Part shown: positions 1 through 64,000 of the stretch, piece after piece
Layout: every line of letters starts with the position of its first letter
Position numbering within the stretch: position 1 is the first letter of the stretch
From: Pelodictyon luteolum DSM 273
Lineage (GTDB): Bacteria; Bacteroidota; Chlorobiia; Chlorobiales; Chlorobiaceae
Assembly (NCBI RefSeq): GCF_000012485.1
Contig: NC_007512.1
Coordinates: forward strand, 311,001-375,000
Direction of reading: 5' to 3'
Length of the DNA: 64,000 nt
Made by a program: the position numbers and the translations under genes
Notes under the pieces: generated by a model
What the model saw: the letters and a program-made list of their open reading frames with translations, nothing else
Database searches by the model: none
What the model was told of the DNA's origin: nothing

Positions 1-1871
1 ATCTCGATCAGGAGCAGCAGAAGTATGTGCAGACCATCATTTCAAGCGGCCGGAACCTTCTGAAGATCATCAATGACATTCTGGACTTTTCCAAGATTGA
101 GGCTGGTCGCCTGGAATTGGAGCATGAGGAGTTTGAACTCGCTGAACTGCTTGAAGAGCTCGGCTGTATGCTGGGCCCCGAAGCGCAGGCCGCCGGGCTT
201 GAGCTGACCCTCAGCATAGCTCCCGATGGTCCCACCAGGTTGAAGGGCGATCCGCAGCGTCTCCGTCAGGTGCTCGTGAATCTGCTCGGCAACGCCGTGA
301 AGTTCACCCACGAGGGCGGGGAGGTGATCCTGGAATCGACGGTGCAGAAGGAGACTGAGCTGTACGCCGTGGTCCGCTTCTCGGTCCGGGACAGCGGTAT
401 CGGCATCCCGCAGGATAGGATCGATTCGATTTTCGAGCCCTTTTCACAGGTGGACGGTTCCTCGGTCCGTCGCTACGGAGGCACCGGACTCGGCCTTTCC
501 ATATCAAATCATCTGGTGGGCCGGATGGGCGGCCGGATCAATGTGCAGAGCACGCTGGACGAAGGCTCGACCTTCTGGTTCGACATCATCCTTGAAAAGC
601 AGCCGGAGCAGCTCTCCTCCTCTCCGCCTGTTTTCACGGGGGCGTCGCCTATCATTCTCGTCGCATGGTCGATGGTCCTTGGCAATGCACTTTCAGCCTT
701 CATAGAGTCCCGCGGACACCGGTGCCTCCGGCCGGCCGGTCCGGAGGATGTGCCCGGGGTGCTTGTCGGCTTCGCATCCGGACCGATGCCGATGCTTCTG
801 CTGGACATGCGTTGTTTCGGCCCCGATGCGGAAGGGTTCAGGGATTTCGTGCCGGTACTTGCGGCTTATGAAGGCCTGCATGTAGTGCTTCTCGTTCCGA
901 TGGGGTGCAAAGAAGAGATGAAAACACTTGCCGGAGGGCTTTCCGCCATTTTTCTGGAGAAGCCGGTCCGCCGGGCTGATCTTGCCGGGATCCTCAAGGA
1001 CCATGTCCGGGAGGAGGGCGACGGCGGCATTGGGAAGGCGGATCAGAAGGCAGCCCGTTCAGGCGCCTCACAGCCCCCTTCTGCCGCATCGCCTCTCAAC
1101 GTTCTTGTCGTTGAGGACAGTATGGTCAACCGCAATGTCGCGGTGTCCATGCTCAAGAAACTAGGGTATTCGCCGGACGTGGCTGTCTGCGGAACGGCCG
1201 CCCTTGAAGCCATGCGGCGCAAGGCATACGATCTTGTGTTCATGGACTGCCAGATGCCGGAGATGGACGGCTATGAGGCGACGCGCCATATCCGGGAAGA
1301 TGAGGACCTGAAAGGCTCAAGGAGTGTGCCTGTGGTGGCGATGACTGCCAATGCAATGAAGGGGGACCGGGAAAAATGCATCAATGCGGGCATGGACGAT
1401 TACATTGCCAAGCCGCTTCGCAAGTCCGATTTCAAGACGATCATGGATCGCTACTTTCCCGGCATGGACCGCTCTCTTTCCGAAGATGGCCGGGAGCAGC
1501 CTCTGCCGGCCAGGCAGCCGACTGCCGACAGCGTGTTCATGGTCGAGGACGTGCTGCAGCGGCTGCAGCAGGACCGGGAGATCATCCGCATCATCCTCAG
1601 TCAGTTCATCTCCACTGCCGAAGCGGAACTGGCAGCGATCGCCGATGCGGCAGCGCGCAACGACATGTCCCGTTTCCGCCTCCTCCTGCATACCATGAAA
1701 GGCGCAGCGGCGACGGTTGGCGCTGTTGAGCTGAGCCGGAATGCTGCCGAACTCGAGGCGGCCGAGCGATCGAAGGACCTCAAGACATTCGGGCGGCTGC
1801 TCGGGAATTTAAACGGGTGCTTCCAGCGTTTCAAGGAAAGGGCTTCGGCCACTGGTTGGTATGATGAGTGA
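1..1871 (+). CDS. Hybrid sensor histidine kinase (5' end outside window)
   Basis: The frame is open from base 3, so the N-terminus and the phospho-accepting histidine of the HisKA domain lie upstream. The visible part starts in the second HisKA helix (motif NDILDFSKIEAG). An HATPase_c domain follows, with DSGIGIP and GGTGLGLSIS. Next comes a degenerate receiver (about nt 650-990) that keeps an aspartate (nt 804-806) and the EKP lysine but lacks the usual N-terminal acidic pair. A canonical receiver follows, with VVEDS and phospho-acceptor Asp at nt 1245-1247 (MDCQMPEMDG). The protein ends in an Hpt domain with HxxKG His at nt 1689-1691. Such HK-REC-REC-Hpt proteins run an internal phosphorelay. 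The ligand and output partner are not visible. The stop at 1869-1871 lies 20 bases before gnd. Confidence 0.93.
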   Translation, partial: LDQEQQKYVQTIISSGRNLLKIINDILDFSKIEAGRLELEHEEFELAELLEELGCMLGPEAQAAGLELTLSIAPDGPTRLKGDPQRLRQVLVNLLGNAVKFTHEGGEVILESTVQKETELYAVVRFSVRDSGIGIPQDRIDSIFEPFSQVDGSSVRRYGGTGLGLSISNHLVGRMGGRINVQSTLDEGSTFWFDIILEKQPEQLSSSPPVFTGASPIILVAWSMVLGNALSAFIESRGHRCLRPAGPEDVPGVLVGFASGPMPMLLLDMRCFGPDAEGFRDFVPVLAAYEGLHVVLLVPMGCKEEMKTLAGGLSAIFLEKPVRRADLAGILKDHVREEGDGGIGKADQKAARSGASQPPSAASPLNVLVVEDSMVNRNVAVSMLKKLGYSPDVAVCGTAALEAMRRKAYDLVFMDCQMPEMDGYEATRHIREDEDLKGSRSVPVVAMTANAMKGDREKCINAGMDDYIAKPLRKSDFKTIMDRYFPGMDRSLSEDGREQPLPARQPTADSVFMVEDVLQRLQQDREIIRIILSQFISTAEAELAAIADAAARNDMSRFRLLLHTMKGAAATVGAVELSRNAAELEAAERSKDLKTFGRLLGNLNGCFQRFKERASATGWYDE

Positions 1872-1891
1872 ACACTTTACATGACATCTGC

Positions 1892-2803
1892 ATGAAAATC
1901 GGTTTCATTGGTCTTGGTAAAATGGGATTCAATATGGCTTCGCAGCTCCTTGAGCGCGGCCATCAGCTGGTCGTTTTCGACCTGCTTCCCTCCGCCATGG
2001 TGCGCATCGCAGAGGCGGGTGCGGAGGCGGCTGCATCACCCGCCGAACTCTGCGGAAGCCTGCCAACTCCGCGCATCATCTGGATGATGGTACCGGCAGG
2101 AGAGCCTGTCGACAGCACCCTCGAGATGCTCGAGCCTTCGCTCGCACCGGGCGACATCCTCATCGACGGCGGCAATTCCCGGTATCTGGATTCAGAGGAA
2201 CGGGCGCGCCGGCTTGCAATGAAGGGGATTCGTTTCCTTGACGCGGGAACCAGCGGCGGACTTGATGGAGCTCGCCACGGTGCCTGCCTGATGGTGGGCG
2301 GTGAGAAATCGGCATATGAGGCCGTCGAGCCGATCCTTAAAGACCTTACGGTTGAGAACGGCTATGGCTACATGGGCCCTTCGGGGTCCGGGCACTTCGT
2401 GAAAATGGTGCACAACGGCATCGAGTACGGCATGATGCAGGCGATGGGGGAGGGATTCGGTCTTCTGGAAGCGAGCCGTTACGGGCTGGATCTCGAGGAT
2501 GTGGCACGGGTATGGTCGCATGGATCGGTAATCCGCGGCTGGCTGATGGAGCTTGCCTGTGACGCATTTTCCAGGGACGGGTCGCTCAGTTACCTTGAGG
2601 GCAAGGTCGCAGATTCGGGGGAGGGTCGCTGGACGGTAGAGTCAGCTCTGCAGCATGAGGTGTCCATTCCTGTCATTGCGGCCTCGCTTTTCAGCCGGTA
2701 CCGTTCCCGCAGCGACAACACGTTCTCAGACCGCGTTGTTGCTGCACTCCGACATGAATTCGGCGGGCACTCCTTCACCCCGCCACCTGCCGCCGAGCTG
2801 TAA
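1892..2803 (+). CDS. gnd: 6-phosphogluconate dehydrogenase, decarboxylating (short form)
   Basis: It oxidatively decarboxylates 6-phosphogluconate to ribulose 5-phosphate, yielding NAD(P)H. The N-terminal Rossmann motif is [10 protein letters not shown]. The substrate loop [19 protein letters not shown] and the catalytic Lys/Asn segment [14 protein letters not shown] are present. At 303 residues it belongs to the short class that lacks the duplicated C-terminal domain of the 470-residue enzymes; several of these prefer NAD+ (family knowledge, cofactor not tested here). I chose ATG 1892 because the Rossmann fold begins at its third residue; an in-frame GTG at 1868 would overlap the upstream kinase. 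The stop TAA shares its last base with the zwf ATG (TAATG), so the two genes are probably translationally coupled. Confidence 0.93.
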
Positions 2804-4227
2804 TGGACAATTTCACCATAGTGATTTTCGGCGCAACCGGCGATTTGGCCCATAGAAAGCTGTTTCCCTCGGTCTTTGATCTTGCCCTGCACCAGCATCT
2901 CCCGGACGAGTACCGGGTGATTGGTTGCGGCCGCAGGTCGTTTTCCCACCAGGAGTTTCGCGACATGGTGCTTCGTTCGCTTCAGGACGCATCGGGAAAC
3001 GCCGGTTTCGATGACGGGGTTCTCAATGCCTTTCTCCGCCGTCTGTTCTATGTCCGTCTCGATATAGCCGAAAGCGAGGGTTATCACCGACTCTACCGGG
3101 AAATCATGGACGCCGCCGGTGAGAGTGGCGTATGTACACATCTCCTCTACTATCTTGCCGTTTCACCCGGCCTCCTGCCTGTCATCGTCGGGAACCTTTC
3201 GGTTGCCGGCCTCGGGGGCAAGGACCTGCCCTGCACCGGATGGAGGAAAATCATTGTCGAAAAGCCCTTCGGCAGCGACCTTCAAAGTGCCCGCCGCATG
3301 AACGCCGCTGTCGGCGAGGTGTTCAATGAAGACCAGATATTCCGGATTGATCACTATCTTGGCAAGGAGACGGTGCAGAACATCCTGGTGTTCCGGTTCT
3401 CCAACGGCATTTTCGAGCCGCTCTGGAACCGCCACTACATCGCCAGCGTCAGCATCACCATTGCAGAGGATTTCGGCATCCGCGGGCGTGGCGCGTTTTA
3501 TGAGGAGGTCGGCCTCCTTCGCGACATCATCCAGAACCATGCACTGCAGCTGCTGGCATCCGTTGCCATGGAGCCGCCCGTCGACCTCCAGGCCGACTCG
3601 GTTCGCGATGAGAAGAGCAAGGTTCTGCGCTCGATCCGCCGCCACACTCCTGCAGACGCCGGCAGTGCCGTCGTGCTCGGTCAGTATGAGGGGTACCGGA
3701 ACGAAAAAGACGTCGACCCGCATTCCACCGTTGAAACTTTCGCCGCAATCAGGTTTTTTGTCGACAACTGGCGGTGGCAGGGTGTGCCGTTTTATGTGAA
3801 GGCGGGCAAGAACCTGTCGGAAACGCGCACCCAGATCGTCATCACCTTCAAGTGCCCCCCCCAGAACTTTTTCGGCCCCGCCGATAGCTGCAGCTACACG
3901 GCCAATCAGGTCATCATGACCATTCAGCCGGAGGAGACGATCGCCCTGCGGTTCGGCACCAAGCGGCCGGGCGAGGCGGTGGTGACCGATCCTGTCTACA
4001 TGAAGTTCGATTACCGCAATGCGTTTCCGGGCGAGGGGCTTACCGCCTACCACCGGCTGCTGCTTGATGCCATTGCCGGTGACCGGTTGAATTTCATCCG
4101 CCAGGACAGCGTGGAGCATGCCTGGGAGGTGGTCGACGCCATCCGCCATTCGGTTGACGGAACCCCGCCTGCGCCCTATCCTGTCCATTCAGATGGCCCT
4201 GCCGATGCGTCCCTGATTTATGGCTGA
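2803..4227 (+). CDS. zwf: Glucose-6-phosphate 1-dehydrogenase
   Basis: It converts glucose 6-phosphate to 6-phosphogluconolactone, the entry step of the oxidative pentose phosphate pathway. The cofactor motif [10 protein letters not shown] lies near the N-terminus. EKPFG is near residue 155 and the active-site signature RIDHYLGKE near residue 180. Length (474 aa) is normal for the family. Its ATG overlaps the gnd stop. Its 3' end overlaps the convergent pgl gene by 10 bp (4218-4227), leaving no room for a separate terminator. With pgl and gnd alongside, all three oxidative-branch enzymes are encoded within 3.2 kb. Confidence 0.96.
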
Positions 4228-5015
4228 GCCTTAAACCAGAGGGTTCTGCCTTGTACTGGACGGACCCTCGAAGCCGGCAGCTCAGGCCGTTGTCCGCTGA
4301 TGATCGACGTTGCAAGTGACGCCCGCTCGACTGACGGTACGAAAAAAAGCACCGTCCGGGCATGGTTCAGCACCGGGAGCGTGAAGGTCAGGCGCGGGAC
4401 CCGAGGCTCCAGGTCGGGAGCCTGGACTGCAATGACCCAGCGGCTCTTTTCTTCGAGCGCTCCCGTATTGCCCGGAAAGAGCGAGGCGGTGTGACCGTCC
4501 GGCCCCAGTCCGAGGAGCACCAGGTCGAACATCGGGAACCCCTCACGGAGTGCACCCCCGGAGCCTGCCGGAGACTGTCTGATCAGTGATTCATATGCCG
4601 CCGCCGCTGTATCCGGCACCTTTTCCCCCTCCATCCTGTACACCCTAAGTCCGCCGGCTTCCATCCCGTGGAAAAGGGATTCCTCTGCCATCCGGTAATT
4701 GCTTCGGGGGTCGCCGGGCGGCAGGGAGCGCTCATCGCCCCAGAAAAAGAGGCACTCATTCCACGGCATGCCTATGGTTCCGTCCCCTTGGACTCCGTCT
4801 TTTGGGGGCTCAAGGTCGTGGCGAAGGAAGCGGCTGGCATGAAGGCCCGTTCTCAGGAGGCGGTAGAGCGCTCGCGGGGAATTTCCGCCGGACAGCGCCA
4901 TGGCAAAGAAGCCCTGCCCGCTGACACTTCGCCATGCTTCAAGAATGATGATGGCTGCGGCGTGTTCGGCCAGCTCCTCCGGAGTGCCGGTAAAAATCTC
5001 TGTTGATTTGTCCAT
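4218..5015 (-). CDS. pgl: 6-phosphogluconolactonase
   Basis: It hydrolyses 6-phosphogluconolactone to 6-phosphogluconate, linking zwf to gnd. Motifs of the NagB/Pgl fold are visible: ALSGGNSP near residue 44, FWGDERS, and [15 protein letters not shown], the DevB-type signature. I placed the start at ATG 5015 ([10 protein letters not shown], 265 aa), 13 bases after the tkt stop. The longer open frame to 5210 would run into tkt in another frame and adds a low-complexity leader. tkt and pgl are probably one transcript facing gnd-zwf. Confidence 0.92.
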
Positions 5016-5028
5016 AGGGGACAGGTGT

Positions 5029-7047
5029 TCATGTTTTGTTTTTCCTGAGCTCGCGGACCGTTTCGGCGATATGGCTGGCAGTGAAGCCCAGTGCCTCCAT
5101 AACAGCTCCGCCCGGTCCGGACGCTCCGAACCGGTCGATGGCGATGATGCATCCCGACGGACCGCTGAAGCGGTCCCATCCGAACGGTGAGGCAGCCTCG
5201 ACGACGACACGGGTGGTTACCCTCGGAGGCAGCACCCGGTGCTGCCACGCTTCCGGCTGGAGGAGGAACAGTTCGCGTGAAGGCATGGAGACCACCCTTG
5301 CCGCGATGCCCTCTTTCTCCAGCATCACCTTCGCCTGAAGGGAGATGTGGACTTCCGAGCCTGTGGCTATGATGATGGCCGCATCTTCCGGCGCCGGTGC
5401 GCCACTCCAGTCAGAGAGGATGTAGCCTCCCTTTGCCACTTCCTCCATGCAGCTGTCGTTTTCCCTGTCAAGCACGGGGAGCTTCTGGCGGGTGAGGACA
5501 AGGGCGACGGGACCCTTGAGGCCGAGTGCCAGAGCCCATGCCGCTTTCGTCTCGTTGGCGTCCGCCGGCCGGATGATGGTGAGGTTCGGCATGGCCCTGA
5601 GCATGGCAAGCTGTTCGACCGGCTGGTGCGTCGGTCCGTCCTCTCCGAGGCCTATGCTGTCATGGGTGAAGATGAATACCACGGGGAGCCGCATGAGAGC
5701 AGAGAGACGGATCGCCGGTTTCATGTAATCGGAGAAGATGAGGAATGTCGCGCCGTAGGGACGGAGGATTCCTGAGAGCGCGATGCCGTTGAGGATGGCT
5801 CCCATGGAGTGTTCCCGGACTCCGAAATGGATGGTGGCCCCTCCGGGATTTTCGGCTGTGAAGCTCGCTGCTCCCTTGAGGAATGTGCCGCAGGAGGAGC
5901 CGAGATCAGCCGAACCGCCGATGAGGAAAGGAATGGTTTCCGCCATGGCTTCCAGGCAGGCCTGCGACGCCTGGCGGGTTGCCCTCTCCTGCGGGGGAGT
6001 GAATGAGGGAAGTGCGTCCTCCCACTCTTCAGGGAGCCTGCCCTCCAGCCGATCCCGGAGGCTTTGGGCTATTTCGGGGAAGCGGAGGGCATAGTGGCCG
6101 AACATGCTGTTCCATGTTGCTTCGAGGACTTCGCCCTGCTCCCGAACGGGGCGGAAGTGTTCCCGGACTTCGGGGGCGACGTGGAACCGCGCTTCCGGCG
6201 GAAAGCCGAAGGCTGCTTTCAGCAGCGCAGTCTCTTCCTTGCCGAGCGGTTCTCCGTGCGCCTTTGCCGTGTCCTGACGGTTGGGACTGCCGTAGCCGAT
6301 GTGTGTCCGGACCCTGATGAAGCTGGGGCGCCGGCTCTCTTCCCTGGCCAGCATCACCGCATCATGTATGGCTTTGGTGTCGTTGCCGTCCTCAACCTCC
6401 TGAACATGCCAGCCATAGGCCCGGTACCGGGACGAGGTGTCTTCGGTGAAGGCGAGGGAAGTCGGGCCCTCTATCGATATTCCGTTGCTGTCGTACAGGC
6501 AGATCAGTTTGCCGAGCTGCAGGTGGGCGGCAAGCGAGGCTGCTTCGCTCCCGATGCCCTCCATCATGTCCCCGTCGCTGCAGATGACATAAGTATAGTG
6601 GTCGATGAGCTCAATTTCGCCCCGGTTCAGGATGGCTGCGGCATGCCGTTCCGAAATGGCCATGCCGACGGCGGTGGCGATGCCCTGCCCGAGCGGCCCC
6701 GTGGTGGTTTCCACTCCCGGGGTCAGTCCGTATTCGGGATGACCGGGCGTGCGGCTTCCAAGCTGTCGGAACTGCTGCAGGTCCTCCATTGTGAGATCGT
6801 ATCCCGACAGATGGAGCATAGCATAGAGCATTGCGGATGCGTGCCCTGCGGAGAGGACGAACCGGTCCCGGTTAAGCCATGAAGGGTTCCGGGGGTTGTG
6901 TCTCATGATGTGTCGGAAGAGCACGAAGAGCATCGGGGCTGCGCCGAGCGGCATGCCGGGGTGGCCGGACTGTGCCCGCTCCACCATGTCGACGGCAAGG
7001 ATTCTGACGGTGTTGATCGCCAGCTGGTCTGAAGCATCTGGTGCCAT
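5029..7047 (-). CDS. tkt: Transketolase
   Basis: This thiamine-diphosphate enzyme transfers two-carbon units in the non-oxidative pentose phosphate pathway. Visible elements are ERAQSGHPGMPLGAAP (N-terminal signature), GPLGQGIATAVG, the ThDP/Mg motif GDGDMMEG-like CSDGDMMEGIGSEAASLA, and the pyrimidine-domain stretch FGVREHSMGAILNGIAL. With the start at ATG 7047 (MAPDASDQLA) the protein is 672 aa, typical for the family. Alternative ATGs exist at 7083 and 7134. A TATATT hexamer on the minus strand (7093-7088) looks like a -10 box; if real it would put the RNA start near 7080 and exclude both. This start choice is inferred. Confidence 0.93.
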   Translation of the reverse strand: MAPDASDQLAINTVRILAVDMVERAQSGHPGMPLGAAPMLFVLFRHIMRHNPRNPSWLNRDRFVLSAGHASAMLYAMLHLSGYDLTMEDLQQFRQLGSRTPGHPEYGLTPGVETTTGPLGQGIATAVGMAISERHAAAILNRGEIELIDHYTYVICSDGDMMEGIGSEAASLAAHLQLGKLICLYDSNGISIEGPTSLAFTEDTSSRYRAYGWHVQEVEDGNDTKAIHDAVMLAREESRRPSFIRVRTHIGYGSPNRQDTAKAHGEPLGKEETALLKAAFGFPPEARFHVAPEVREHFRPVREQGEVLEATWNSMFGHYALRFPEIAQSLRDRLEGRLPEEWEDALPSFTPPQERATRQASQACLEAMAETIPFLIGGSADLGSSCGTFLKGAASFTAENPGGATIHFGVREHSMGAILNGIALSGILRPYGATFLIFSDYMKPAIRLSALMRLPVVFIFTHDSIGLGEDGPTHQPVEQLAMLRAMPNLTIIRPADANETKAAWALALGLKGPVALVLTRQKLPVLDRENDSCMEEVAKGGYILSDWSGAPAPEDAAIIIATGSEVHISLQAKVMLEKEGIAARVVSMPSRELFLLQPEAWQHRVLPPRVTTRVVVEAASPFGWDRFSGPSGCIIAIDRFGASGPGGAVMEALGFTASHIAETVRELRKNKT

Positions 7048-7202
7048 GTCGGGTTCCGGCGGTTTTTCCTGTCTCCTCTTCATCGGCAATATACCAACCC
7101 ATCCGGCCAGCCGAAAGGTTTCATTGAGACGCACCCGGCTTTGCTGGCGGCGGAAGTGTTGCGTACCTTTCTGTACGGGCCCGCCAACGAAAGCACTTGC
7201 AT

Positions 7203-7859
7203 ATGCCTCTCAACGACGGCTACGGCGTTCTTGCCGGAACGCTCGGCAACTGGTACTGCGACCACTCAAGGGAGGCGGGGCAGTACTATCACTGCAACCT
7301 CAGGGTCAGGGCGCGGGGCCGGTATTTCCGCTGCCCGGTCGACCTTGACAGCAAGCACCTTCCTGACGGGCTGGAGTGGCGGGTCGTCGATCCCGTTCCC
7401 CCGTTTCCTGTTCAGCTGGAGCGCCTGGCCGACGGGTGGCATGCACTTGAATCCCGCCCCGGGACCGGAGCCATCGACTACTACCGCAGCCCCGAGCTGC
7501 GCCCTCCTGCGCCGGATCCCTCTCCGGCCGCATGGATGTCGGGAACCGGTGCCCGGGCATTCAGGGATCTGGAGCCCCTGCTCCTGCAGTGCCGGAGGAT
7601 CTTTGTGTTCGGCGAGCCGTTCCGTCATGGCAGCGGGGTGCACAACATCCACCAGAACCAGGGTGATCCGCCGCATTCGAGGTGGCGGAGGGAGAACGGC
7701 AGCTGGCAGGATGGTGCCATATTCATCCTTCGTCATGATGGTACCTTCGCGGCATTTTTGTGTAAATTCAAGACGCAGAAACTTTTTTCTCCTTCAGAGC
7801 AGGACCTTTCTCATGGTGCCAGTGAAAAAAGGGATACTCGACCGGTACGCAAGGACTGA
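7203..7859 (+). CDS. DUF2278 (YukJ-like) family protein
   Basis: This 218-residue protein begins MPLNDGYGVLAG and carries the family-like stretch GSGVHNIHQNQGDP followed by a C-terminal DGAIFI segment, as in YukJ/DUF2278 proteins, whose function is unknown. No signal peptide or membrane segment is visible. ATG 7203 is preferred over the in-frame TTG at 7197. The last 47 bases overlap the start of the next gene in another frame, so the pair may be coupled, or the downstream start may be later than chosen. The family call rests on motif memory, not a profile search. Confidence 0.72.
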   Translation: MPLNDGYGVLAGTLGNWYCDHSREAGQYYHCNLRVRARGRYFRCPVDLDSKHLPDGLEWRVVDPVPPFPVQLERLADGWHALESRPGTGAIDYYRSPELRPPAPDPSPAAWMSGTGARAFRDLEPLLLQCRRIFVFGEPFRHGSGVHNIHQNQGDPPHSRWRRENGSWQDGAIFILRHDGTFAAFLCKFKTQKLFSPSEQDLSHGASEKRDTRPVRKD

Positions 7860-8430
7860 CGAGGGACGCGTGGTGATTGACGTTGCCGCACTGCGCGTGG
7901 AGGATCTCTATGCGGATTTCGACAAAAAGGCCCCCTATCACCGCAAGGACTTCGATGACAATCTGGTGGAGTACCTTGCGGACTGCGTGCAGGAAATCGG
8001 CCGCTCGGATTTCGTCATCCGGTTCGCCTTCGACCAGACGCCGGAAGACGTTCTTCTGGAGGAGGTCCGTTCGGGCATCAACTCCTTTTTCATCTACCTG
8101 CGCGCACTGGAGCTGGCGGCCATACGAAAGTTGCTGCAGGTATCCTTCATCCTTCTGTTTTCGGGTCTCTTGATGCTTGTCGCATCCCTCTGGCTACCCG
8201 GATATTTCGAGATTCCACCGGAAGGCGCAGCACCCTCGAGAATTCTGGTCGAAGGCATCACGATTGCCGCATGGGTTGCGATATGGGAGGCGCTGGTCCG
8301 ATTTCTGGTGGACTGGCCCCCTAAAATCCGCCGCGTCCGTCGATTCCGGCGCATTGCCTCCGCACCGGTCATCTTCATCCCTGCAAGGGAGCTGGCGGAA
8401 GTTGCCGCCACCATCAGGAGTCGGGGATAG
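7813..8430 (+). CDS. Conserved membrane protein, two predicted helices
   Basis: I do not recognise a named family. The 205-residue product has a hydrophilic N-terminal half rich in acidic residues (DLYADFDKKAPYHRKDFDDN). Two hydrophobic segments follow, near residues 113-133 (VSFILLFSGLLMLVASLWL) and 148-165, then a basic region (RRVRRFRRI) and a short C-terminal tail. The positive charges after the second helix suggest both ends are cytoplasmic. The start at ATG 7813 (MVPVKKG) lies inside the 3' end of the DUF2278 gene. The frame stays open upstream, but that part is a shadow of the preceding gene. The function is unknown. Confidence 0.7.
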   Translation: MVPVKKGILDRYARTDEGRVVIDVAALRVEDLYADFDKKAPYHRKDFDDNLVEYLADCVQEIGRSDFVIRFAFDQTPEDVLLEEVRSGINSFFIYLRALELAAIRKLLQVSFILLFSGLLMLVASLWLPGYFEIPPEGAAPSRILVEGITIAAWVAIWEALVRFLVDWPPKIRRVRRFRRIASAPVIFIPARELAEVAATIRSRG

Positions 8431-8517
8431 ATGTGAATATTATATATATTAAATGTTTATTGTAATGCTTGAGCCCGTTCGGCGTCTACGCCTTCCGGAT
8501 CTCTTCAATCTAGAGTG

Positions 8518-9231
8518 ATGTGTATGGCCACGATGAGAACGGTCGCGTTCAGCGCCCTGCTTTACATAATTGTCTTGTTTCTTCCTGCACCGGTTCTGGC
8601 GGCCGGCACGCCGCCATCGCGTGCAGCCCATATTGCCGCCTTTGCCGCTGCTCCGGCCCTCCGATCCGAGATCAGCCCGAAACTGCTCACGGTCGCGCTT
8701 TCCGGGTATTACCGCATGCTTGAGCAGGGGGAAATCCTGCGGGAGGGTGTTATGACCGTGATCGATTTCAACCGTCCGTCTTCTGAAAAAAGACTGTTCG
8801 TCATTGACATCCGGAACATGAGCATCATCTATTCCTCCCTTGTGGCACATGGCAGCGGGAGCGGGGGCGCCAAGGCCGCTCGCTTTTCCAATGAACCGGG
8901 ATCATTTCAGAGCAGTCTGGGCTTTTTCACCACGGGTGATACCTATGCGGGCCGGCATGGCTATTCGCTCCGGCTTGAAGGGCTGGAAGAGGGGGTCAAC
9001 GACAACGCCGCGATGCGCAGCATCGTCATCCATGGAGCCGACTATGCCACCCGAGGGTTCATCTCGAAGTACGGCCGGCTCGGCCGGAGCCAGGGGTGCC
9101 CGGCGCTGCCGCCCGGCAGTTCACGGCCGGTGATCGATCTCATCAAAGGCGGAAGCTGCCTGTTCATCTATCACGACAGTGCGGGGTATGCTGCCTCGGT
9201 TCCACTGCCGGATCCCGACCGTCCGTCCTGA
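8518..9231 (+). CDS. Exported murein L,D-transpeptidase catalytic-domain protein
   Basis: The N-terminus has a signal peptide (hydrophobic core AFSALLYIIVLFLPAPVLA, cleavage after about AAG). The mature part resembles the YkuD-like 'L,D-transpeptidase catalytic domain family'. It has FVIDIRNMSIIYSS, an HGSGSGG loop, IVIHGADYA with the conserved His, and GRSQGCPALP, whose Cys is the expected nucleophile. Such enzymes act on periplasmic peptidoglycan, forming 3-3 cross-links or attaching proteins; which applies here cannot be told. ATG 8518 and ATG 8524 are both possible starts. A second transpeptidase gene starts 32 bases after the stop, suggesting one operon. Confidence 0.82.
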   Translation: MCMATMRTVAFSALLYIIVLFLPAPVLAAGTPPSRAAHIAAFAAAPALRSEISPKLLTVALSGYYRMLEQGEILREGVMTVIDFNRPSSEKRLFVIDIRNMSIIYSSLVAHGSGSGGAKAARFSNEPGSFQSSLGFFTTGDTYAGRHGYSLRLEGLEEGVNDNAAMRSIVIHGADYATRGFISKYGRLGRSQGCPALPPGSSRPVIDLIKGGSCLFIYHDSAGYAASVPLPDPDRPS

Positions 9232-9251
9232 CGGCGGCACAGTGACCAACC

Positions 9252-9256
9252 GGAGG
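9252..9256 (+). promoter_or_regulatory. Shine-Dalgarno site deciding the start of the second transpeptidase gene
   Basis: GGAGG lies 7 bases before ATG 9264. This favours that ATG over the in-frame TTG at 9258, which would be only 1 base from it. Confidence 0.65.
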
Positions 9257-9263
9257 GTTGCAT

Positions 9264-10904
9264 ATGCTTCTCTTGCTCCTGATCCTCTTCGCATTCAGTC
9301 CGGCTCCGCCGGCACTGGAGGCCGCACAGCCTCAGAACGAGGTGCAGCAGGCGGCCATCAGCCGCTGCATCGCAGGACTCCGGGTGGCGCATCCCGCTCC
9401 TGATCCTCACCATACCTGCGTCCGCCAGCTATACGACCTCTATGCCCCAAGGGAGTTCCGGCCTCTCTGGACCAAGCGGCGTTTCGTCGATGCCCTGCTT
9501 CGAGAAATCGACTCCTCCGCAACGGACGGCCTTGATCCCGATGACTACCACCGCGATGCCGTTTTGCGCCTGAAGCATTCCCCGCCCTCGACTCTGGACG
9601 AACGGGTGCAGGCGGAACTTCTTCTTTCTGACGCCTTCCTCACCCTCGCAGCCCATCTCCGGTACGGCAAGGTCGATCCCCTGCGTCTTGATCCGCACTG
9701 GAACTTTCCTGGTTCGGGCGTCCGGTCAGCCATCGGTCCCGGGATGCATCGTGAACCCGGCGAGGAGGGGCCCGCAGCCCTCTTGCAGGAGTTCAGGCTC
9801 CGTCATCCCAAGTACCGCATGCTCCGCCGCGCCCTTGCCCGTTACCGCGCCATCGCGGCTTCGGGCGGCTGGCCCGTTCTGCCGCCGGGACCCGCCCTCA
9901 CTCCCGGCATGCAGAGCTCGCGGGTGCCGGCCCTTCGCCGTCGCCTTGCCATCGTCGGCGACCTCGAAAGCACACTCATCAGGGACAGTTCGACCGTTTT
10001 TGACCCGGAACTCTCCCTCGCGGTCCGCCGCTTCCAGGAACGCCACGGCATCACAGTCGACGGAGTTCCGGGCCTCGAGACCCGGAGCGCAATGAACGTG
10101 CCGGCATCCGTCCGGGTCGAGTGCCTCAAGGTGAACCTTGAGCGCTATCGCTGGTTCCTCAGCGACCTTGATTCAACCTATGTACTGGTCAATATCGCCG
10201 GCTTCAGTCTCCAATATGTGGAAGATGGGGAATTCCGCTGGGCCACGAGGGTGATTGTCGGCAGGCCTTACAGGAAAACGCCGGTCTTCAAGGCTGATAT
10301 GAAGGCAGTCGTGTTCAACCCCCGGTGGGTTGTTCCTCCCACCATCCTCAAGCAGGATGCACTGCCCGCCATCCGGAAAGATCCCGGCTGGCTGAGGGCC
10401 AACCACATATCGGTCATCGACCGCAACGGCAGGACGGTGGATCCTATATCGGTGGACTGGTCCGCCCGTTCGGCTGCCACCTTTCCCTACCGGCTGCAGC
10501 AGGCCGCCGGGGATGATGGCGCGCTTGGCAGACTCAAGTTCCTGCTTCCGAACCCGTATCTCGTCTACCTGCACGATACTCCGAAAAGAGAGCTTTTCCT
10601 GCAAAGTGCAAGGACATTCAGCTCCGGCTGCATCAGGGTGGAAAACCCGCGCCGCCTGGCCCAACTGGTGCTTGCCGACAGCGTGCGGTGGAGTCCGGAG
10701 CAAATCGACGCACAGATTGATACCGGCAGAACCCGGACCATAAGCCTCCCGAAACCCGTTCCCGTCCTCATCCTTTACCTTGCCGCGATGGCCGAGGGTG
10801 AGCGGGTGCTGTTCCGCAACGACGTATACCGGCGGGACACCGCCGTTCTCCAGGCCCTTCAGGCACCTCTTCCCCACTATAAAACGGAAAGCTGCGGCTT
10901 TTGA
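9264..10904 (+). CDS. L,D-transpeptidase of the YcbB/LdtD type
   Basis: This is a 546-residue exported cell-wall enzyme. The signal peptide is MLLLLLILFAFSPAPPALEA. A scaffold domain follows (about residues 50-220), then a PG_binding_1 domain (DPELSLAVRRFQERHGITVDGVPG) and the YkuD catalytic domain. That domain contains VNIAGFSLQYVEDG, YLHDTPKRELF and FSSGCIRVENP, where the Cys is the nucleophile and the upstream His is in the HDT motif. This order is that of E. coli YcbB (LdtD), which makes 3-3 peptidoglycan cross-links. It ends 4 bases before the SRPBCC gene, and an operon with the preceding transpeptidase is likely. Confidence 0.9.
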   Translation: MLLLLLILFAFSPAPPALEAAQPQNEVQQAAISRCIAGLRVAHPAPDPHHTCVRQLYDLYAPREFRPLWTKRRFVDALLREIDSSATDGLDPDDYHRDAVLRLKHSPPSTLDERVQAELLLSDAFLTLAAHLRYGKVDPLRLDPHWNFPGSGVRSAIGPGMHREPGEEGPAALLQEFRLRHPKYRMLRRALARYRAIAASGGWPVLPPGPALTPGMQSSRVPALRRRLAIVGDLESTLIRDSSTVFDPELSLAVRRFQERHGITVDGVPGLETRSAMNVPASVRVECLKVNLERYRWFLSDLDSTYVLVNIAGFSLQYVEDGEFRWATRVIVGRPYRKTPVFKADMKAVVFNPRWVVPPTILKQDALPAIRKDPGWLRANHISVIDRNGRTVDPISVDWSARSAATFPYRLQQAAGDDGALGRLKFLLPNPYLVYLHDTPKRELFLQSARTFSSGCIRVENPRRLAQLVLADSVRWSPEQIDAQIDTGRTRTISLPKPVPVLILYLAAMAEGERVLFRNDVYRRDTAVLQALQAPLPHYKTESCGF

Positions 10905-10908
10905 TGCC

Positions 10909-11379
10909 ATGTCATTTACTGTCGAAATCACCGTGCAGCGCGAGTTCCGCACTGCATCGAGCCCGGAAGATGTTTTCCGGCTGCTTGCCGATGTGCCCCG
11001 GTCGGCATCCTATTTCCCGCAGGTCCTTCAGCTGGTTGATCTCGGCGACAACGCATACCGGTGGGAGATGGAGAAAATCGGTGTCGGCGACTACACCCTC
11101 CAGCAGACCATTTACGCATCCCGGTACACTTCCGACCCGGCGACCCTCAGCGTCTCCTGGACTCCGGTGGAGGGTGTCGGCAACGCTCTTGTGGAAGGGC
11201 ACTGGACCCTTGCCTCGACAGGCGGCGGTACGGCTGTCGCACTCTACTCCAAAGGGCTCCTCACGGTCGAATTGCCGGGCTTTCTCCAGTTTCTTCTCTC
11301 TCCGCTCGTAACGATGGAGTTCGAGGGCCTCATCGACCGCTACATCCGGAACCTGTCGGCAGCCCTCGGCCCTGAATGA
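10909..11379 (+). CDS. SRPBCC (START-like) family protein
   Basis: A 156-residue soluble protein with the helix-grip pattern of the polyketide cyclase/START group. VQREFRTASSPEDVFRLLADVPRSASYFPQV is the usual N-terminal strand-helix, and a C-terminal amphipathic helix (FEGLIDRYIRNLSAAL) closes the pocket. Members bind hydrophobic ligands, and the substrate here is unknown. ATG 10909 follows the transpeptidase stop by 4 bases, so it is probably the last gene of that operon. A strong hairpin begins at its stop codon. Confidence 0.75.
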   Translation: MSFTVEITVQREFRTASSPEDVFRLLADVPRSASYFPQVLQLVDLGDNAYRWEMEKIGVGDYTLQQTIYASRYTSDPATLSVSWTPVEGVGNALVEGHWTLASTGGGTAVALYSKGLLTVELPGFLQFLLSPLVTMEFEGLIDRYIRNLSAALGPE

Positions 11380-11407
11380 AAAGACCGGAGACGGGCTCCG
11401 GTCTTTT
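11379..11407. terminator. Bidirectional intrinsic terminator
   Basis: A perfect stem pairs AAAAGACCGGAG (11379-11390) with CTCCGGTCTTTT (11396-11407) around a 5-base loop. T4 on each strand's 3' side suits both the SRPBCC gene (+) and metH (-), which converge here. Confidence 0.8.
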
Positions 11408-11444
11408 CAATGATGTTCAGCCGATCGGCCGCTTTGCCTATGAT

Positions 11445-15122
<3,678 letters not shown>

Positions 15123-15191
15123 GCTGTGTGCTGGATCCGGTTTTAAAAAGGGGAATATACGGATAAGTCGGCAATTCCCTGCGCCTGCCTG

Positions 15192-15220
15192 TGGACTGTG
15201 GAGGGTTTTAATGGTATATT
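15192..15220 (+). promoter_or_regulatory. Candidate housekeeping promoter for the barrel protein gene
   Basis: TGGACT (15192-15197), a 17-base spacer, then TATATT (15215-15220), about 34 bases before ATG 15254. The -10 hexamer is good and the -35 is weak. This is a sequence match only. Confidence 0.4.
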
Positions 15221-15253
15221 GACGGTGGCGGTAACCTCAAGCAACCTGCAAAC

Positions 15254-16123
15254 ATGCAACGCCCCATGCGTATACTCACATTCAAGGCCATTGTGCCGAT
15301 GCTTTTCATCCTGCAGCTGGTGCTGCCTTCTTCCGCCCGGGCGGCACTGCCCCTCGGCGGGTTCAGCTTTGAGGCGGGGCCTCATATGTCCTGGTTTTCT
15401 TATGATGAGCCCGGAGTCATGGAAGAGTCCGGACTGCTGTACGGCGTTTCAGGGGCCTGCTCGTACCGGGCCGACAATCTGCCGGCAGGCATAGACATGC
15501 TTCGCCTTGAGGCGATGATTGCCAGAGGTGAGGTGGACTACTCCTCTTCTGGTTCGGGGGATTTGAGTGGAATCGATGAGCGGATGTATGAGATCAGGCT
15601 GCTTGCCTCCCGGGATATTTTCAAAGGGCTGCGTTCAACCCTGTCCTGGTACACCGGCATCGCCTACCGCAGGCTGGATGACAGCAGCGGAGGGATGGTC
15701 ACCACGACACAGTACTGCGGCTACGACCGCCACAGCAACTACTGGTACAGCCCCATCGGCATGGAACTGGTTGCCAGACAGGGCGCCGGCTGGTCGATCG
15801 GCGGCACGCTTGAGTATGATGCCTTCTGGGGCGGGACGCAGGTGAGCGACTTGACCGATGCCAACAACGCTTCCTATACGTACTCCGATGATCTTGAAAA
15901 CAGCCAGTCGAGCGGGTACGGTTGGCGCGCGGCACTGATGTTCCGTCAGGAGGTCGGCTTCGGCGCCATGTCGTTCGGTCCGTATTTTCGGTACTGGAAC
16001 ATCGACCGCTCCGACGTTGATACCATTGTCATCACCGAGAACGGCGTCCAACGGGTCACAGGGTTCGTGGAGCCCGACAACAATTCTTCCGAGTACGGGA
16101 TGGCGGTCTCTATCAGCTTTTAG
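15254..16123 (+). CDS. Outer-membrane beta-barrel protein, unknown function
   Basis: The product (289 aa) has a signal peptide (IVPMLFILQLVLPSSARA). Alternating hydrophobic/polar strands rich in Tyr, Trp and Gly follow (for example RSTLSWYTGIAYRRLDD, FGPYFRYWNI). It ends in the aromatic outer-membrane signature SISF. No enzymatic motif is seen. It may be a porin-like or structural outer-membrane protein. ATG 15254 is used, but ATG 15266 is equally possible. It is monocistronic, divergent from metH, and its 3' end overlaps the opposing esterase gene by 11 bp. Confidence 0.75.
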   Translation: MQRPMRILTFKAIVPMLFILQLVLPSSARAALPLGGFSFEAGPHMSWFSYDEPGVMEESGLLYGVSGACSYRADNLPAGIDMLRLEAMIARGEVDYSSSGSGDLSGIDERMYEIRLLASRDIFKGLRSTLSWYTGIAYRRLDDSSGGMVTTTQYCGYDRHSNYWYSPIGMELVARQGAGWSIGGTLEYDAFWGGTQVSDLTDANNASYTYSDDLENSQSSGYGWRAALMFRQEVGFGAMSFGPYFRYWNIDRSDVDTIVITENGVQRVTGFVEPDNNSSEYGMAVSISF

Positions 16124-16781
16124 CCGTCGTCCGCTTCTCGATCCATGAGCGTATGGCGGCGACCCCTTCACCCGATATCTGGTGTGCCACCGGGTATTCG
16201 TGGTAGCTGATGTCGTCGACCCGGTCTTTGAGCCAGTGCTCGGATGCACGTCCTTTTTCGATAGGCAGCACGTCGTCATAGATGCCGTGCATCACAAGAA
16301 AGGGCAGTGCTCTCAGCCCCTCCGGGCCGCCGCCTTCCGGCATGCTTGATTCCGGAAGCTGCCCCGAGAGGGCGATCACTCCGTGCAGCAGGTCGGGCCG
16401 GGTGAAGGCTGTCAAGTAGCTCATCACCGCTCCCTGGCTGAACCCCATCAAAAACACCTTTCCTCCAGCCGGACTGAACGTCTCGATCAGCTCCCCGGTG
16501 AATGCAATGAACCGGTCCAGCGCGAGCGCTGCGGCTGCGTAGTCCACCGTGATGCCGGTCGGCGTGAACTCAATCGGGAACCAGCCGAACATTTCCATGT
16601 CGAGCATCACCGGCGCCCTCGGGCTGACATAGCGGCACGTTGCCGGGAGATCCGGGGCAAGCTGGATAAGGTCTTTTTCGTTGCTGCCGTAGCCGTGCAG
16701 CATGATGACGAGAGGGGCTGGTTCAGGGCCTCTGGGGTCAAGTTCGAGGGTGGTGAGTGAACGGTGCTGTCGCTTGAGCAT
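16113..16781 (-). CDS. Phospholipase/carboxylesterase family alpha/beta hydrolase
   Basis: A 222-residue serine hydrolase of the carboxylesterase/thioesterase (DLH-like) group. It shows the oxyanion segment IMLHGYGSNEKD, the nucleophile elbow GFSQGAVMS, the acid in HGIYDDVLP and the catalytic His in YPVAHQIS. It has no signal peptide, so it is cytoplasmic. The natural substrate cannot be told from sequence. It starts 24 bases after the stop of mnmA (same strand), so it may be the last gene of the etf-QO/mnmA transcript. Confidence 0.87.
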   Translation of the reverse strand: MLKRQHRSLTTLELDPRGPEPAPLVIMLHGYGSNEKDLIQLAPDLPATCRYVSPRAPVMLDMEMFGWFPIEFTPTGITVDYAAAALALDRFIAFTGELIETFSPAGGKVFLMGFSQGAVMSYLTAFTRPDLLHGVIALSGQLPESSMPEGGGPEGLRALPFLVMHGIYDDVLPIEKGRASEHWLKDRVDDISYHEYPVAHQISGEGVAAIRSWIEKRTTAKS

Positions 16782-16804
16782 GGCGATTGAAGGTCGTGTT
16801 GCGG

Positions 16805-17908
16805 TTATGGGTGTGGTTCCATGGGCAGGGCGCCCTCTATGATGCCGCCGCCGAGCACTTCCTCGCCGCGGTAGAAGACGGCTGCCTGACCGGGGGTGAG
16901 GGCGCTTTTTGGTTCCTTGAACATTATTCTGGCTGTGACTCCGGTCGGGCCGGGCCCCAGTGGAATGATGGTGCAGGGGGAGGCGTGGTCCCGGTATCTT
17001 ATCTTTGCTGTGGCTTCCATCGGGGCAAAGGGCGGATCGATCCCTATCCAGTTGAGGTGAGAAACTTCGACCGACGTTGAAAAGAGTGCGCTTTTCGGAC
17101 CGGTGTGGACGAGGTTGCCGATGGGGTCGATGGCCGTCACGTAAAGCGGCTCCCCGGTCGCTGTGCCGAGCCCCCTCCGCTGGCCGATGGTGTAGAACGG
17201 GTAGCCTTTGTGGTGGCCGATGACCTGCCCGGAAGGATCGAGGATTTCCCCGCCCTCAACCCGCCGGTGGAGTCCGGGCACGGCGCTTTCCAGATAGCTG
17301 CCGTAGTCGTCGTCAGGCACGAAGCAGATCTCCTGGCTCTCTTTTTTTTCTGCAGCGGTGAGGCCGAAGGAACGGGCCAGATCGCGGACTTCAGGCTTCG
17401 TAAGGCCTCCGAGCGGCAGGATTGTCCGTGAAAGCTCTTCCTGTGCGAGCATCCAGAGGAAGTAGCTCTGGTCTTTCTTCCGGTCAAGGCCGGCAAAGAG
17501 CCTGTGACGGCCATCGATGAACGCGGTGCGGGCGTAATGGCCTGTGGCGACCATGTCCGCACCGAGCTGGGCGGCTCCTTCCAGAAGGCCTCTCCACTTG
17601 ATGGTTTTGTTGCAGACCATGCAGGGGTTCGGGGTCCTTGCTGCAAGGTACTCCTCCTTGAAATAATCCATCACTTCGTTCCGGAATCTGGCCGCGAGGT
17701 TGAGGGTAAAGACGGGGATATGGAACTCCTCCCTGCTGGAGATCGTCATCGGCGATGGTTCGAGAACAGTTGATCCGTCACCTTCCTGCAGCACCTTGAG
17801 GTGCAGCCCCAGGACCTCATATCCCTCACGGACGAGCATGCAGGCCGCGACCGAGGAGTCCACGCCACCGGAGAGGCCGACAATGACTTTTTTCTTCTTT
17901 CGTTCCAT
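16805..17908 (-). CDS. mnmA: tRNA-specific 2-thiouridylase
   Basis: It thiolates the wobble uridine (s2U34) of tRNA-Lys, -Glu and -Gln using sulfur relayed from a cysteine desulfurase. The PP-loop SGGVDSS is near the N-terminus. The two catalytic cysteines sit in RTPNPCMVCNKTIKW and SQEICFVPDDDYG. The C-terminal beta-barrel domains complete a 367-residue protein of normal length. ATG 17908 (MERKKKKVIVGLSGG) was chosen because it lies just 4 bases after the stop of the upstream gene; the frame upstream is only an overlap with that gene. Confidence 0.95.
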   Translation of the reverse strand: MERKKKKVIVGLSGGVDSSVAACMLVREGYEVLGLHLKVLQEGDGSTVLEPSPMTISSREEFHIPVFTLNLAARFRNEVMDYFKEEYLAARTPNPCMVCNKTIKWRGLLEGAAQLGADMVATGHYARTAFIDGRHRLFAGLDRKKDQSYFLWMLAQEELSRTILPLGGLTKPEVRDLARSFGLTAAEKKESQEICFVPDDDYGSYLESAVPGLHRRVEGGEILDPSGQVIGHHKGYPFYTIGQRRGLGTATGEPLYVTAIDPIGNLVHTGPKSALFSTSVEVSHLNWIGIDPPFAPMEATAKIRYRDHASPCTIIPLGPGPTGVTARIMFKEPKSALTPGQAAVFYRGEEVLGGGIIEGALPMEPHP

Positions 17909-17912
17909 AGCT

Positions 17913-19592
17913 TCAGCTGATTTTGTAGCCGGGCCCGCCACCGCCTTCGGGAGGTGTCCAGGTGATTATCCCGTATGGGTCCGCTGCTTCGCAGGTCTTG
18001 CAGTGCAGGCAGTTGGATGCGTTGATCCGTAGTGCGCCTCCCCCATCGGTGAGCTCATAGACGCCGGCGGGACAGAACCGGGTGCAGGGGTTGCCGTACT
18101 CGCGGCGGCAGCGATCGAGGCAGATGGCAGCCATGTCTTCGGAGGATATCCTGAGGTGGCATGGCTGGTTTTCCTCGTGCACGGTACCTGAACGGTAGAT
18201 GGCATCGGCTTTGGTGAAGGTGAGTGTACCGTCTGGACGGTGCGCCTGCTCCGCCTTCTCGAGGGCGGCCATCTCTTTCCTCGATTCCAGCGCGGGATCG
18301 GATGTTTTTGTTGTGCTTTCAGCCTTGCCTGCAGCAAGCCCCGCTCCGGGGAATTTCAGACTGATGCCGGTCTGCAGGAGGCCGTGGTAGATGCCTCGAT
18401 CGAAGGCCTGGCGGTAGCTGCGGGCAAGAGCGAGTTCGTCGTGGGCCCAGGATGTGCGGAACTGCTTCTCGTATCCGGCGAGTCGACCGGCCGAAAAGTC
18501 GTCCTGGCAGAGTGCTTCAAAGAGGGTTTCTGCTGCCAGCATGCCGGACTTCATGGCGAGGTGGATCCCCTTCAGGCGTCGCATGTCGAGCATGCCGGCA
18601 GATTCGCCGACGAGGAGAAACCCCTCTCCGGATATCCTGCCCATGGCATCGTACCCGCCGGAGGTGATGGTCCTCGCCCCCGCCTCCAGGATGGTGCCTC
18701 CCTCCAGGAGGCTCCGGACAAACGGGTGCTCCTTGAACCGCTGCAGGTTCAGGTGGGGATCGGCGGCCGGGGCATGCCGTTCGACAGAGGTGACGAACCC
18801 GACCGAAAGTTCAGTATCGGAGAGGGCATAGATCCATCCGCCGCCGTAACGGCTGGACGGAAGGGGGTAGCCGAAGGTGTGACGCACCGTTCCCGCGCTT
18901 ATTCTGCCGGAAGGGATCCGCCAGCACTCCTTCATTCCGGTCTCCTGGTTGCGGGCGGCACCCGGCGGGTGGAGGTTGAATATCCGGTCCAGTTCTGCCG
19001 TGAGAGATCCGCCGGCACCTTCGCCGATCACCGTTGCCCGGGCTTTGAGGACAAGGCCCGGCTCGTATGCGGGTCCGGGGGTTCCATTCTTATCGACACC
19101 CTTGTCGTCCGTCAACACCCCTATAAGGCGCCCATCTTCAACCACGGTGCCGACTGCCGCCGTGCCCTCAAACAGGTCGATGCCCTCTTTCTCCGCCAGT
19201 TCGGCCATCCACGCCCCGACACGGGAAAGCGAGCAGAGGGTGTTGCCCCGGTTGCTGAACGCCTCGGGGATGCTCGGGAACCTTAGTTTCCGGTTTTTCG
19301 TGAGGTACCAGATGCCCTCTTCGGAAACGGCCGGCCCCGAAGGGAAGCCGCGTTCCAGGTAATCCGGCATGAACTCCCTGAGCGCCCTTGGGTCGAGGAT
19401 AGCTCCTGACAGGAGGTGAGCTCCCGGGTAACGCCCCTTGTCGATGACGGCAATCGATGGCTCGAGCGGGTCAGGAGCCATTGCATTGTGATGTCGGAGC
19501 AGGCGGCGAAGGTGGATTGCCGCAGTAAGGTTTGCCGGCCCGGCGCCGATGAAAAGGATGTCGAATTCGACTGTTTCAGGTTCGGTGTTCAC
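17913..19592 (-). CDS. Electron transfer flavoprotein-ubiquinone oxidoreductase
   Basis: It passes electrons from reduced ETF to the quinone pool at the membrane. The FAD-binding motif GAGPANLTAAIHL is at the N-terminus. The conserved substrate loop YPGAHLLSGAILDPRAL follows, with a second FAD contact GEGFLLVGESAGMLDM. The C-terminal ferredoxin-like domain has CTRFCPAGVYE and NCLHCKTCEAADPYG, binding a [4Fe-4S] cluster. At 559 residues it matches the family. The start codon is GTG. It precedes mnmA by 4 bases and follows mgtE by 24. No etfA/etfB gene is in the window, so its electron donor is unknown here. Confidence 0.93.
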   Translation of the reverse strand: MNTEPETVEFDILFIGAGPANLTAAIHLRRLLRHHNAMAPDPLEPSIAVIDKGRYPGAHLLSGAILDPRALREFMPDYLERGFPSGPAVSEEGIWYLTKNRKLRFPSIPEAFSNRGNTLCSLSRVGAWMAELAEKEGIDLFEGTAAVGTVVEDGRLIGVLTDDKGVDKNGTPGPAYEPGLVLKARATVIGEGAGGSLTAELDRIFNLHPPGAARNQETGMKECWRIPSGRISAGTVRHTFGYPLPSSRYGGGWIYALSDTELSVGFVTSVERHAPAADPHLNLQRFKEHPFVRSLLEGGTILEAGARTITSGGYDAMGRISGEGFLLVGESAGMLDMRRLKGIHLAMKSGMLAAETLFEALCQDDFSAGRLAGYEKQFRTSWAHDELALARSYRQAFDRGIYHGLLQTGISLKFPGAGLAAGKAESTTKTSDPALESRKEMAALEKAEQAHRPDGTLTFTKADAIYRSGTVHEENQPCHLRISSEDMAAICLDRCRREYGNPCTRFCPAGVYELTDGGGALRINASNCLHCKTCEAADPYGIITWTPPEGGGGPGYKIS

Positions 19593-19616
19593 GGGCGGAA
19601 GGGTTATGGAAGAGAC

Positions 19617-20999
19617 TCAGAGGAGGATGCCTCCGAGGAGCAGCGATGCCACGCTGAAGTAGATGACGATGCCGGTCACGTCGACCAGAGTGGCGACGAA
19701 CGGCGCAGAGGAGGTCGCCGGGTCGAGACCCCAGTGCTGCAGGAGCAGCGGAAGCATGGAGCCTGCAAGCGTGCCGAAGAGGACGATGCCGACGAGCGAG
19801 ATGCCGACGGTAAGCGACATGTATACCCACTGCATGGTCAGCTGGCCGAAGACCATGGCCCATACGATGACCCGGAACACTCCGATGAGGCCGAGCAGGC
19901 CTCCGAGCGCCATGCCGGAAATGATTTCGCGGCGCATCACGTTCCACCAGTCCCGGATGGTGATTTCGCCGAGCGCAAGGGAGCGGATGATCAGCGTTGC
20001 CGCCTGAGAGCCGGAGTTGCCGCCGCTGGAGATGATGAGCGGAATGAAGGTGGCAAGGACAATGGCTTTGGCCAGTTCCTCCTCGAAGAATGCCATTGCC
20101 GAAGCGGTAAGCATTTCACCGATGAAGAGGACGACGAGCCAGACCGCCCGCTTTTTGATGAGCTGCGGAATGGGCAGGTCGATGTAGGGCTCTTCGAGGG
20201 CTTCGATACCGCCGAACTTCTGGATGTCTTCGGTCTCCTCCTCTTCTGCGACGTCGAGCATGTCGTCGACCGTCACGATGCCGATAAGGTAGCCGTTCGA
20301 GTCGACGACCGGAAGGGCGACGGTATCGTACTTCTTGAAGGCGTCGAGTGCGTCCTTCTGGTCCTGGGTTGCCGTCAAGGTGACGATCTTGTCTTCGGAG
20401 ACAATGTCGCGGATCTTTTTCTCCGGGCTCGAGAGCAGGAGTTCACGGGCCATCAGTTCGCCCTTGAGCTTGCCGTGGTCGTCGACGACGTAGATGACGT
20501 TGAGGGTTTCGCTCTCGTGGCCGTAGGTCCGGATGTATTCGAGGACCTGGTTGATGTTCCAGTCCTTCTTGACGGAGAGGTAGTCAGGCGACATGAGCCT
20601 GCCGACGCTGTCTTCGGCGTAGGCAAGCAGGGTCTTTGCGATCTTGAACTCTTTGAAGGAGAGCAGGCGGAGCAGCTCCTGCGTCACGTTGCCGGGCAGT
20701 TCCTCGAGCAGTGCCGTACGGTCATCGGCCGACATGCTGTTGAGGATGTGGGTTACATCCTTCTGGGTGAGGGCTTCGAGGAGGTTCTGCTGGGAGTCGA
20801 GATCGAGGTATTCGAATGTCTCGGTGGCAACGTCCTTTGGGAGCAGGCGGAAGAGTATGGCCTGTTCGTTTTCGGGCAGGTCGCTGATGAGCTCGGCAAG
20901 ATCGACCGGCAGCCAGTCATTGAATATCCGCTGCAGGGCGCTGAAGTTTCTGCGCTCGATCAGTTCCCTGATTTCTGGAAGGAGTGGGGTGCCGAGCAT
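19617..20999 (-). CDS. mgtE: Magnesium transporter MgtE
   Basis: A 460-residue Mg2+ channel/transporter. The cytosolic N domain (about residues 1-135) has repeated helical [15 protein letters not shown]-type segments. A CBS pair follows (about 140-260; [31 protein letters not shown]), then the connecting helix and five membrane helices (about 285-460). These include the pore-lining motif [18 protein letters not shown] and a conserved Asp in [10 protein letters not shown]. In the family, the N and CBS domains close the pore when internal Mg2+ is high. The 99 bases upstream are too short for an M-box riboswitch. Confidence 0.95.
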
Positions 21000-21098
21000 T
21001 CCGGAAGTCGTTTAGGGTGGATCATGCCTTGCCAGCCGTCCCCTAATAAAGGACATTTTTTTACAACTTTCCAACATCGCCGTGCCATTTTGTCCCCC

Positions 21099-21689
21099 TC
21101 AGGAGGGGCGCCCCTTCGAGACGTGGGGGCTGTCGGCAAGGTATTTCCTCCATGGCAGTTCGCGGCTCCTCGAAATCCCGACCCGGGTTGAAGTGCAGAT
21201 CATCGAGGGTTGCGGCGAAGGTGCATCGAGCAGGAAGAACTCGTTGCCGAACAGATCCCTGCCGCTGGAGCTCCGCTCGACGCCGAGGGCGCTGGTGAGC
21301 TTGGCCGGTCCGCTCATGAGGGCGGTCTCGACTGTCGTCTGCCGCCGCTCCTGCATGCAGGGGATTCCTTCAACCGGTTCCATCGCCCGTATGAGCACGG
21401 CTCCGGCCGTGCCTTCGGGTTCGGTGACGATGTTCAGGAGATGGTGGCATCCGTAGGAAAAATAAACGTACAGGGTGCCGGGGGCCTCGAACATGACCCG
21501 GTTCCGCTCAGTCTTTTTCCTCCACGCATGGCAGGCCTCATCGTTATGGCCGAGATAGGCTTCGGTTTCGACGATCCGCCCCTTCAGGACGGTGCCTGAG
21601 GGCGTGATGCGCACGAAAATCTTTCCGAGGAGGCGCTCGGTGAGCGCCAGGGTGGGAGCCGTGAAGAATTGTTTTCCGAGCCGCGTCAT
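21099..21689 (-). CDS. 3-methyladenine (alkyladenine) DNA glycosylase
   Basis: A base-excision repair enzyme of the AAG/MPG family that removes alkylated purines. The protein (196 aa) shows the family landmarks LLGKIFVR, the catalytic Glu in [42 protein letters not shown] and [10 protein letters not shown]. Length is typical. It is transcribed away from parA; the 104-base gap holds the parA promoter. Confidence 0.93.
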
Positions 21690-21705
21690 GGCCTGCGAAT
21701 AGAGT

Positions 21706-21733
21706 TTGTAAAAGATGTACTAAGTAGTATAAT
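21706..21733 (+). promoter_or_regulatory. Candidate sigma-70-type promoter of parAB
   Basis: TTGTAA (21706-21711), a 16-base spacer, then a perfect TATAAT (21728-21733), about 60 bases before the parA ATG. The surrounding sequence repeats TAGTAT, which raises AT content locally. Confidence 0.55.
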
Positions 21734-21793
21734 GTAGTATGTCACTTTTGAACTTCAACTCCTGCAGATTCCCCTCCCTAGATTCCTAGATAC

Positions 21794-22591
21794 ATGGGCC
21801 GAGTAATTGCGATTGCAAACCAGAAGGGCGGGGTCGGCAAAACGACCACGGCCGTCAACATTGCGGCTTCCATTGCGATTTCCGAGTTCAGGACGCTGCT
21901 CATCGACATCGACCCCCAGGCCAATGCGACCTCGGGTTTCGGTATCGACAATGGCGAGGAGATCGACAACACGTTCTATCAGGTGATGGTGAAGGGGGGA
22001 GAGATCAAGGATGCCGTCATGCGCTCCAGCCTTGAGTACCTCGACGTCCTGCCCTCGAACGTGAACCTCGTCGGCATGGAGGTGGAGCTGGTGAACATGC
22101 GCGACCGAGAGTATGTGATGCAGAAGGCACTGAAGGCGGTCAGGAACGACTACGACTACATCATCATCGACTGCCCCCCGTCGCTTGGTCTCATAACCCT
22201 CAACGCCCTTACCGCGGCCGATTCGGTGCTCATCCCGGTCCAGGCGGAATACTACGCGCTTGAAGGTCTGGGCAAGCTGCTCAACACGATAAGTATCGTG
22301 CGCAAGCACCTGAACCCGAAGCTCGACATAGAGGGCGTGCTGGTGACCATGTTTGACGCCCGCCTCCGTCTTGCGACCCAGGTGGCCGAAGAGGTTAAGA
22401 AGTTTTTCAAAGACAAGGTATACCGTACCCACATCCGCAGGAACGTGCGGCTGTCCGAGGCTCCGAGCCACGGCATGCCGGCCCTCCTGTACGATGCCCA
22501 GAGCATAGGGTCGAAAGATTACCTGGACCTTGTCCGGGAGATGTTCGAACGGGACGGAAACATCAAAAAATTTAAAGTCCGGCAGCAGTAG
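21794..22591 (+). CDS. parA: Chromosome-partitioning ATPase ParA (Soj)
   Basis: A deviant Walker-A ATPase ([13 protein letters not shown] near residues 9-21) of 265 residues. Walker A' is [14 protein letters not shown] and the Walker B strand is [11 protein letters not shown]. It binds nucleoid DNA in the ATP state, and ParB triggers release, moving the origin region. No N-terminal DNA-binding extension is present, as in chromosomal Soj rather than plasmid type Ia ParA. parB follows after 24 bases. Confidence 0.95.
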
Positions 22592-22615
22592 CCGCCGGCG
22601 GACGGGTCAGGGGAT

Positions 22616-23503
22616 ATGGCGAAAAACGCATTGGGAAAAGGCCTGAAGGCGCTGATCCCGGAAGAGGGGTTCTCCAGGGCAGGACGGGACGAGGTCGATG
22701 TTCCCATGCAGGACGGGGTGATCGGCAGCCTGCCGGTCGAGAGCATTCACGCCAACCCGTTCCAGCCCCGCAAGGAGTTCGACGAGACGGCCCTTGAGGA
22801 GCTGATGAACTCCATACTGGAGAACGGCGTCATCCAGCCGGTGACGGTGCAGCGGGACGGCGAGGGCTACCAGCTCATCAGCGGCGAACGGCGCCTGCGC
22901 GCAGTCCGCAAGGCCGGCTACAAATTCATTCCCGCCTATGTCATCGAGGCCCGTAGTGACTCCAGCAAGCTCGAGCTTGCGCTCATCGAGAACATCCAGC
23001 GCGAAGACCTCAATGCCATCGAAGTGGCGCTGGCACTCAAAAGCCTGACGACGAAGTGCAGCCTCACTCAGGACGAAGTGGCCAAGAAGGTCGGCAAGAA
23101 CCGCTCTTCGGTCAGCAACTTTCTCCGTCTCCTGAAGCTTCCGCTGCAGGTGCAGGACAGTATCCGCAGCCGTGAAATCTCCTTCGGCCACGCCCGGGCC
23201 CTCATCAACCTGCCGGGTGAACAGCAGCAGCTGAGGGTATGGAAGCAGGTGATCGCCCACCAGCTCTCCGTGCGCCAGACTGAGGCCCTCGTGGCCCGGA
23301 TGTTCCGCGAAGACGGCAGTGCCGACAAAAAGGCGAAGCCGGAGCGCGAGCCGCATGTCGCCGAGCTCGAATCGCTTCTTCGCAACAAGCTTGCCACAAA
23401 GGTCCGCATCATCGAAAAGAAGGGTGGCAAGGGAGAGATCCACATCCAGTATTTTTCAGGTGACGATCTCGAAAGGATTCTTGAAATCATGGGTGACGAA
23501 TAA
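22616..23503 (+). CDS. parB: Chromosome-partitioning protein ParB (Spo0J)
   Basis: A parS-binding CTPase of 295 residues. It opens KNALGKGLKALIPEE, the usual ParA-contacting N-terminus. The ParB/Sulfiredoxin domain follows with NPFQPRKEFDE and the CTP-binding SGERRLRAVRKAG, then LALIENIQREDLN and the helix-turn-helix (TQDEVAKKVGKNRSSVSNFLRLL). A C-terminal dimerisation region ends the protein. I found no clear parS palindrome nearby on reading. It sits 45 bases before dapB. Confidence 0.95.
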   Translation: MAKNALGKGLKALIPEEGFSRAGRDEVDVPMQDGVIGSLPVESIHANPFQPRKEFDETALEELMNSILENGVIQPVTVQRDGEGYQLISGERRLRAVRKAGYKFIPAYVIEARSDSSKLELALIENIQREDLNAIEVALALKSLTTKCSLTQDEVAKKVGKNRSSVSNFLRLLKLPLQVQDSIRSREISFGHARALINLPGEQQQLRVWKQVIAHQLSVRQTEALVARMFREDGSADKKAKPEREPHVAELESLLRNKLATKVRIIEKKGGKGEIHIQYFSGDDLERILEIMGDE

Positions 23504-23548
23504 GCCTCCGGCACTCGTCACGAACCGCATAGATCTGTACAAAAGCGT

Positions 23549-24295
23549 ATGAAGTTCACTTTGGTAGGAAACGGACGGATGGGCAGGGAAGTTGCCGCCG
23601 TAATCAGCCGTTCAGGCATCCATGAAACCGCGGCAGTCCTTGATGTTGATGCCAAAATCACTCCCGACTCTTTCCGCGGCAGCGATGCCATCATCGACTT
23701 CACCGTCCGCGATGCATTTCTTCAGAACCTCGATGCCATGCTCGCCTCGGGCGTGCCGGTCGTGGCCGGAACAACCGGCTGGGACGATGTCCGCGCCGGG
23801 GTCGCTTCCAAGGTGAAGGCCGCCGGCGGTTCGCTGCTCTACTCCGCCAACTTCTCTCTCGGCGTAAACATTTTTCTTCGCACCGTTCGTGAGGCGTCAC
23901 GCCTCATCGCCCCGTTCGAACAGTTCGACATTGCTTTCAGCGAACAGCACCACACTGCCAAGGCTGATTTTCCGAGCGGAACGGCTCTTGCCGCAGCCGA
24001 GCACATCCTTGCTGCAAACAGCCGTAAGCACAGCATCGTGCGCCAGTTGCCGGATGGCAGGAAGATTCAGCCCGACGAGCTGCAGGTCGCAGCCATCCGG
24101 CTCGGCGGAGTCTTCGGCAAGCATACAGCCTTTATTGATTCGGAGGCGGACGAGATCGTGATTTCCCATACTGCCAAGAACCGTTCCGGCTTTGCTTCCG
24201 GTGCCGTAGAGACTGCCGCCTGGCTGGCCCTGCGCCACAAGACAGCTCCAGGGTTCTATACCATGGACGACTTCCTGAACGAAAGACTCGCATAG
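23549..24295 (+). CDS. dapB: 4-hydroxy-tetrahydrodipicolinate reductase
   Basis: It reduces 4-hydroxytetrahydrodipicolinate in the diaminopimelate/lysine pathway. The nucleotide motif [10 protein letters not shown] lies near the N-terminus. AGTTGWDD and the active-site signature [18 protein letters not shown] (His and Lys catalytic) are present. The 248-residue length is normal. It lies downstream of parB on the same strand and just ahead of a small membrane-protein gene (4-base gap). Confidence 0.95.
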
Positions 24296-24299
24296 CCGT

Positions 24300-24815
24300 A
24301 TGGTGTTCCGGGAAAAACTTTTCGCCGTCATGCTCACGGCCTCCATCGTCATCCTGACGACCACAGTTCCCTACCTGACCCTTGTCAACGTCTTCCTGTT
24401 TCTGGGGATATTCATGGCGGGATCGGTTGGCCTCAACCGCAGCATCCTGCGATTCCAGGTGCGCCTTCCCTATAACGAAGCCTTCATTCTCGCCTTCTTC
24501 GGCGGCGTGGTGGGCGGGATTCTCTCTGAAGCGGTTTCATGGGTGCTGATGGAGACGCTTTCCTATCGCCCCGGGACTGAAAGCCTGTCGCTCGTCATCA
24601 GCTGGGTGCTGGAAATGGCCCGTGACCGCCCGGAACTCAATCAGCAGGTCCAGTCGCTGCTCGAGGCTGAAAAACTCGCCCTCGCTCCGCTTTCGCTCTC
24701 CCTCACCGACCTGGTTCAGAGCATGCTCTTCTCTGCGGCTTTCTATGCGCCGATTGCCGGATTCGGAGGGATGTGGGCCGTGTTCCGACTCAAGCGCAAG
24801 GCAGCCCGCCGCTAG
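24300..24815 (+). CDS. Small integral membrane protein, unknown function
   Basis: I do not recognise a family. The product (171 aa) has four likely helices: about residues 9-42 (two closely spaced), 60-85 (FILAFFGGVVGGILSEAVSWVL) and 140-162 (MLFSAAFYAPIAGFGGMWAVF). It has a basic tail (RLKRKAARR). The loop between helices 3 and 4 is acidic. ATG 24300 directly follows the dapB stop, so it is probably co-transcribed with dapB. The 3' end overlaps convergent menE by 26 bp. Confidence 0.7.
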   Translation: MVFREKLFAVMLTASIVILTTTVPYLTLVNVFLFLGIFMAGSVGLNRSILRFQVRLPYNEAFILAFFGGVVGGILSEAVSWVLMETLSYRPGTESLSLVISWVLEMARDRPELNQQVQSLLEAEKLALAPLSLSLTDLVQSMLFSAAFYAPIAGFGGMWAVFRLKRKAARR

Positions 24816-26277
24816 ACTCTCCCCGGCGGTACTCCGCAGCCATCTGCCTATACCAGGCCCGATCCGTCTTTTCCGATCCCGGAAGCGTTGTCCACTGGCA
24901 CACCCGGAAAAACACCACCGGCGTTTTCAGACGGCCGACCCGCATCTGCATTTCGCGGCGGAGGGTTTCGTCGTCAGGGCCGTCTCCTCCGGCAGTACGG
25001 ATAAATGCCGCCGGACGCTCTCCATATTCGGGGTCCCGCACGGGCGCCACCACGGCTTCAAGCACACCCTCAATCTCCCTCAGCGCCCTTTCCACCTCTT
25101 CTGGGTGAATGTTTTCTCCGCCAGAGATGAACATGTCGTCTTTTCTTCCGAGCACCCGCACCGTGCCGTCGGCGGCAAGCGAGCCGATGTCACCGGTATG
25201 GAACCACCCGTCCGGGTCACCGATGGGGTCTATGGCTCCGTTTCTGAGGTAGCCTGTGCAGAGGCACTTCCCGCGCACCAGAAGCTCGCCGTCCGGTGCC
25301 TCCCGGACCTCCCTCCACGGGAGCACCCTGCCGCTGTCGGAGCGGTGCCTCGCAACCGGAGCGTCGGTGGTGGCGATCTGCGAGGCCATCTCCGTTGAAC
25401 CGTAGCTCAGGTAAATGGGGAGGCCTCTTGCGGCAGCCTCGTCGACGAGGCTGCCGGAAGCAGCACTTCCGCCGAGGAGTAGGGCTTTGATTCCGGCCGT
25501 CAGGGCCGGATCATTTTCCCTGTAGAGTAGCCGGAAAAGCTGGGTCGGAACAAGCGAGAGGTGCGAGATCGGGAAGCGTTCGAGGGAGTCGGTGAGGGAT
25601 GCATGCGGCCGGTCAATGGCAAGGGCGCCGCCCGATGCCAGTGAACGGAAGATGAGGGCGTAGCCGCCGACATGGAAAAGGGGGAGCGACAGGAGCCAGG
25701 TGTCTCCGGGCCCGAACGGCAGGTTGCTGTTGGAGCCGAGTGCATTGTACCAATGGTTCTCCAGCGAGTGCACCGCTGCTTTTGCTGTGCCGGTGCTTGC
25801 AGACGTGTGGATTATGGTGATTGGCCGTACGGTCGTGCCTTTGTGGTTCAGCAGCGCACTCCGGCGGTCCGGGAGGGCGGAGGCTTCAGCGAGCAGCTCC
25901 GCGGCGTCAATTGAAGCCGTATCCGTGTCCGGGGCGGGGCATTCCGCTCCGGTGATGCAAAGGGACGGCTGCAGCTCCTGAAGCATCTGGCGCAGCCTTG
26001 CTTCCGGCAGGCGGTGGTTGAGGGGGGCCGCCACCATTCCTGCGCTGAGGAGGGCGAGCAGGATGAGGACCATATCGGGAGTGTTCGGGGAGATGATGGC
26101 GACACCATCACCATCCCGGAGGCCCCTGTTCAGGAGCGCGGCGGCTATCCGTCCGGCCATGGCGCTACACTCCTTGAATGAACGGCTGCCATCCGGGGTG
26201 AGAAGCATGGGCATCGGGCCGAACCGGGAAGCGGCATCGGCCACCGGGTCCGGTGCCGGAGACCTCAGAGGGTCCAT
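24790..26277 (-). CDS. menE: o-succinylbenzoate-CoA ligase
   Basis: It activates o-succinylbenzoate with ATP and CoA in menaquinone synthesis. It is an ANL-superfamily protein of 495 residues. The phosphate-binding loop is HTSASTGTAKAAVHS, A3/A5-type motifs include LSYGSTEMAS, and GWFHTGDIG and GRKDDMFISGGENIHPEEVE are present. The C-terminal catalytic Lys is probably the one in LPGSEKTDRAW, a divergent form of the usual PRTxxGK. It overlaps the menC 3' end by 13 bp, so translation is probably coupled. It is the last gene of the men cluster and overlaps the opposing membrane-protein gene by 26 bp. Confidence 0.92.
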   Translation of the reverse strand: MDPLRSPAPDPVADAASRFGPMPMLLTPDGSRSFKECSAMAGRIAAALLNRGLRDGDGVAIISPNTPDMVLILLALLSAGMVAAPLNHRLPEARLRQMLQELQPSLCITGAECPAPDTDTASIDAAELLAEASALPDRRSALLNHKGTTVRPITIIHTSASTGTAKAAVHSLENHWYNALGSNSNLPFGPGDTWLLSLPLFHVGGYALIFRSLASGGALAIDRPHASLTDSLERFPISHLSLVPTQLFRLLYRENDPALTAGIKALLLGGSAASGSLVDEAAARGLPIYLSYGSTEMASQIATTDAPVARHRSDSGRVLPWREVREAPDGELLVRGKCLCTGYLRNGAIDPIGDPDGWFHTGDIGSLAADGTVRVLGRKDDMFISGGENIHPEEVERALREIEGVLEAVVAPVRDPEYGERPAAFIRTAGGDGPDDETLRREMQMRVGRLKTPVVFFRVCQWTTLPGSEKTDRAWYRQMAAEYRRGESSGGLPCA

Positions 26278-27338
26278 ACCGAAGCGAGGCTGAGGTTTGT
26301 GGTTCGGACTTCCCGGGTATCTAGGTAGAGGCTGGCTGCGTCGAGCGAGCCCCCTTCAGCATGGAACGCTGTGGTCTGGATATCTTCCTTCAGATGGCGG
26401 AACGTGTCGAGACCGCAGGCCGCTGGCCTCACGGAGGTCGCTGCGGCAAGGATGGCGTAGAAGCCGAGGCTGATGCTGCTTTCAAATGCCGAGCTGAAGA
26501 CGGCCTGCATATTATGGTCTGCCGCATACCGTACCAGATTGAGTACGGCGGCAACGCCACCGAGGCAGTTGGGTTTGAGCACCAGGGCACCGATGGTCTC
26601 CGGGGGCAGTGCTCCGAGGAGTCCGGGTTTCTGCCAGAGGGTTTCATCCAGAGCGGAGCGGATGCCGGTCTTTGCATGGTATTCCGGAATGTCGCGTGGC
26701 TGCAGGAGCGGTTCCTCGATGTAGGTGACGCTGTTCTTGGGAAGTTCACGGGCGAAAGCAATGGCGTCGTCGAGCGGCATTGACTGGTTGGCATCAAGGC
26801 GGAGTTCAACCTGACTGCCGAACAGCCGGTGCAGGGCGTGGACAGCGGCGGCTGCTTCCTCGGCGTTCTCTTTTCCGACTTTGAGCTTGAACGCACGGTA
26901 CCCTTCCTGGTAGCTGGCCTGTGCCCTCAGGAGGACTACGTCCGTCGATCCCATGAGGAGAGCGTTCAAGGGCACCCGGGGGAGCATACTCTCTCCTGGA
27001 ACCGAAAACGGGTGCCGGCCGCTGATTGATGCCTCAAGGTTCATGACGGCCATTTCCAGACCCATGCGCACTGACGGGAACAGTCCTTCCGTCATGAGCG
27101 CGGCGCCGCTCTCCCCGTGCATGGCGAGGGTTTCGACTATCTGGCGTTCTGCCGATTCCGTTGTCTCGCGGTGCAGCCCCGAGAGCGGGGCGATTTCGCC
27201 CCATGCGGTGTGCTTTCCGTCTCCGGTCTTAAGGGCAAGCAGCACGCCATCGCGCTGCAGAAGGCGTCTTCCCCTGACGGTTACCGGCTCGTTGAACGGC
27301 AACGAATACCGGTAGAGATAAGCATAGGAGGCAGTCAA
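26265..27338 (-). CDS. menC: o-succinylbenzoate synthase (TTG start)
   Basis: It dehydrates SHCHC to o-succinylbenzoate. It is an enolase-superfamily enzyme. The catalytic Lys is in [14 protein letters not shown] and the metal ligands in LRLDANQSM and YIEEPLLQP. The C-terminal Lys is in [13 protein letters not shown] start it at TTG 27338, whose bases overlap the menB stop (TTGA), giving 357 residues beginning [18 protein letters not shown], the usual first strand of this family. No ATG lies between the menB stop and this strand. The longer frame to 27545 runs inside menB and its translation looks like out-of-frame sequence. Confidence 0.88.
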
Positions 27339-28156
27339 GGACGTTTCGGGAAACGGCTGAAGTCGGGCTTGCGCTTTTCGACAAATGCGTTGCGCCCTTC
27401 CTGACCTTCTTCGCTCATGTAGTAAAGGAGCGTGGCGTTGCCGGCCAGTTCCTGCAGGCCGGCCTGCCCGTCGCAGTCGGCGTTCAGTGATGCTTTCAGG
27501 CACCGGATCGCCAAGGGTGAGTTTGCCAGAATCTCGCGGCACCACTGCACGGTTTCCTCCTCGAGTTTCTCAAGCGGGACCACGGTGTTGACGAGGCCCA
27601 TGTCGAGCGCCTCCTGAGCCGTGTACTGACGGCAGAGGTACCAGATTTCGCGGGCTTTTTTCTGGCCTACGAGGCGGGCCATATAGCTGGCACCCCAGCC
27701 GCCGTCGAAGGATCCTACCCGCGGGCCGGTCTGGCCGAACCGTGCGTTTTCGGCGGCGATGGTGAGGTCGCAGAGCATGTGCAGCACGTGTCCGCCGCCG
27801 ATTGCATAACCGGCAACCATGGCGATGACCGGTTTCGGGCAGGTGCGGATATCGCGCTGGAAATCAAGGACGTTCAGTTTGTTGACACCTTTGGCATCGG
27901 CATAGCCGGCATTGCCGCGGATTTTCTGGTCGCCTCCGGAGCAGAATGCAAGTTCACCCGCTCCGGTCAGGATGACTACGCCGACTGCTTCGTCGTTGCG
28001 TGCATCCTGCAGCGCCTCGATCATCTGCTCGACGGTCTGTGGGCGGAACGCATTGCGCCGTTCCGGGCGGTTGATGGTGATTTTGGCGATGCCTTCGGCT
28101 TTATGGTAGAGGATGTCGGAGAACTCCCCGCACTGGCTCCATGCTATGCTGCTCAT
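27335..28156 (-). CDS. menB: 1,4-dihydroxy-2-naphthoyl-CoA synthase
   Basis: A crotonase-fold enzyme of 273 residues that closes the second ring of the naphthoquinone nucleus from o-succinylbenzoyl-CoA. Typical elements are [15 protein letters not shown], the CoA loop [12 protein letters not shown], the oxyanion segment [20 protein letters not shown] and [15 protein letters not shown] with the MenB-specific Asp/Gly pattern. Length is normal. Between menH (8 bases upstream) and menC (TTGA overlap) it forms the core of a tightly packed operon. Confidence 0.96.
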
Positions 28157-28164
28157 TACGGCTC

Positions 28165-29007
28165 TCAGTCTTGCTGGTTGAAGAAATGCTGCAGGCGCTC
28201 CTGGAATCGGTCCCGTGCTTCGATGTGCAGCGTGTGGCCGCAGCCGGGGAAGGTTTCAAGGCGCGAGTGAGGGAACAAATTAACCATTTGACGGCCAATC
28301 TCAAGGTATTTGGGGTCTTTTTCCCCGGCCATGAACTGCACCGGCACCGGGCTTGCGGCACATTGATCCCAGAAAGAGGGCTGATTGCCTGTGCCGAGCA
28401 GGCGGAGCGCCCGGGCAAGGCTTCGGGGGGATCCCTTTTGGCGAAGTGTTTCCACCTCATGGAAGAGAGGATGGCTTTTAAGGGTGGAGAAGAGCGGCTG
28501 GCTGTACCAGAACTCCAGGAACCCCTCGAAGTTCCGCTCGATCTTGCGGGCGGTTCCCTCATCGCTTTTCCTTCTGGCTAGACGTTCTTCTTCTGTCCGG
28601 AGCCCCGGGGAGGAAGAGACGATCACTGCTCTCTGAAAGAGTTCGGGGTGGCGAAGCAGAAGGGCGACGCCGATCCTTCCTCCCATTGAATAGCCTACGA
28701 GAAAGCCCGGTGCGGGGAGCAGCTTTCGAAGACCTTCGGCGAGGGTGTCGACAGTATGGAGAAAATACCCGCTCGAAGCTTCGCTTTCCTCCTGCAGTCC
28801 GTCCGGACCGTTGTCCCTGAAGACTGCCCCACCGTGACCAGGAAGGTCGACGAGGATGCAATGGAGGCTGCCGGAGAGGCCGGAGGTGAAGGGCAGCCAG
28901 TCGCTGCCGGAGCCGAGGAACCCGTGCAGGAATACGACGGACGGAAGCGACGGGTCGCCGATGGTGGTGAAGCGGAGCGGGACCTGAATCGGGGTGATGG
29001 TATCCAT
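28165..29007 (-). CDS. menH: SHCHC synthase, MenH-type alpha/beta hydrolase
   Basis: It eliminates pyruvate from SEPHCHC to give SHCHC. It has an alpha/beta-hydrolase fold with [13 protein letters not shown], nucleophile elbow [13 protein letters not shown] and the C-terminal His in [13 protein letters not shown]. Its place between menD and menB supports the MenH role over a generic esterase. I prefer ATG 29007 ([10 protein letters not shown], 280 aa). ATG 29070, which directly abuts the stop of the upstream kinase gene, would add 21 residues without family resemblance and remains possible. Confidence 0.88.
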
Positions 29008-29070
29008 TGTGCAATATAATGATCCTGCTGCACCCTCCGTGATCCACTTACAGGCTGAAGTGAGGGCCAT

Positions 29071-29793
29071 TCAGCCTGCGGGTGTGACGGCATGCGCAGC
29101 ACGTCGCTGCCATGGACGGGGCGCATGACGGACGATGGCCGGGTCGAATACCCTGAAGTCCCGGTCCACGTGCAGGTCTGCCAGAGGTTTGAGTGAACGC
29201 ACATGCTGGTGTTCGCGTTCGAGCACGCTCCAGCGGTAGCCGTCCGTCGGTTCTTTCGCCCGCAGCATCTGGCTGAGCTTCGTGTCGTGGTAGGTGAGGT
29301 CGATGAATACCCTAAGGTCCACCCCTTCGGTACGGATGGCATACAGGCCGTCGATGATGAGCAGCTGGATCTTGCTGAAGTCGGTGAAGAGCTGGTCGAC
29401 CTCCTCGGTGATGATGTCGATGCAGGGGATCGAGACGCTGCGTCCTTGACGGAAGTCCCCGATGTTGCGGTGCAGCTGCTCCCAGTCGTATTCCTGCACC
29501 CCTACCGCTTCGAAGTTGCTCTGTATGCGGTGCTCGCGACGCTGAAGCGGATGGACCCGGTAGTAGTTGTCGGTATGGAGGATCTTGACCCTGATGCCCC
29601 GGCCTTTGAGCAGGAGTGCGAGGGAGTGCGAGAGTTCGGACTTTCCTGCACCCGATTCTCCCGATATGGCTACGACGAACTTCTCTCCGGGCTGATTCTT
29701 CCGGAGCTGTTCGATATCCAGCAGCACCCGCTCAAGAATGGCGCCTGCCGCCGATTTGTGCTGGTCGTTGATCAGCAGTACGTCTCCCAACAT
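29071..29793 (-). CDS. Uridine kinase/phosphoribulokinase-like P-loop kinase
   Basis: A 240-residue P-loop protein of the uridine kinase/PRK superfamily. Walker A is [14 protein letters not shown], and [10 protein letters not shown] corresponds to the uridine-kinase Asp-Tyr-Tyr region. [13 protein letters not shown] is the Walker-B-like strand. It is not a standard Udk: the nucleoside-binding region and the C-terminal third differ. A Calvin-cycle PRK is not expected in green sulfur bacteria, which fix CO2 by the reverse TCA cycle (established knowledge). It sits within the men operon between menD (99 bases upstream) and menH (adjacent stop/start), so its substrate may relate to quinone metabolism. 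That is speculation. Confidence 0.8.
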
Positions 29794-29892
29794 GGCTATA
29801 ACTTCTTGGTTGCGCCTGTCAGTATGCTATACCGTTCATGCCCCCATGCACTAAGTAACGTTTTTCTCCGCGAAGAGACAAGGGAAACCGGT

Positions 29893-31644
29893 TCAGCGGT
29901 CGGTGAAGGCAGTTTCTGCAAATGCGTTGAACCGCGCCTGCAGGGTGCGGTGCTGTTCGACATTTTCGCTGCGGGAAGAGGCGATCTCGATGATGGTGCT
30001 TTGGGGAGCCTCTCCGGCAGCGAGGAAGCACTCCTCGAATTCCCTGTTGGTCCGGGGCGCGGCGTAGCGGAGCCCGAACATCCCGGCGGCATGTTGTGCA
30101 TGGAAGTGCTGCGGGGTGGCGAAGTGCTCCTCGAAAATGTCATTGCAGGATGCAACCGGGAGGAATGAGAATATGCCGCCTCCGTTGTTGTTGAGGAGCA
30201 CGATGCGCATAGGCCGGGAGAGGGAGCGGAGGAGCGAGAGTGCGTTGAGGTCGTGGAGGAATGCGATGTCGCCGATAAGGAGCGTGACTTTCCTTCCGAG
30301 GCCTTCCCCGTATCCTGCCGCCGTTGAGATGATGCCGTCTATGCCGCTTGCTCCGCGGTTGAGCCCGCACGGCAGCCCGTCCGGCTGGAGTGCTGCGGCA
30401 AACGAGTCCAGCTCCCTGACCGACATGCTGTTTGATGTGAAGAGCGCCTCCCCGGGGGTGATGAGCTGCGAGATTTGGCGTGCAGCGGAGATTTCGCTGA
30501 GGGGAATGCTCGCTTCCGTCAAGTCGTCAAGCGCCCCGCTGCAGTGCAGGAAGAACCCTTCGGCTGGTTCCTTGATCGCTGAGGGTTCGCTCCTGCAGCC
30601 CATGAGGCCTTCGGCGGCAGTCTGGAGTGAGGACTCAAGAGAGAGGCTCACCGGGTGGTCGGGGGCGTAGCGTTCGGGATGCTCCCTGATGACTACATAA
30701 TGCGCGGGCTTCCATGCTTTCAGGGCTGCCGATGGATGGCGGGCGATGAGCCGCCCTCCGAAATGCACGACAAGATCAGGACGGAACCGGCCGAGAAACG
30801 CCGGAGTGGCGAACGCCTGCTGCCATGCCAGTGTCCCCTCCGTGAGGCGGAGGCCCGAGGAGAGATCTGCGTAGAGCGGGATGCGGAGGTCATCGGCAAG
30901 AGATGCAACAGCACGGGCGTCATCTGGAGAGGGAATGCTTCCTGCAATGAGGAGCGGCCGGCGGGCCGTGGCCAGCAGTTCGCGGATGGTCGCCATGGCG
31001 CGCGCATCGGGACGGCGTTCAGGCTGAGCAGATGAAGTCCGGGGGCGGCCGTCGAGCTTCCATGCCTGGAGGGGCTCAAGCCAGGGGTCCTGGCCTTCAA
31101 GCGGTTCCGGGTCGAATGGTTCCCTGAATGGCTGGTTCAGGTGGACGGGGCCCCGGGGTGCGCCGAGGCTTTTAGCGACGGCGTGCTCAACGGTCGAAAG
31201 CAGCGACTGGAGAGGGATTTCCGTTGATGGCTGCGGCAGCTGCATGTGCCAGCGTGCGTAGCGGCCGAAGATGCCGTCCTGGCGGATGGTCTGGTTGGCT
31301 CCGCACTCCTGGAGGTCGAAAGGCCTGTCGGCGGAGATGACGATCATCGGCACGAAATCCGCCGAAGCCTCGACGACGGCGGGGAAGTAGTTGGCCACTG
31401 CGGTACCGGAGGTGCAGACGAGGACGGCAGGGCGGCCGGTCGCTCGGGCGTGGCCGAGGGCGAAAAAGCCTGCAGAGCGCTCGTCGGGGAACATTTTCCA
31501 GCTCGCACGGGGGTTCCTTGCAACGGCGGCGGTGAGCGGAGTGGAGCGTGAACCGGGCGAGATGCAGAACATTGAGGCATTCTGGCGGATGAGCTCCTCG
31601 ACGAGGACGGCGCTCCAGATCGTTGTTGCTTGGCGGTTGTTCAT
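29893..31644 (-). CDS. menD: SEPHCHC synthase MenD
   Basis: This ThDP enzyme joins 2-oxoglutarate-derived succinic semialdehyde to isochorismate, the first committed menaquinone step. The N-terminal catalytic Glu region is SAVLVEELIRQNASMFCISPGSRSTPLT. FVPMIVISADRPFDLQECGANQTI is diagnostic for MenD. The ThDP/Mg segment is LLIGDIAFLHDLNALSLL, followed by LNNNGGGIFSFLP. ATG 31644 (MNNRQATTIW, 583 aa) overlaps the menF stop by ATGA. The longer frame to 31701 only adds residues out of the menF 3' end. Confidence 0.96.
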   Translation of the reverse strand: MNNRQATTIWSAVLVEELIRQNASMFCISPGSRSTPLTAAVARNPRASWKMFPDERSAGFFALGHARATGRPAVLVCTSGTAVANYFPAVVEASADFVPMIVISADRPFDLQECGANQTIRQDGIFGRYARWHMQLPQPSTEIPLQSLLSTVEHAVAKSLGAPRGPVHLNQPFREPFDPEPLEGQDPWLEPLQAWKLDGRPRTSSAQPERRPDARAMATIRELLATARRPLLIAGSIPSPDDARAVASLADDLRIPLYADLSSGLRLTEGTLAWQQAFATPAFLGRFRPDLVVHFGGRLIARHPSAALKAWKPAHYVVIREHPERYAPDHPVSLSLESSLQTAAEGLMGCRSEPSAIKEPAEGFFLHCSGALDDLTEASIPLSEISAARQISQLITPGEALFTSNSMSVRELDSFAAALQPDGLPCGLNRGASGIDGIISTAAGYGEGLGRKVTLLIGDIAFLHDLNALSLLRSLSRPMRIVLLNNNGGGIFSFLPVASCNDIFEEHFATPQHFHAQHAAGMFGLRYAAPRTNREFEECFLAAGEAPQSTIIEIASSRSENVEQHRTLQARFNAFAETAFTDR

Positions 31645-33062
31645 GCCTTGTCCTCTGTGATGGCCAGCAGGTCTCCGATTTTCTGCTCGACCTCGTCCCA
31701 TTCCAGTTCAGGGTCGGATCCGCGGACGAGCCCTGCGCCTGAGTACAGCGAGGCGGTCGTACCGTTGACAAGCGCCGAGCGGATGCCGACGGCGAACTCC
31801 GCCGCATCCCTCATGATCCACCCTACCGGCGCGGCATACCAGCCGCGGCTGAAGGGTTCGAGCTCCATGATGTGGCGCATGGCCTCCTCTTTCGGTACAC
31901 CGCCGACGGCCGGCGTCGGGTGAAGGATAGAGAGCACTTCCCCGTCATCGGTGCATTCGGGTTTCAGGACGGCCGAGCAACGGGTGTAGAGGTGTGCAAG
32001 GCGGTTCAGCTGCAGTACCTGCACCTCATCCTCCATCTCGATCTGGCTGCATGCCGGGAGGAGCTCGTTGTAGATCATGTCTTTGACGAACCGGTGCTCC
32101 CTGATGTCTTTTTCTGAGCCGAGGAGAGCCCGTGATGCATGCTCATCGGTGAGGTCCGCGCCCTCTTTCGAGCAGGTGCCGGCAAGGGCCTCGGTAAGAA
32201 GCCGGGATCCGTCCCGACGGTAGAGGCGTTCGGGGGTGAAGCTCAGGAACGCACAGCCCTCTTCGGGTTCGAAATAGAACCGGTAGGTGGAGTTCTGGGG
32301 ATAGGGGTGACGGAGAAGGAAGAGCATGGGGTTGCAGGCTGAAGCGAACTCCAGAGTGGTTTTGCGGGCGAGCATGATTTTCTCGGTGCTGCCGTCTTCG
32401 AATGTCGCAATGGCTTTGCCGCAGTTCCGTATCCATCCCTCCCGGTCTGGGCTGCATGAACGGCCGGTGACGGCCGGGAGGCGCTCCCCGTTGTCGCCGG
32501 CATCACTCGGGAGTGAAGCGATGAGGGTACGGGCATCCTCTATTCTGGCAAGGGTTTCATCGGGGGTGCCGGCAAGGATATGGCAGGTAAGGGTACAGGC
32601 TCCGTTTTCCATGGAGAGCTCAAGGAGCGGGAGGATGAAGGAGAACGCCGGAAAGTTTTTCCAGTCGTGGTCCTGCTGTTCAATGTTGTTGAAGGAGATC
32701 CCTCCGAAATACCTCGCAGCGCGGCTCTTTTGGGCCATCGATTCACCAAGGATCCTGAATGCGGAACTGTTCTGTTCCCTGCCGCTGTATGTAATGCGGT
32801 CGGCGACACCGATGCCGGCGGCGGCATAGTCCTGCTCACGGTTTCTCCAGAATATTCTGGGGCGGATGTTCTGGGCGGCGAGCCACTTGGCGGGGTCTGA
32901 TGGCTGCAGCGGCTGACGGAACAGCATAAGCGTACCCGGCGGATGGAGGGGGTTGGCGCCATCTCTGCCATGCTGCTGGAGTGCTGTCTGGATGGCTTCG
33001 GCCGCCTGTGCTATCGGTAGGGGGGTCTCTGTGGGCGTGATGATGATATGGTGGTCACTCAT
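31641..33062 (-). CDS. menF: Isochorismate synthase (menaquinone-specific)
   Basis: It converts chorismate to isochorismate, feeding MenD. It is a chorismate-binding enzyme of 473 residues. The C-terminal catalytic domain shows KIMLARKTTLEF, YRFYFEPEEGCAFLSFTPERLYRRDG, the GTCSKEG-type loop, SEKDIREHRFVKDMI and LHPTPAVGGVPKEEA, as in MenF/EntC rather than TrpE. It is the first gene of the men cluster. Its start ATG 33062 lies 28 bases after the stop of the TPR lipoprotein gene (same strand), so that gene may be co-transcribed. Confidence 0.95.
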   Translation of the reverse strand: MSDHHIIITPTETPLPIAQAAEAIQTALQQHGRDGANPLHPPGTLMLFRQPLQPSDPAKWLAAQNIRPRIFWRNREQDYAAAGIGVADRITYSGREQNSSAFRILGESMAQKSRAARYFGGISFNNIEQQDHDWKNFPAFSFILPLLELSMENGACTLTCHILAGTPDETLARIEDARTLIASLPSDAGDNGERLPAVTGRSCSPDREGWIRNCGKAIATFEDGSTEKIMLARKTTLEFASACNPMLFLLRHPYPQNSTYRFYFEPEEGCAFLSFTPERLYRRDGSRLLTEALAGTCSKEGADLTDEHASRALLGSEKDIREHRFVKDMIYNELLPACSQIEMEDEVQVLQLNRLAHLYTRCSAVLKPECTDDGEVLSILHPTPAVGGVPKEEAMRHIMELEPFSRGWYAAPVGWIMRDAAEFAVGIRSALVNGTTASLYSGAGLVRGSDPELEWDEVEQKIGDLLAITEDKA

Positions 33063-33090
33063 AAGTATCAGTCGGCATTGTAGTGCCTGT

Positions 33091-33705
33091 TCACGGCTTT
33101 TGGCCGTCCGGCTTTCCCCCTTTCAGATGGCTTTGCAGAGAAACGGCAAGATAATTGTTTTTATCCAGAAGCCAGTCATAAATCTGACGGGCTTCAGCCA
33201 TCCTGTCGAGGTGTGTGAAGCATACGGCAAGGTTGTAGTGGGCTTCGGTAAAGGAACGGCTGTTTGCAATCGCCGCCTCATAGGCCTCTGCAGCAAGCCT
33301 GTAGTCTTTCAGCTGCATGAGGGCGTTGCCGAGGTCGTAGTTGCGCAGCGAGTCCGATGGTGCGCGTTCCAGGTGCTTCCGGAACCAGTCGCGGGCTTCC
33401 GTGTAGCGTTCCTGATTGAAGCGGACCGCCCCGAGGGAGTGGTAGGCCGCGTCAAGCTCCGGATCGATTTTCAAGGCTCCGCTGTATGCCTCTGCCGCTT
33501 CGTCATAGCGCTTTGAGCGCGCGAATGCGTTTGCGAGGTTCATGAGGGCTCCGGTGTCATCCGGATGCTGCCACACTTCCTGCTGGAGCGAGCGGATGTC
33601 ATCCTGCGGTTTGGTGCAGGATGAGAGGACGGGAAGCGCCAGCAGGCCGATGAAGATGAGGGCCCTCTTGAGCAGGGTGTGCGGCTGCAGCATGGATTGT
33701 TTCAT
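33091..33705 (-). CDS. TPR-repeat lipoprotein
   Basis: The N-terminus MKQSMLQPHTLLKRALIF continues to a lipobox (LPVLSSC), so the mature protein is probably lipid-anchored in the envelope. About four tetratricopeptide repeats follow (TGALMNLANAFARSKRYDEAAEAYSGAL, AYHSLGAVRFNQERYTEARDWF and two more), giving a protein-interaction scaffold. ATG 33705 gives 204 residues. The open frame to 33837 has no export signal in its extra 44 residues and would start inside the promoter region. The partner is unknown. Confidence 0.85.
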   Translation of the reverse strand: MKQSMLQPHTLLKRALIFIGLLALPVLSSCTKPQDDIRSLQQEVWQHPDDTGALMNLANAFARSKRYDEAAEAYSGALKIDPELDAAYHSLGAVRFNQERYTEARDWFRKHLERAPSDSLRNYDLGNALMQLKDYRLAAEAYEAAIANSRSFTEAHYNLAVCFTHLDRMAEARQIYDWLLDKNNYLAVSLQSHLKGGKPDGQKP

Positions 33706-33778
33706 GGGCTCCCTGGCGTGGTCGGAATGAGCCGGACCCCATTCTGGCTGTATCGTGAGGGGGAACGGTAAAGAGTAA

Positions 33779-33808
33779 AATATACACACACGGCCCATCT
33801 TCTGCCAA
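33779..33808 (-). promoter_or_regulatory. Candidate promoter of the TPR lipoprotein / men operon
   Basis: On the minus strand, TTGGCA (33808-33803), an 18-base spacer, then TATATT (33784-33779), about 70 bases before ATG 33705. A sequence match only; no other promoter is evident ahead of menF. Confidence 0.45.
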
Positions 33809-33875
33809 GGAAAGATTTCGTGATGGGCCGCCGTCATTGTACCTTACTGGTAAAGGCGAGAAACTCAGAGCATAT

Positions 33876-33880
33876 GGAGG
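33876..33880 (+). promoter_or_regulatory. Shine-Dalgarno site of the metallochaperone gene
   Basis: GGAGG sits 4 bases before ATG 33885. This fixes that start over the in-frame codon at 33837. Confidence 0.6.
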
Positions 33881-33884
33881 CAGC

Positions 33885-34091
33885 ATGAAGCAGGACGTGA
33901 GGGTTGAGGGTATGACGTGCGGCGGTTGCGAGCGTTCGGTGAAGGAGGCGCTGATGGAACTTGAGGGCGTATTGTCCGCGGAGGCGTCCTTCCTGGAGAA
34001 CGTGGTCCGGGTGGACTACGATCCCGATATGATCAGCATCCGGGCCATTATGTCGGTTATCGTCGAACTGGGGTTCAGGGTCGTGCCGTGA
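33885..34091 (+). CDS. Heavy-metal-associated (CopZ-like) metallochaperone
   Basis: A 68-residue HMA-domain protein with the metal-binding loop GMTCGGC near residues 9-15 and the ferredoxin-like pattern VRVEGMTCGGCERSVKEAL ... VVRVDYDPDMIS ... VIVELGFRVV. Members carry Cu(I), and sometimes other soft metals, to P-type ATPases or sensors. No copper ATPase is in this window, so the partner lies elsewhere. The start is set by a good ribosome site. Confidence 0.88.
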   Translation: MKQDVRVEGMTCGGCERSVKEALMELEGVLSAEASFLENVVRVDYDPDMISIRAIMSVIVELGFRVVP

Positions 34092-34143
34092 GACCCTTGC
34101 CAGAAGGTCAACAGGAACACATTTCACAGGGGGTACAAGTCCA

Positions 34144-34887
34144 ATGGCAGAGGATAGATCGGACAGGCTGGCGGTGCTTATCGATGCCGACAACACCCAG
34201 CCCTCCATTATCGAAGGGCTTCTGGCTGAAATTGCCAAATTCGGTACATCAAACGTCAAGCGCATTTACGGAGACTGGACTTCGACGGCCCTGAAAGGCT
34301 GGAAAGAGGTGCTGCTTGAGTACTCGATCCAGCCCATCCAGCAGTTCGGCTACACGAAAGGCAAGAACTCGACCGACAGCGCCATGATCATCGATGCCAT
34401 GGATCTGCTCTATACGGGGCGTTTCAACGGGTTCTGCATTGTCTCGAGCGACAGCGACTTCACCAAGCTTGCCGTCCGCATCAGGGAAGCCGGCCTGACG
34501 GTTTACGGCTTCGGCGAGCAGAAGACGCCGGGCCCCTTTGTTTCGGCATGCGACAAGTTCATATACACCGAGGTGCTTCGTGCAAAAACAAACGAGAACG
34601 AGCCGATAAAGCGTAGGTCGGCGGCCGACCTCAAGCAGGATACCCGCCTCGTCCGCCTTCTGCGCAATGCAGTCGAGGCATCATCGGATGAGGCTGGATG
34701 GGCCCATCTGGCGGCTACCGGCAGCAACATAGCCAAGCAGTCTCCGGAGTTCGACCCTCGTAACTACGGTTACGGCAAACTCGGAGAACTTATCGCCGCA
34801 ACGAAACTGTTTGAGGTGGATGAACGCATCGGCGGGGACGGGCAGTCGAAATCGATCTATCTGAGAGACAGGCGGAAACGGAGCTGA
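34144..34887 (+). CDS. NYN-domain (PIN-like) protein with C-terminal LOTUS/OST-HTH
   Basis: The 247-residue product starts with a NYN nuclease-like domain. Its acidic residues lie in VLIDADNTQPS, NSTDSAMIIDAMDLLY and IVSSDSDFTKLAVRIREAG, the pattern of metal-dependent RNA nucleases related to PIN and LabA proteins. The C-terminal 75 residues (LRNAVEASSDEAGWAHLAATGSNIAKQ ... YGYGKLGELIAATKLFEV) resemble the OST-HTH/LOTUS RNA-binding domain. A role in RNA cleavage is inferred; no target is visible. It stands alone between the metallochaperone and tRNA-Asp, closed by a hairpin. Confidence 0.85.
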   Translation: MAEDRSDRLAVLIDADNTQPSIIEGLLAEIAKFGTSNVKRIYGDWTSTALKGWKEVLLEYSIQPIQQFGYTKGKNSTDSAMIIDAMDLLYTGRFNGFCIVSSDSDFTKLAVRIREAGLTVYGFGEQKTPGPFVSACDKFIYTEVLRAKTNENEPIKRRSAADLKQDTRLVRLLRNAVEASSDEAGWAHLAATGSNIAKQSPEFDPRNYGYGKLGELIAATKLFEVDERIGGDGQSKSIYLRDRRKRS

Positions 34888-34910
34888 GGGAGCCGCCCGG
34901 GCAAGAAATG

Positions 34911-34940
34911 AAAAAGGCCCCTCGGGTGGGGACCTTGTTT
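34911..34940. terminator. Intrinsic terminator between NYN gene and tRNA-Asp
   Basis: A stem pairs bases 34914-34922 with 34928-34936 (one C-A mismatch, one G-T pair) around a 5-base loop. Read on the minus strand it is followed by T5, so it best serves tRNA-Asp. On the plus strand a short GTTT follows, so it may also end the NYN transcript. Confidence 0.7.
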
Positions 34941-34945
34941 CCTTG

Positions 34946-35020
34946 CGGAGCTGACGGGGCTCGAACCCGCGACCTCCTGCGTGACAGGCAGGCGCTCTAA
35001 CCAGACTGAGCTACAGCTCC
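34946..35020 (-). tRNA. tRNA-Asp (anticodon GTC)
   Basis: A full 75-base cloverleaf: 7-bp acceptor GGAGCTG/CAGCTCC, D-arm GCTC/GAGC, anticodon stem CCTGC/GCAGG with loop CTGTCAC (GTC), and T-arm around TTCGAAC. The discriminator is G, usual for tRNA-Asp. CCA is not encoded. Confidence 0.96.
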
Positions 35021-35149
35021 GTGAAAGAGTTGTAAATGTAGGTAGCGGCCCCTTGAAATCCAAAAAGTATTTTCCTTTTTTTTCTGAGTATATTAACCGC
35101 CCGGGGACGGCCTCCTCCGGCTACTTTAAAGGATGTAACCAATCACGCA

Positions 35150-36493
35150 ATGACCACTGTAAACTCTTCGGGCTCGCTGACAGTAACCGACAACCGTACG
35201 GGAAAAACCTATGACATCCCGGTGGAAAACGGTGCATTCAAGACAATGGATTTTCGTCAGATCAAGGTATCTGACGATGATTTCGGCCTCCTCGGTTACG
35301 ACCCCGGGTTCCTGAATACCGCATCCTGCAAAAGCGCCATTACCTACATCGACGGCGATCGCGGCATCCTCCGCTACCGGGGGTACCCGATCGAGCAGCT
35401 GGCCCTGCACAGCACGTTCCTCGAGACGGCCTACCTGCTGATCAAAGGGGAGCTGCCTGACAAGGAGCGCCTGGCAGTATGGTCCTACAACATCCACCAC
35501 CACACCATGACCCACGCCAACATCGTGAAGTTCATGGACGGGTTCCGCTACGACGCCCATCCGATGGGCATCATGGTCGGTACAGTGGGTGCGCTTTCCA
35601 CATTCTACCCCGACGCCAAGGACATCATGAACGAGGACTCCCGCAAGCTTCAGGTGCGGCGCCTCATCGGCAAGATCCCGACGCTTGCTGCCATGAGTTT
35701 CCGCCACAGCATGGGTTTCCCCTATGTCCTGCCGGACAACGACTTGAGCTATCCCGGCAACTTCCTCTCCATGATGTTCAAGATGACGGAGCAAAACTAC
35801 AGCCCGAACCCCGTGCTTGAGCGTGCGCTCGACGTGCTCTTCATCCTCCATGCCGATCATGAGCAGAACTGCTCGACCAATGCGGTGCGGGCCGTCGGCA
35901 GTTCCGGCGTTGATCCCTACACGGCAGTTGCCGCCGGGTGCGCCGCCCTGTACGGCCCCAAGCACGGCGGAGCCAACGAGGCGGTCATCCGTATGTTGAT
36001 GGAGATCGGGTCCATTGAGAAGGTGCCTGAGTTCATCAAGTCGGTCAAGGCCGGTTCCGGACGGCTGATGGGATTCGGTCACCGGGTATACAAGAACTAC
36101 GATCCCAGGGCGAAAATCATCAAGAAGATCGCTTTCGAAGTGTTCGAGGAGACCGGCCGCAGCCCGCTGCTCGACATTGCGCTCGAGCTTGAGCGGATCG
36201 CACTCGAGGATGACTACTTCATCTCACGCAAGCTCTATCCTAACGTGGATTTCTATTCCGGCCTGATATACAAGGCGATGGGCTTCCCGCTCGACATGTT
36301 CCCCGTTCTCTTCGCCATCGGCCGTATCCCCGGCTGGCTGTCGCAGTGGACCGAGCACGTCCAGGACAGCGACCAGAAGATCGCCAGGCCGCGTCAGCTT
36401 TATCTCGGAGAGGAAGCGCGCGACTGGATGCCGATCGAATCGCGTCCGAGAAACAGGATGGACGAAAAGAAGCTGGACATCTGCCGGCTGTAA
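35150..36493 (+). CDS. gltA: Citrate synthase
   Basis: It condenses oxaloacetate and acetyl-CoA to citrate. The 447-residue type I enzyme has DGDRGILRYRGYPIEQL, the catalytic-region ILHADHEQNCSTNAVR, YGPKHGGANEAV and the active-site GFGHRVYKNYDPRA. The His and Asp/Arg residues of the catalytic triad are in place. In green sulfur bacteria the reverse TCA cycle cleaves citrate with ATP-citrate lyase (established), so this enzyme would run the opposite reaction, perhaps for acetate assimilation or glutamate supply. It is monocistronic, with a hairpin just after its stop. A TATATT at 35089-35094 may be its -10 box. Confidence 0.96.
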   Translation: MTTVNSSGSLTVTDNRTGKTYDIPVENGAFKTMDFRQIKVSDDDFGLLGYDPGFLNTASCKSAITYIDGDRGILRYRGYPIEQLALHSTFLETAYLLIKGELPDKERLAVWSYNIHHHTMTHANIVKFMDGFRYDAHPMGIMVGTVGALSTFYPDAKDIMNEDSRKLQVRRLIGKIPTLAAMSFRHSMGFPYVLPDNDLSYPGNFLSMMFKMTEQNYSPNPVLERALDVLFILHADHEQNCSTNAVRAVGSSGVDPYTAVAAGCAALYGPKHGGANEAVIRMLMEIGSIEKVPEFIKSVKAGSGRLMGFGHRVYKNYDPRAKIIKKIAFEVFEETGRSPLLDIALELERIALEDDYFISRKLYPNVDFYSGLIYKAMGFPLDMFPVLFAIGRIPGWLSQWTEHVQDSDQKIARPRQLYLGEEARDWMPIESRPRNRMDEKKLDICRL

Positions 36494-36512
36494 GGCCGGC
36501 GGGAGTTTTTTT
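36481..36512 (+). terminator. Intrinsic terminator after gltA
   Basis: CTGCCGGC (36481-36488) pairs with GCCGGCGG (36495-36502), one G-T pair, around a 6-base loop. After three bases comes T7 (36506-36512). The stem overlaps the last codons and stop of gltA. Confidence 0.65.
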
Positions 36513-36542
36513 ATTTAATACGAATCAGACGGGATCCTTACT

Positions 36543-36830
36543 ATGTCGGTTACAAGAAAAGATGTCGATTACATCGCCGAACTTGCACGCCTCAGCTTCA
36601 CTGATGAAGAGGCTTCCAGAATGACGGACGAGCTCAACAGCATCCTTCACTATGTCGAGAAGCTCGGCGAACTCGACACCGAAGGAGTGCTGCCGCTCAG
36701 CAACATCCATGACCAGAAGAATGTGCTCCGCGACGATGTGGAGCGCCCCTCCATTTCGAACGCCGAAGCCCTGCAGAACGCGCCCGACCGTCAGGACCGG
36801 TTCTTCAAGGTCCCGAAGGTGATCGGATAG
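36543..36830 (+). CDS. gatC: Asp-tRNA(Asn)/Glu-tRNA(Gln) amidotransferase subunit C
   Basis: The small chaperone-like subunit of GatCAB, which amidates misacylated Glu-tRNA(Gln) and/or Asp-tRNA(Asn). The 95-residue protein has the family pattern [21 protein letters not shown] ... [24 protein letters not shown] and the C-terminal extended segment [33 protein letters not shown]. gatA and gatB are not in the window. It begins a short operon with the DUF167 gene (7-base gap) and kdsB. Confidence 0.95.
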
Positions 36831-36837
36831 GATTGCT

Positions 36838-37143
36838 GTGGTCGAGTTCCATGAAAAGAGGGGTAATGCGGTGTTCGGTGTGCGGGTGCAGCCCCGTTCC
36901 TCGAAGAGTGCTGTTTCGGGTCCATACGGCAACGCCCTGAAAGTTACCCTGAAAGCGGCCCCTGTCGATGACGCTGCCAACCGCGAGTGCTGCCGCCTGT
37001 TCTCGAAACTCTTCTCCATACCCGACAGCCGGGTATCGATCGTGTCAGGCGCTGCGTCCAGAACCAAAAGCGTCATGCTTGAAGGGCTCTCGGCAGAAGA
37101 GGCCCGAAGCATCCTTCGAAACTCCTCCATCCCCGGACTATGA
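36838..37143 (+). CDS. DUF167 (YggU) family protein
   Basis: A 101-residue protein of the small alpha/beta YggU/DUF167 family: [43 protein letters not shown] and [18 protein letters not shown] match the conserved blocks. The biochemical role is unknown. The start is GTG 36838. The stop overlaps the kdsB ATG by ATGA (37140-37143), so translation is likely coupled. Confidence 0.88.
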
Positions 37144-37895
37144 ACGCCGTCATCCTCATTCCCGCCCGCCTCGATTCCAGCCGCCTTCCCCGCAAAATGC
37201 TTGCCGACCTTGAGGGTGAACCGCTCATCGTGCGTACCTGGCGTCAGGCGCTCCGCTCAAACCTCGCCTCGCGCGTTGTCGTGGCTGCCGACAGCCCTGA
37301 AATCGCCGCCGTGCTCGAACCCCTCGGAGCTGAAGTGGTGCTGACCTCGCCAACGGCCTCCTGCGGCACCGAGCGCATCGCCGAGGCGGCCCGCAGCATT
37401 GAAGCCGATGTCTTCCTGAACCTCCAGGGTGATGAGCCGCTTATCAGTCCCGAGAACATCGATCTCGCCCTCCAGCCGTTTTTCGATGCTCCCGCCGGTT
37501 CGGCCCTCCCTGACTGCACGACGCTGGTCTTCCCGCTCGGTCCCGATGACCGGACCCAGATCGATGATCCTCATGTGGTGAAGGTGGTGATGGATGGCGA
37601 AGGAAATGCGCTGTACTTCTCCCGGAGCCCTATCCCTTATGTGCGCAACAGCTCCCCTTCCTTGAGGTTATACCGCCATGTGGGGCTGTATGCCTTCACG
37701 GCCGAAGTGCTTCAGCGCTTTGCCGCGATGCCGGTGTCGATGCTCGAGGAGGCCGAGTCGCTCGAGCAGCTGCGGCTGCTTGAAAGCGGGTTCCGCATCC
37801 GCTGCGTGAATACAGCCGTCGACAATCCCGGAGTGAATACCCCTGAAGACCTGGAGCTGGTGAGGAGCCTCCTTCGTCGCGCCTCAAGGGCGTGA
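37140..37895 (+). CDS. kdsB: 3-deoxy-manno-octulosonate cytidylyltransferase
   Basis: It activates KDO with CTP for lipopolysaccharide inner-core assembly. The nucleotidyltransferase signature [21 protein letters not shown] is N-terminal. NLQGDEPLI and [11 protein letters not shown] follow, with [14 protein letters not shown] and a C-terminal [13 protein letters not shown] block. At 251 residues it is full length. It is coupled to the DUF167 gene and overlaps convergent xseA by 12 bp. Its presence indicates a KDO-containing outer membrane. Confidence 0.96.
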
Positions 37896-39092
37896 GCGCA
37901 GCTTCCCGGTGAGGGAAGCCGGAATCGTGCCGTCGTGGAACCAGAGCTCCACGGCCTCGCTCTCCTTGAGCGAACGTCCGTCGGTCACCACGTTTCCCTC
38001 TTTCTGTACAAGGACATACCCGCGCTCGAGCGTTTTGCGGTAATCGAGCAGGTTGAGGTGAGAGAGGGCAGCCTGGTAACGCTGCAGGGTGTTGCGGTAG
38101 GTGCCCTGGAGGCTCCTTGCCATCCTGTCACGCATACCCTCCACCCGTTCTTCGAACTGCTGCAGCATGCTCAGCGGGCGGTTGAACGCGTAGCTGCCGC
38201 GGATGGAGTCGACCTCCCGTTCCGCTCCCTGAACCTTTCCCATGACAAGGCCTGACTGGGTGGCGGCATGCGCCGCGATGTGGCGAAGCAGTTCAAGGCT
38301 GTCGGGGACGGCAAGTTCGGCAGCAATCGAGGGAGTGCCGGCGCGCAGGTCGGCCACCATGTCGGCGATGGTGATGTCTGTCTCATGGCCGATGGCACTG
38401 ATGATGGGTATGGCTGAGCGGTGGATCGCTTCAGCCACACTTTCCTCGTTGAATGCCTGCATGTCCTCCATGGATCCTCCGCCCCGGGCGATGATGATGA
38501 CATCGGGCCGGTTCCGGCTCTCTCTGTTGAACCAGCTGATGGCTTCCCGGACCGATAGGGCGGCGTCGCGTCCCTGTACCTTCACCGGGTAGAGCCGGAG
38601 AGCTGCTGAAGGGAACCGTCGGGACAGCACGTTCTGCATGTCTTCGATGACGGCGCCGGTCGGCGAGGTGATGAGGCCGATGGTCTCCGGGAAACGGGGG
38701 GGCATCTTCTTGCTCTCTTCGCTGAACCACCCGAGTCCGGCGAGCTTCCTGAGGAGTGCAGCAAACGCCAGCTGCAGTGCGCCCTCTCCCTCCTCGGTGA
38801 GGGCTGAGCAGATGAGCTGGTAGCGGCCTGAGGGCGGGTACACCTCGAGCCTTCCTTCGGCAATGACGCAGATGCCGTCCTCTACCGTGGTCTTTATGCG
38901 GGCTGCGGTGTGTTTCCAGATGACGGCGGGAATCTGGGCCCCTTCGTCCTTGAGGGTGAGGTAGATGTGCCCCGAACTGTGCTTTTTGCAGTTGGAGACC
39001 TCCCCCTTGACGCTCACGGCGGGGAATATGGATTCAAGTTCGCCTTTGATCCGTTTTGTCAGTTCGCTGACTGAAAGTGTCTTCTCCGCCAT
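37884..39092 (-). CDS. xseA: Exodeoxyribonuclease VII large subunit
   Basis: The catalytic subunit of the single-strand-specific exonuclease VII. The N-terminal OB fold starts [45 protein letters not shown]. The catalytic region contains [22 protein letters not shown], the [16 protein letters not shown] motif and [26 protein letters not shown] helical C-terminal region follows. ATG 39092 ([11 protein letters not shown], 402 aa) is chosen; the upstream ATG at 39158 adds 22 residues without family match. The small subunit xseB is not adjacent. Confidence 0.95.
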
Positions 39093-39255
39093 TGCTTCCC
39101 CGGGGTGGATGGGTTCAGAATATCGCTGTACAGGATAAGTAAGGAAAAAAATCCTCATCGGGCGCGGTCTTTTCCTGCCAGCCCTGCCGCCCGGGGAATT
39201 TTTTTACGGGTATGTGTTATATTGGTTTCATTTACGGTAATCTCCCCATTTTTCT

Positions 39256-40242
39256 ATGGCTGCAAGTGACTGCATAGAGCGCCTCTCCGGCCTTCTCGCG
39301 CTTGACGAGGGCGCAGCCGGAAGCCTCCTGGCCCGTTTTTCCCGGGCGATGTCGGCCGAGCTTCTGGAGCGTGGCTCGGTAGCCGTCAGGGGACTCGGCT
39401 CCTTCAGGATCAGCTACTCACCTCCGCTGAGAGAGTCAGCTGAGAGCGGATGGGTCTACACCGCACCGTCGAACGCCGTCGTCCATGGCCGTCGGACCGG
39501 CCGCGACCAGACCCGGTACCTGCTACGGACCCGTCTGCAGATGGACGAGGGTGACTTGAAGCGGACGTCGAGAGCGCTCTATAAGGCTTTCTCGGGGGCG
39601 CTTGGACGCAACGGCGCACTGATCCTTCCGGGGTTCGGCCGCTTTAGGGAAGATGCCTCCGGGCACAGTGTATTCCGTCTTGAGCCCGGCCTTCATGAAC
39701 TCATCAACAGCGACTATCAGGATCTGGCGTCCATCGGGATGGACGCTCCCTTGCGCCGGAGACGTTTTGCTTCCGTTGCCGGTGCCGCCGCTCTCGCCCT
39801 GGTATGTTTTGCGGCGGGGTTCCTCACTGTCCGCTCCGGCGTGGTGACGGACCTGGCTCATCTGCTGACGGGCGTGTTCCGGTCGGAGGAGCTGCCGCAG
39901 CCGATACCCCTGCCGCCGCCTCCGGCTCCGGCTCTTTCTTCTGGCAGCGTTGCGGAGAATGTGCTGCTTGAGGAGGGGGAGTTCACCATTGTGCTGGCAA
40001 CCTTCACGCGTCGCCCGACCGCCATACGGGAGCAGGCCCGGTTTGATTCGGCGGGCATCACGGCGGTTGTGTGGCCGGCACGCCAGGATGGCCGTGATTA
40101 CTGGCGTCTCCGGACCGGCCGCTACCGGTTAAGGAGTGAAGCGCTCGAAGCCATGCACGGCATGCCGCAGCGGATTGCCGGGGGAGCATATATACAAAAG
40201 GTCATTAAACGGGTTGTCTCCAATGGAGAAAAAGAACTGTAA
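39256..40242 (+). CDS. HU-HU-TM-SPOR protein (IHF-like domains plus peptidoglycan-binding domain)
   Basis: This 328-residue protein combines two HU/IHF-like folds at residues 1-80 (GSVAVRGLGSFRISYSPP) and 92-145 (ALILPGFGRFREDASGHSVFRL). A basic patch RRRR and one membrane helix (about 171-193) follow, then a proline-rich linker and a C-terminal SPOR-like domain (about 252-325; FTIVLATFTRRPTAIREQARF, WRLRTGRYRL). The predicted topology puts the DNA-binding-type folds in the cytoplasm and SPOR at denuded peptidoglycan in the periplasm. This resembles the HU/SPOR proteins of Bacteroidetes (family recollection). It overlaps bchY by 20 bp. DNA binding is inferred only. Confidence 0.75.
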   Translation: MAASDCIERLSGLLALDEGAAGSLLARFSRAMSAELLERGSVAVRGLGSFRISYSPPLRESAESGWVYTAPSNAVVHGRRTGRDQTRYLLRTRLQMDEGDLKRTSRALYKAFSGALGRNGALILPGFGRFREDASGHSVFRLEPGLHELINSDYQDLASIGMDAPLRRRRFASVAGAAALALVCFAAGFLTVRSGVVTDLAHLLTGVFRSEELPQPIPLPPPPAPALSSGSVAENVLLEEGEFTIVLATFTRRPTAIREQARFDSAGITAVVWPARQDGRDYWRLRTGRYRLRSEALEAMHGMPQRIAGGAYIQKVIKRVVSNGEKEL

Positions 40243-41479
40243 GGCACTGCATCCGCAGTCGATGTGCCCCGCGTTCGGCGGGCTCAGGGTCCTGACGAGG
40301 ATCGATGGTTCCCAGGTCTGCCTTGCTGCTGACCAGGGGTGTTTGTACGGACTGACCTTCGTGTCGCAGTTTTATGCGGCCCGCAAGTCCATTATTTCCC
40401 CCGGGCTGATGAATGCAGAGATTTCCGGCGGTACGATGATCGACGACCTGCGCCGTACGGTCGAAGAGATCGCTCTGGATCCATCGGTCCGGCTGATCCC
40501 TGTGGTCAGTACCTGCGTTGCCGAAACGGCCGGCATCGCCGAGGAACTGCTTCCGCGCCGGGCGGGCAACGCAGAGGTGGTGCTCGTGCGCCTGCCGGCG
40601 TTCCAGATCCGTACCCATCCGGAGGCGAAGGATGTGGCGGTTGCAACCCTGCTTGAGCGGTTCGGTGATTTCACGGCTCCGAAGAAACAGCGTTCCGTCG
40701 CTCTCATCGGTGAGATTTTTCCGCTTGACGCCATGACGGTCGGCAGCATACTTCAGAAAATCGGTGTCAGTTCCGTCGTTACCCTTCCGGGCACGGCGCT
40801 CGAGGATTACCGGGAGGCTGGACGGGCAGAGGTTGTGGCCGTGCTCCATCCGTTTTATGAAAAAACGGCGGACCTCATCCGTTCGAATGGCGGAAAGATC
40901 GTCGAGGGCAACCCGATCGGAGCCAATGCTACGGCGGGTTGGATCACCCGCATCGGTCGTGCCCTTGGTCTCGAGTCCGAAGCCGTGGCTGCCGTTGCAC
41001 AGGAGGAGGCTGCGAAGGTACGCGACGTGATGGGCCGCTTCAACACGCTTGATGGACGGGTCATCGTTGCCGGATACGAAGGAAACGAGCTTCCGGTCGT
41101 GCGTCTGCTGCTTGAGGCAGGGCTCGAAGTGCCCTACGCATCGACATCAATCGCCAAAACCCCGCTCTGTATGGAGGACGACCGGGTGATCTCGATGCTC
41201 GGAACCGAAATCAGGTACCGGAAGTTTCTTGAGGACGACATGCAGGCGGTGGAGGAATACGCTCCCGATCTCGTCATCGGCACCACCTCGCTCGACAGCT
41301 TTGCCAAGGAGCGGGGAATCCCGGCCATCTATTATACCAACAATATATCCGCACGCCCGCTCTTTTTCGCGGCCGGGGCCGCAACGGTGCTCGGCATGGT
41401 GGCCGGCCTGCTCCAGCGCAAAGACGCCTGGCAGACCATGCGGGAATACTTCGAGGGGACCCGTCAGGGGCTTTTATGA
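40223..41479 (+). CDS. bchY: Chlorophyllide a reductase subunit Y
   Basis: A nitrogenase-like (NifD/K-related) subunit of chlorophyllide oxidoreductase, which reduces ring B of chlorophyllide a on the way to bacteriochlorophyll a. Near the N-terminus is LHPQSMCPAFGGLRVL, then GCLYGLTFVSQFYAARK and STCVAETAG, whose cysteines are candidate Fe-S ligands. IIAGYEGNEL-like VAGYEGNELPVVRLLLEAG and YYTNNISARPLFFAAGAA close the fold. ATG 40223 gives 418 residues. bchX and bchZ are not in the window. Its stop overlaps the next gene, a histidine kinase, by ATGA. Confidence 0.94.
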   Translation: MEKKNCKALHPQSMCPAFGGLRVLTRIDGSQVCLAADQGCLYGLTFVSQFYAARKSIISPGLMNAEISGGTMIDDLRRTVEEIALDPSVRLIPVVSTCVAETAGIAEELLPRRAGNAEVVLVRLPAFQIRTHPEAKDVAVATLLERFGDFTAPKKQRSVALIGEIFPLDAMTVGSILQKIGVSSVVTLPGTALEDYREAGRAEVVAVLHPFYEKTADLIRSNGGKIVEGNPIGANATAGWITRIGRALGLESEAVAAVAQEEAAKVRDVMGRFNTLDGRVIVAGYEGNELPVVRLLLEAGLEVPYASTSIAKTPLCMEDDRVISMLGTEIRYRKFLEDDMQAVEEYAPDLVIGTTSLDSFAKERGIPAIYYTNNISARPLFFAAGAATVLGMVAGLLQRKDAWQTMREYFEGTRQGLL

Positions 41480-43545
41480 GCCGGATTAAGCAGTTCCGGC
41501 AACGACTGTTCCTCCTCCATCCGGCATCCCTCGGGGGTATTTTTTTTCTTCTCTTCATCGTCTTTCTCACCTCTACCCTGTTCGAATACCGATACCGCCG
41601 GCTTGAGATCGAGCACATGATGGAAGAGGAGGCCTCGCTTCTTATCCATGCACTGACGGTCGGCGCCGAAAACGCCGTTGAGGGCTACAACGGGAACCGT
41701 ACGATTTTGACCGGAAGCCTCCTTGGACGGCTCCGGCTGCTCGACCGGCTCGACCGCCAGAAACCGCTGACCTCCCGTGCCCTTAAGGATATTGCCGGAA
41801 GGGGCGGTATGTACCGGATCAACGTGTTCGACCGCACTGGCCGGCGCATTGCCTGGAATGTTCCGCCAGACCATGCACCCTCGCTTCACCACCGGGATCC
41901 GAAGCGGGAGCTGGAGCCGATTCTGTCCGGCAGGGTTGACTCTCTCGTGCTTGGCATCAGGCAGAGTGTCTCGGACCGGGGCCCCCGGCTCATCGCTGCA
42001 GTCGCCAGAAGCCGGGGTGGTGCCATTGTCGGCAATGTCGATGCTTCAGAGCTGCTTGAGCTCCGCCGAAGTATCGGCGCGGGGAGCCTGATACGGAAAA
42101 TAGGCGCCGGCGAGGCGGGCATCGACTACATCATCTGGCAGGATACCACGGCAATCCTTGCGGCGACCCCGAACGTATCGGGCGCTGACCCGCTGCTTGC
42201 CGATCCGGTGCTTGCGGCTGCCTTGAGGGCGAGGAAGCCGACGACGCGCATGACCGAATTCGACGGCAGGCCTGTGTTTGAGGTCGTCAACCCGTTCTAT
42301 TACCGCGGAGCCAATGTGGGCCTGCTTCGCGTCGGCCTCAGAACCGACCATTTCAACGCGGCCTTCGCCAAGCTCCGCAACCGGTTTTTCATGATGCTCG
42401 GCCTTCTCTTTTTCGGGGGACTCGCCCTGTTCAATCTGGTGATTACCAGGCGCGACAGGGCCCTTGCCGCCGGGGCCTATCAGAGGGTAAGCACTTTTTC
42501 CTCATCGATGCTTACAAGCATGGCCGATGCGGTGCTGTCGGTCAACGGCGCCGGCGCCCTCACCCTCTTGAATGCCGCAGGTGAACGACTGTTCGGGGTT
42601 CGGGCGGATGATGTTCTTGGCAGGTCTGCCGCATCGCTCTCGTTGGAGCTTGCGTCGCTTTTTGCTGAGGCGGCTTCGGGTGAGTTCTCTGTGATGAAGC
42701 GGGAGTTCCGCTGCCGGGCCGGAGGGCGGGAGCATGTGCTCGAGGGAAGCTTCAGCAGGATCTCGGAGGGCCAGGGGGGTGCTGAGGACTGGCAGGGGAC
42801 CGTTGTCGTGCTACGTGACCTCACGGAACACCATGCCATGCAGGAACGACTTGAGCGGCAGGGGAAGCTTACGGCGATGGGTGAACTGGCTTCAGGGGTT
42901 GCCCATGAGATCCGCAACCCGCTGAACGCGATCGGTCTCATCGCCCAGCGGCTTGACATCGAGTTTACCCCGAAGGAAGACGAAGCAGAGTTCCGGCACC
43001 TTCTCCGGACGGTTGTCTCCGAGGTGCACCGCCTCAACGCCATCATCCAGCGATTCCTTCGCTTCGCACGACCGCCGGCGCTCGAGGTGGTTCCGACAGA
43101 TCTGGCTGCATTCGCCGCAGATTACCGTGCAGTGCTTGAGGGTGAGGCCTCGGACAAGGGGGTTGCCTTCAGCCTCTCCGGCGCGCCGGGAACGGTTGCC
43201 CTGATCGATAGGGACCAGATGCAGCAGGTACTGCTCAACATCGTCCGCAACGCCGTGGAAGCTACATCCCGGGGAGGTGCTGTGTCGGTTTCGGTGTCGG
43301 CCGATGCAGGATCGGCTGTCATCGAGGTGGCCGATACCGGAAAAGGAACAACGCCGGATGAGCGTCATCGGATGTTCAACCTCTACTTTACAACGAAGGA
43401 TGACGGAACCGGCATGGGGCTGAGCATCGCAAGCCAGATCGTGCAGTCCCACGGAGGGACGATCGAGGTGAATGACCGCCCGGGGGGCGGAACCGTATTC
43501 AGGATCCTCGTTCCGCAGGCCCCGCCCTCGGGCGGGGATTCCTGA
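41476..43545 (+). CDS. Membrane sensor histidine kinase of a sigma-54 two-component pair
   Basis: A 689-residue NtrB/ZraS-like kinase. TM1 is about residues 19-36, a long periplasmic sensor runs about 40-300 (fold not recognised, possibly dCache-like) and TM2 about 304-324. A PAS-like domain follows (about 338-450), then HisKA with His477 in VAHEIRNPLN, and HATPase_c with NIVRNAVEA, VADTGKG and GTGMGLSIA. The start overlaps the bchY stop (ATGA), indicating translational coupling with a pigment gene. The response-regulator gene follows after 32 bases. A GC-rich hairpin without a T-run lies at 43520-43537 near its 3' end. The signal sensed is unknown. Confidence 0.92.
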   Translation: MSRIKQFRQRLFLLHPASLGGIFFLLFIVFLTSTLFEYRYRRLEIEHMMEEEASLLIHALTVGAENAVEGYNGNRTILTGSLLGRLRLLDRLDRQKPLTSRALKDIAGRGGMYRINVFDRTGRRIAWNVPPDHAPSLHHRDPKRELEPILSGRVDSLVLGIRQSVSDRGPRLIAAVARSRGGAIVGNVDASELLELRRSIGAGSLIRKIGAGEAGIDYIIWQDTTAILAATPNVSGADPLLADPVLAAALRARKPTTRMTEFDGRPVFEVVNPFYYRGANVGLLRVGLRTDHFNAAFAKLRNRFFMMLGLLFFGGLALFNLVITRRDRALAAGAYQRVSTFSSSMLTSMADAVLSVNGAGALTLLNAAGERLFGVRADDVLGRSAASLSLELASLFAEAASGEFSVMKREFRCRAGGREHVLEGSFSRISEGQGGAEDWQGTVVVLRDLTEHHAMQERLERQGKLTAMGELASGVAHEIRNPLNAIGLIAQRLDIEFTPKEDEAEFRHLLRTVVSEVHRLNAIIQRFLRFARPPALEVVPTDLAAFAADYRAVLEGEASDKGVAFSLSGAPGTVALIDRDQMQQVLLNIVRNAVEATSRGGAVSVSVSADAGSAVIEVADTGKGTTPDERHRMFNLYFTTKDDGTGMGLSIASQIVQSHGGTIEVNDRPGGGTVFRILVPQAPPSGGDS

Positions 43546-43577
43546 ATAAGCTACCCTTAACGCATAGAGAGAACAGC

Positions 43578-44936
43578 ATGGGACATACGATTCTTGTCGT
43601 TGAAGACGAAAGGGTGCAGCTTGAAAGCATTGCAGGGTTTCTTCTCAAGCAGGGCTACCGGGTCATGACTGCCGACCGACCGGCAGGGGCGCTTGTCATT
43701 GCAGGTGAAGAGGCGGTGGACTTGGTGCTGAGTGATTTCAGAATGCCGGGGATGAGCGGCGTGGAGCTGCTCGCCGGGCTGAAGCAGCTCAATCCCGACA
43801 TCGACGTCATCATCATGACTGCATTCGGCAGCGTCGAATCAGCAACAGAGGCGATGAAACTCGGCGCAATCGACTACATCACCAAGCCTGTCGACCTGCA
43901 TCGCCTGATTGTCATGATCCGCAACACGCTCGAGCGGCGGCAGCTTGCCAGTGAGAACCGCCAGCTCCGTCGTGAACTGGCCGGCCGGACGGGGATGGCG
44001 GGCGTTGTCTCGCAGTCGGCTGCAATGAACAGGGTGATGAGCATTGCCTCGAGGGCAGCATCAAGCAGCGCTGCTGTCCTCATAACCGGCGAGACGGGAA
44101 CCGGCAAGGAGCTGGTCGCCCGGGCTCTCCACTACGGCGGAGACCGGAGGGAGGGGCCGTTCATTGCCGTCAACTGCGCCGCACTGCCTGAATCACTTCT
44201 TGAAAGCGAGCTGTTCGGTCATGAAAAGGGCGCCTTCAGCGGCGCTGACCGTCAGCGGAAAGGCAGGTTCGAGGCTGCTGCGGGCGGGACTCTTTTCATC
44301 GATGAGGTCGGCGATATCCCCCAGTCGCTGCAGGTGAAGCTTCTGCGTGTGCTGCAGGAGAAGACCTACGAACGGGTCGGCAGCTCACAGTCACTCAAGG
44401 CGGATGTGCGCATCGTGGCTGCCACCAACCGGGACCTCGAGGCGATGGTTGCCGATGGAGGATTCCGCAGCGACCTGTTCTACCGCCTGAATGTGGTCCC
44501 TATCCGGATTCCGCCGCTCAGGGAACGGCGTGAAGACATCGGTCCGCTCGTAGACGCCTTTCTTTCGCGCTTTTCGACCGAAAACGGCAAGCCATTATGC
44601 GGGTTGTCCCGCGAGGCGCTGGACCTGCTTATGAAATACCCGTGGCCCGGCAACGTCCGTGAACTTGAAAATGTCATCCAGCAGGCGGTCGTGCTCTCCC
44701 GCGGCGACACCATATACATGGAAGAGTTGCCGCTGCGGGTTCATGAACCGAAAGCTGATATCGCCTCTGCTGCCGACGGCGGCTTTACCCGGCGGGTCGA
44801 GGCGTTCGAACGTGCGCTCATCCGTGAGGCCCTGAGGGATGCCGGCGAAGTGCAGACCCGGGCAGCCGAACTGCTCGGCATCAGCGAGCGGCACCTGCGC
44901 TACAAACTGAAGAAGTACGGCATGAAGCCCGGCTGA
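43578..44936 (+). CDS. Sigma-54-dependent response regulator (NtrC family)
   Basis: A 452-residue enhancer-binding protein. The receiver domain has Asp53 (LSDFRMPG) and Lys103 (ITKPVD). The AAA+ domain has Walker A GETGTGKE (171-178), a GAFSGA loop at 218-223 and FIDEVGDIP. The GAFSGA loop is a Ser variant of the sigma-54-contacting GAFTGA. The C-terminal Fis-type helix-turn-helix is RAAELLGISERHLRYKLKKYG. It is paired with the upstream kinase. Directly downstream are two CGAC-N6-GTCG dyads and a -24/-12 promoter, the expected binding site and target for this class. Confidence 0.95.
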   Translation: MGHTILVVEDERVQLESIAGFLLKQGYRVMTADRPAGALVIAGEEAVDLVLSDFRMPGMSGVELLAGLKQLNPDIDVIIMTAFGSVESATEAMKLGAIDYITKPVDLHRLIVMIRNTLERRQLASENRQLRRELAGRTGMAGVVSQSAAMNRVMSIASRAASSSAAVLITGETGTGKELVARALHYGGDRREGPFIAVNCAALPESLLESELFGHEKGAFSGADRQRKGRFEAAAGGTLFIDEVGDIPQSLQVKLLRVLQEKTYERVGSSQSLKADVRIVAATNRDLEAMVADGGFRSDLFYRLNVVPIRIPPLRERREDIGPLVDAFLSRFSTENGKPLCGLSREALDLLMKYPWPGNVRELENVIQQAVVLSRGDTIYMEELPLRVHEPKADIASAADGGFTRRVEAFERALIREALRDAGEVQTRAAELLGISERHLRYKLKKYGMKPG

Positions 44937-44948
44937 CTCAGTTTCTGT

Positions 44949-44984
44949 TTCGACCATGTGGTCGAACGGGCGACGGCATGGTCG
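44949..44984. promoter_or_regulatory. Tandem dyads, candidate enhancer for the sigma-54 regulator
   Basis: Two copies of CGAC-N6-GTCG lie at 44951-44964 and 44971-44984. The first extends to a perfect 18-bp palindrome, TTCGACCATGTGGTCGAA (44949-44966). Their centres are 20 bp apart, about two helical turns. They sit roughly 105-140 bp upstream of the predicted RNA start, like NtrC-type enhancers. Confidence 0.65.
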
Positions 44985-45061
44985 CTGAGGGCGGGGGTGC
45001 AGGGCAGGCACGGTTGGCTGGGTCACCTTATACTGCGGGCCTTTGCTGGCGTTTGGCAGTG

Positions 45062-45078
45062 TTGGCACGGATATTGAC
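45062..45078 (+). promoter_or_regulatory. Sigma-54 (-24/-12) promoter
   Basis: TTGGCACGGATATTGAC matches YTGGCACG-N4-TTGC with the complete -24 element, exact GG-N10 spacing and one departure, TTGA in place of TTGC at -12. Predicted RNA start is about 45088-45090, and the first downstream ATG is at 45142. Confidence 0.72.
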
Positions 45079-45087
45079 TGATGATGG

Positions 45088-45117
45088 GTGCAGAGGGAGG
45101 ATTCCTTCTCCCTGCAC
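45088..45117 (+). other. Hairpin at the predicted 5' end of the sigma-54 transcript
   Basis: GTGCA and GGGAG (45088-45092, 45095-45099) pair with CTCCC and TGCAC (45108-45117), with a two-base bulge and an 8-base loop. It begins where transcription from the -24/-12 promoter should start, so it may stabilise the leader. This is inferred. Confidence 0.5.
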
Positions 45118-45141
45118 GTCAATCATAAAACATATGCTCCC

Positions 45142-45411
45142 ATGAAAAAAATCATCCGTTTCGCGCTCGCCGCCCTTGCTCTTGCGGCATTTCTTCCCTC
45201 AGGCAGCCTGCAGGCAAAGCAGTGGTTCGGAGAGAATCCCCTGAAGCAGGTGCTTGGAATCGGTTTCACCGATGCCGACCTTGACGGCTATAACGACAAC
45301 GCTCCCGATGCCGACGGCGACGGCATCCCGAACGGGCAGGATCCGGATTATGTTGCTGTTCCCGCCGGAACCCCGACGGCAGACTGTGACGGTACCGGCA
45401 GGCTTCGCTGA
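45142..45411 (+). CDS. Small exported protein with thrombospondin-3-like aspartate repeats
   Basis: The 89-residue product has a clear signal peptide (MKKIIRFALAALALAAFLPS, cleavage near LQA-K). A short mature part follows, with an aspartate-rich calcium-binding-type array: TDADLDGYNDNAPDADGDG followed by IPNGQDPD. The spacing DxDxDGxxDxxxDxDxDGxxNxxD is that of thrombospondin type 3 repeats and EF-hand-like loops. Calcium binding is inferred from the pattern. It is the first gene after the sigma-54 promoter and is followed by a strong terminator, so it may be made in excess over the next two genes. Confidence 0.78.
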   Translation: MKKIIRFALAALALAAFLPSGSLQAKQWFGENPLKQVLGIGFTDADLDGYNDNAPDADGDGIPNGQDPDYVAVPAGTPTADCDGTGRLR

Positions 45412-45420
45412 ACCATCCAT

Positions 45421-45461
45421 CCGTAGCGGCAGAGAGGCAAGCCCTGCCGCTACGGTTTTTA
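45421..45461 (+). terminator. Intrinsic terminator after the first small exported gene
   Basis: A perfect 12-bp stem pairs CCGTAGCGGCAG (45421-45432) with CTGCCGCTACGG (45444-45455) and is followed directly by T5. It separates the first small gene from the second and may act as a partial terminator or attenuator if they share a promoter. Confidence 0.85.
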
Positions 45462-45486
45462 TTCCACTGCAGATGACTCTGCCGCC

Positions 45487-45864
45487 ATGAACGCACCGAT
45501 AAAACACCTTCTGATCTTTTTCCCGGTTCTCTGCCTGCTGCTTCTGGTTCCGGGTGACTCACCCTCCGGTTCCGCGGTGGCTGGACCTCCATTGTTTCGA
45601 GAAAGCGGCGGGGGCCGTGTTCCCCCTGAGGAGCGCCTGCGCTTCCGTGATGAGGACGGCGACGGAATCAACGACCTCATCAGGGACAGCGACGGTGATG
45701 GCATTCCTGATGGTCGTGACGGGGACGGCAGCGGACCCGGCGACCGGCGGTTCAGGGACGGGAGCATGCAGGGCGGCGGCCGCAGCATTGAACGCCAGGG
45801 CGGCTCCTTGAGGGCGCCTTCTTCGTCCGGCCGACCGGCTGGAAGCGGCAGCGGCAGAAAATGA
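45487..45864 (+). CDS. Small exported protein with Asp-rich repeat and Gly/Ser/Arg tail
   Basis: A 125-residue product with signal peptide (HLLIFFPVLCLLLLVPGDSPSGS). It carries the same repeat type as the gene before it, RDEDGDGINDLIRDSDGDG then IPDGRDGDG. A low-complexity tail rich in Gly, Ser and Arg follows. The shared repeat suggests the two small proteins are functionally related, though the rest differs. No enzyme motif is present. It lies 7 bases before the barrel-protein gene, so the two are probably co-transcribed. Calcium binding and an extracytoplasmic or surface location are inferred. Confidence 0.72.
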   Translation: MNAPIKHLLIFFPVLCLLLLVPGDSPSGSAVAGPPLFRESGGGRVPPEERLRFRDEDGDGINDLIRDSDGDGIPDGRDGDGSGPGDRRFRDGSMQGGGRSIERQGGSLRAPSSSGRPAGSGSGRK

Positions 45865-45871
45865 GGCCGTG

Positions 45872-46972
45872 ATGCCCCGCTCCCCCCTTTACGCCGCAGT
45901 AACCCTGCTTTTGCTGGCGCTTTGTCCTTCCGGCGTTTTCGCCATCGACGGGTTCGATGTTTCCGCATCCGTATCGAGCAGCGTTGAAGACAACGTGTTC
46001 CGAACTGCCGGAGGTGAAGATGATGTCATCCGGGCGTTCTCGGCCGGCATCGCTCCGCACTGGAAGTGGACTGGTTGCGAGAGTGCGGTTTTCTACGACG
46101 GCACCATTGTAGACTTTTCCCGTTACAGCGAAAGTTCCTACGCTGTGCATAATGCCGGCGCGACTCTAGACTACTTCCCGAAGTCCTCCATCCGGGTGCG
46201 GGGCGGTATTGATCTTGTCATTCGCGAGGGAAGTGGTTCGACGGACCTGTATGATTATTCCGGAAACGGCGTCTTTTGTGAACTGCAGCTGCCGCTCTCT
46301 CTTGACTGGACGGCCAGGGGTGGTCTGAGTCGCCGCACGAAGGAGTACCGCGTCCTGCATGATTTCGACAACAAGGAGTCAGTAGCGTCTTTTCATATAG
46401 AGCACCGATTTCCGGACGGAGCCTCGTTCGCATTGAGGGCAGAGGCGGGTGCGAAGGACTATCTGGGCGGACCGGGATCCGAAGCCCGGCAGTTGCTGAC
46501 CTCCTTGCGGGTTTCCTTGCCGATGGGTGAGCGGACCGGCCTTCGGCTGAGGGTCTCCGACAGGCTCAGTTTCGGCGGCGAGGCCCTTGTCGCTTCCGGA
46601 GTTGCAGCGGATGGTTACTGGTTGGAAGATCTTTATGACGATCCCTACGGTTATGAAGGCATGGAAGGGGACGCCATGGTTTCGCACCTGTTTCAGGGCG
46701 GGGTGATGCTGCGTATCGGTTGCGGCGCTAAATTGAAATCCTATGACCGGGCCGTCCTGGATGGTGATGGTGTGTGGCTTGCCGATGGGCCCCGGCGAGA
46801 GGATGTATGCTTGGAGGCCTCTGCGGGTGCTGAAAAAACCTTGCGTCTTAACCGGCAGGGTGCGCTTTTGAAGCTTTCGGCGGGATGGTATGTGAGCTGG
46901 AGCGAGTCCAACGACGCACTCTACCGGTACCGGGCTTCATCGGCCGGGCTCGGGGCGGAAGTGCTGTTCTGA
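45872..46972 (+). CDS. Predicted outer-membrane beta-barrel protein of the sigma-54 module
   Basis: A 366-residue protein with signal peptide (MPRSPLYAAVTLLLLALCPSGVFA) and alternating amphipathic strands throughout (for example IRVRGGIDLVIREGSG, FALRAEAGAKDYLGG). It ends in AEVLF, a C-terminal aromatic typical of outer-membrane barrels. The spacing of strands suggests about 14-18, but I cannot count them reliably. ATG 45872 is preferred to the GTG at 45869. Its position after two small exported Asp-repeat proteins suggests it could export, anchor or receive them. That is a hypothesis. Confidence 0.7.
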   Translation: MPRSPLYAAVTLLLLALCPSGVFAIDGFDVSASVSSSVEDNVFRTAGGEDDVIRAFSAGIAPHWKWTGCESAVFYDGTIVDFSRYSESSYAVHNAGATLDYFPKSSIRVRGGIDLVIREGSGSTDLYDYSGNGVFCELQLPLSLDWTARGGLSRRTKEYRVLHDFDNKESVASFHIEHRFPDGASFALRAEAGAKDYLGGPGSEARQLLTSLRVSLPMGERTGLRLRVSDRLSFGGEALVASGVAADGYWLEDLYDDPYGYEGMEGDAMVSHLFQGGVMLRIGCGAKLKSYDRAVLDGDGVWLADGPRREDVCLEASAGAEKTLRLNRQGALLKLSAGWYVSWSESNDALYRYRASSAGLGAEVLF

Positions 46973-46992
46973 CAGGGACGGGGGGGGAGAAC

Positions 46993-47010
46993 GGAGGTCT
47001 TCAGACCTCC
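46993..47010 (+). terminator. Possible terminator between barrel gene and frr
   Basis: GGAGGTCT (46993-47000) pairs with AGACCTCC (47003-47010). A T-rich stretch follows only after several bases, and the stem overlaps the frr 3' end. Weak as an intrinsic terminator. Confidence 0.35.
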
Positions 47011-47561
47011 ATGATCTCTTTTTCTTTCTGTGCGATGAGTTCGTTGACCTGTTTCTCGAAGCGGTGAAGGAGGTCATCGGCGTCTTTTTTTCCGCGGTTG
47101 CGGTCATCTTCGCTGATGGCTTTCTCCTTTTCGAGCTTTTCAATCTCCTGGATCATGTCGCGGCGGTGGTTGCGCAGGGAGACTTTCGAATCTTCCCCGA
47201 ACTTCCTGGTGAGTTTGACGAACTCTTTGCGGCGCTCTTCGGTGAGCGGGGGAATGGATACCCTGATGCTCTGTCCTTCGGCGGCGGGGTTCAGTCCGAG
47301 GTTGGCGTCGCGAATCGCTTTTTCTGTGGCGGCGACCATCGATTTGTCCCACACCTGCACGAGGAGGGTGTGGATATCCGATACGCCGACGTTGCCGACC
47401 TGACGGAGCGGCATTGTCTGGCCGTAGGCCTCCACCTTCACCCTGTCAAGCAGTGCGGTTGTGGCCTTTCCGGTCCGGATCGAAGCGATTTCATGCTGAA
47501 ACGCCTCGATGGCCTTTTTCATTTTCTGCTCGCTCTTCTGGCTTACATCTTTGACGTTCAT
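47001..47561 (-). CDS. frr: Ribosome recycling factor
   Basis: It releases ribosomes from mRNA after termination together with EF-G. The 186-residue protein shows the long-helix pattern and conserved blocks IRTGKATTALLDRVKVEAYG, MPLRQVGNVGV, LGLNPAAEGQSIRVSIPPLTEERRKEFVKL and RNHRRDMIQEIEKLEKEKAISEDDR. The length is exactly typical. It lies 48 bases downstream of rpmE on the same strand, so a shared transcript is plausible. Confidence 0.97.
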   Translation of the reverse strand: MNVKDVSQKSEQKMKKAIEAFQHEIASIRTGKATTALLDRVKVEAYGQTMPLRQVGNVGVSDIHTLLVQVWDKSMVAATEKAIRDANLGLNPAAEGQSIRVSIPPLTEERRKEFVKLTRKFGEDSKVSLRNHRRDMIQEIEKLEKEKAISEDDRNRGKKDADDLLHRFEKQVNELIAQKEKEIMEV

Positions 47562-47609
47562 GGCTGCTGGTATGAATTGGTGCTGGTTTGCTCAATAGCG
47601 CCTGCCCGA

Positions 47610-47837
47610 TTATTTTGCCTGTGCCTGGGATGCTGTTGATTTGGCGAAGCGCTTGTTGAAACGGTCGACGCGTCCGGCAGTGTCGACGAGGGTCTGTTTG
47701 CCGGTATAGAACGGGTGGCAGTTGCTGCAGACATCGACTTTGATGGACGGACGGGTAGAGCGGGTCTCGAACGAGTTGCCGCAGTTGGCGCACACAACGG
47801 TGACTTCGGTGTACTTCGGATGGATATCAGATTTCAT
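47610..47837 (-). CDS. rpmE: 50S ribosomal protein L31, zinc-binding type
   Basis: A 75-residue L31 with the C+ (zinc) form: C16 and C19 (VCANCG) and C37 and C40 ([13 protein letters not shown]). The C-terminal tail is basic and extended. Zinc-type L31 is replaced by C- paralogs under zinc limitation in some bacteria; none is in this window. It is divergent from recG across an 80-base gap. Confidence 0.96.
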
Positions 47838-47917
47838 GTCGGTCGTTGACTTTGTTTGTACTGTACAATAAGGGTGCTAATATACAAGAATTCCATTCCA
47901 GTTCCAACCAATTTGCC

Positions 47918-50029
47918 ATGGCGGAAAGTTCTCCCCTCTCTTCACTGAAAGGGATGGGCCCTAAAAAGGTCGCCATCCTCCATGACGCGGGCCTCGTCTC
48001 GTTCGAGGACCTGTTCGAGCTGTTCCCGCGCCGATACCTCGACCGACGGGTGATGAAGCCTGTCAGGGATCTCAGGGCAGGGGAGACCGCTACGGTGGTC
48101 GGAACCATTACGGCTGCATCGGTTGATGCCGGACAGCGGGGGCGCTCACGGTTCCGTGCGACTCTCTCCGACGGCTCTGGGACGCTGGAATTGACCTGGT
48201 TCAGGGGCGTACGCTATTTTGCCCGCGCCGTCGTTCCCGGCGAGACGCTCGCCGTGCACGGCAAGGTGGGCTATTTCGGGGCGAGGGCGCAGATGCAGCA
48301 TCCCGACTTCGACAGGCTCGGCAGCGACCGCCATGAGGACGGTGGGAGCGACTTATCCCTCTACAATACCGGCCGCATCATTCCGCTCTACCCGACCACC
48401 GAAGCCATGAAGCTTTCCGGGCTGGGGTCCCGCCAGCTTCGCTCCCTCATGGCGCAGGCATTCGAGCTCCAGCCACCGGGCGCCAGGGAGAACCTCAGCC
48501 GCTCGATACTTGATTCAAACAGTCTCATGCCGCTCGCCGAAGCATACCGGGAGATCCATTTCCCGTCTTCACCCGAGCGGCTTGGTATTGCGGAGCGCCG
48601 GATGAAGTGGACCGAACTATTCTACGCACAGCTGCTCTTCGCGCTCCGCCGCCACACGGCCCGCCATCTCCGTCAGGCAGCCGTCTTCACCCATTCGGGG
48701 GAGTACACTTCGCGGCTGTATGCATCTCTTCCCTACGAACTGACCGCTGCACAGAAAGATGCCATCCGGGAGATCTACCGGGACCTGCGCAGCGGAAGCC
48801 CCATGCAGCGTCTCCTGCAGGGTGATGTGGGCTCCGGCAAGACCGCCGTAGCAATGTTCTCCATGGCGCTCGCCGCCGACAACAAACTTCAGTCGGTCTT
48901 CATGGCACCGACCGAGATCCTTGCGGTGCAGCACTGGCTCAGCATGCGGCGGTTTTTTGAGCCGCTCGGCCTTGAGGTTGCGCTTTTCAGCGGCCGTCAG
49001 CCGAAGCGGCTCCGTGAGGAGCTGCTCTTGAGGCTTCGCGAAGGGGATGTGCATGTAGCCGTCGGGACCCATGCGCTGATCGAGGACGCTGTCCGCTACC
49101 GCGAGCTCGGACTTGTCATCATCGATGAACAGCACCGGTTCGGGGTCCTCCAGCGCAAAGCCCTGCAGGAGAAAGCCAGCAATCCCCATGTCCTGTTGAT
49201 GACAGCCACACCCATCCCGAGAACCCTTACCATGGGCGTTTTCGGCGATCTCGACGTGTCTGTGATCCGCCAGATGCCGGCCGGCCGGCGGCCCGTGAAG
49301 ACCATCGTCCGCCCCGAGTCCGAACAGGCGAAGGTCCACCAGTTCCTCCGCCGTGAAATCGCGGACGGCCACCAGGGCTACATCGTCTACCCGCTTGTGG
49401 AGGCGTCGGAGAAAACCGACCTTCAGGCCGCCGTGGAGAGTTTCGGGGAGCTTTCGGGCGCAGTATTTCCTGACCTCCGGCTTGGCCTCATCCACGGCCA
49501 GATGAGTCCAGAGGAGAAAGACGGCGTCATGCAGCGCTTCCGCACCGGTGAGCTCCACATCCTTGTCGGCACAACGGTCATCGAAGTCGGCGTTGACGTG
49601 CCGAATGCCACCGTCATCATCGTCGAGCATGCCGAGCGCTTCGGGCTTGCCCAGCTCCACCAGCTCCGTGGAAGGGTCGGTCGCGGCCAACACCCCTCGC
49701 ACTGCTTCCTGCTTTACGGCAAGCTCACCGGGGACGGCCGCGAACGTCTGCAGGCCATGGAGTCTACCAGCGACGGGTTTGTCATTTCCGAAATGGACGC
49801 CCGCATCCGCGGTGCCGGCAACGTGCTCGGCAAAGAGCAGTCGGGGAGTCTCAGCGGATTAAAGATTGCGGACCTCAGTCTTGATTTTGATATCATGCAG
49901 TCTGCACGAAGTGCGGCTTTCGCTCTTGTCGAAGCGGACAGCCGGCTGGCTCTTCCGGAAAACGAACCGGTGCGCCGGTGGTATATGGACCGCTATCTCG
50001 GCCGCCAGACCCTTGCCGACATCGGGTAG
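47918..50029 (+). CDS. recG: ATP-dependent DNA helicase RecG
   Basis: It remodels stalled forks and Holliday junctions. The N-terminal wedge domain includes the OB fold (RAGETATVVGTITAASV ... ELTWFRGVRYFARAVVPGETLAVHGKVGYF). The helicase core has Walker A GDVGSGKTAVA, Walker B IIDEQHRFGVLQR, TATPIPRTLTMG, and the RecG motifs VGTTVIEVGVDVPNAT and LRGRVGRG. ATG 47918 (MAESSPLSSLKGMGPKK) gives 703 residues, typical of the family. The in-frame start at 47846 would extend into the rpmE promoter region. Confidence 0.96.
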   Translation: MAESSPLSSLKGMGPKKVAILHDAGLVSFEDLFELFPRRYLDRRVMKPVRDLRAGETATVVGTITAASVDAGQRGRSRFRATLSDGSGTLELTWFRGVRYFARAVVPGETLAVHGKVGYFGARAQMQHPDFDRLGSDRHEDGGSDLSLYNTGRIIPLYPTTEAMKLSGLGSRQLRSLMAQAFELQPPGARENLSRSILDSNSLMPLAEAYREIHFPSSPERLGIAERRMKWTELFYAQLLFALRRHTARHLRQAAVFTHSGEYTSRLYASLPYELTAAQKDAIREIYRDLRSGSPMQRLLQGDVGSGKTAVAMFSMALAADNKLQSVFMAPTEILAVQHWLSMRRFFEPLGLEVALFSGRQPKRLREELLLRLREGDVHVAVGTHALIEDAVRYRELGLVIIDEQHRFGVLQRKALQEKASNPHVLLMTATPIPRTLTMGVFGDLDVSVIRQMPAGRRPVKTIVRPESEQAKVHQFLRREIADGHQGYIVYPLVEASEKTDLQAAVESFGELSGAVFPDLRLGLIHGQMSPEEKDGVMQRFRTGELHILVGTTVIEVGVDVPNATVIIVEHAERFGLAQLHQLRGRVGRGQHPSHCFLLYGKLTGDGRERLQAMESTSDGFVISEMDARIRGAGNVLGKEQSGSLSGLKIADLSLDFDIMQSARSAAFALVEADSRLALPENEPVRRWYMDRYLGRQTLADIG

Positions 50030-50077
50030 AATGACAGGGTGTGATGCACTTTGGTAATTTACAATGCAACAAGCAAG

Positions 50078-51049
50078 ATGAACCCTGACGAGACTGCCGG
50101 TACCCGTTCCTGCGCACTTCCGGCCTGCATGGTCGTTGAGGCGGCCGGCGCCTTCTATATGGCCGAATCGCCGGACGGGACCATCTACCGTTGCCGCACC
50201 ATTCCCTTGACGAAAACCGAAAACGAAGGCACATCACTCGTCGCCGTCGGCGACATGGTGCTGCTCCGGCTCTCTCCGGGAGAGGGGGCTGTGCCTGAGG
50301 CCGTCATCGTTACGGTTCTCCGCCGCCACAGCGCCCTCTGCAGGAAGCGGGATATACGGAGGAACCGGAGCAAGGAAAAGGTGCAGGTCATTGCAGCCAA
50401 CATCGACCAGCTCGTGGTTGTGTCCTCCGCCTTCGATCCTCCGCCGAACCTCCGGCTTATCGACCGATACCTTGCCTTTGCAGAGTCCGAACAGCTCGAG
50501 CCGCTGCTTGTCGTCAACAAGGCCGACCTCGATCCGATGGGTGATGCTGTGCGCAGCATGGAGCTTTACCGGGATCTCGGGTTCCGGGTGCTGCACCTGA
50601 GCGCGAAGAAGGGTGCCGGCATGGACCGGTTCCTCGCCGCCCTCGATGGCCGGGTTTCGGCGTTCAGCGGACATTCCGGGGTGGGGAAATCGAGCCTCAT
50701 CAACCGCATCCTCGGCCAGCAGCTCCTCACCACCTCCCGCACCAGCATAAGGACCGGCAAGGGGGTGCACACCACCAGCCGCTCTGTCATGCTCCGCCTC
50801 CCCGGAGGAGGCCATGTCATCGATACGCCGGGCATCAGGGAGTTCAGCCTGTCAGGCATCAGCCGCGAAAACCTCCGATTCTTTTTCCGGGAGTTCCTCC
50901 CGCTCATGCCCTCCTGCTCCTTCTCGTCCTGCTCCCATACCGTCGAGCCGGGATGCGCTGTTCGCAGCGCCGTTTCGACGGGACTCCTGCACCCGTCCCG
51001 CTATGAAAGCTACCTCGCACTCTATGAAGGCCTCGAAGACGGGGATTGA
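50078..51049 (+). CDS. rsgA: Ribosome small-subunit-dependent GTPase RsgA
   Basis: A circularly permuted GTPase that aids late 30S maturation. G motifs appear in permuted order: VVNKADL (G4) and LSAKKGAG (G5), then SGHSGVGKSSLIN (G1), TTSRSVML (G2) and DTPGIREF (G3). An N-terminal OB fold precedes them. A C-terminal zinc knuckle follows (PSCSFSSCSHTVEPGC). ATG 50078 (MNPDETAG, 323 aa) is used, but a later Met at residue 17 of this form is possible. It follows recG by 48 bases. Confidence 0.93.
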   Translation: MNPDETAGTRSCALPACMVVEAAGAFYMAESPDGTIYRCRTIPLTKTENEGTSLVAVGDMVLLRLSPGEGAVPEAVIVTVLRRHSALCRKRDIRRNRSKEKVQVIAANIDQLVVVSSAFDPPPNLRLIDRYLAFAESEQLEPLLVVNKADLDPMGDAVRSMELYRDLGFRVLHLSAKKGAGMDRFLAALDGRVSAFSGHSGVGKSSLINRILGQQLLTTSRTSIRTGKGVHTTSRSVMLRLPGGGHVIDTPGIREFSLSGISRENLRFFFREFLPLMPSCSFSSCSHTVEPGCAVRSAVSTGLLHPSRYESYLALYEGLEDGD

Positions 51050-51143
51050 AGCATGGGGGTATGCAGGGTTTTCCAGATACCGCTGAAATCCGTACCTTTA
51101 CAGTTCAGTCATTTTTCTTGAGCCCTTGAACCGCCAGTTACCC

Positions 51144-52517
51144 ATGATCACCACAATCAACCCCGCTACGGAAGAACAGCTTGCATCCTATCCCGCGATG
51201 GATGCCCTTGAACTCACGGAGGTCATCTCTCTTGCAGACCGGGACTATCGCCGGTGGCGGACGGTGGCGCCTCTGGAACGCAGGGCCGCCATGCACCGCC
51301 TTGCCGCATTGCTCGAAGCCGAAAAGCAGCAGCATGCGGAGATGATCAGCCGCGAGATGGGCAAGCCGCTGTCCCAGGCTGTCGCCGAAGTGAAGAAATC
51401 GGCGCTGGTCTGCAGTTACTATGCTGAGCATGCAGACAGGTTCCTGCAGTCTGAAGAGAGCGATCTTGACGGCATGCAGGGCGTCGTGCGCTTCGATCCC
51501 ATCGGGCTGGTGCTCGGTGTCATGCCCTGGAACTTTCCCTTCTGGCAGGTGTTCCGGTTTGCTGTTCCTGCCATCATGGCGGGCAACGGCATTCTTGTCA
51601 AGCATGCCCCCAACGTGACCGGCTCATCGGTCGCCATGGAGTCCCTGTTCCGGAGGGCCGGCTTTCCGGAGCATCTGTACCGCGCTGTGCATATCGACCT
51701 TGAGGATGTAGATCGACTGACCGGCTTCATCATCGATCACCCGGCAGTGAGCGCTGTTTCGGTGACCGGCAGCACAGGTGCGGGCCGCGCCGTTGCCACG
51801 AAAGCAGGGCATGCACTGAAGCGAAGCGTGCTTGAGCTCGGCGGAAGCGATCCCTACATCGTGCTCGATGATGCCGACGTCAGTGCGGCCGTCAACCACT
51901 GCGCAGCTGCCCGGCTGCTCAACAGCGGCCAGAGCTGCATTGCCGCAAAGCGGTTCATCGTGCATGCTTCGGTAATGGAGGTGTTTGAGGAGCAGCTCCT
52001 GGTGAGGATGCGTTCGGCGGTGATGGGTGATCCCTTCCATCCGGATGTCGAAGTGGGTCCTATTGCCCGACTGGATCTGCGAGACCAGCTGCATGACCAG
52101 GTGAGGAGGAGTGTGGAGGGCGGGGCGAAACTGCTTTGTGGCGGCAGCATTCCCGAGCGGAAAGGCTACTATTATCCACCGACGGTACTTTCAGGCGTAA
52201 GGGCTGGAATGGCATGCTACAGCGAGGAGCTGTTCGGGCCGGTTGCGACCCTCATCGAGGCGAAGGATGACGACGAGGCGGTGCATATTGCCAACGATAC
52301 CCCGTTCGGTCTCGGCTCTGCGGTTTTCTCCGCCAACATTGAGCGTGCCATGCTGATAGCTGCCCGTCTGGATACGGGAAACTGTTTCATCAACACTATG
52401 GTCAAGTCAGACCCTCGCCTTCCTTTCGGCGGGGTGAAGCAGTCGGGGTACGGGCGCGAACTTGCCCGTTACGGGATCAGGGAGTTTGTCAACATCAAAA
52501 GCCTCTGCATCGCCTGA
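51144..52517 (+). CDS. Aldehyde dehydrogenase, succinate-semialdehyde dehydrogenase-like
   Basis: A 457-residue NAD(P)+-dependent aldehyde dehydrogenase. It has PWNFPFWQVFRFAVPAIMAGN, the nucleotide loop VTGSTGAGRAVA, the general-base Glu in LELGGSDPYIVLDDAD, the catalytic Cys in NSGQSCIAAKRFIVH, and EELFGPVATL. The pattern SGQSCIAAKRF and the whole-length resemblance are those of bacterial succinate-semialdehyde dehydrogenases (GabD/Sad), but substrate assignment within this superfamily by eye is uncertain. ATG 51144 is preferred over the upstream TTG 51126. It stands alone. Confidence 0.85.
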   Translation: MITTINPATEEQLASYPAMDALELTEVISLADRDYRRWRTVAPLERRAAMHRLAALLEAEKQQHAEMISREMGKPLSQAVAEVKKSALVCSYYAEHADRFLQSEESDLDGMQGVVRFDPIGLVLGVMPWNFPFWQVFRFAVPAIMAGNGILVKHAPNVTGSSVAMESLFRRAGFPEHLYRAVHIDLEDVDRLTGFIIDHPAVSAVSVTGSTGAGRAVATKAGHALKRSVLELGGSDPYIVLDDADVSAAVNHCAAARLLNSGQSCIAAKRFIVHASVMEVFEEQLLVRMRSAVMGDPFHPDVEVGPIARLDLRDQLHDQVRRSVEGGAKLLCGGSIPERKGYYYPPTVLSGVRAGMACYSEELFGPVATLIEAKDDDEAVHIANDTPFGLGSAVFSANIERAMLIAARLDTGNCFINTMVKSDPRLPFGGVKQSGYGRELARYGIREFVNIKSLCIA

Positions 52518-52614
52518 GCGGGACCGATGCGGTGCGGGCCTTCTTTCCGGCGCAGGAGTGCCGTCTTCCCTGAAGGAAGGTCCGCTATGATCATCTGATC
52601 CTCTCCCGGTATTC

Positions 52615-53817
52615 CTACATGGTGATGGAGAGGTCTGACAGGTAGGTCTTGATCGACTGATGTTTGCCGAGGCCGAGTTTCTTGTGCATCCGGTAGCGGA
52701 TGCTCTCCATCCCTCTGGTCGAGATGCCGACTGAACGGGCGATTTCGCGCGTATCGTAGTTCAGCTTCACGAGCAGGCTGATGCGCAGCTCGCGCTGGTT
52801 CAGGTTTGCGTGCTTTTTCTGCAGCTTCGAGAGGAACACGGAGTCTGCTTCGGTGAGCTCGATGTTCAGGCGCTTCTCGATGGTCTCGGTTTCGATCAGG
52901 CTCAGGCATGAGTCGGTCATCTGCCGTTTCTGCGTCGGGTCGATGTCCAGCGCGTAGATCTGGTCGAGAAGGTTGCGCAGCGAGGAGGTCTTTTCGGCTA
53001 TTGCCGTCGACACCCTCGTCAGTTCCATGTCCTGCGTCGCAATCCTCGATTTCAGCTCTGAGATCTCTTTCTCGAAATCCCGGCCGGACTTCCTGTTCAG
53101 CTCCGTCTGTGCGTTCATTTTGATAACCATGTGTGTGAGTCGTTGTTCCAGGTCTTGTTTGAGTTGATTCAGTTCCATCTCCTTTTCATCTTCCTTGGCC
53201 CGAAGGTCAGACTGCATTGCCTCCACCGCCTTGAAAAATGAATGGAACCGGTTGTCAGGTTGAGGGATGGGGATATGCTGTTCCAGCATATTCATCCATG
53301 ATATTCTTGCAATCGCTGCAAGAAATTCGTTTTTGGCGCGGGTGTGGCTTTCAGTCGGTTCGGTCTCGTTCTTTTCGTGTTCCTCCGCAGCAGCTTTTCT
53401 TTCGGCCTCCTCATAGCTTCCGGCCGTCATGACGGAGATTCCTTCGGGCGCAACGGCGGCAAACGACTCCACGATGATTCGTATTGCTTCAGGGATGTTG
53501 AAGAACACGATGCGGCTGAAGCCCGGCGCCCAGTTGAAAATGATGTCGGCTATCGACTGCTTGTAGTGGAGGGTGATAGTACCGACATGGCTGAGATCCC
53601 AGATCAGGCAGACAGGAAGATCCTTAAGGCGGCAGTCCTGGACAACTTCGTCAAGCATCCGGTTGTCCATGGTGTTGAGCGCGATATCTCTCTCTGCTTC
53701 GACCCAGGTATGCAGGATGCGGCCCTTTACCTGTCGGATTTTCTTGACGTACCCTTCCTGTTCGTGGCGACTTTCCCAGTGCGTTTGTCGTGTCGCTTTT
53801 TCGTCGCCTTCTGTCAT
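52615..53817 (-). CDS. STAS-like / coiled-coil / LuxR-type HTH regulator
   Basis: A 400-residue protein of unusual layout. The N-terminal 140 residues (GRILHTWVEAERD ... LPVCLIWDLSHVGTITLHYKQSIADIIF ... RIVFFNIPEAIRIIVES) have the alternating strand/helix look of a STAS or SpoIIAA-like fold. The middle (about residues 200-300) is a charged heptad-patterned coiled coil. The last 65 residues (LNQRELRISLLVKLNYDTREIARSVGISTRGMESIRYRMHKKLGL) are a LuxR/GerE-like helix-turn-helix. No kinase, receiver or membrane segment is present. The start may instead be ATG 53844 (9 residues longer). Its target genes are unknown. Confidence 0.72.
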   Translation of the reverse strand: MTEGDEKATRQTHWESRHEQEGYVKKIRQVKGRILHTWVEAERDIALNTMDNRMLDEVVQDCRLKDLPVCLIWDLSHVGTITLHYKQSIADIIFNWAPGFSRIVFFNIPEAIRIIVESFAAVAPEGISVMTAGSYEEAERKAAAEEHEKNETEPTESHTRAKNEFLAAIARISWMNMLEQHIPIPQPDNRFHSFFKAVEAMQSDLRAKEDEKEMELNQLKQDLEQRLTHMVIKMNAQTELNRKSGRDFEKEISELKSRIATQDMELTRVSTAIAEKTSSLRNLLDQIYALDIDPTQKRQMTDSCLSLIETETIEKRLNIELTEADSVFLSKLQKKHANLNQRELRISLLVKLNYDTREIARSVGISTRGMESIRYRMHKKLGLGKHQSIKTYLSDLSITM

Positions 53818-54030
53818 GGTGTTGCGTTGTAGGGTAAAATACATCCCCTGTTACTGCGGGCTGCTTGGTGTAATATTGGTCTTTTTTGAGCAGATATACA
53901 ACTTTTTTTGACGTTTTCTGATAATAATACTGTTATTTGATGCTCAATACGGCGTTGGAGTAAGTATTTCTGCGTAATCGTTATGTGCGCTGGAATACGG
54001 CGCATCTTTCTTCATGCAACCCCTTTCCCC

Positions 54031-54957
54031 ATGTCCCTCGAGACGGGTTACACCTTTATTGTAAATCCCCATGCCGACAAGGGGCGGGCTGCAGGCCGGG
54101 TATCGGCCCTCCGCCGGGCCGTTCAGGGGCGGGCCGATGCGGAAGTGTTGTCGACTGTCCGTGCGGGTCATGCCGGAGAGCTTGCCGCCGAAGCTGCCAG
54201 AGGAGGGCGTGCGGTCATTGCCTGCGGCGGTGACGGAACGCTCCATGAGGTGCTGAACGCCGTGATGGGCGCCGGCTCTGCGGTTGGAGTGCTTCCCTTC
54301 GGATCGGCGAACGATTTCCTCAAGACGTTCGTCCCCGCAATGTCCGGGGGCCGGAGTCCCGAGTCGCAGTTCTCTGGCGGGCGAATTCGGGTGGATGTAG
54401 GCCGGGTGGAGTTCAGCGGGGGAGAGCAGCGTCATTTTCTCAACTCCCTCGGCATCGGCTTTACAGGCCGGATTGCCAGAGCCGTCAGGAGGGCCCCGTG
54501 GCTGAGGGGCGAGCTGGCTTATGCCTATGCGCTTTTTCGGGTGCTTATAGGTTATGCGCCGGTAAAAATGCATATTCAAATTACACTTCCGGACCGTCTG
54601 GTGGTGCTTGACGAGCGGGTGTTCGCCTTCTCTGTCGGCAACGGGAAAGTAGAGGGGGGGAAGTTCCAGATCGCACCCGAAGCGGATCTTCGGGACGGTC
54701 TTCTCGACGTATGCATTCTCCGGGATGTCCCGAAACGGGAAATTCCCGGCCTCGTCCTGCAGTATCTCCGCGGGGTCCAGTCCCGGGACCGCCGTGTCTA
54801 CAGTTACCGGGCAGAGCGTATTGATGTGTCTCTCGACAGCCCTGAAGTGATGCATCTGGACGGTGAGGTTTACGAAGGCGTCGGCGGAAAGATTACGGTT
54901 GCAGTGCTTCCTGAAGGCCTGGAGATGATTGCTCCCCGCGGTATGGGGGAGCGATGA
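54031..54957 (+). CDS. YegS/DgkB-type lipid kinase (diacylglycerol kinase catalytic domain)
   Basis: A 308-residue soluble kinase of the DAGK_cat family. It has FIVNPHADKGRA, the nucleotide loop ACGGDGTLHEVLNAVMGAG and PFGSANDFLKTF. In the C-terminal domain are SLGIGFTGRIARAV, FSVGNGKVEGGKFQIAPEADLRDGLLDV and DGEVYEG. Members phosphorylate diacylglycerol or related lipids; the exact lipid is unknown. ATG 54031 (MSLETGYTF) fits the family start better than the ATG at 53983. The next gene starts 39 bases on. Confidence 0.88.
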   Translation: MSLETGYTFIVNPHADKGRAAGRVSALRRAVQGRADAEVLSTVRAGHAGELAAEAARGGRAVIACGGDGTLHEVLNAVMGAGSAVGVLPFGSANDFLKTFVPAMSGGRSPESQFSGGRIRVDVGRVEFSGGEQRHFLNSLGIGFTGRIARAVRRAPWLRGELAYAYALFRVLIGYAPVKMHIQITLPDRLVVLDERVFAFSVGNGKVEGGKFQIAPEADLRDGLLDVCILRDVPKREIPGLVLQYLRGVQSRDRRVYSYRAERIDVSLDSPEVMHLDGEVYEGVGGKITVAVLPEGLEMIAPRGMGER

Positions 54958-54996
54958 AGAGAGTCCGCTGAATCCAATGGTATCGATCGAGCTATC

Positions 54997-56244
54997 ATGC
55001 AGATCCTTGTATTTGAAGATGCACTGGCCGAACGGCTTATGCCCCTTGCGGGGCTCAAGCCTGTCTACGGTCTTGCGACCGGCTTTCGTACCCTTCGGGA
55101 AAAATTCGAACACTACGCTCCCGGGGTCTCTTTCACCTTCCATATGCGCCGTCGTCTGGCCCGGTGGTACGCCATGGCGTATCCAGCAGCTCCTGTGAAC
55201 ATCCTCATGGAGGATGATATCCTTCTTGTGAACGGCAGGCTCGTCTGTGACGCTGTGACCGGGGCGCTCATTGAAGCAGGTGCATTCACCCCCGGAACTG
55301 CCTCGATGCAGGACGGTGAAGTGCTCTTTGCCCGCATAAAACCGAGCCTCATTGCCGAAACGGATGGATCCCTGCCGGACCTTATCGACAGCCGCCGGCT
55401 TGCTGAGGGTCTGAGCATTGAGCGGGTCGAGGGGTTCAGGCTCCTCTCGAACCTCTGGGATCCGGTCGCAATGCACCCGGGAGAACTGCTCCGTGATGCG
55501 GAGTCTCTGCCGCTAGGCCGCATTGACGGCGATGTGCACCCTTCAGCAGTCATAACGGATCCTTCTGCAACCTGGGTCGCCCCCGGGGCGGTCGTCAGAG
55601 CTGGCGCGGTGCTTGATGCCGATGGAGGATTCGTCGCCGTCGGGCCGGGTGCCGTTGTGGAACCGCTGGCACTCGTTACAGAAAACGTGTATGCCGGCGC
55701 CGGATGCCGGGTGAAGGCAGCGGCGAGGGTGTACAGCAACGTCTCCATCGGCACCGGCTCGAAAGTCGGCGGCGAGGTTGAGGACTCCCTCATCGAGCCG
55801 TTCGCAAACAAGCAGCATGACGGGTTCCTCGGCCACTCCTACATCTCTTCCTGGTGCAACCTTGGAGCCGGCACCACCACCTCGGACCTGAAAAACAACT
55901 ATGGCCCTGTCCGGATCCTCTGCGGCGGACGGGAAGAAGAGACCGGACTCAGGTTCCTCGGTCTCATGATGGCGGAGCACTGCCGCTCGTCGATCGGCAC
56001 CCTCTTCAACACGGGGACCGTTGCGGGCTATGGCTGCAACATCTTCGGTGCCGGATTTCCCCCGAAGGAGATCCCTTCCTTCGCATGGGGCGGCAGCGGC
56101 GGATTCATTCCCCATGAGGTCGACCGGGCCTTCCAGACAGCCCGGACGGCCATGGCGCGCCGGAATGTTGCGGCAGGCCCCGAGTACGAGGCCATGTTCC
56201 GTTCCGCCGCCTCTGCGACGGGTCTCCATTCAGTATCCGTTTAA
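54997..56244 (+). CDS. GlmU-like putative sugar-nucleotidyltransferase with left-handed beta-helix
   Basis: A 415-residue protein with an N-terminal domain of the NTP_transf_4 kind. Its opening ILVFEDALAERLMPLAGLKPVYGLATGFRTLREK lacks the canonical GxGTRM loop of GlmU. A C-terminal hexapeptide-repeat beta-helix follows (about residues 185-345; VHPSAVITDPSATWVAPGAVVRAGAVL, GGEVEDSLIEPFANKQHDGFLGHSYI, NLGAGTTTSDLKNNYG). The second half keeps GlmU acetyltransferase-like motifs; nucleotidyl transfer is doubtful without the loop. Such proteins are common in Bacteroidetes/Chlorobi with no proven role. Confidence 0.8.
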   Translation: MQILVFEDALAERLMPLAGLKPVYGLATGFRTLREKFEHYAPGVSFTFHMRRRLARWYAMAYPAAPVNILMEDDILLVNGRLVCDAVTGALIEAGAFTPGTASMQDGEVLFARIKPSLIAETDGSLPDLIDSRRLAEGLSIERVEGFRLLSNLWDPVAMHPGELLRDAESLPLGRIDGDVHPSAVITDPSATWVAPGAVVRAGAVLDADGGFVAVGPGAVVEPLALVTENVYAGAGCRVKAAARVYSNVSIGTGSKVGGEVEDSLIEPFANKQHDGFLGHSYISSWCNLGAGTTTSDLKNNYGPVRILCGGREEETGLRFLGLMMAEHCRSSIGTLFNTGTVAGYGCNIFGAGFPPKEIPSFAWGGSGGFIPHEVDRAFQTARTAMARRNVAAGPEYEAMFRSAASATGLHSVSV

Positions 56245-56265
56245 CATTCATAAGCATCGTTCTGC

Positions 56266-56835
<570 letters not shown>

Positions 56836-56839
56836 GGCC

Positions 56840-57577
56840 ATGGACCCGAAACCAGAACCTCCGCCGCCCGGCGGCAGGACACCGTCCCCACTGCCTCCGC
56901 CGCTGCCCGCCAATGGCCACGAGGGCGACTTCATGGTTGACGGCTGGCGGGTCTTCAAGATCATGGCGGAGTTTGTCAGCGGTTTCGAGATAATGTCGGA
57001 CGCCGGGCCGGCCGTCAGCGTGTTCGGCTCTACCCGTGTTGCTGAGGGGAGTGAGGAGTACCGGCAGGCACGCCGGATGGGCAGTCTGCTTGCTGAAGAG
57101 GGTCTGGCGGTGGTGACCGGCGGAGGGCCGGGAGTGATGGAGGCGGCCAACCGCGGGGCGCAGGAGGCGGGCGGCAGTTCCATCGGCTTCAACATCAAGC
57201 TGCCGAACCAGCAGACCCCCAATTCCTACATCGATCCCGGCCGCCTCGTCGGGTTCCAGTATTTTTTTGTGCGTAAAGTCATGTTCCTCAAATACTCACA
57301 GGCATTCGTCGCTCTTCCGGGCGGGTTCGGGACACTTGATGAGGTTTCCGAGGCCATCACCCTGATCCAGACGGGGAAAAGTGCGAGATTTCCTGTTATA
57401 TTGGTAGGGAAATCATACTGGGATGGGCTCTACCGATGGATATGCGATACGATGCTCCGTGATCACGGCTTCATTTCTCCGCCGGACCTCGGTTTCATCT
57501 ACCTCGTCGATACCCCGGAAGAGGTACTCCCCATCATCAGGACCTTCTACCCGGAAGGCTATTCGCTGAATTTTTAG
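56840..57577 (+). CDS. LOG-family (TIGR00730-type) Rossmann protein
   Basis: A 245-residue protein with the lysine-decarboxylase-like motifs VTGGGPGVMEAANRGAQEAGG and ALPGGFGTLDEVSEAIT, the signature shared by LOG cytokinin-activating phosphoribohydrolases and by bacterial nucleotide 5'-monophosphate nucleosidases. Here it most likely hydrolyses a nucleoside monophosphate (inferred). The first 35 residues are an unusual proline-rich extension (PEPPPPGGRTPSPLPPPLP). ATG 56840 follows the amidotransferase stop by 4 bases, so the two are probably co-transcribed. Confidence 0.88.
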   Translation: MDPKPEPPPPGGRTPSPLPPPLPANGHEGDFMVDGWRVFKIMAEFVSGFEIMSDAGPAVSVFGSTRVAEGSEEYRQARRMGSLLAEEGLAVVTGGGPGVMEAANRGAQEAGGSSIGFNIKLPNQQTPNSYIDPGRLVGFQYFFVRKVMFLKYSQAFVALPGGFGTLDEVSEAITLIQTGKSARFPVILVGKSYWDGLYRWICDTMLRDHGFISPPDLGFIYLVDTPEEVLPIIRTFYPEGYSLNF

Positions 57578-57595
57578 AGAGCTGCCGGCGTTCGT

Positions 57596-58033
57596 TCAGT
57601 GTTGAATGGCCGTGGCTTTCAGCCATGTGACGAGGGCACCTTCTTCGCGGGCGGTAAGCCTTGACTCGGGGTTCAGTATGTAGTACATTGGCTGGTGTCT
57701 GCTACCTTTCATAACCACTTTCATCATGGTGTTCCGTAGCGAATCACTCTGCTGCATCAGGGATCTGTTCCAGTCGGAAAAGTTCAGTGCTTCACGGCCG
57801 CTTCGGACGCTGTGCACGATGAGCCATGAGGCCGGTGCAACATACGCTGCCCTCGGCCAGCGGGTCCGGTATGAGTGGCAGTCATAACAGGCTTTGCCGA
57901 GGGCCTGAAGGATCGGGGCAGGGGCCTTGATCGAGAGATGCGGCTCGGGGTTCAGGCGGCCGAGCGGAATGAACTGCATCAGCATGAGGGCGAGCACAGC
58001 CCAGCCTGCGGCGGAACGGAGTGTTGGTCTCAT
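57596..58033 (-). CDS. Small membrane-anchored heme-binding protein
   Basis: A 145-residue protein with one N-terminal membrane helix or signal anchor (SAAGWAVLALMLMQFIPLG) and a CYDCHSYRTRWP motif. That is the CXXCH heme-attachment signature inside the Haem_bd-like context found in Bacteroidetes/Chlorobi. The C-terminal part has SRHQPMYYILNPESRLTAREEGALVTWL. It is likely a periplasmic c-type heme or heme-sensing protein; the redox partner is unknown. It is convergent with the LOG gene and 53 bases from the divergent HTH gene. Confidence 0.8.
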   Translation of the reverse strand: MRPTLRSAAGWAVLALMLMQFIPLGRLNPEPHLSIKAPAPILQALGKACYDCHSYRTRWPRAAYVAPASWLIVHSVRSGREALNFSDWNRSLMQQSDSLRNTMMKVVMKGSRHQPMYYILNPESRLTAREEGALVTWLKATAIQH

Positions 58034-58086
58034 GAGGGTGCGTTTTGGTATGTGTTTTCGAATTCAACTATTAGATACTCGTCATC

Positions 58087-58413
58087 GTGATATTTCCCTG
58101 TGAAAAAGCGGTCTGGTACAACCTGCCGCAGATCCGGGCCGATCTTGCAATAGAACTGGTTAAAACCGGCATGACCCAGTCGCAGGCCGCCAAGCTCCTT
58201 GGCGTGACTCCCGCGGCGGTGTCGCAGTACATCCACCGCAAGCGCGGCCTGCAGGTATCGAAAACCAAGGTCTACCGCCAGGAGATCAAGGTTGCGGCCA
58301 AAAAGCTTCAGGACGGGGTTGTGCCTGAAGAGCTCCGGTTCATGGTCTGCAAGTGCTGCCAGATCCTGAGCAGGGAGTCGGGCGACGGCCAGGCGGTCTG
58401 CGGCACCGAGTAG
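58087..58413 (+). CDS. Small HTH regulator with C-terminal cysteine cluster
   Basis: The 108-residue product has an N-terminal helix-turn-helix (LVKTGMTQSQAAKLLGVTPAAVSQYIHRKRG). The C-terminal half carries C-X-C-C and another Cys (MVCKCCQILSRESGDGQAVCG), suggesting a metal or redox site. This matches the small COG2522-type predicted regulators. The start is GTG 58087 (MIFPCEKAVW). It is divergent from the heme-protein gene across 53 bases, which would be a natural target. That is inference. Confidence 0.8.
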   Translation: MIFPCEKAVWYNLPQIRADLAIELVKTGMTQSQAAKLLGVTPAAVSQYIHRKRGLQVSKTKVYRQEIKVAAKKLQDGVVPEELRFMVCKCCQILSRESGDGQAVCGTE

Positions 58414-58423
58414 GGGACTGCAC

Positions 58424-60115
58424 CTACAGTTCCAGGATGATGTGCGATTCGCTCGAGTGCCCCTGCAGTTGCTCTTTGAGGGTGCCGATGAGGCCTGTTC
58501 CGTACTTGTTCAGGAAGTAGCATATGTTCAGGAGCCGCTCCTGCGGCCCGCCTTCCGGAAAGAGCGCCGTTTCCGCCTTCAGGATCTGCTCAAGCAGCTC
58601 CTCGTGCTTCCTCCGCCCCGCCTTCCATGTTTTCTGTTCGATGTTTTCCACAATCTTTTCCGCCTGCGCCTTTGAGGCTCCGAGCATCGGCTCGAGGGTC
58701 GGATCGATTTTTGAAAGTGTCGGCAGGAGCCTGTCGAGTGCGCGCTGGATCTCCTCTCTTGCCTCCTGGAACAGGGGTTCCAGCGAGCGGTTCTCGGCGG
58801 TTTCAACCGCCTTCTTCTTCATCCCTTCAAGGTCGCTGAACACTGCCGCATAAATCTGCTTGCGTGAAAACCCCGGCCTGCCCGTCACCTGCAGCATGCG
58901 GTCCATGATGCGGCTGATCTTGGGCTCGACGAGCGTAAAGCTCCCCCGCGGGACGATGAACGGCATGGTGATGCCAAAGTGCTCGTAGTTCCTGCGGTAC
59001 TGTGCCAGGTAGCTGATCTCGCCTGGGCCCGCCACGTATGCGAAGGTCGGAAGCACCGTGTCCTGCACGATGGGGCGGAGCACCACGTTGGGGCTGAAGC
59101 GTTCGGGGTGGTCGCTGACAAGCTCGAGCATCTGGTGCCGGGAGTACTGCCGGCTCTCTCCGGCGAGGGTGAAGAGGTCGGGAGAGGGGTGCTCGATTTT
59201 CTGACGCTGGCCGTGCTGGTTCAGGTGAAAGAGGTTGACCGCCCGAGGTTTGGTCTGGGCCCCGTATCCTAGCTCTTCGAGAGTCGAACTCTGGGCTACA
59301 ACATTGTATGAACTGGCTGGTGCTGTTTCTATCTCTCTGGTGAACACCCCTGCAGCCATACGCTTGAAGGCGGGGTCAAAGCTGGAGAGCAGTATGAGGG
59401 GCTCTTTGGGCATGAGGCGCAACAGCATCGAGGCAAAGGCCCCTTCGAAGGTGTTGCCGGGGAAGTAGCACTCCCTGAGGATCGTGGCCACCTCCTCACG
59501 GTAGTCGGAGGGCGGGAGCATGTCGAGGAACGCTTCGAGGGTGTTCTGGATCGAAGCGTCGAAACAGGTGCTGCCGACCATCTGGTCCGGAAGACGGCGG
59601 TTGGTTTCCGGCCGGAAATGGGTGAGTCCGCTGCCTGAAAAGATCGCCGTGTGTGCCGGCTCGTCATAGTCGTGGTCTTCACCCTCAAGCCAGAATACCG
59701 GCACGAAGTCATACTCGGGAAAGAGGGCTTTCTGGCGCTCAGCGAATACCACGGCGCTGAGGGCCTTGTAGATGGTGTAGAGCGGCCCCGTGAAGAGGCC
59801 GAGCTGCTGGCCGGTCACCACCGCCATGCAGCGCGGGGACCGCAGTTTTTCAATCTCCCGCTCCCGCACTTCGCCGCCCCCGAACCGGCGGTTCTGTGTC
59901 TGCAGCATATCGACAAGACTGTCGCGCTGGAAGCGGCGTGATGCGAGCAGTCCGAGCTGGCGGTAGTAGTCCGCCTCTTTGCGGTCATCGAGGTGGAAGC
60001 ATCGCCCGAGCAGGCTGTCGCGCTGTGAGCCTTCAGAGGTGTAGTCCCTGAAAAGCTTCGGGAACCCTTTTTTCGGGGTCAGTATGGTGTTGTAATCGAG
60101 AAGAAAGGTATTCAC
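58424..60115 (-). CDS. bshC: Bacillithiol biosynthesis cysteine-adding enzyme BshC
   Basis: It adds cysteine to glucosaminyl-malate, the last step of bacillithiol synthesis. The 563-residue protein shows the family blocks [91 protein letters not shown] and a C-terminal coiled region. In Chlorobium tepidum the product is N-methylated to N-methyl-bacillithiol (established). bshA, bshB and the methyltransferase are not in the window. The start is GTG 60115. surE ends 4 bases upstream on the same strand. Confidence 0.94.
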
Positions 60116-60119
60116 CGGC

Positions 60120-60899
60120 CTATTTTTTCAGTTTCCATTGTTCAAGGGTGCTTCTGAACCCGTGCCGGGTCAAATCGCACGAGAGAGGGGTGAGGGTGAC
60201 GAAGTTCCTGCGTACGGCGAACTCATCGCTTTCCATCCCTTCGTCGAGCAGCATGAGGGTGCCGTTGAGCCAGTAGTAGGGGTTGCCGTACATGTCGTTT
60301 CGCTCTATTGCGTCTTCCGACCAGCGCGACCGGCCCTGGCCGGTGATACGGACTCCCTGGATGTCCGCTTCGGGGACATTGGGGATGTTGACCGAAAGGA
60401 TGGTGTCTTCCGGCAGACCCTCCTGCAGCACTTTACGTGCAAGTTTCCTGGCGAACTTTCCTGCGTAGGTGAAATCGGCGTGTTCGTAGGTCGTCAGCGA
60501 GAATGCCAGCGAGGTGACGCCCTGTATCGCCCCTTCAAGCGCTGCTGCGACAGTGCCGGAGTAGAGGGTACTCATGGCGGTGTTGCTGCCGTAGTTGATG
60601 CCCGATACGATAAGATCGGGCTTCACTTTCATGATGTGGCTCAAGGCCACCTTGATGCAGTCGACCGGCGTTCCGGATACGGTGTGGCCGAAAAACCGGT
60701 TGTTGCGCCGGAATTCCCGGATGCGGAGCGGCACGCCGAGGGTCATGGCGTGGCTCATGCCGCTGTGCGGTTCGGCCGGTGCCACCACCGTCACATTGCC
60801 GAGCTTCTTCATAGAAGCGGCAAGCACGTGGATGCCTTCGCCCTCGATGCCGTCATCGTTGCATACCAGTATTTCTGGTCGCCTGTCCTGTTTTTTCAT
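60120..60899 (-). CDS. surE: 5'-nucleotidase SurE
   Basis: A metal-dependent nucleoside 5'-monophosphate phosphatase of the stationary-phase survival family (259 aa). It has the metal site [48 protein letters not shown] and the SGINYGSN loop. ATG 60899 ([12 protein letters not shown]) lies 13 bases after the stop of the patatin gene. Frames extending to 60989 overlap that gene. It probably shares a transcript with the patatin gene and bshC. Confidence 0.95.
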
Positions 60900-60912
60900 G
60901 GTGTCCACCGGT

Positions 60913-63696
60913 TCAGAAGTCATGGCCGAGACTGAAGTAATAGACCGTATCGGCAAAGCGCAGGTTGGAAGATTCCTTGTCTTCGGCATTTCTCATGAAC
61001 GAGAATGCCTTGGAGATGGTGAAACGGGCAGGCCCGATGGGTGTCGCCCAGACGAGGCTCGTTCCGATGCCGTGTATGAGCTGTGCCAGAGCGATGTCCT
61101 CCCGGCGGTCCCAAACATTGCCTGCGTTGTAAATCAGCCGGAGGGAGGTTGGAAAGATGATATCACCGGGAGGGCTGTACTGCAGCTGTACGCCGGCAGC
61201 CGCCATGTTGTTGCCCGGCAGCGCGCTCTCCTTCAGGCCGATGAACCGCCGGCTGTAGGCCGTCCCGGGACCGCCGAGAAAAAACTGTTCCGAGAGCGGC
61301 ACATGGCCGCTGCTCACCCCGAACATCCCCGAAAGCTGCAGGGTGGTACGCGGCGCTACCGGGATGTTCTCTTCATGGTTGCCGGAGAGCTGCCAGAACA
61401 GCTCCTCGTTGTCGAGGGTCACGGGGGTGGCTGAATAGCGCAGGTTGCTGAGGCTTCCTGTCGTCGGGATGAGCGGGCTGTCTCGGGAGTCGATGCTCAG
61501 CTGGGTTCCGAGGGTGACGAGCTCTGCTTTTCCGGTTTGTAGCGGCACGCCGTTTTCTGTCTCGTTTTCCGAACGGACGCTCTGCAAGGTCGCATCGACT
61601 ATCAGCTTTCCGTTTTTCTTCAGGCGGGTGCCGAATGCCGTCGAGATGCCGTAGCGTTCGATGTTGTAGGTGCCGGTCCGCTCCGACAGGTCGGCGAGGA
61701 ACTCCTTGTCGAAGGTAATGCTGGAGTGGTCGAATCCGTGCTGGTCATAGAACGCGCGGGACGACATGGTCAGGTTCGTGGCGGCAATGCGCGGCATGTT
61801 GAACTCGAGGTTCACCACGTTGTTCTTTGTTCCTGTCTTGAGCCAGCCGCCGAGCGAGCTGGTTGAGCCCCAGAGGTTTTCGTTGCGGTAATCGAGCAGG
61901 AACTGCGCGTTGCTGGTTTCATCGTAACGCAGGCCTATGCGGAGAACCGTTGCAGGCTTTTCGTCGAGCGTGAACTTGAGGAGCGCGCTCTGCAGGTGTT
62001 CATCGTCCGGGTCGGGCTGCTCGGCCGCAAGCGACACCCGGCTGAACACTCCTGTCTCATAGAGGTTCTCGACCGATTCCTTCGCTTTGCCATAGATTAC
62101 GGCCCTTGAAGTGTCAATCTTGATCTCGCGCTGTACCGGGGTCGGACCCGTGATGTTGCGGTCCTGCGAGATGACGATGGAGCCGGCTTTGCCGGAGGTG
62201 AGGGCGACAGAGATGGTACCTCCGGAAAGTGAAGGAGATTTCAGGTTCACGAAGACGTAACCCTTCTGCCGATAAGCCCGCACCAGATTCTCAAGCGCCA
62301 GGGTGCCCGCCCGGTTGGTGTATACCCTCTCCATTACCGGCGCGAAGCATGCGGCCTGTTCATCGAATGAGAGCACGCCCGTCGGCCCTCCGCTGATGCG
62401 CACCTGACGTATGGCGGGCAGCGGTACAAGATGGAACACCACCCGCTTCCTCCGGCTGTCGAGTTCCGCCCACACCCTTGTGAAGAGGTCAGTTTCGAGC
62501 AGTTCGCGGAGTGCCATCCTGGTATCGGTGGCATTTCGCACGATTCCCGATACTATGCGGTAGTGTTCGATGTACTCCGCGCTTTCTTCCGGGAACTGCA
62601 CTTCTTTGCGCCATCCTTTGATGGGAGACGGGGCACTTCTCCCCTCGCCCTCGGCGATGCTTCGCTTGATGGTGCCGGCCAGTACCTTTCCCTTCTGGTA
62701 GCCAACCTTGACGAGCCCGTCTATGTCCGAAAAGTCTGTGGCCATCCGGCCTTCAAGGTCGGGCGCAATGACGATGTCGGCCCGTTCGAGCTGTGCGGGG
62801 TACTGCAGCTTGGTGAGGATGGTCATCGCCTGATCGGCGGCTTTCCATGGCAGGTCGAGCTCGCGGCCTGTGGCGTACATGCTGCCGTGGGTGTCGACGG
62901 CGATCCTGTAGCCTGCATCGAATGCGTCGAGCTCGTCGACCGGCAGGTTGGCCACAAGTCCGCCGTCCACCAGTTCCTCTGAACCGCGGCGGATGGGGGA
63001 GAAGAGCACCGGTATGGTGCTGCTTGCCCGCATGGCTTCGGAGAGCGAGCCGGAGGAAAGGGTGACGCGGCGGCCCGTGACGAGGTCGGTCGTTACCGCC
63101 CTGAACTGGACGGGCAGCTCATTGAAGTCGCCTGAGGCCGGGTAGAGGGCGTTGATTACGAGGAGGTCGAGTGTTTCTGTCAATGCCTGCGCTGAATTGA
63201 GCGAGCGCGGAATGACAAGTTTCAGTTTGTCGAAGCGGATGGCGACGGTGGAGCGGTCGCGGACCCGCTGCTGCTCGAGAAATACGTTCGAGCGGGAGTA
63301 GTCGTCGTTGCCGATGGTGACGATAGACTGCCAGGGCAGGCTGTGGGCGATGGCCTGAAGTTCCGAAGGGGTGTAGCCGCAGCTGTAAAGGCCGCCGATG
63401 ACGGCGCCCATGCTGGTGCCTGCGATATGGTCGATGGGTACCTGTTCCTCTTCGAGTGCCTTCAGGACGCCGATCTGCGATATGCCGTTGGCCCCGCCGC
63501 CCGACAGCGCAAGGCCGACAGTTTTCCTGAAGGGGCGCATGGCGGGGGTGAGCAGATAGCGCCGGGAGGGAACGCTGAGGGTGTCGGGCCAGACGGTAAG
63601 GGTCCTTCCTTCGGCACAGGATGGCCCCGGAGGGCCGGACGCACAGAGAACAGCCGCCAGAGCGAGGGAAAGGAGGAGGGGTCTCAGGTTCAGCAA
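60913..63696 (-). CDS. Patatin-POTRA-Omp85 protein (PlpD-like, type Vd)
   Basis: A 927-residue fusion. A signal peptide ([20 protein letters not shown]) is followed by a patatin lipase domain with oxyanion loop SGGGANG (about residue 66), nucleophile Ser95 in GTSMG and catalytic Asp244 in [10 protein letters not shown]. One or more POTRA-like domains come next (about 370-600; [28 protein letters not shown]). A C-terminal Omp85/surface-antigen barrel ends in SLGHDF. This is the architecture of P. aeruginosa PlpD (family knowledge). The start is TTG 63696, backed by GGAG 8 bases upstream; the ATG further up is out of frame and short. Confidence 0.92.
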
Positions 63697-63704
63697 GTGG
63701 TGCG

Positions 63705-63708
63705 CTCC
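63705..63708 (-). promoter_or_regulatory. Shine-Dalgarno site supporting the TTG start of the patatin gene
   Basis: GGAG on the minus strand, 8 bases before TTG 63696. Confidence 0.5.
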
Positions 63709-63815
63709 GTGTTCATCGGCTTCAGACCGGGGGATCGTGAAGGACGCGTTTGAGTTTGTCGTGCCGACAGTATATCTTGTATCCTAATGTATAACCTTTA
63801 GCCCTAATTGTAAAG

Positions 63816-64000
63816 ATGGTCTGGTTCAAACGGGTAAAACCCTTTATACGCACTACCGACAGGCGCGATGTTCCCGAAGGGCTCTGGTCGAAATGCGAAG
63901 ACTGCGGCGCCATGCTCCACCGCCGCCAGCTTGAGGAGAACCTCAACACCTGCAACGAGTGCGGCCATCATTTCCGCATCTCCCCCTACCGCTACTTCTC
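63816..64000 (+). CDS. accD: Acetyl-CoA carboxylase carboxyltransferase beta subunit (3' end outside window)
   Basis: The visible 61 codons are the N-terminus of AccD, which with AccA transfers carboxyl from carboxybiotin to acetyl-CoA for fatty-acid synthesis. It opens [22 protein letters not shown]. The four-Cys zinc ribbon is complete, C27/C30 and C46/C49 (CEDC, CNEC), followed by [12 protein letters not shown]. The carboxyltransferase core is beyond the edge. It is divergent from the patatin gene over a 119-base gap that should hold promoters for both. Confidence 0.93.

Follow-up and report, generated by a model that had tools for sequence, protein, structure and literature searches.

A tandem palindrome beside a two-component system very probably marks sigma-54 promoters of small secreted proteins in some green sulfur bacteria

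Twin palindromes between a response regulator gene and a gene for a small secreted-type protein in Pelodictyon luteolum DSM 273 are very probably the seat of a two-component regulator that, in a subset of green sulfur bacteria, activates sigma-54 promoters of small secreted proteins. We hold with high confidence that these dyads are a tandem NtrC-class enhancer bound by the regulator encoded upstream of them. The window analysed here is a stretch of 64,000 nucleotides from this genome, which is a single contig of 2,364,842 bp. Along the locus the order is bchY, sensor kinase, response regulator, dyads, promoter, two genes for small secreted-type proteins (S1 and S2), an outer-membrane barrel gene and a convergent gene (Table 1).

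Table 1. Features of the enhancer locus and of a second site in the same genome (positions are those of the window, or of L060 where so marked)
Feature	Position	Strand	Remarks
bchY	40136-41479		NCBIfam BchY, score above cut-off
Sensor histidine kinase	41476-43545	+	Pfam sCache_3_2, PAS, HisKA, HATPase_c; orthologs in 40 of 98 Chlorobia genomes
NtrC-class response regulator, presumed enhancer-binding protein	43578-44936	+	Pfam receiver, sigma-54 interaction domain, HTH_8
Dyad 1, TTCGACCA-TG-TGGTCGAA	44949-44966		Core CGAC-N6-GTCG at 44951-44964; from sequence, kept in relatives
Dyad 2, GCGAC-GGCATG-GTCGC	44970-44985		Core at 44971-44984; from sequence, register kept
Sigma-54-like promoter (-24/-12), TGGCACGGATATTGA	45063-45077	+	Kept in relatives, 75-98 bp from dyad 2
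S1, 89-aa secreted-type protein, DxDGDG loops	45142-45411	+	Conserved after enhancer
Probable intrinsic terminator, S1/S2 interval	45421-45460	+	CCGTAGCGGCAG, 11-nt loop, CTGCCGCTACGG, T-rich tail; read from sequence
S2, 125-aa secreted-type protein, DxDGDG loops	45487-45864	+	Many genomes have relatives at this position
Outer-membrane beta-barrel protein, 367 aa	45869-46972	+	AlphaFold2 model; orthologs 3' of S1/S2 in relatives
Convergent gene	47001-47561		Read as frr by eye
Second tandem dyad	L060 4550-4583 (G000:C1:1116549)		Exact
Promoter of second site, TGGCACGCTTCTTGA	L060 4674-4688
124-aa secreted DxDGDG protein, second site	L060 4748-5122		Seems to have a terminator of its own downstream

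The two CGAC-N6-GTCG dyads named in a preliminary description of this DNA are present, 20 bp apart from centre to centre. The same description called one of them a perfect 18-bp palindrome, which is slightly overstated because its centre, TG, is not its own complement; with two perfect arms of 8 bp, the element is an 8+2+8 dyad. The arms of dyad 2 are 5 bp long (GCGAC/GTCGC). A first-order Markov model derived from the window gives an expectation of 0.002 tandem copies per strand in 2.36 Mb, and the genome has two exact copies, so the arrangement is not due to chance. When two mismatches are allowed the genome yields four tandem matches, which is the control level (4), and at the three of these whose loci were read no sigma-54 element is present.

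Conservation was followed through 98 Chlorobia genomes, 40 of which, all from one family, carry the kinase. Within the family, 25 of 61 genomes, counting this one, have a kinase ortholog, and the downstream DNA was read in 24 relatives; the kinase of one relative is 89% identical, and the other close relatives belong to Chlorobium or the Chlorobiaceae. Exact tandem dyads occur in 31 of the 40 kinase-bearing genomes and in 0 of the 58 others, and the reversed pattern, used as a control, has no match in any of the 98. A search for one dyad with TGGYAYN5TTG at 74-104 bp hit 34 of 40 kinase genomes versus 3 of 58 without the kinase. Five of the six misses (G009, G040, G052, G053, G057) have a tandem dyad with 1-2 mismatches at 88-89 bp from the promoter; for the sixth, G066, the searches showed no site. 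With the gap window moved to 41-71 bp only two matches remained, again the control level, and those at 103-133 bp are a mixture of dyad 1 of genuine sites with chance or coding matches. The search for one dyad plus promoter imposed one dyad and the promoter letters and left the second dyad and its register free, and both were seen in all but one of the matches fronting genes of the target kind; the register in G023 is 21 bp. The match in G034, a genome without the kinase, has no second dyad.

Fisher tests on the co-occurrence give tiny p-values that overstate the evidence, because the genomes are related and the counts are not independent; the variety of gene contexts described below is the better argument. 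The preliminary description had named lack of conservation between related species as one finding that would count against its enhancer reading. The dyads withstood this check, and comparison strongly supports that reading: the dyads, their 20-bp register and the sigma-54-like promoter are kept in nearly every kinase-bearing Chlorobiaceae genome. A set of 20 non-redundant sites with two dyads at a 20-bp register gives a dyad 1 consensus close to TCGACCATATGGTCGA; conservation is weak in the spacer and at the inner positions of dyad 2.

The promoter element is conserved at all 20 of these sites, mostly with TTGA as the -12 element where TTGC is usual, and sigma-54 itself is encoded in the genome (PF04552 match). 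From TGGCACGGATATTGA at 45063 the RNA start is predicted near 45089. Counted from there, the dyads are centred at about -131 and -111, in agreement with the 105-140 bp that the preliminary description had estimated. The gap from dyad 2 to the promoter is 78 bp in the window. Among relatives the gaps from dyad 2 to the TGG cluster at 86-90 bp, fewer sites have 75-79 bp or 98 bp, and among sites with two mismatches or fewer none has 80-85 or 91-97 bp. An off-peak phase test after collapsing similar sites (p about 0.05) is no more than suggestive of helical phasing of the gap. In the sister species the gap is 98 bp versus 78 bp in the window, a difference of 20 bp, and in its spacer (L036 4340-4500) a 10-bp unit (GGCGAATGAC/T) is repeated about three times; the spacer may thus grow by whole helix turns.

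In most of the 24 relatives the regulator stop codon is followed by the dyads, the sigma-54-like element and a gene for a small secreted protein. The dyads are absent 3' of the regulator in three (G001, G009, G058). In these three and in G003, G015, G033 and G039 they front a gene for a monohaem cytochrome c that lies a short way 5' of the kinase, and in six of the seven a DUF4405 gene lies between cytochrome c and kinase. Dyads preceding such a cytochrome c-DUF4405-kinase row, as seen in L130, L131, L132, L133, L134 and L135, would make the two-component system autoregulated there. DUF4405 and cytochrome genes were considered as a definition of the regulon and rejected, DUF4405 relatives being found in 57 of 61 genomes with the kinase present or absent. 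A genome scan, as the preliminary description had proposed, turned up a second site of like design before a related gene. This site is also found in the sister species (G017), and in both genomes it fronts a 124-aa secreted protein with a DSDGDGIFNGQDADYVRP-type stretch. In G020 and G053, tandem sites without an exact promoter match likewise front secreted proteins resembling S1 and S2. Across the cytochrome c operons and the stand-alone secreted-protein gene, then, the dyads move with the promoter and not with the 3' end of the regulator gene.

The regulator matches PF00158 (E 2.3e-72) and PF02954 (E 3e-11), it contains GETGTGKE and, at residue 218, GAFSGA, a GAFTGA motif with serine in place of threonine, and D53 is its probable phospho-acceptor. 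The sigma-54 contact loop (window 44229-44246) reads GAFSGA here and in the sister species and GAFTGA in most orthologs. The recognition helix, ERHLRYKLKKYG, is nearly invariant in 23 regulator orthologs. It differs from those of five other activators in this genome, which were read from the seven strong sigma-54 activator domains with L151 left out. Recognition helix, gene adjacency and co-occurrence, which fall short of proof, together make the regulator encoded upstream the likely binder of the dyads. The sCache_3_2 domain of the kinase is probably periplasmic. In three relatives (L010, L013 and L025) the kinase match contains one internal TGA, either a real disruption or a sequencing error.

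The seven activator domains also leave room for an enhancer that serves another DNA-binding protein, be it another sigma-54 activator or a co-inherited factor, with the adjacent regulator acting elsewhere. Against such a binder, presence of the site tracks the kinase/regulator locus, the site usually abuts the regulator gene, and the five other activators differ in their recognition helices; we consider it unlikely. Less likely still is a repressor site or an operator unrelated to sigma-54 activation. Palindromes at 20-bp spacing are also typical of repressor operators, but the dyads lie 75-98 bp upstream of the -24 element and not over the promoter, nearly all sites have a sigma-54-type element at that distance, and sigma-54 promoters require a remote activator site.

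An RNA element, whether a hairpin terminator or a 3' stabiliser of the regulator mRNA, would fit the position of the repeat after the regulator stop codon and its folding, which is better than that of shuffles, with z of -2.8 for the + strand and -3.9 for the - strand. Folding is a by-product of tandem palindromes, however, and no T-run follows the repeat. The second site sits between divergent genes, hence in no 3' end, and in relatives the repeat fronts other operons. After the folding test we rejected the RNA element on this genomic context and regard it as very improbable. Chance resemblance in G+C-rich DNA might be suspected from the single motif, which is not rare and is mildly enriched in the window (6 copies versus 2.05 expected, a count reached in 2 of 100 shuffles). 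Conservation, the fixed register and the genome-wide rarity of the tandem form already refute this explanation, and its probability is negligible.

For the preferred enhancer bound by the adjacent regulator, we infer a course of events from the identity of the binder onwards. Regulator dimers would occupy both palindromes, about two helix turns apart and therefore on the same face of the DNA. The partner kinase would phosphorylate the regulator, and an ATPase ring would form on the dyad DNA. Looping would take out the 78-bp stretch that separates dyad 2 from the promoter, or 75-98 bp among relatives, letting the ring contact sigma-54 RNA polymerase at 45063-45077 and open the promoter. S1 would thereby be switched on, and S2 and the outer-membrane barrel would be expressed through read-through of the terminator. 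A like enhancer would drive the second secreted-protein gene of P. luteolum, as well as the cytochrome c-DUF4405-kinase-regulator genes of some relatives.

At glnAp2, NtrC is an enhancer-binding protein with multiple upstream activating sequences. Activators of the NtrC class bind such sequences and reach sigma-54 polymerase by looping (PMC7175178), and several enhancer sites are needed to assemble the NorR oligomer at norVW (PMC2941729). The locus described here shares with the NorR and NtrC systems more than one palindromic site per promoter, about 100-140 bp upstream of the start, a sigma-54 -24/-12 element, and an activator with an AAA+ sigma-54 interaction domain and a Fis-type HTH. It is unlike them in its TCGACCATATGGTCGA-like site, the two sites at a fixed 20-bp register, its sCache_3_2 sensor kinase and its secreted DxDGDG targets; NorR, moreover, has three sites and a GAF domain. 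The best-scoring named families for the regulator are those of AtoS-AtoC (NF008469) and ZraS-ZraR (NF007689), which share its domain order. Its scores lie below the NCBIfam cut-offs for AtoC (521.5 bits, cut-off 714), ZraR (425.3, cut-off 760), NtrC in the narrow sense, NR(I) (437, cut-off 558.6), and the PEP-CTERM/exosortase regulator PrsR (404.2, cut-off 502.6), and by this measure it is none of these four. ZraR also controls a gene for a periplasmic protein.

As predicted here, the mechanism is of a known type, and the binding specificity and the regulon are new. Activator motifs and regulons of sigma-54 have likewise been defined by comparative genomics in Desulfovibrio vulgaris (PMC4641369), in a paper in whose main text the strings CGAC and GTCG are both absent and Chlorobi go unmentioned. 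In the open-access literature we found no earlier description of the regulator, the site or the targets, and nothing relevant on Chlorobium sigma-54 enhancers, RpoN regulons or thrombospondin-type repeats, although such absence is weak evidence. The site would thus provide a sequence-defined sigma-54 regulon for the green sulfur bacteria, a group without a described sigma-54 enhancer in the literature searched, and would assign concrete targets (secreted DxDGDG proteins, an outer-membrane barrel and a cytochrome c) to an orphan two-component system. The tandem dyad is a highly specific search key. The sites also form a natural promoter set whose enhancer-promoter gap apparently varies in helical steps, useful for testing the rules of looping.

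Both S1 and S2 are short proteins whose starts look like signal peptides and whose acidic DxDGDG loops by eye resemble calcium-binding repeats; neither matched a Pfam or NCBIfam family. The strong G+C hairpin and T-rich tail between them (45421-45460) suggest a higher output of S1 than of S2 and the barrel; this terminator was not listed by a simple scan, whose loop limit is 8. The barrel protein of the window has no Pfam match. Its AlphaFold2 model has 16 strands at a mean pLDDT of 85.6, and a fold search returned general porin-like matches (OprD/AlgE, TM about 0.5) that give no function. As for a Slam-like barrel of type XI secretion, one relative has a SlipAM match (E 3.6e-6); the window model has general porin matches only.

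Taken from sequence, the targets are best read as a small regulon of secreted proteins and an outer-membrane barrel. A wider proposal, which we offer as possible and on balance doubtful, is that the dyad marks an undescribed Chlorobium surface-protein programme. One two-component system and one enhancer design would then serve several duplicated secreted calcium-loop-like proteins, a barrel that perhaps exports them and, for some of the species, also a pair of periplasmic electron-transfer proteins; through its signal the kinase may couple the cell surface to redox or nutrient state. In some relatives the cluster runs on to a flavoprotein that by eye is like sulfide:quinone oxidoreductase (L040 6671-7822, L043 6719-7870, L046 6152-7321), a hint of a possible sulfur or redox role. 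Lying 3' of the second site (L060 5705-7375) is a gene for a TPR protein of 556 aa, which weakly resembles PgaA/Slam-type export porins and may be a partner for the 124-aa secreted protein.
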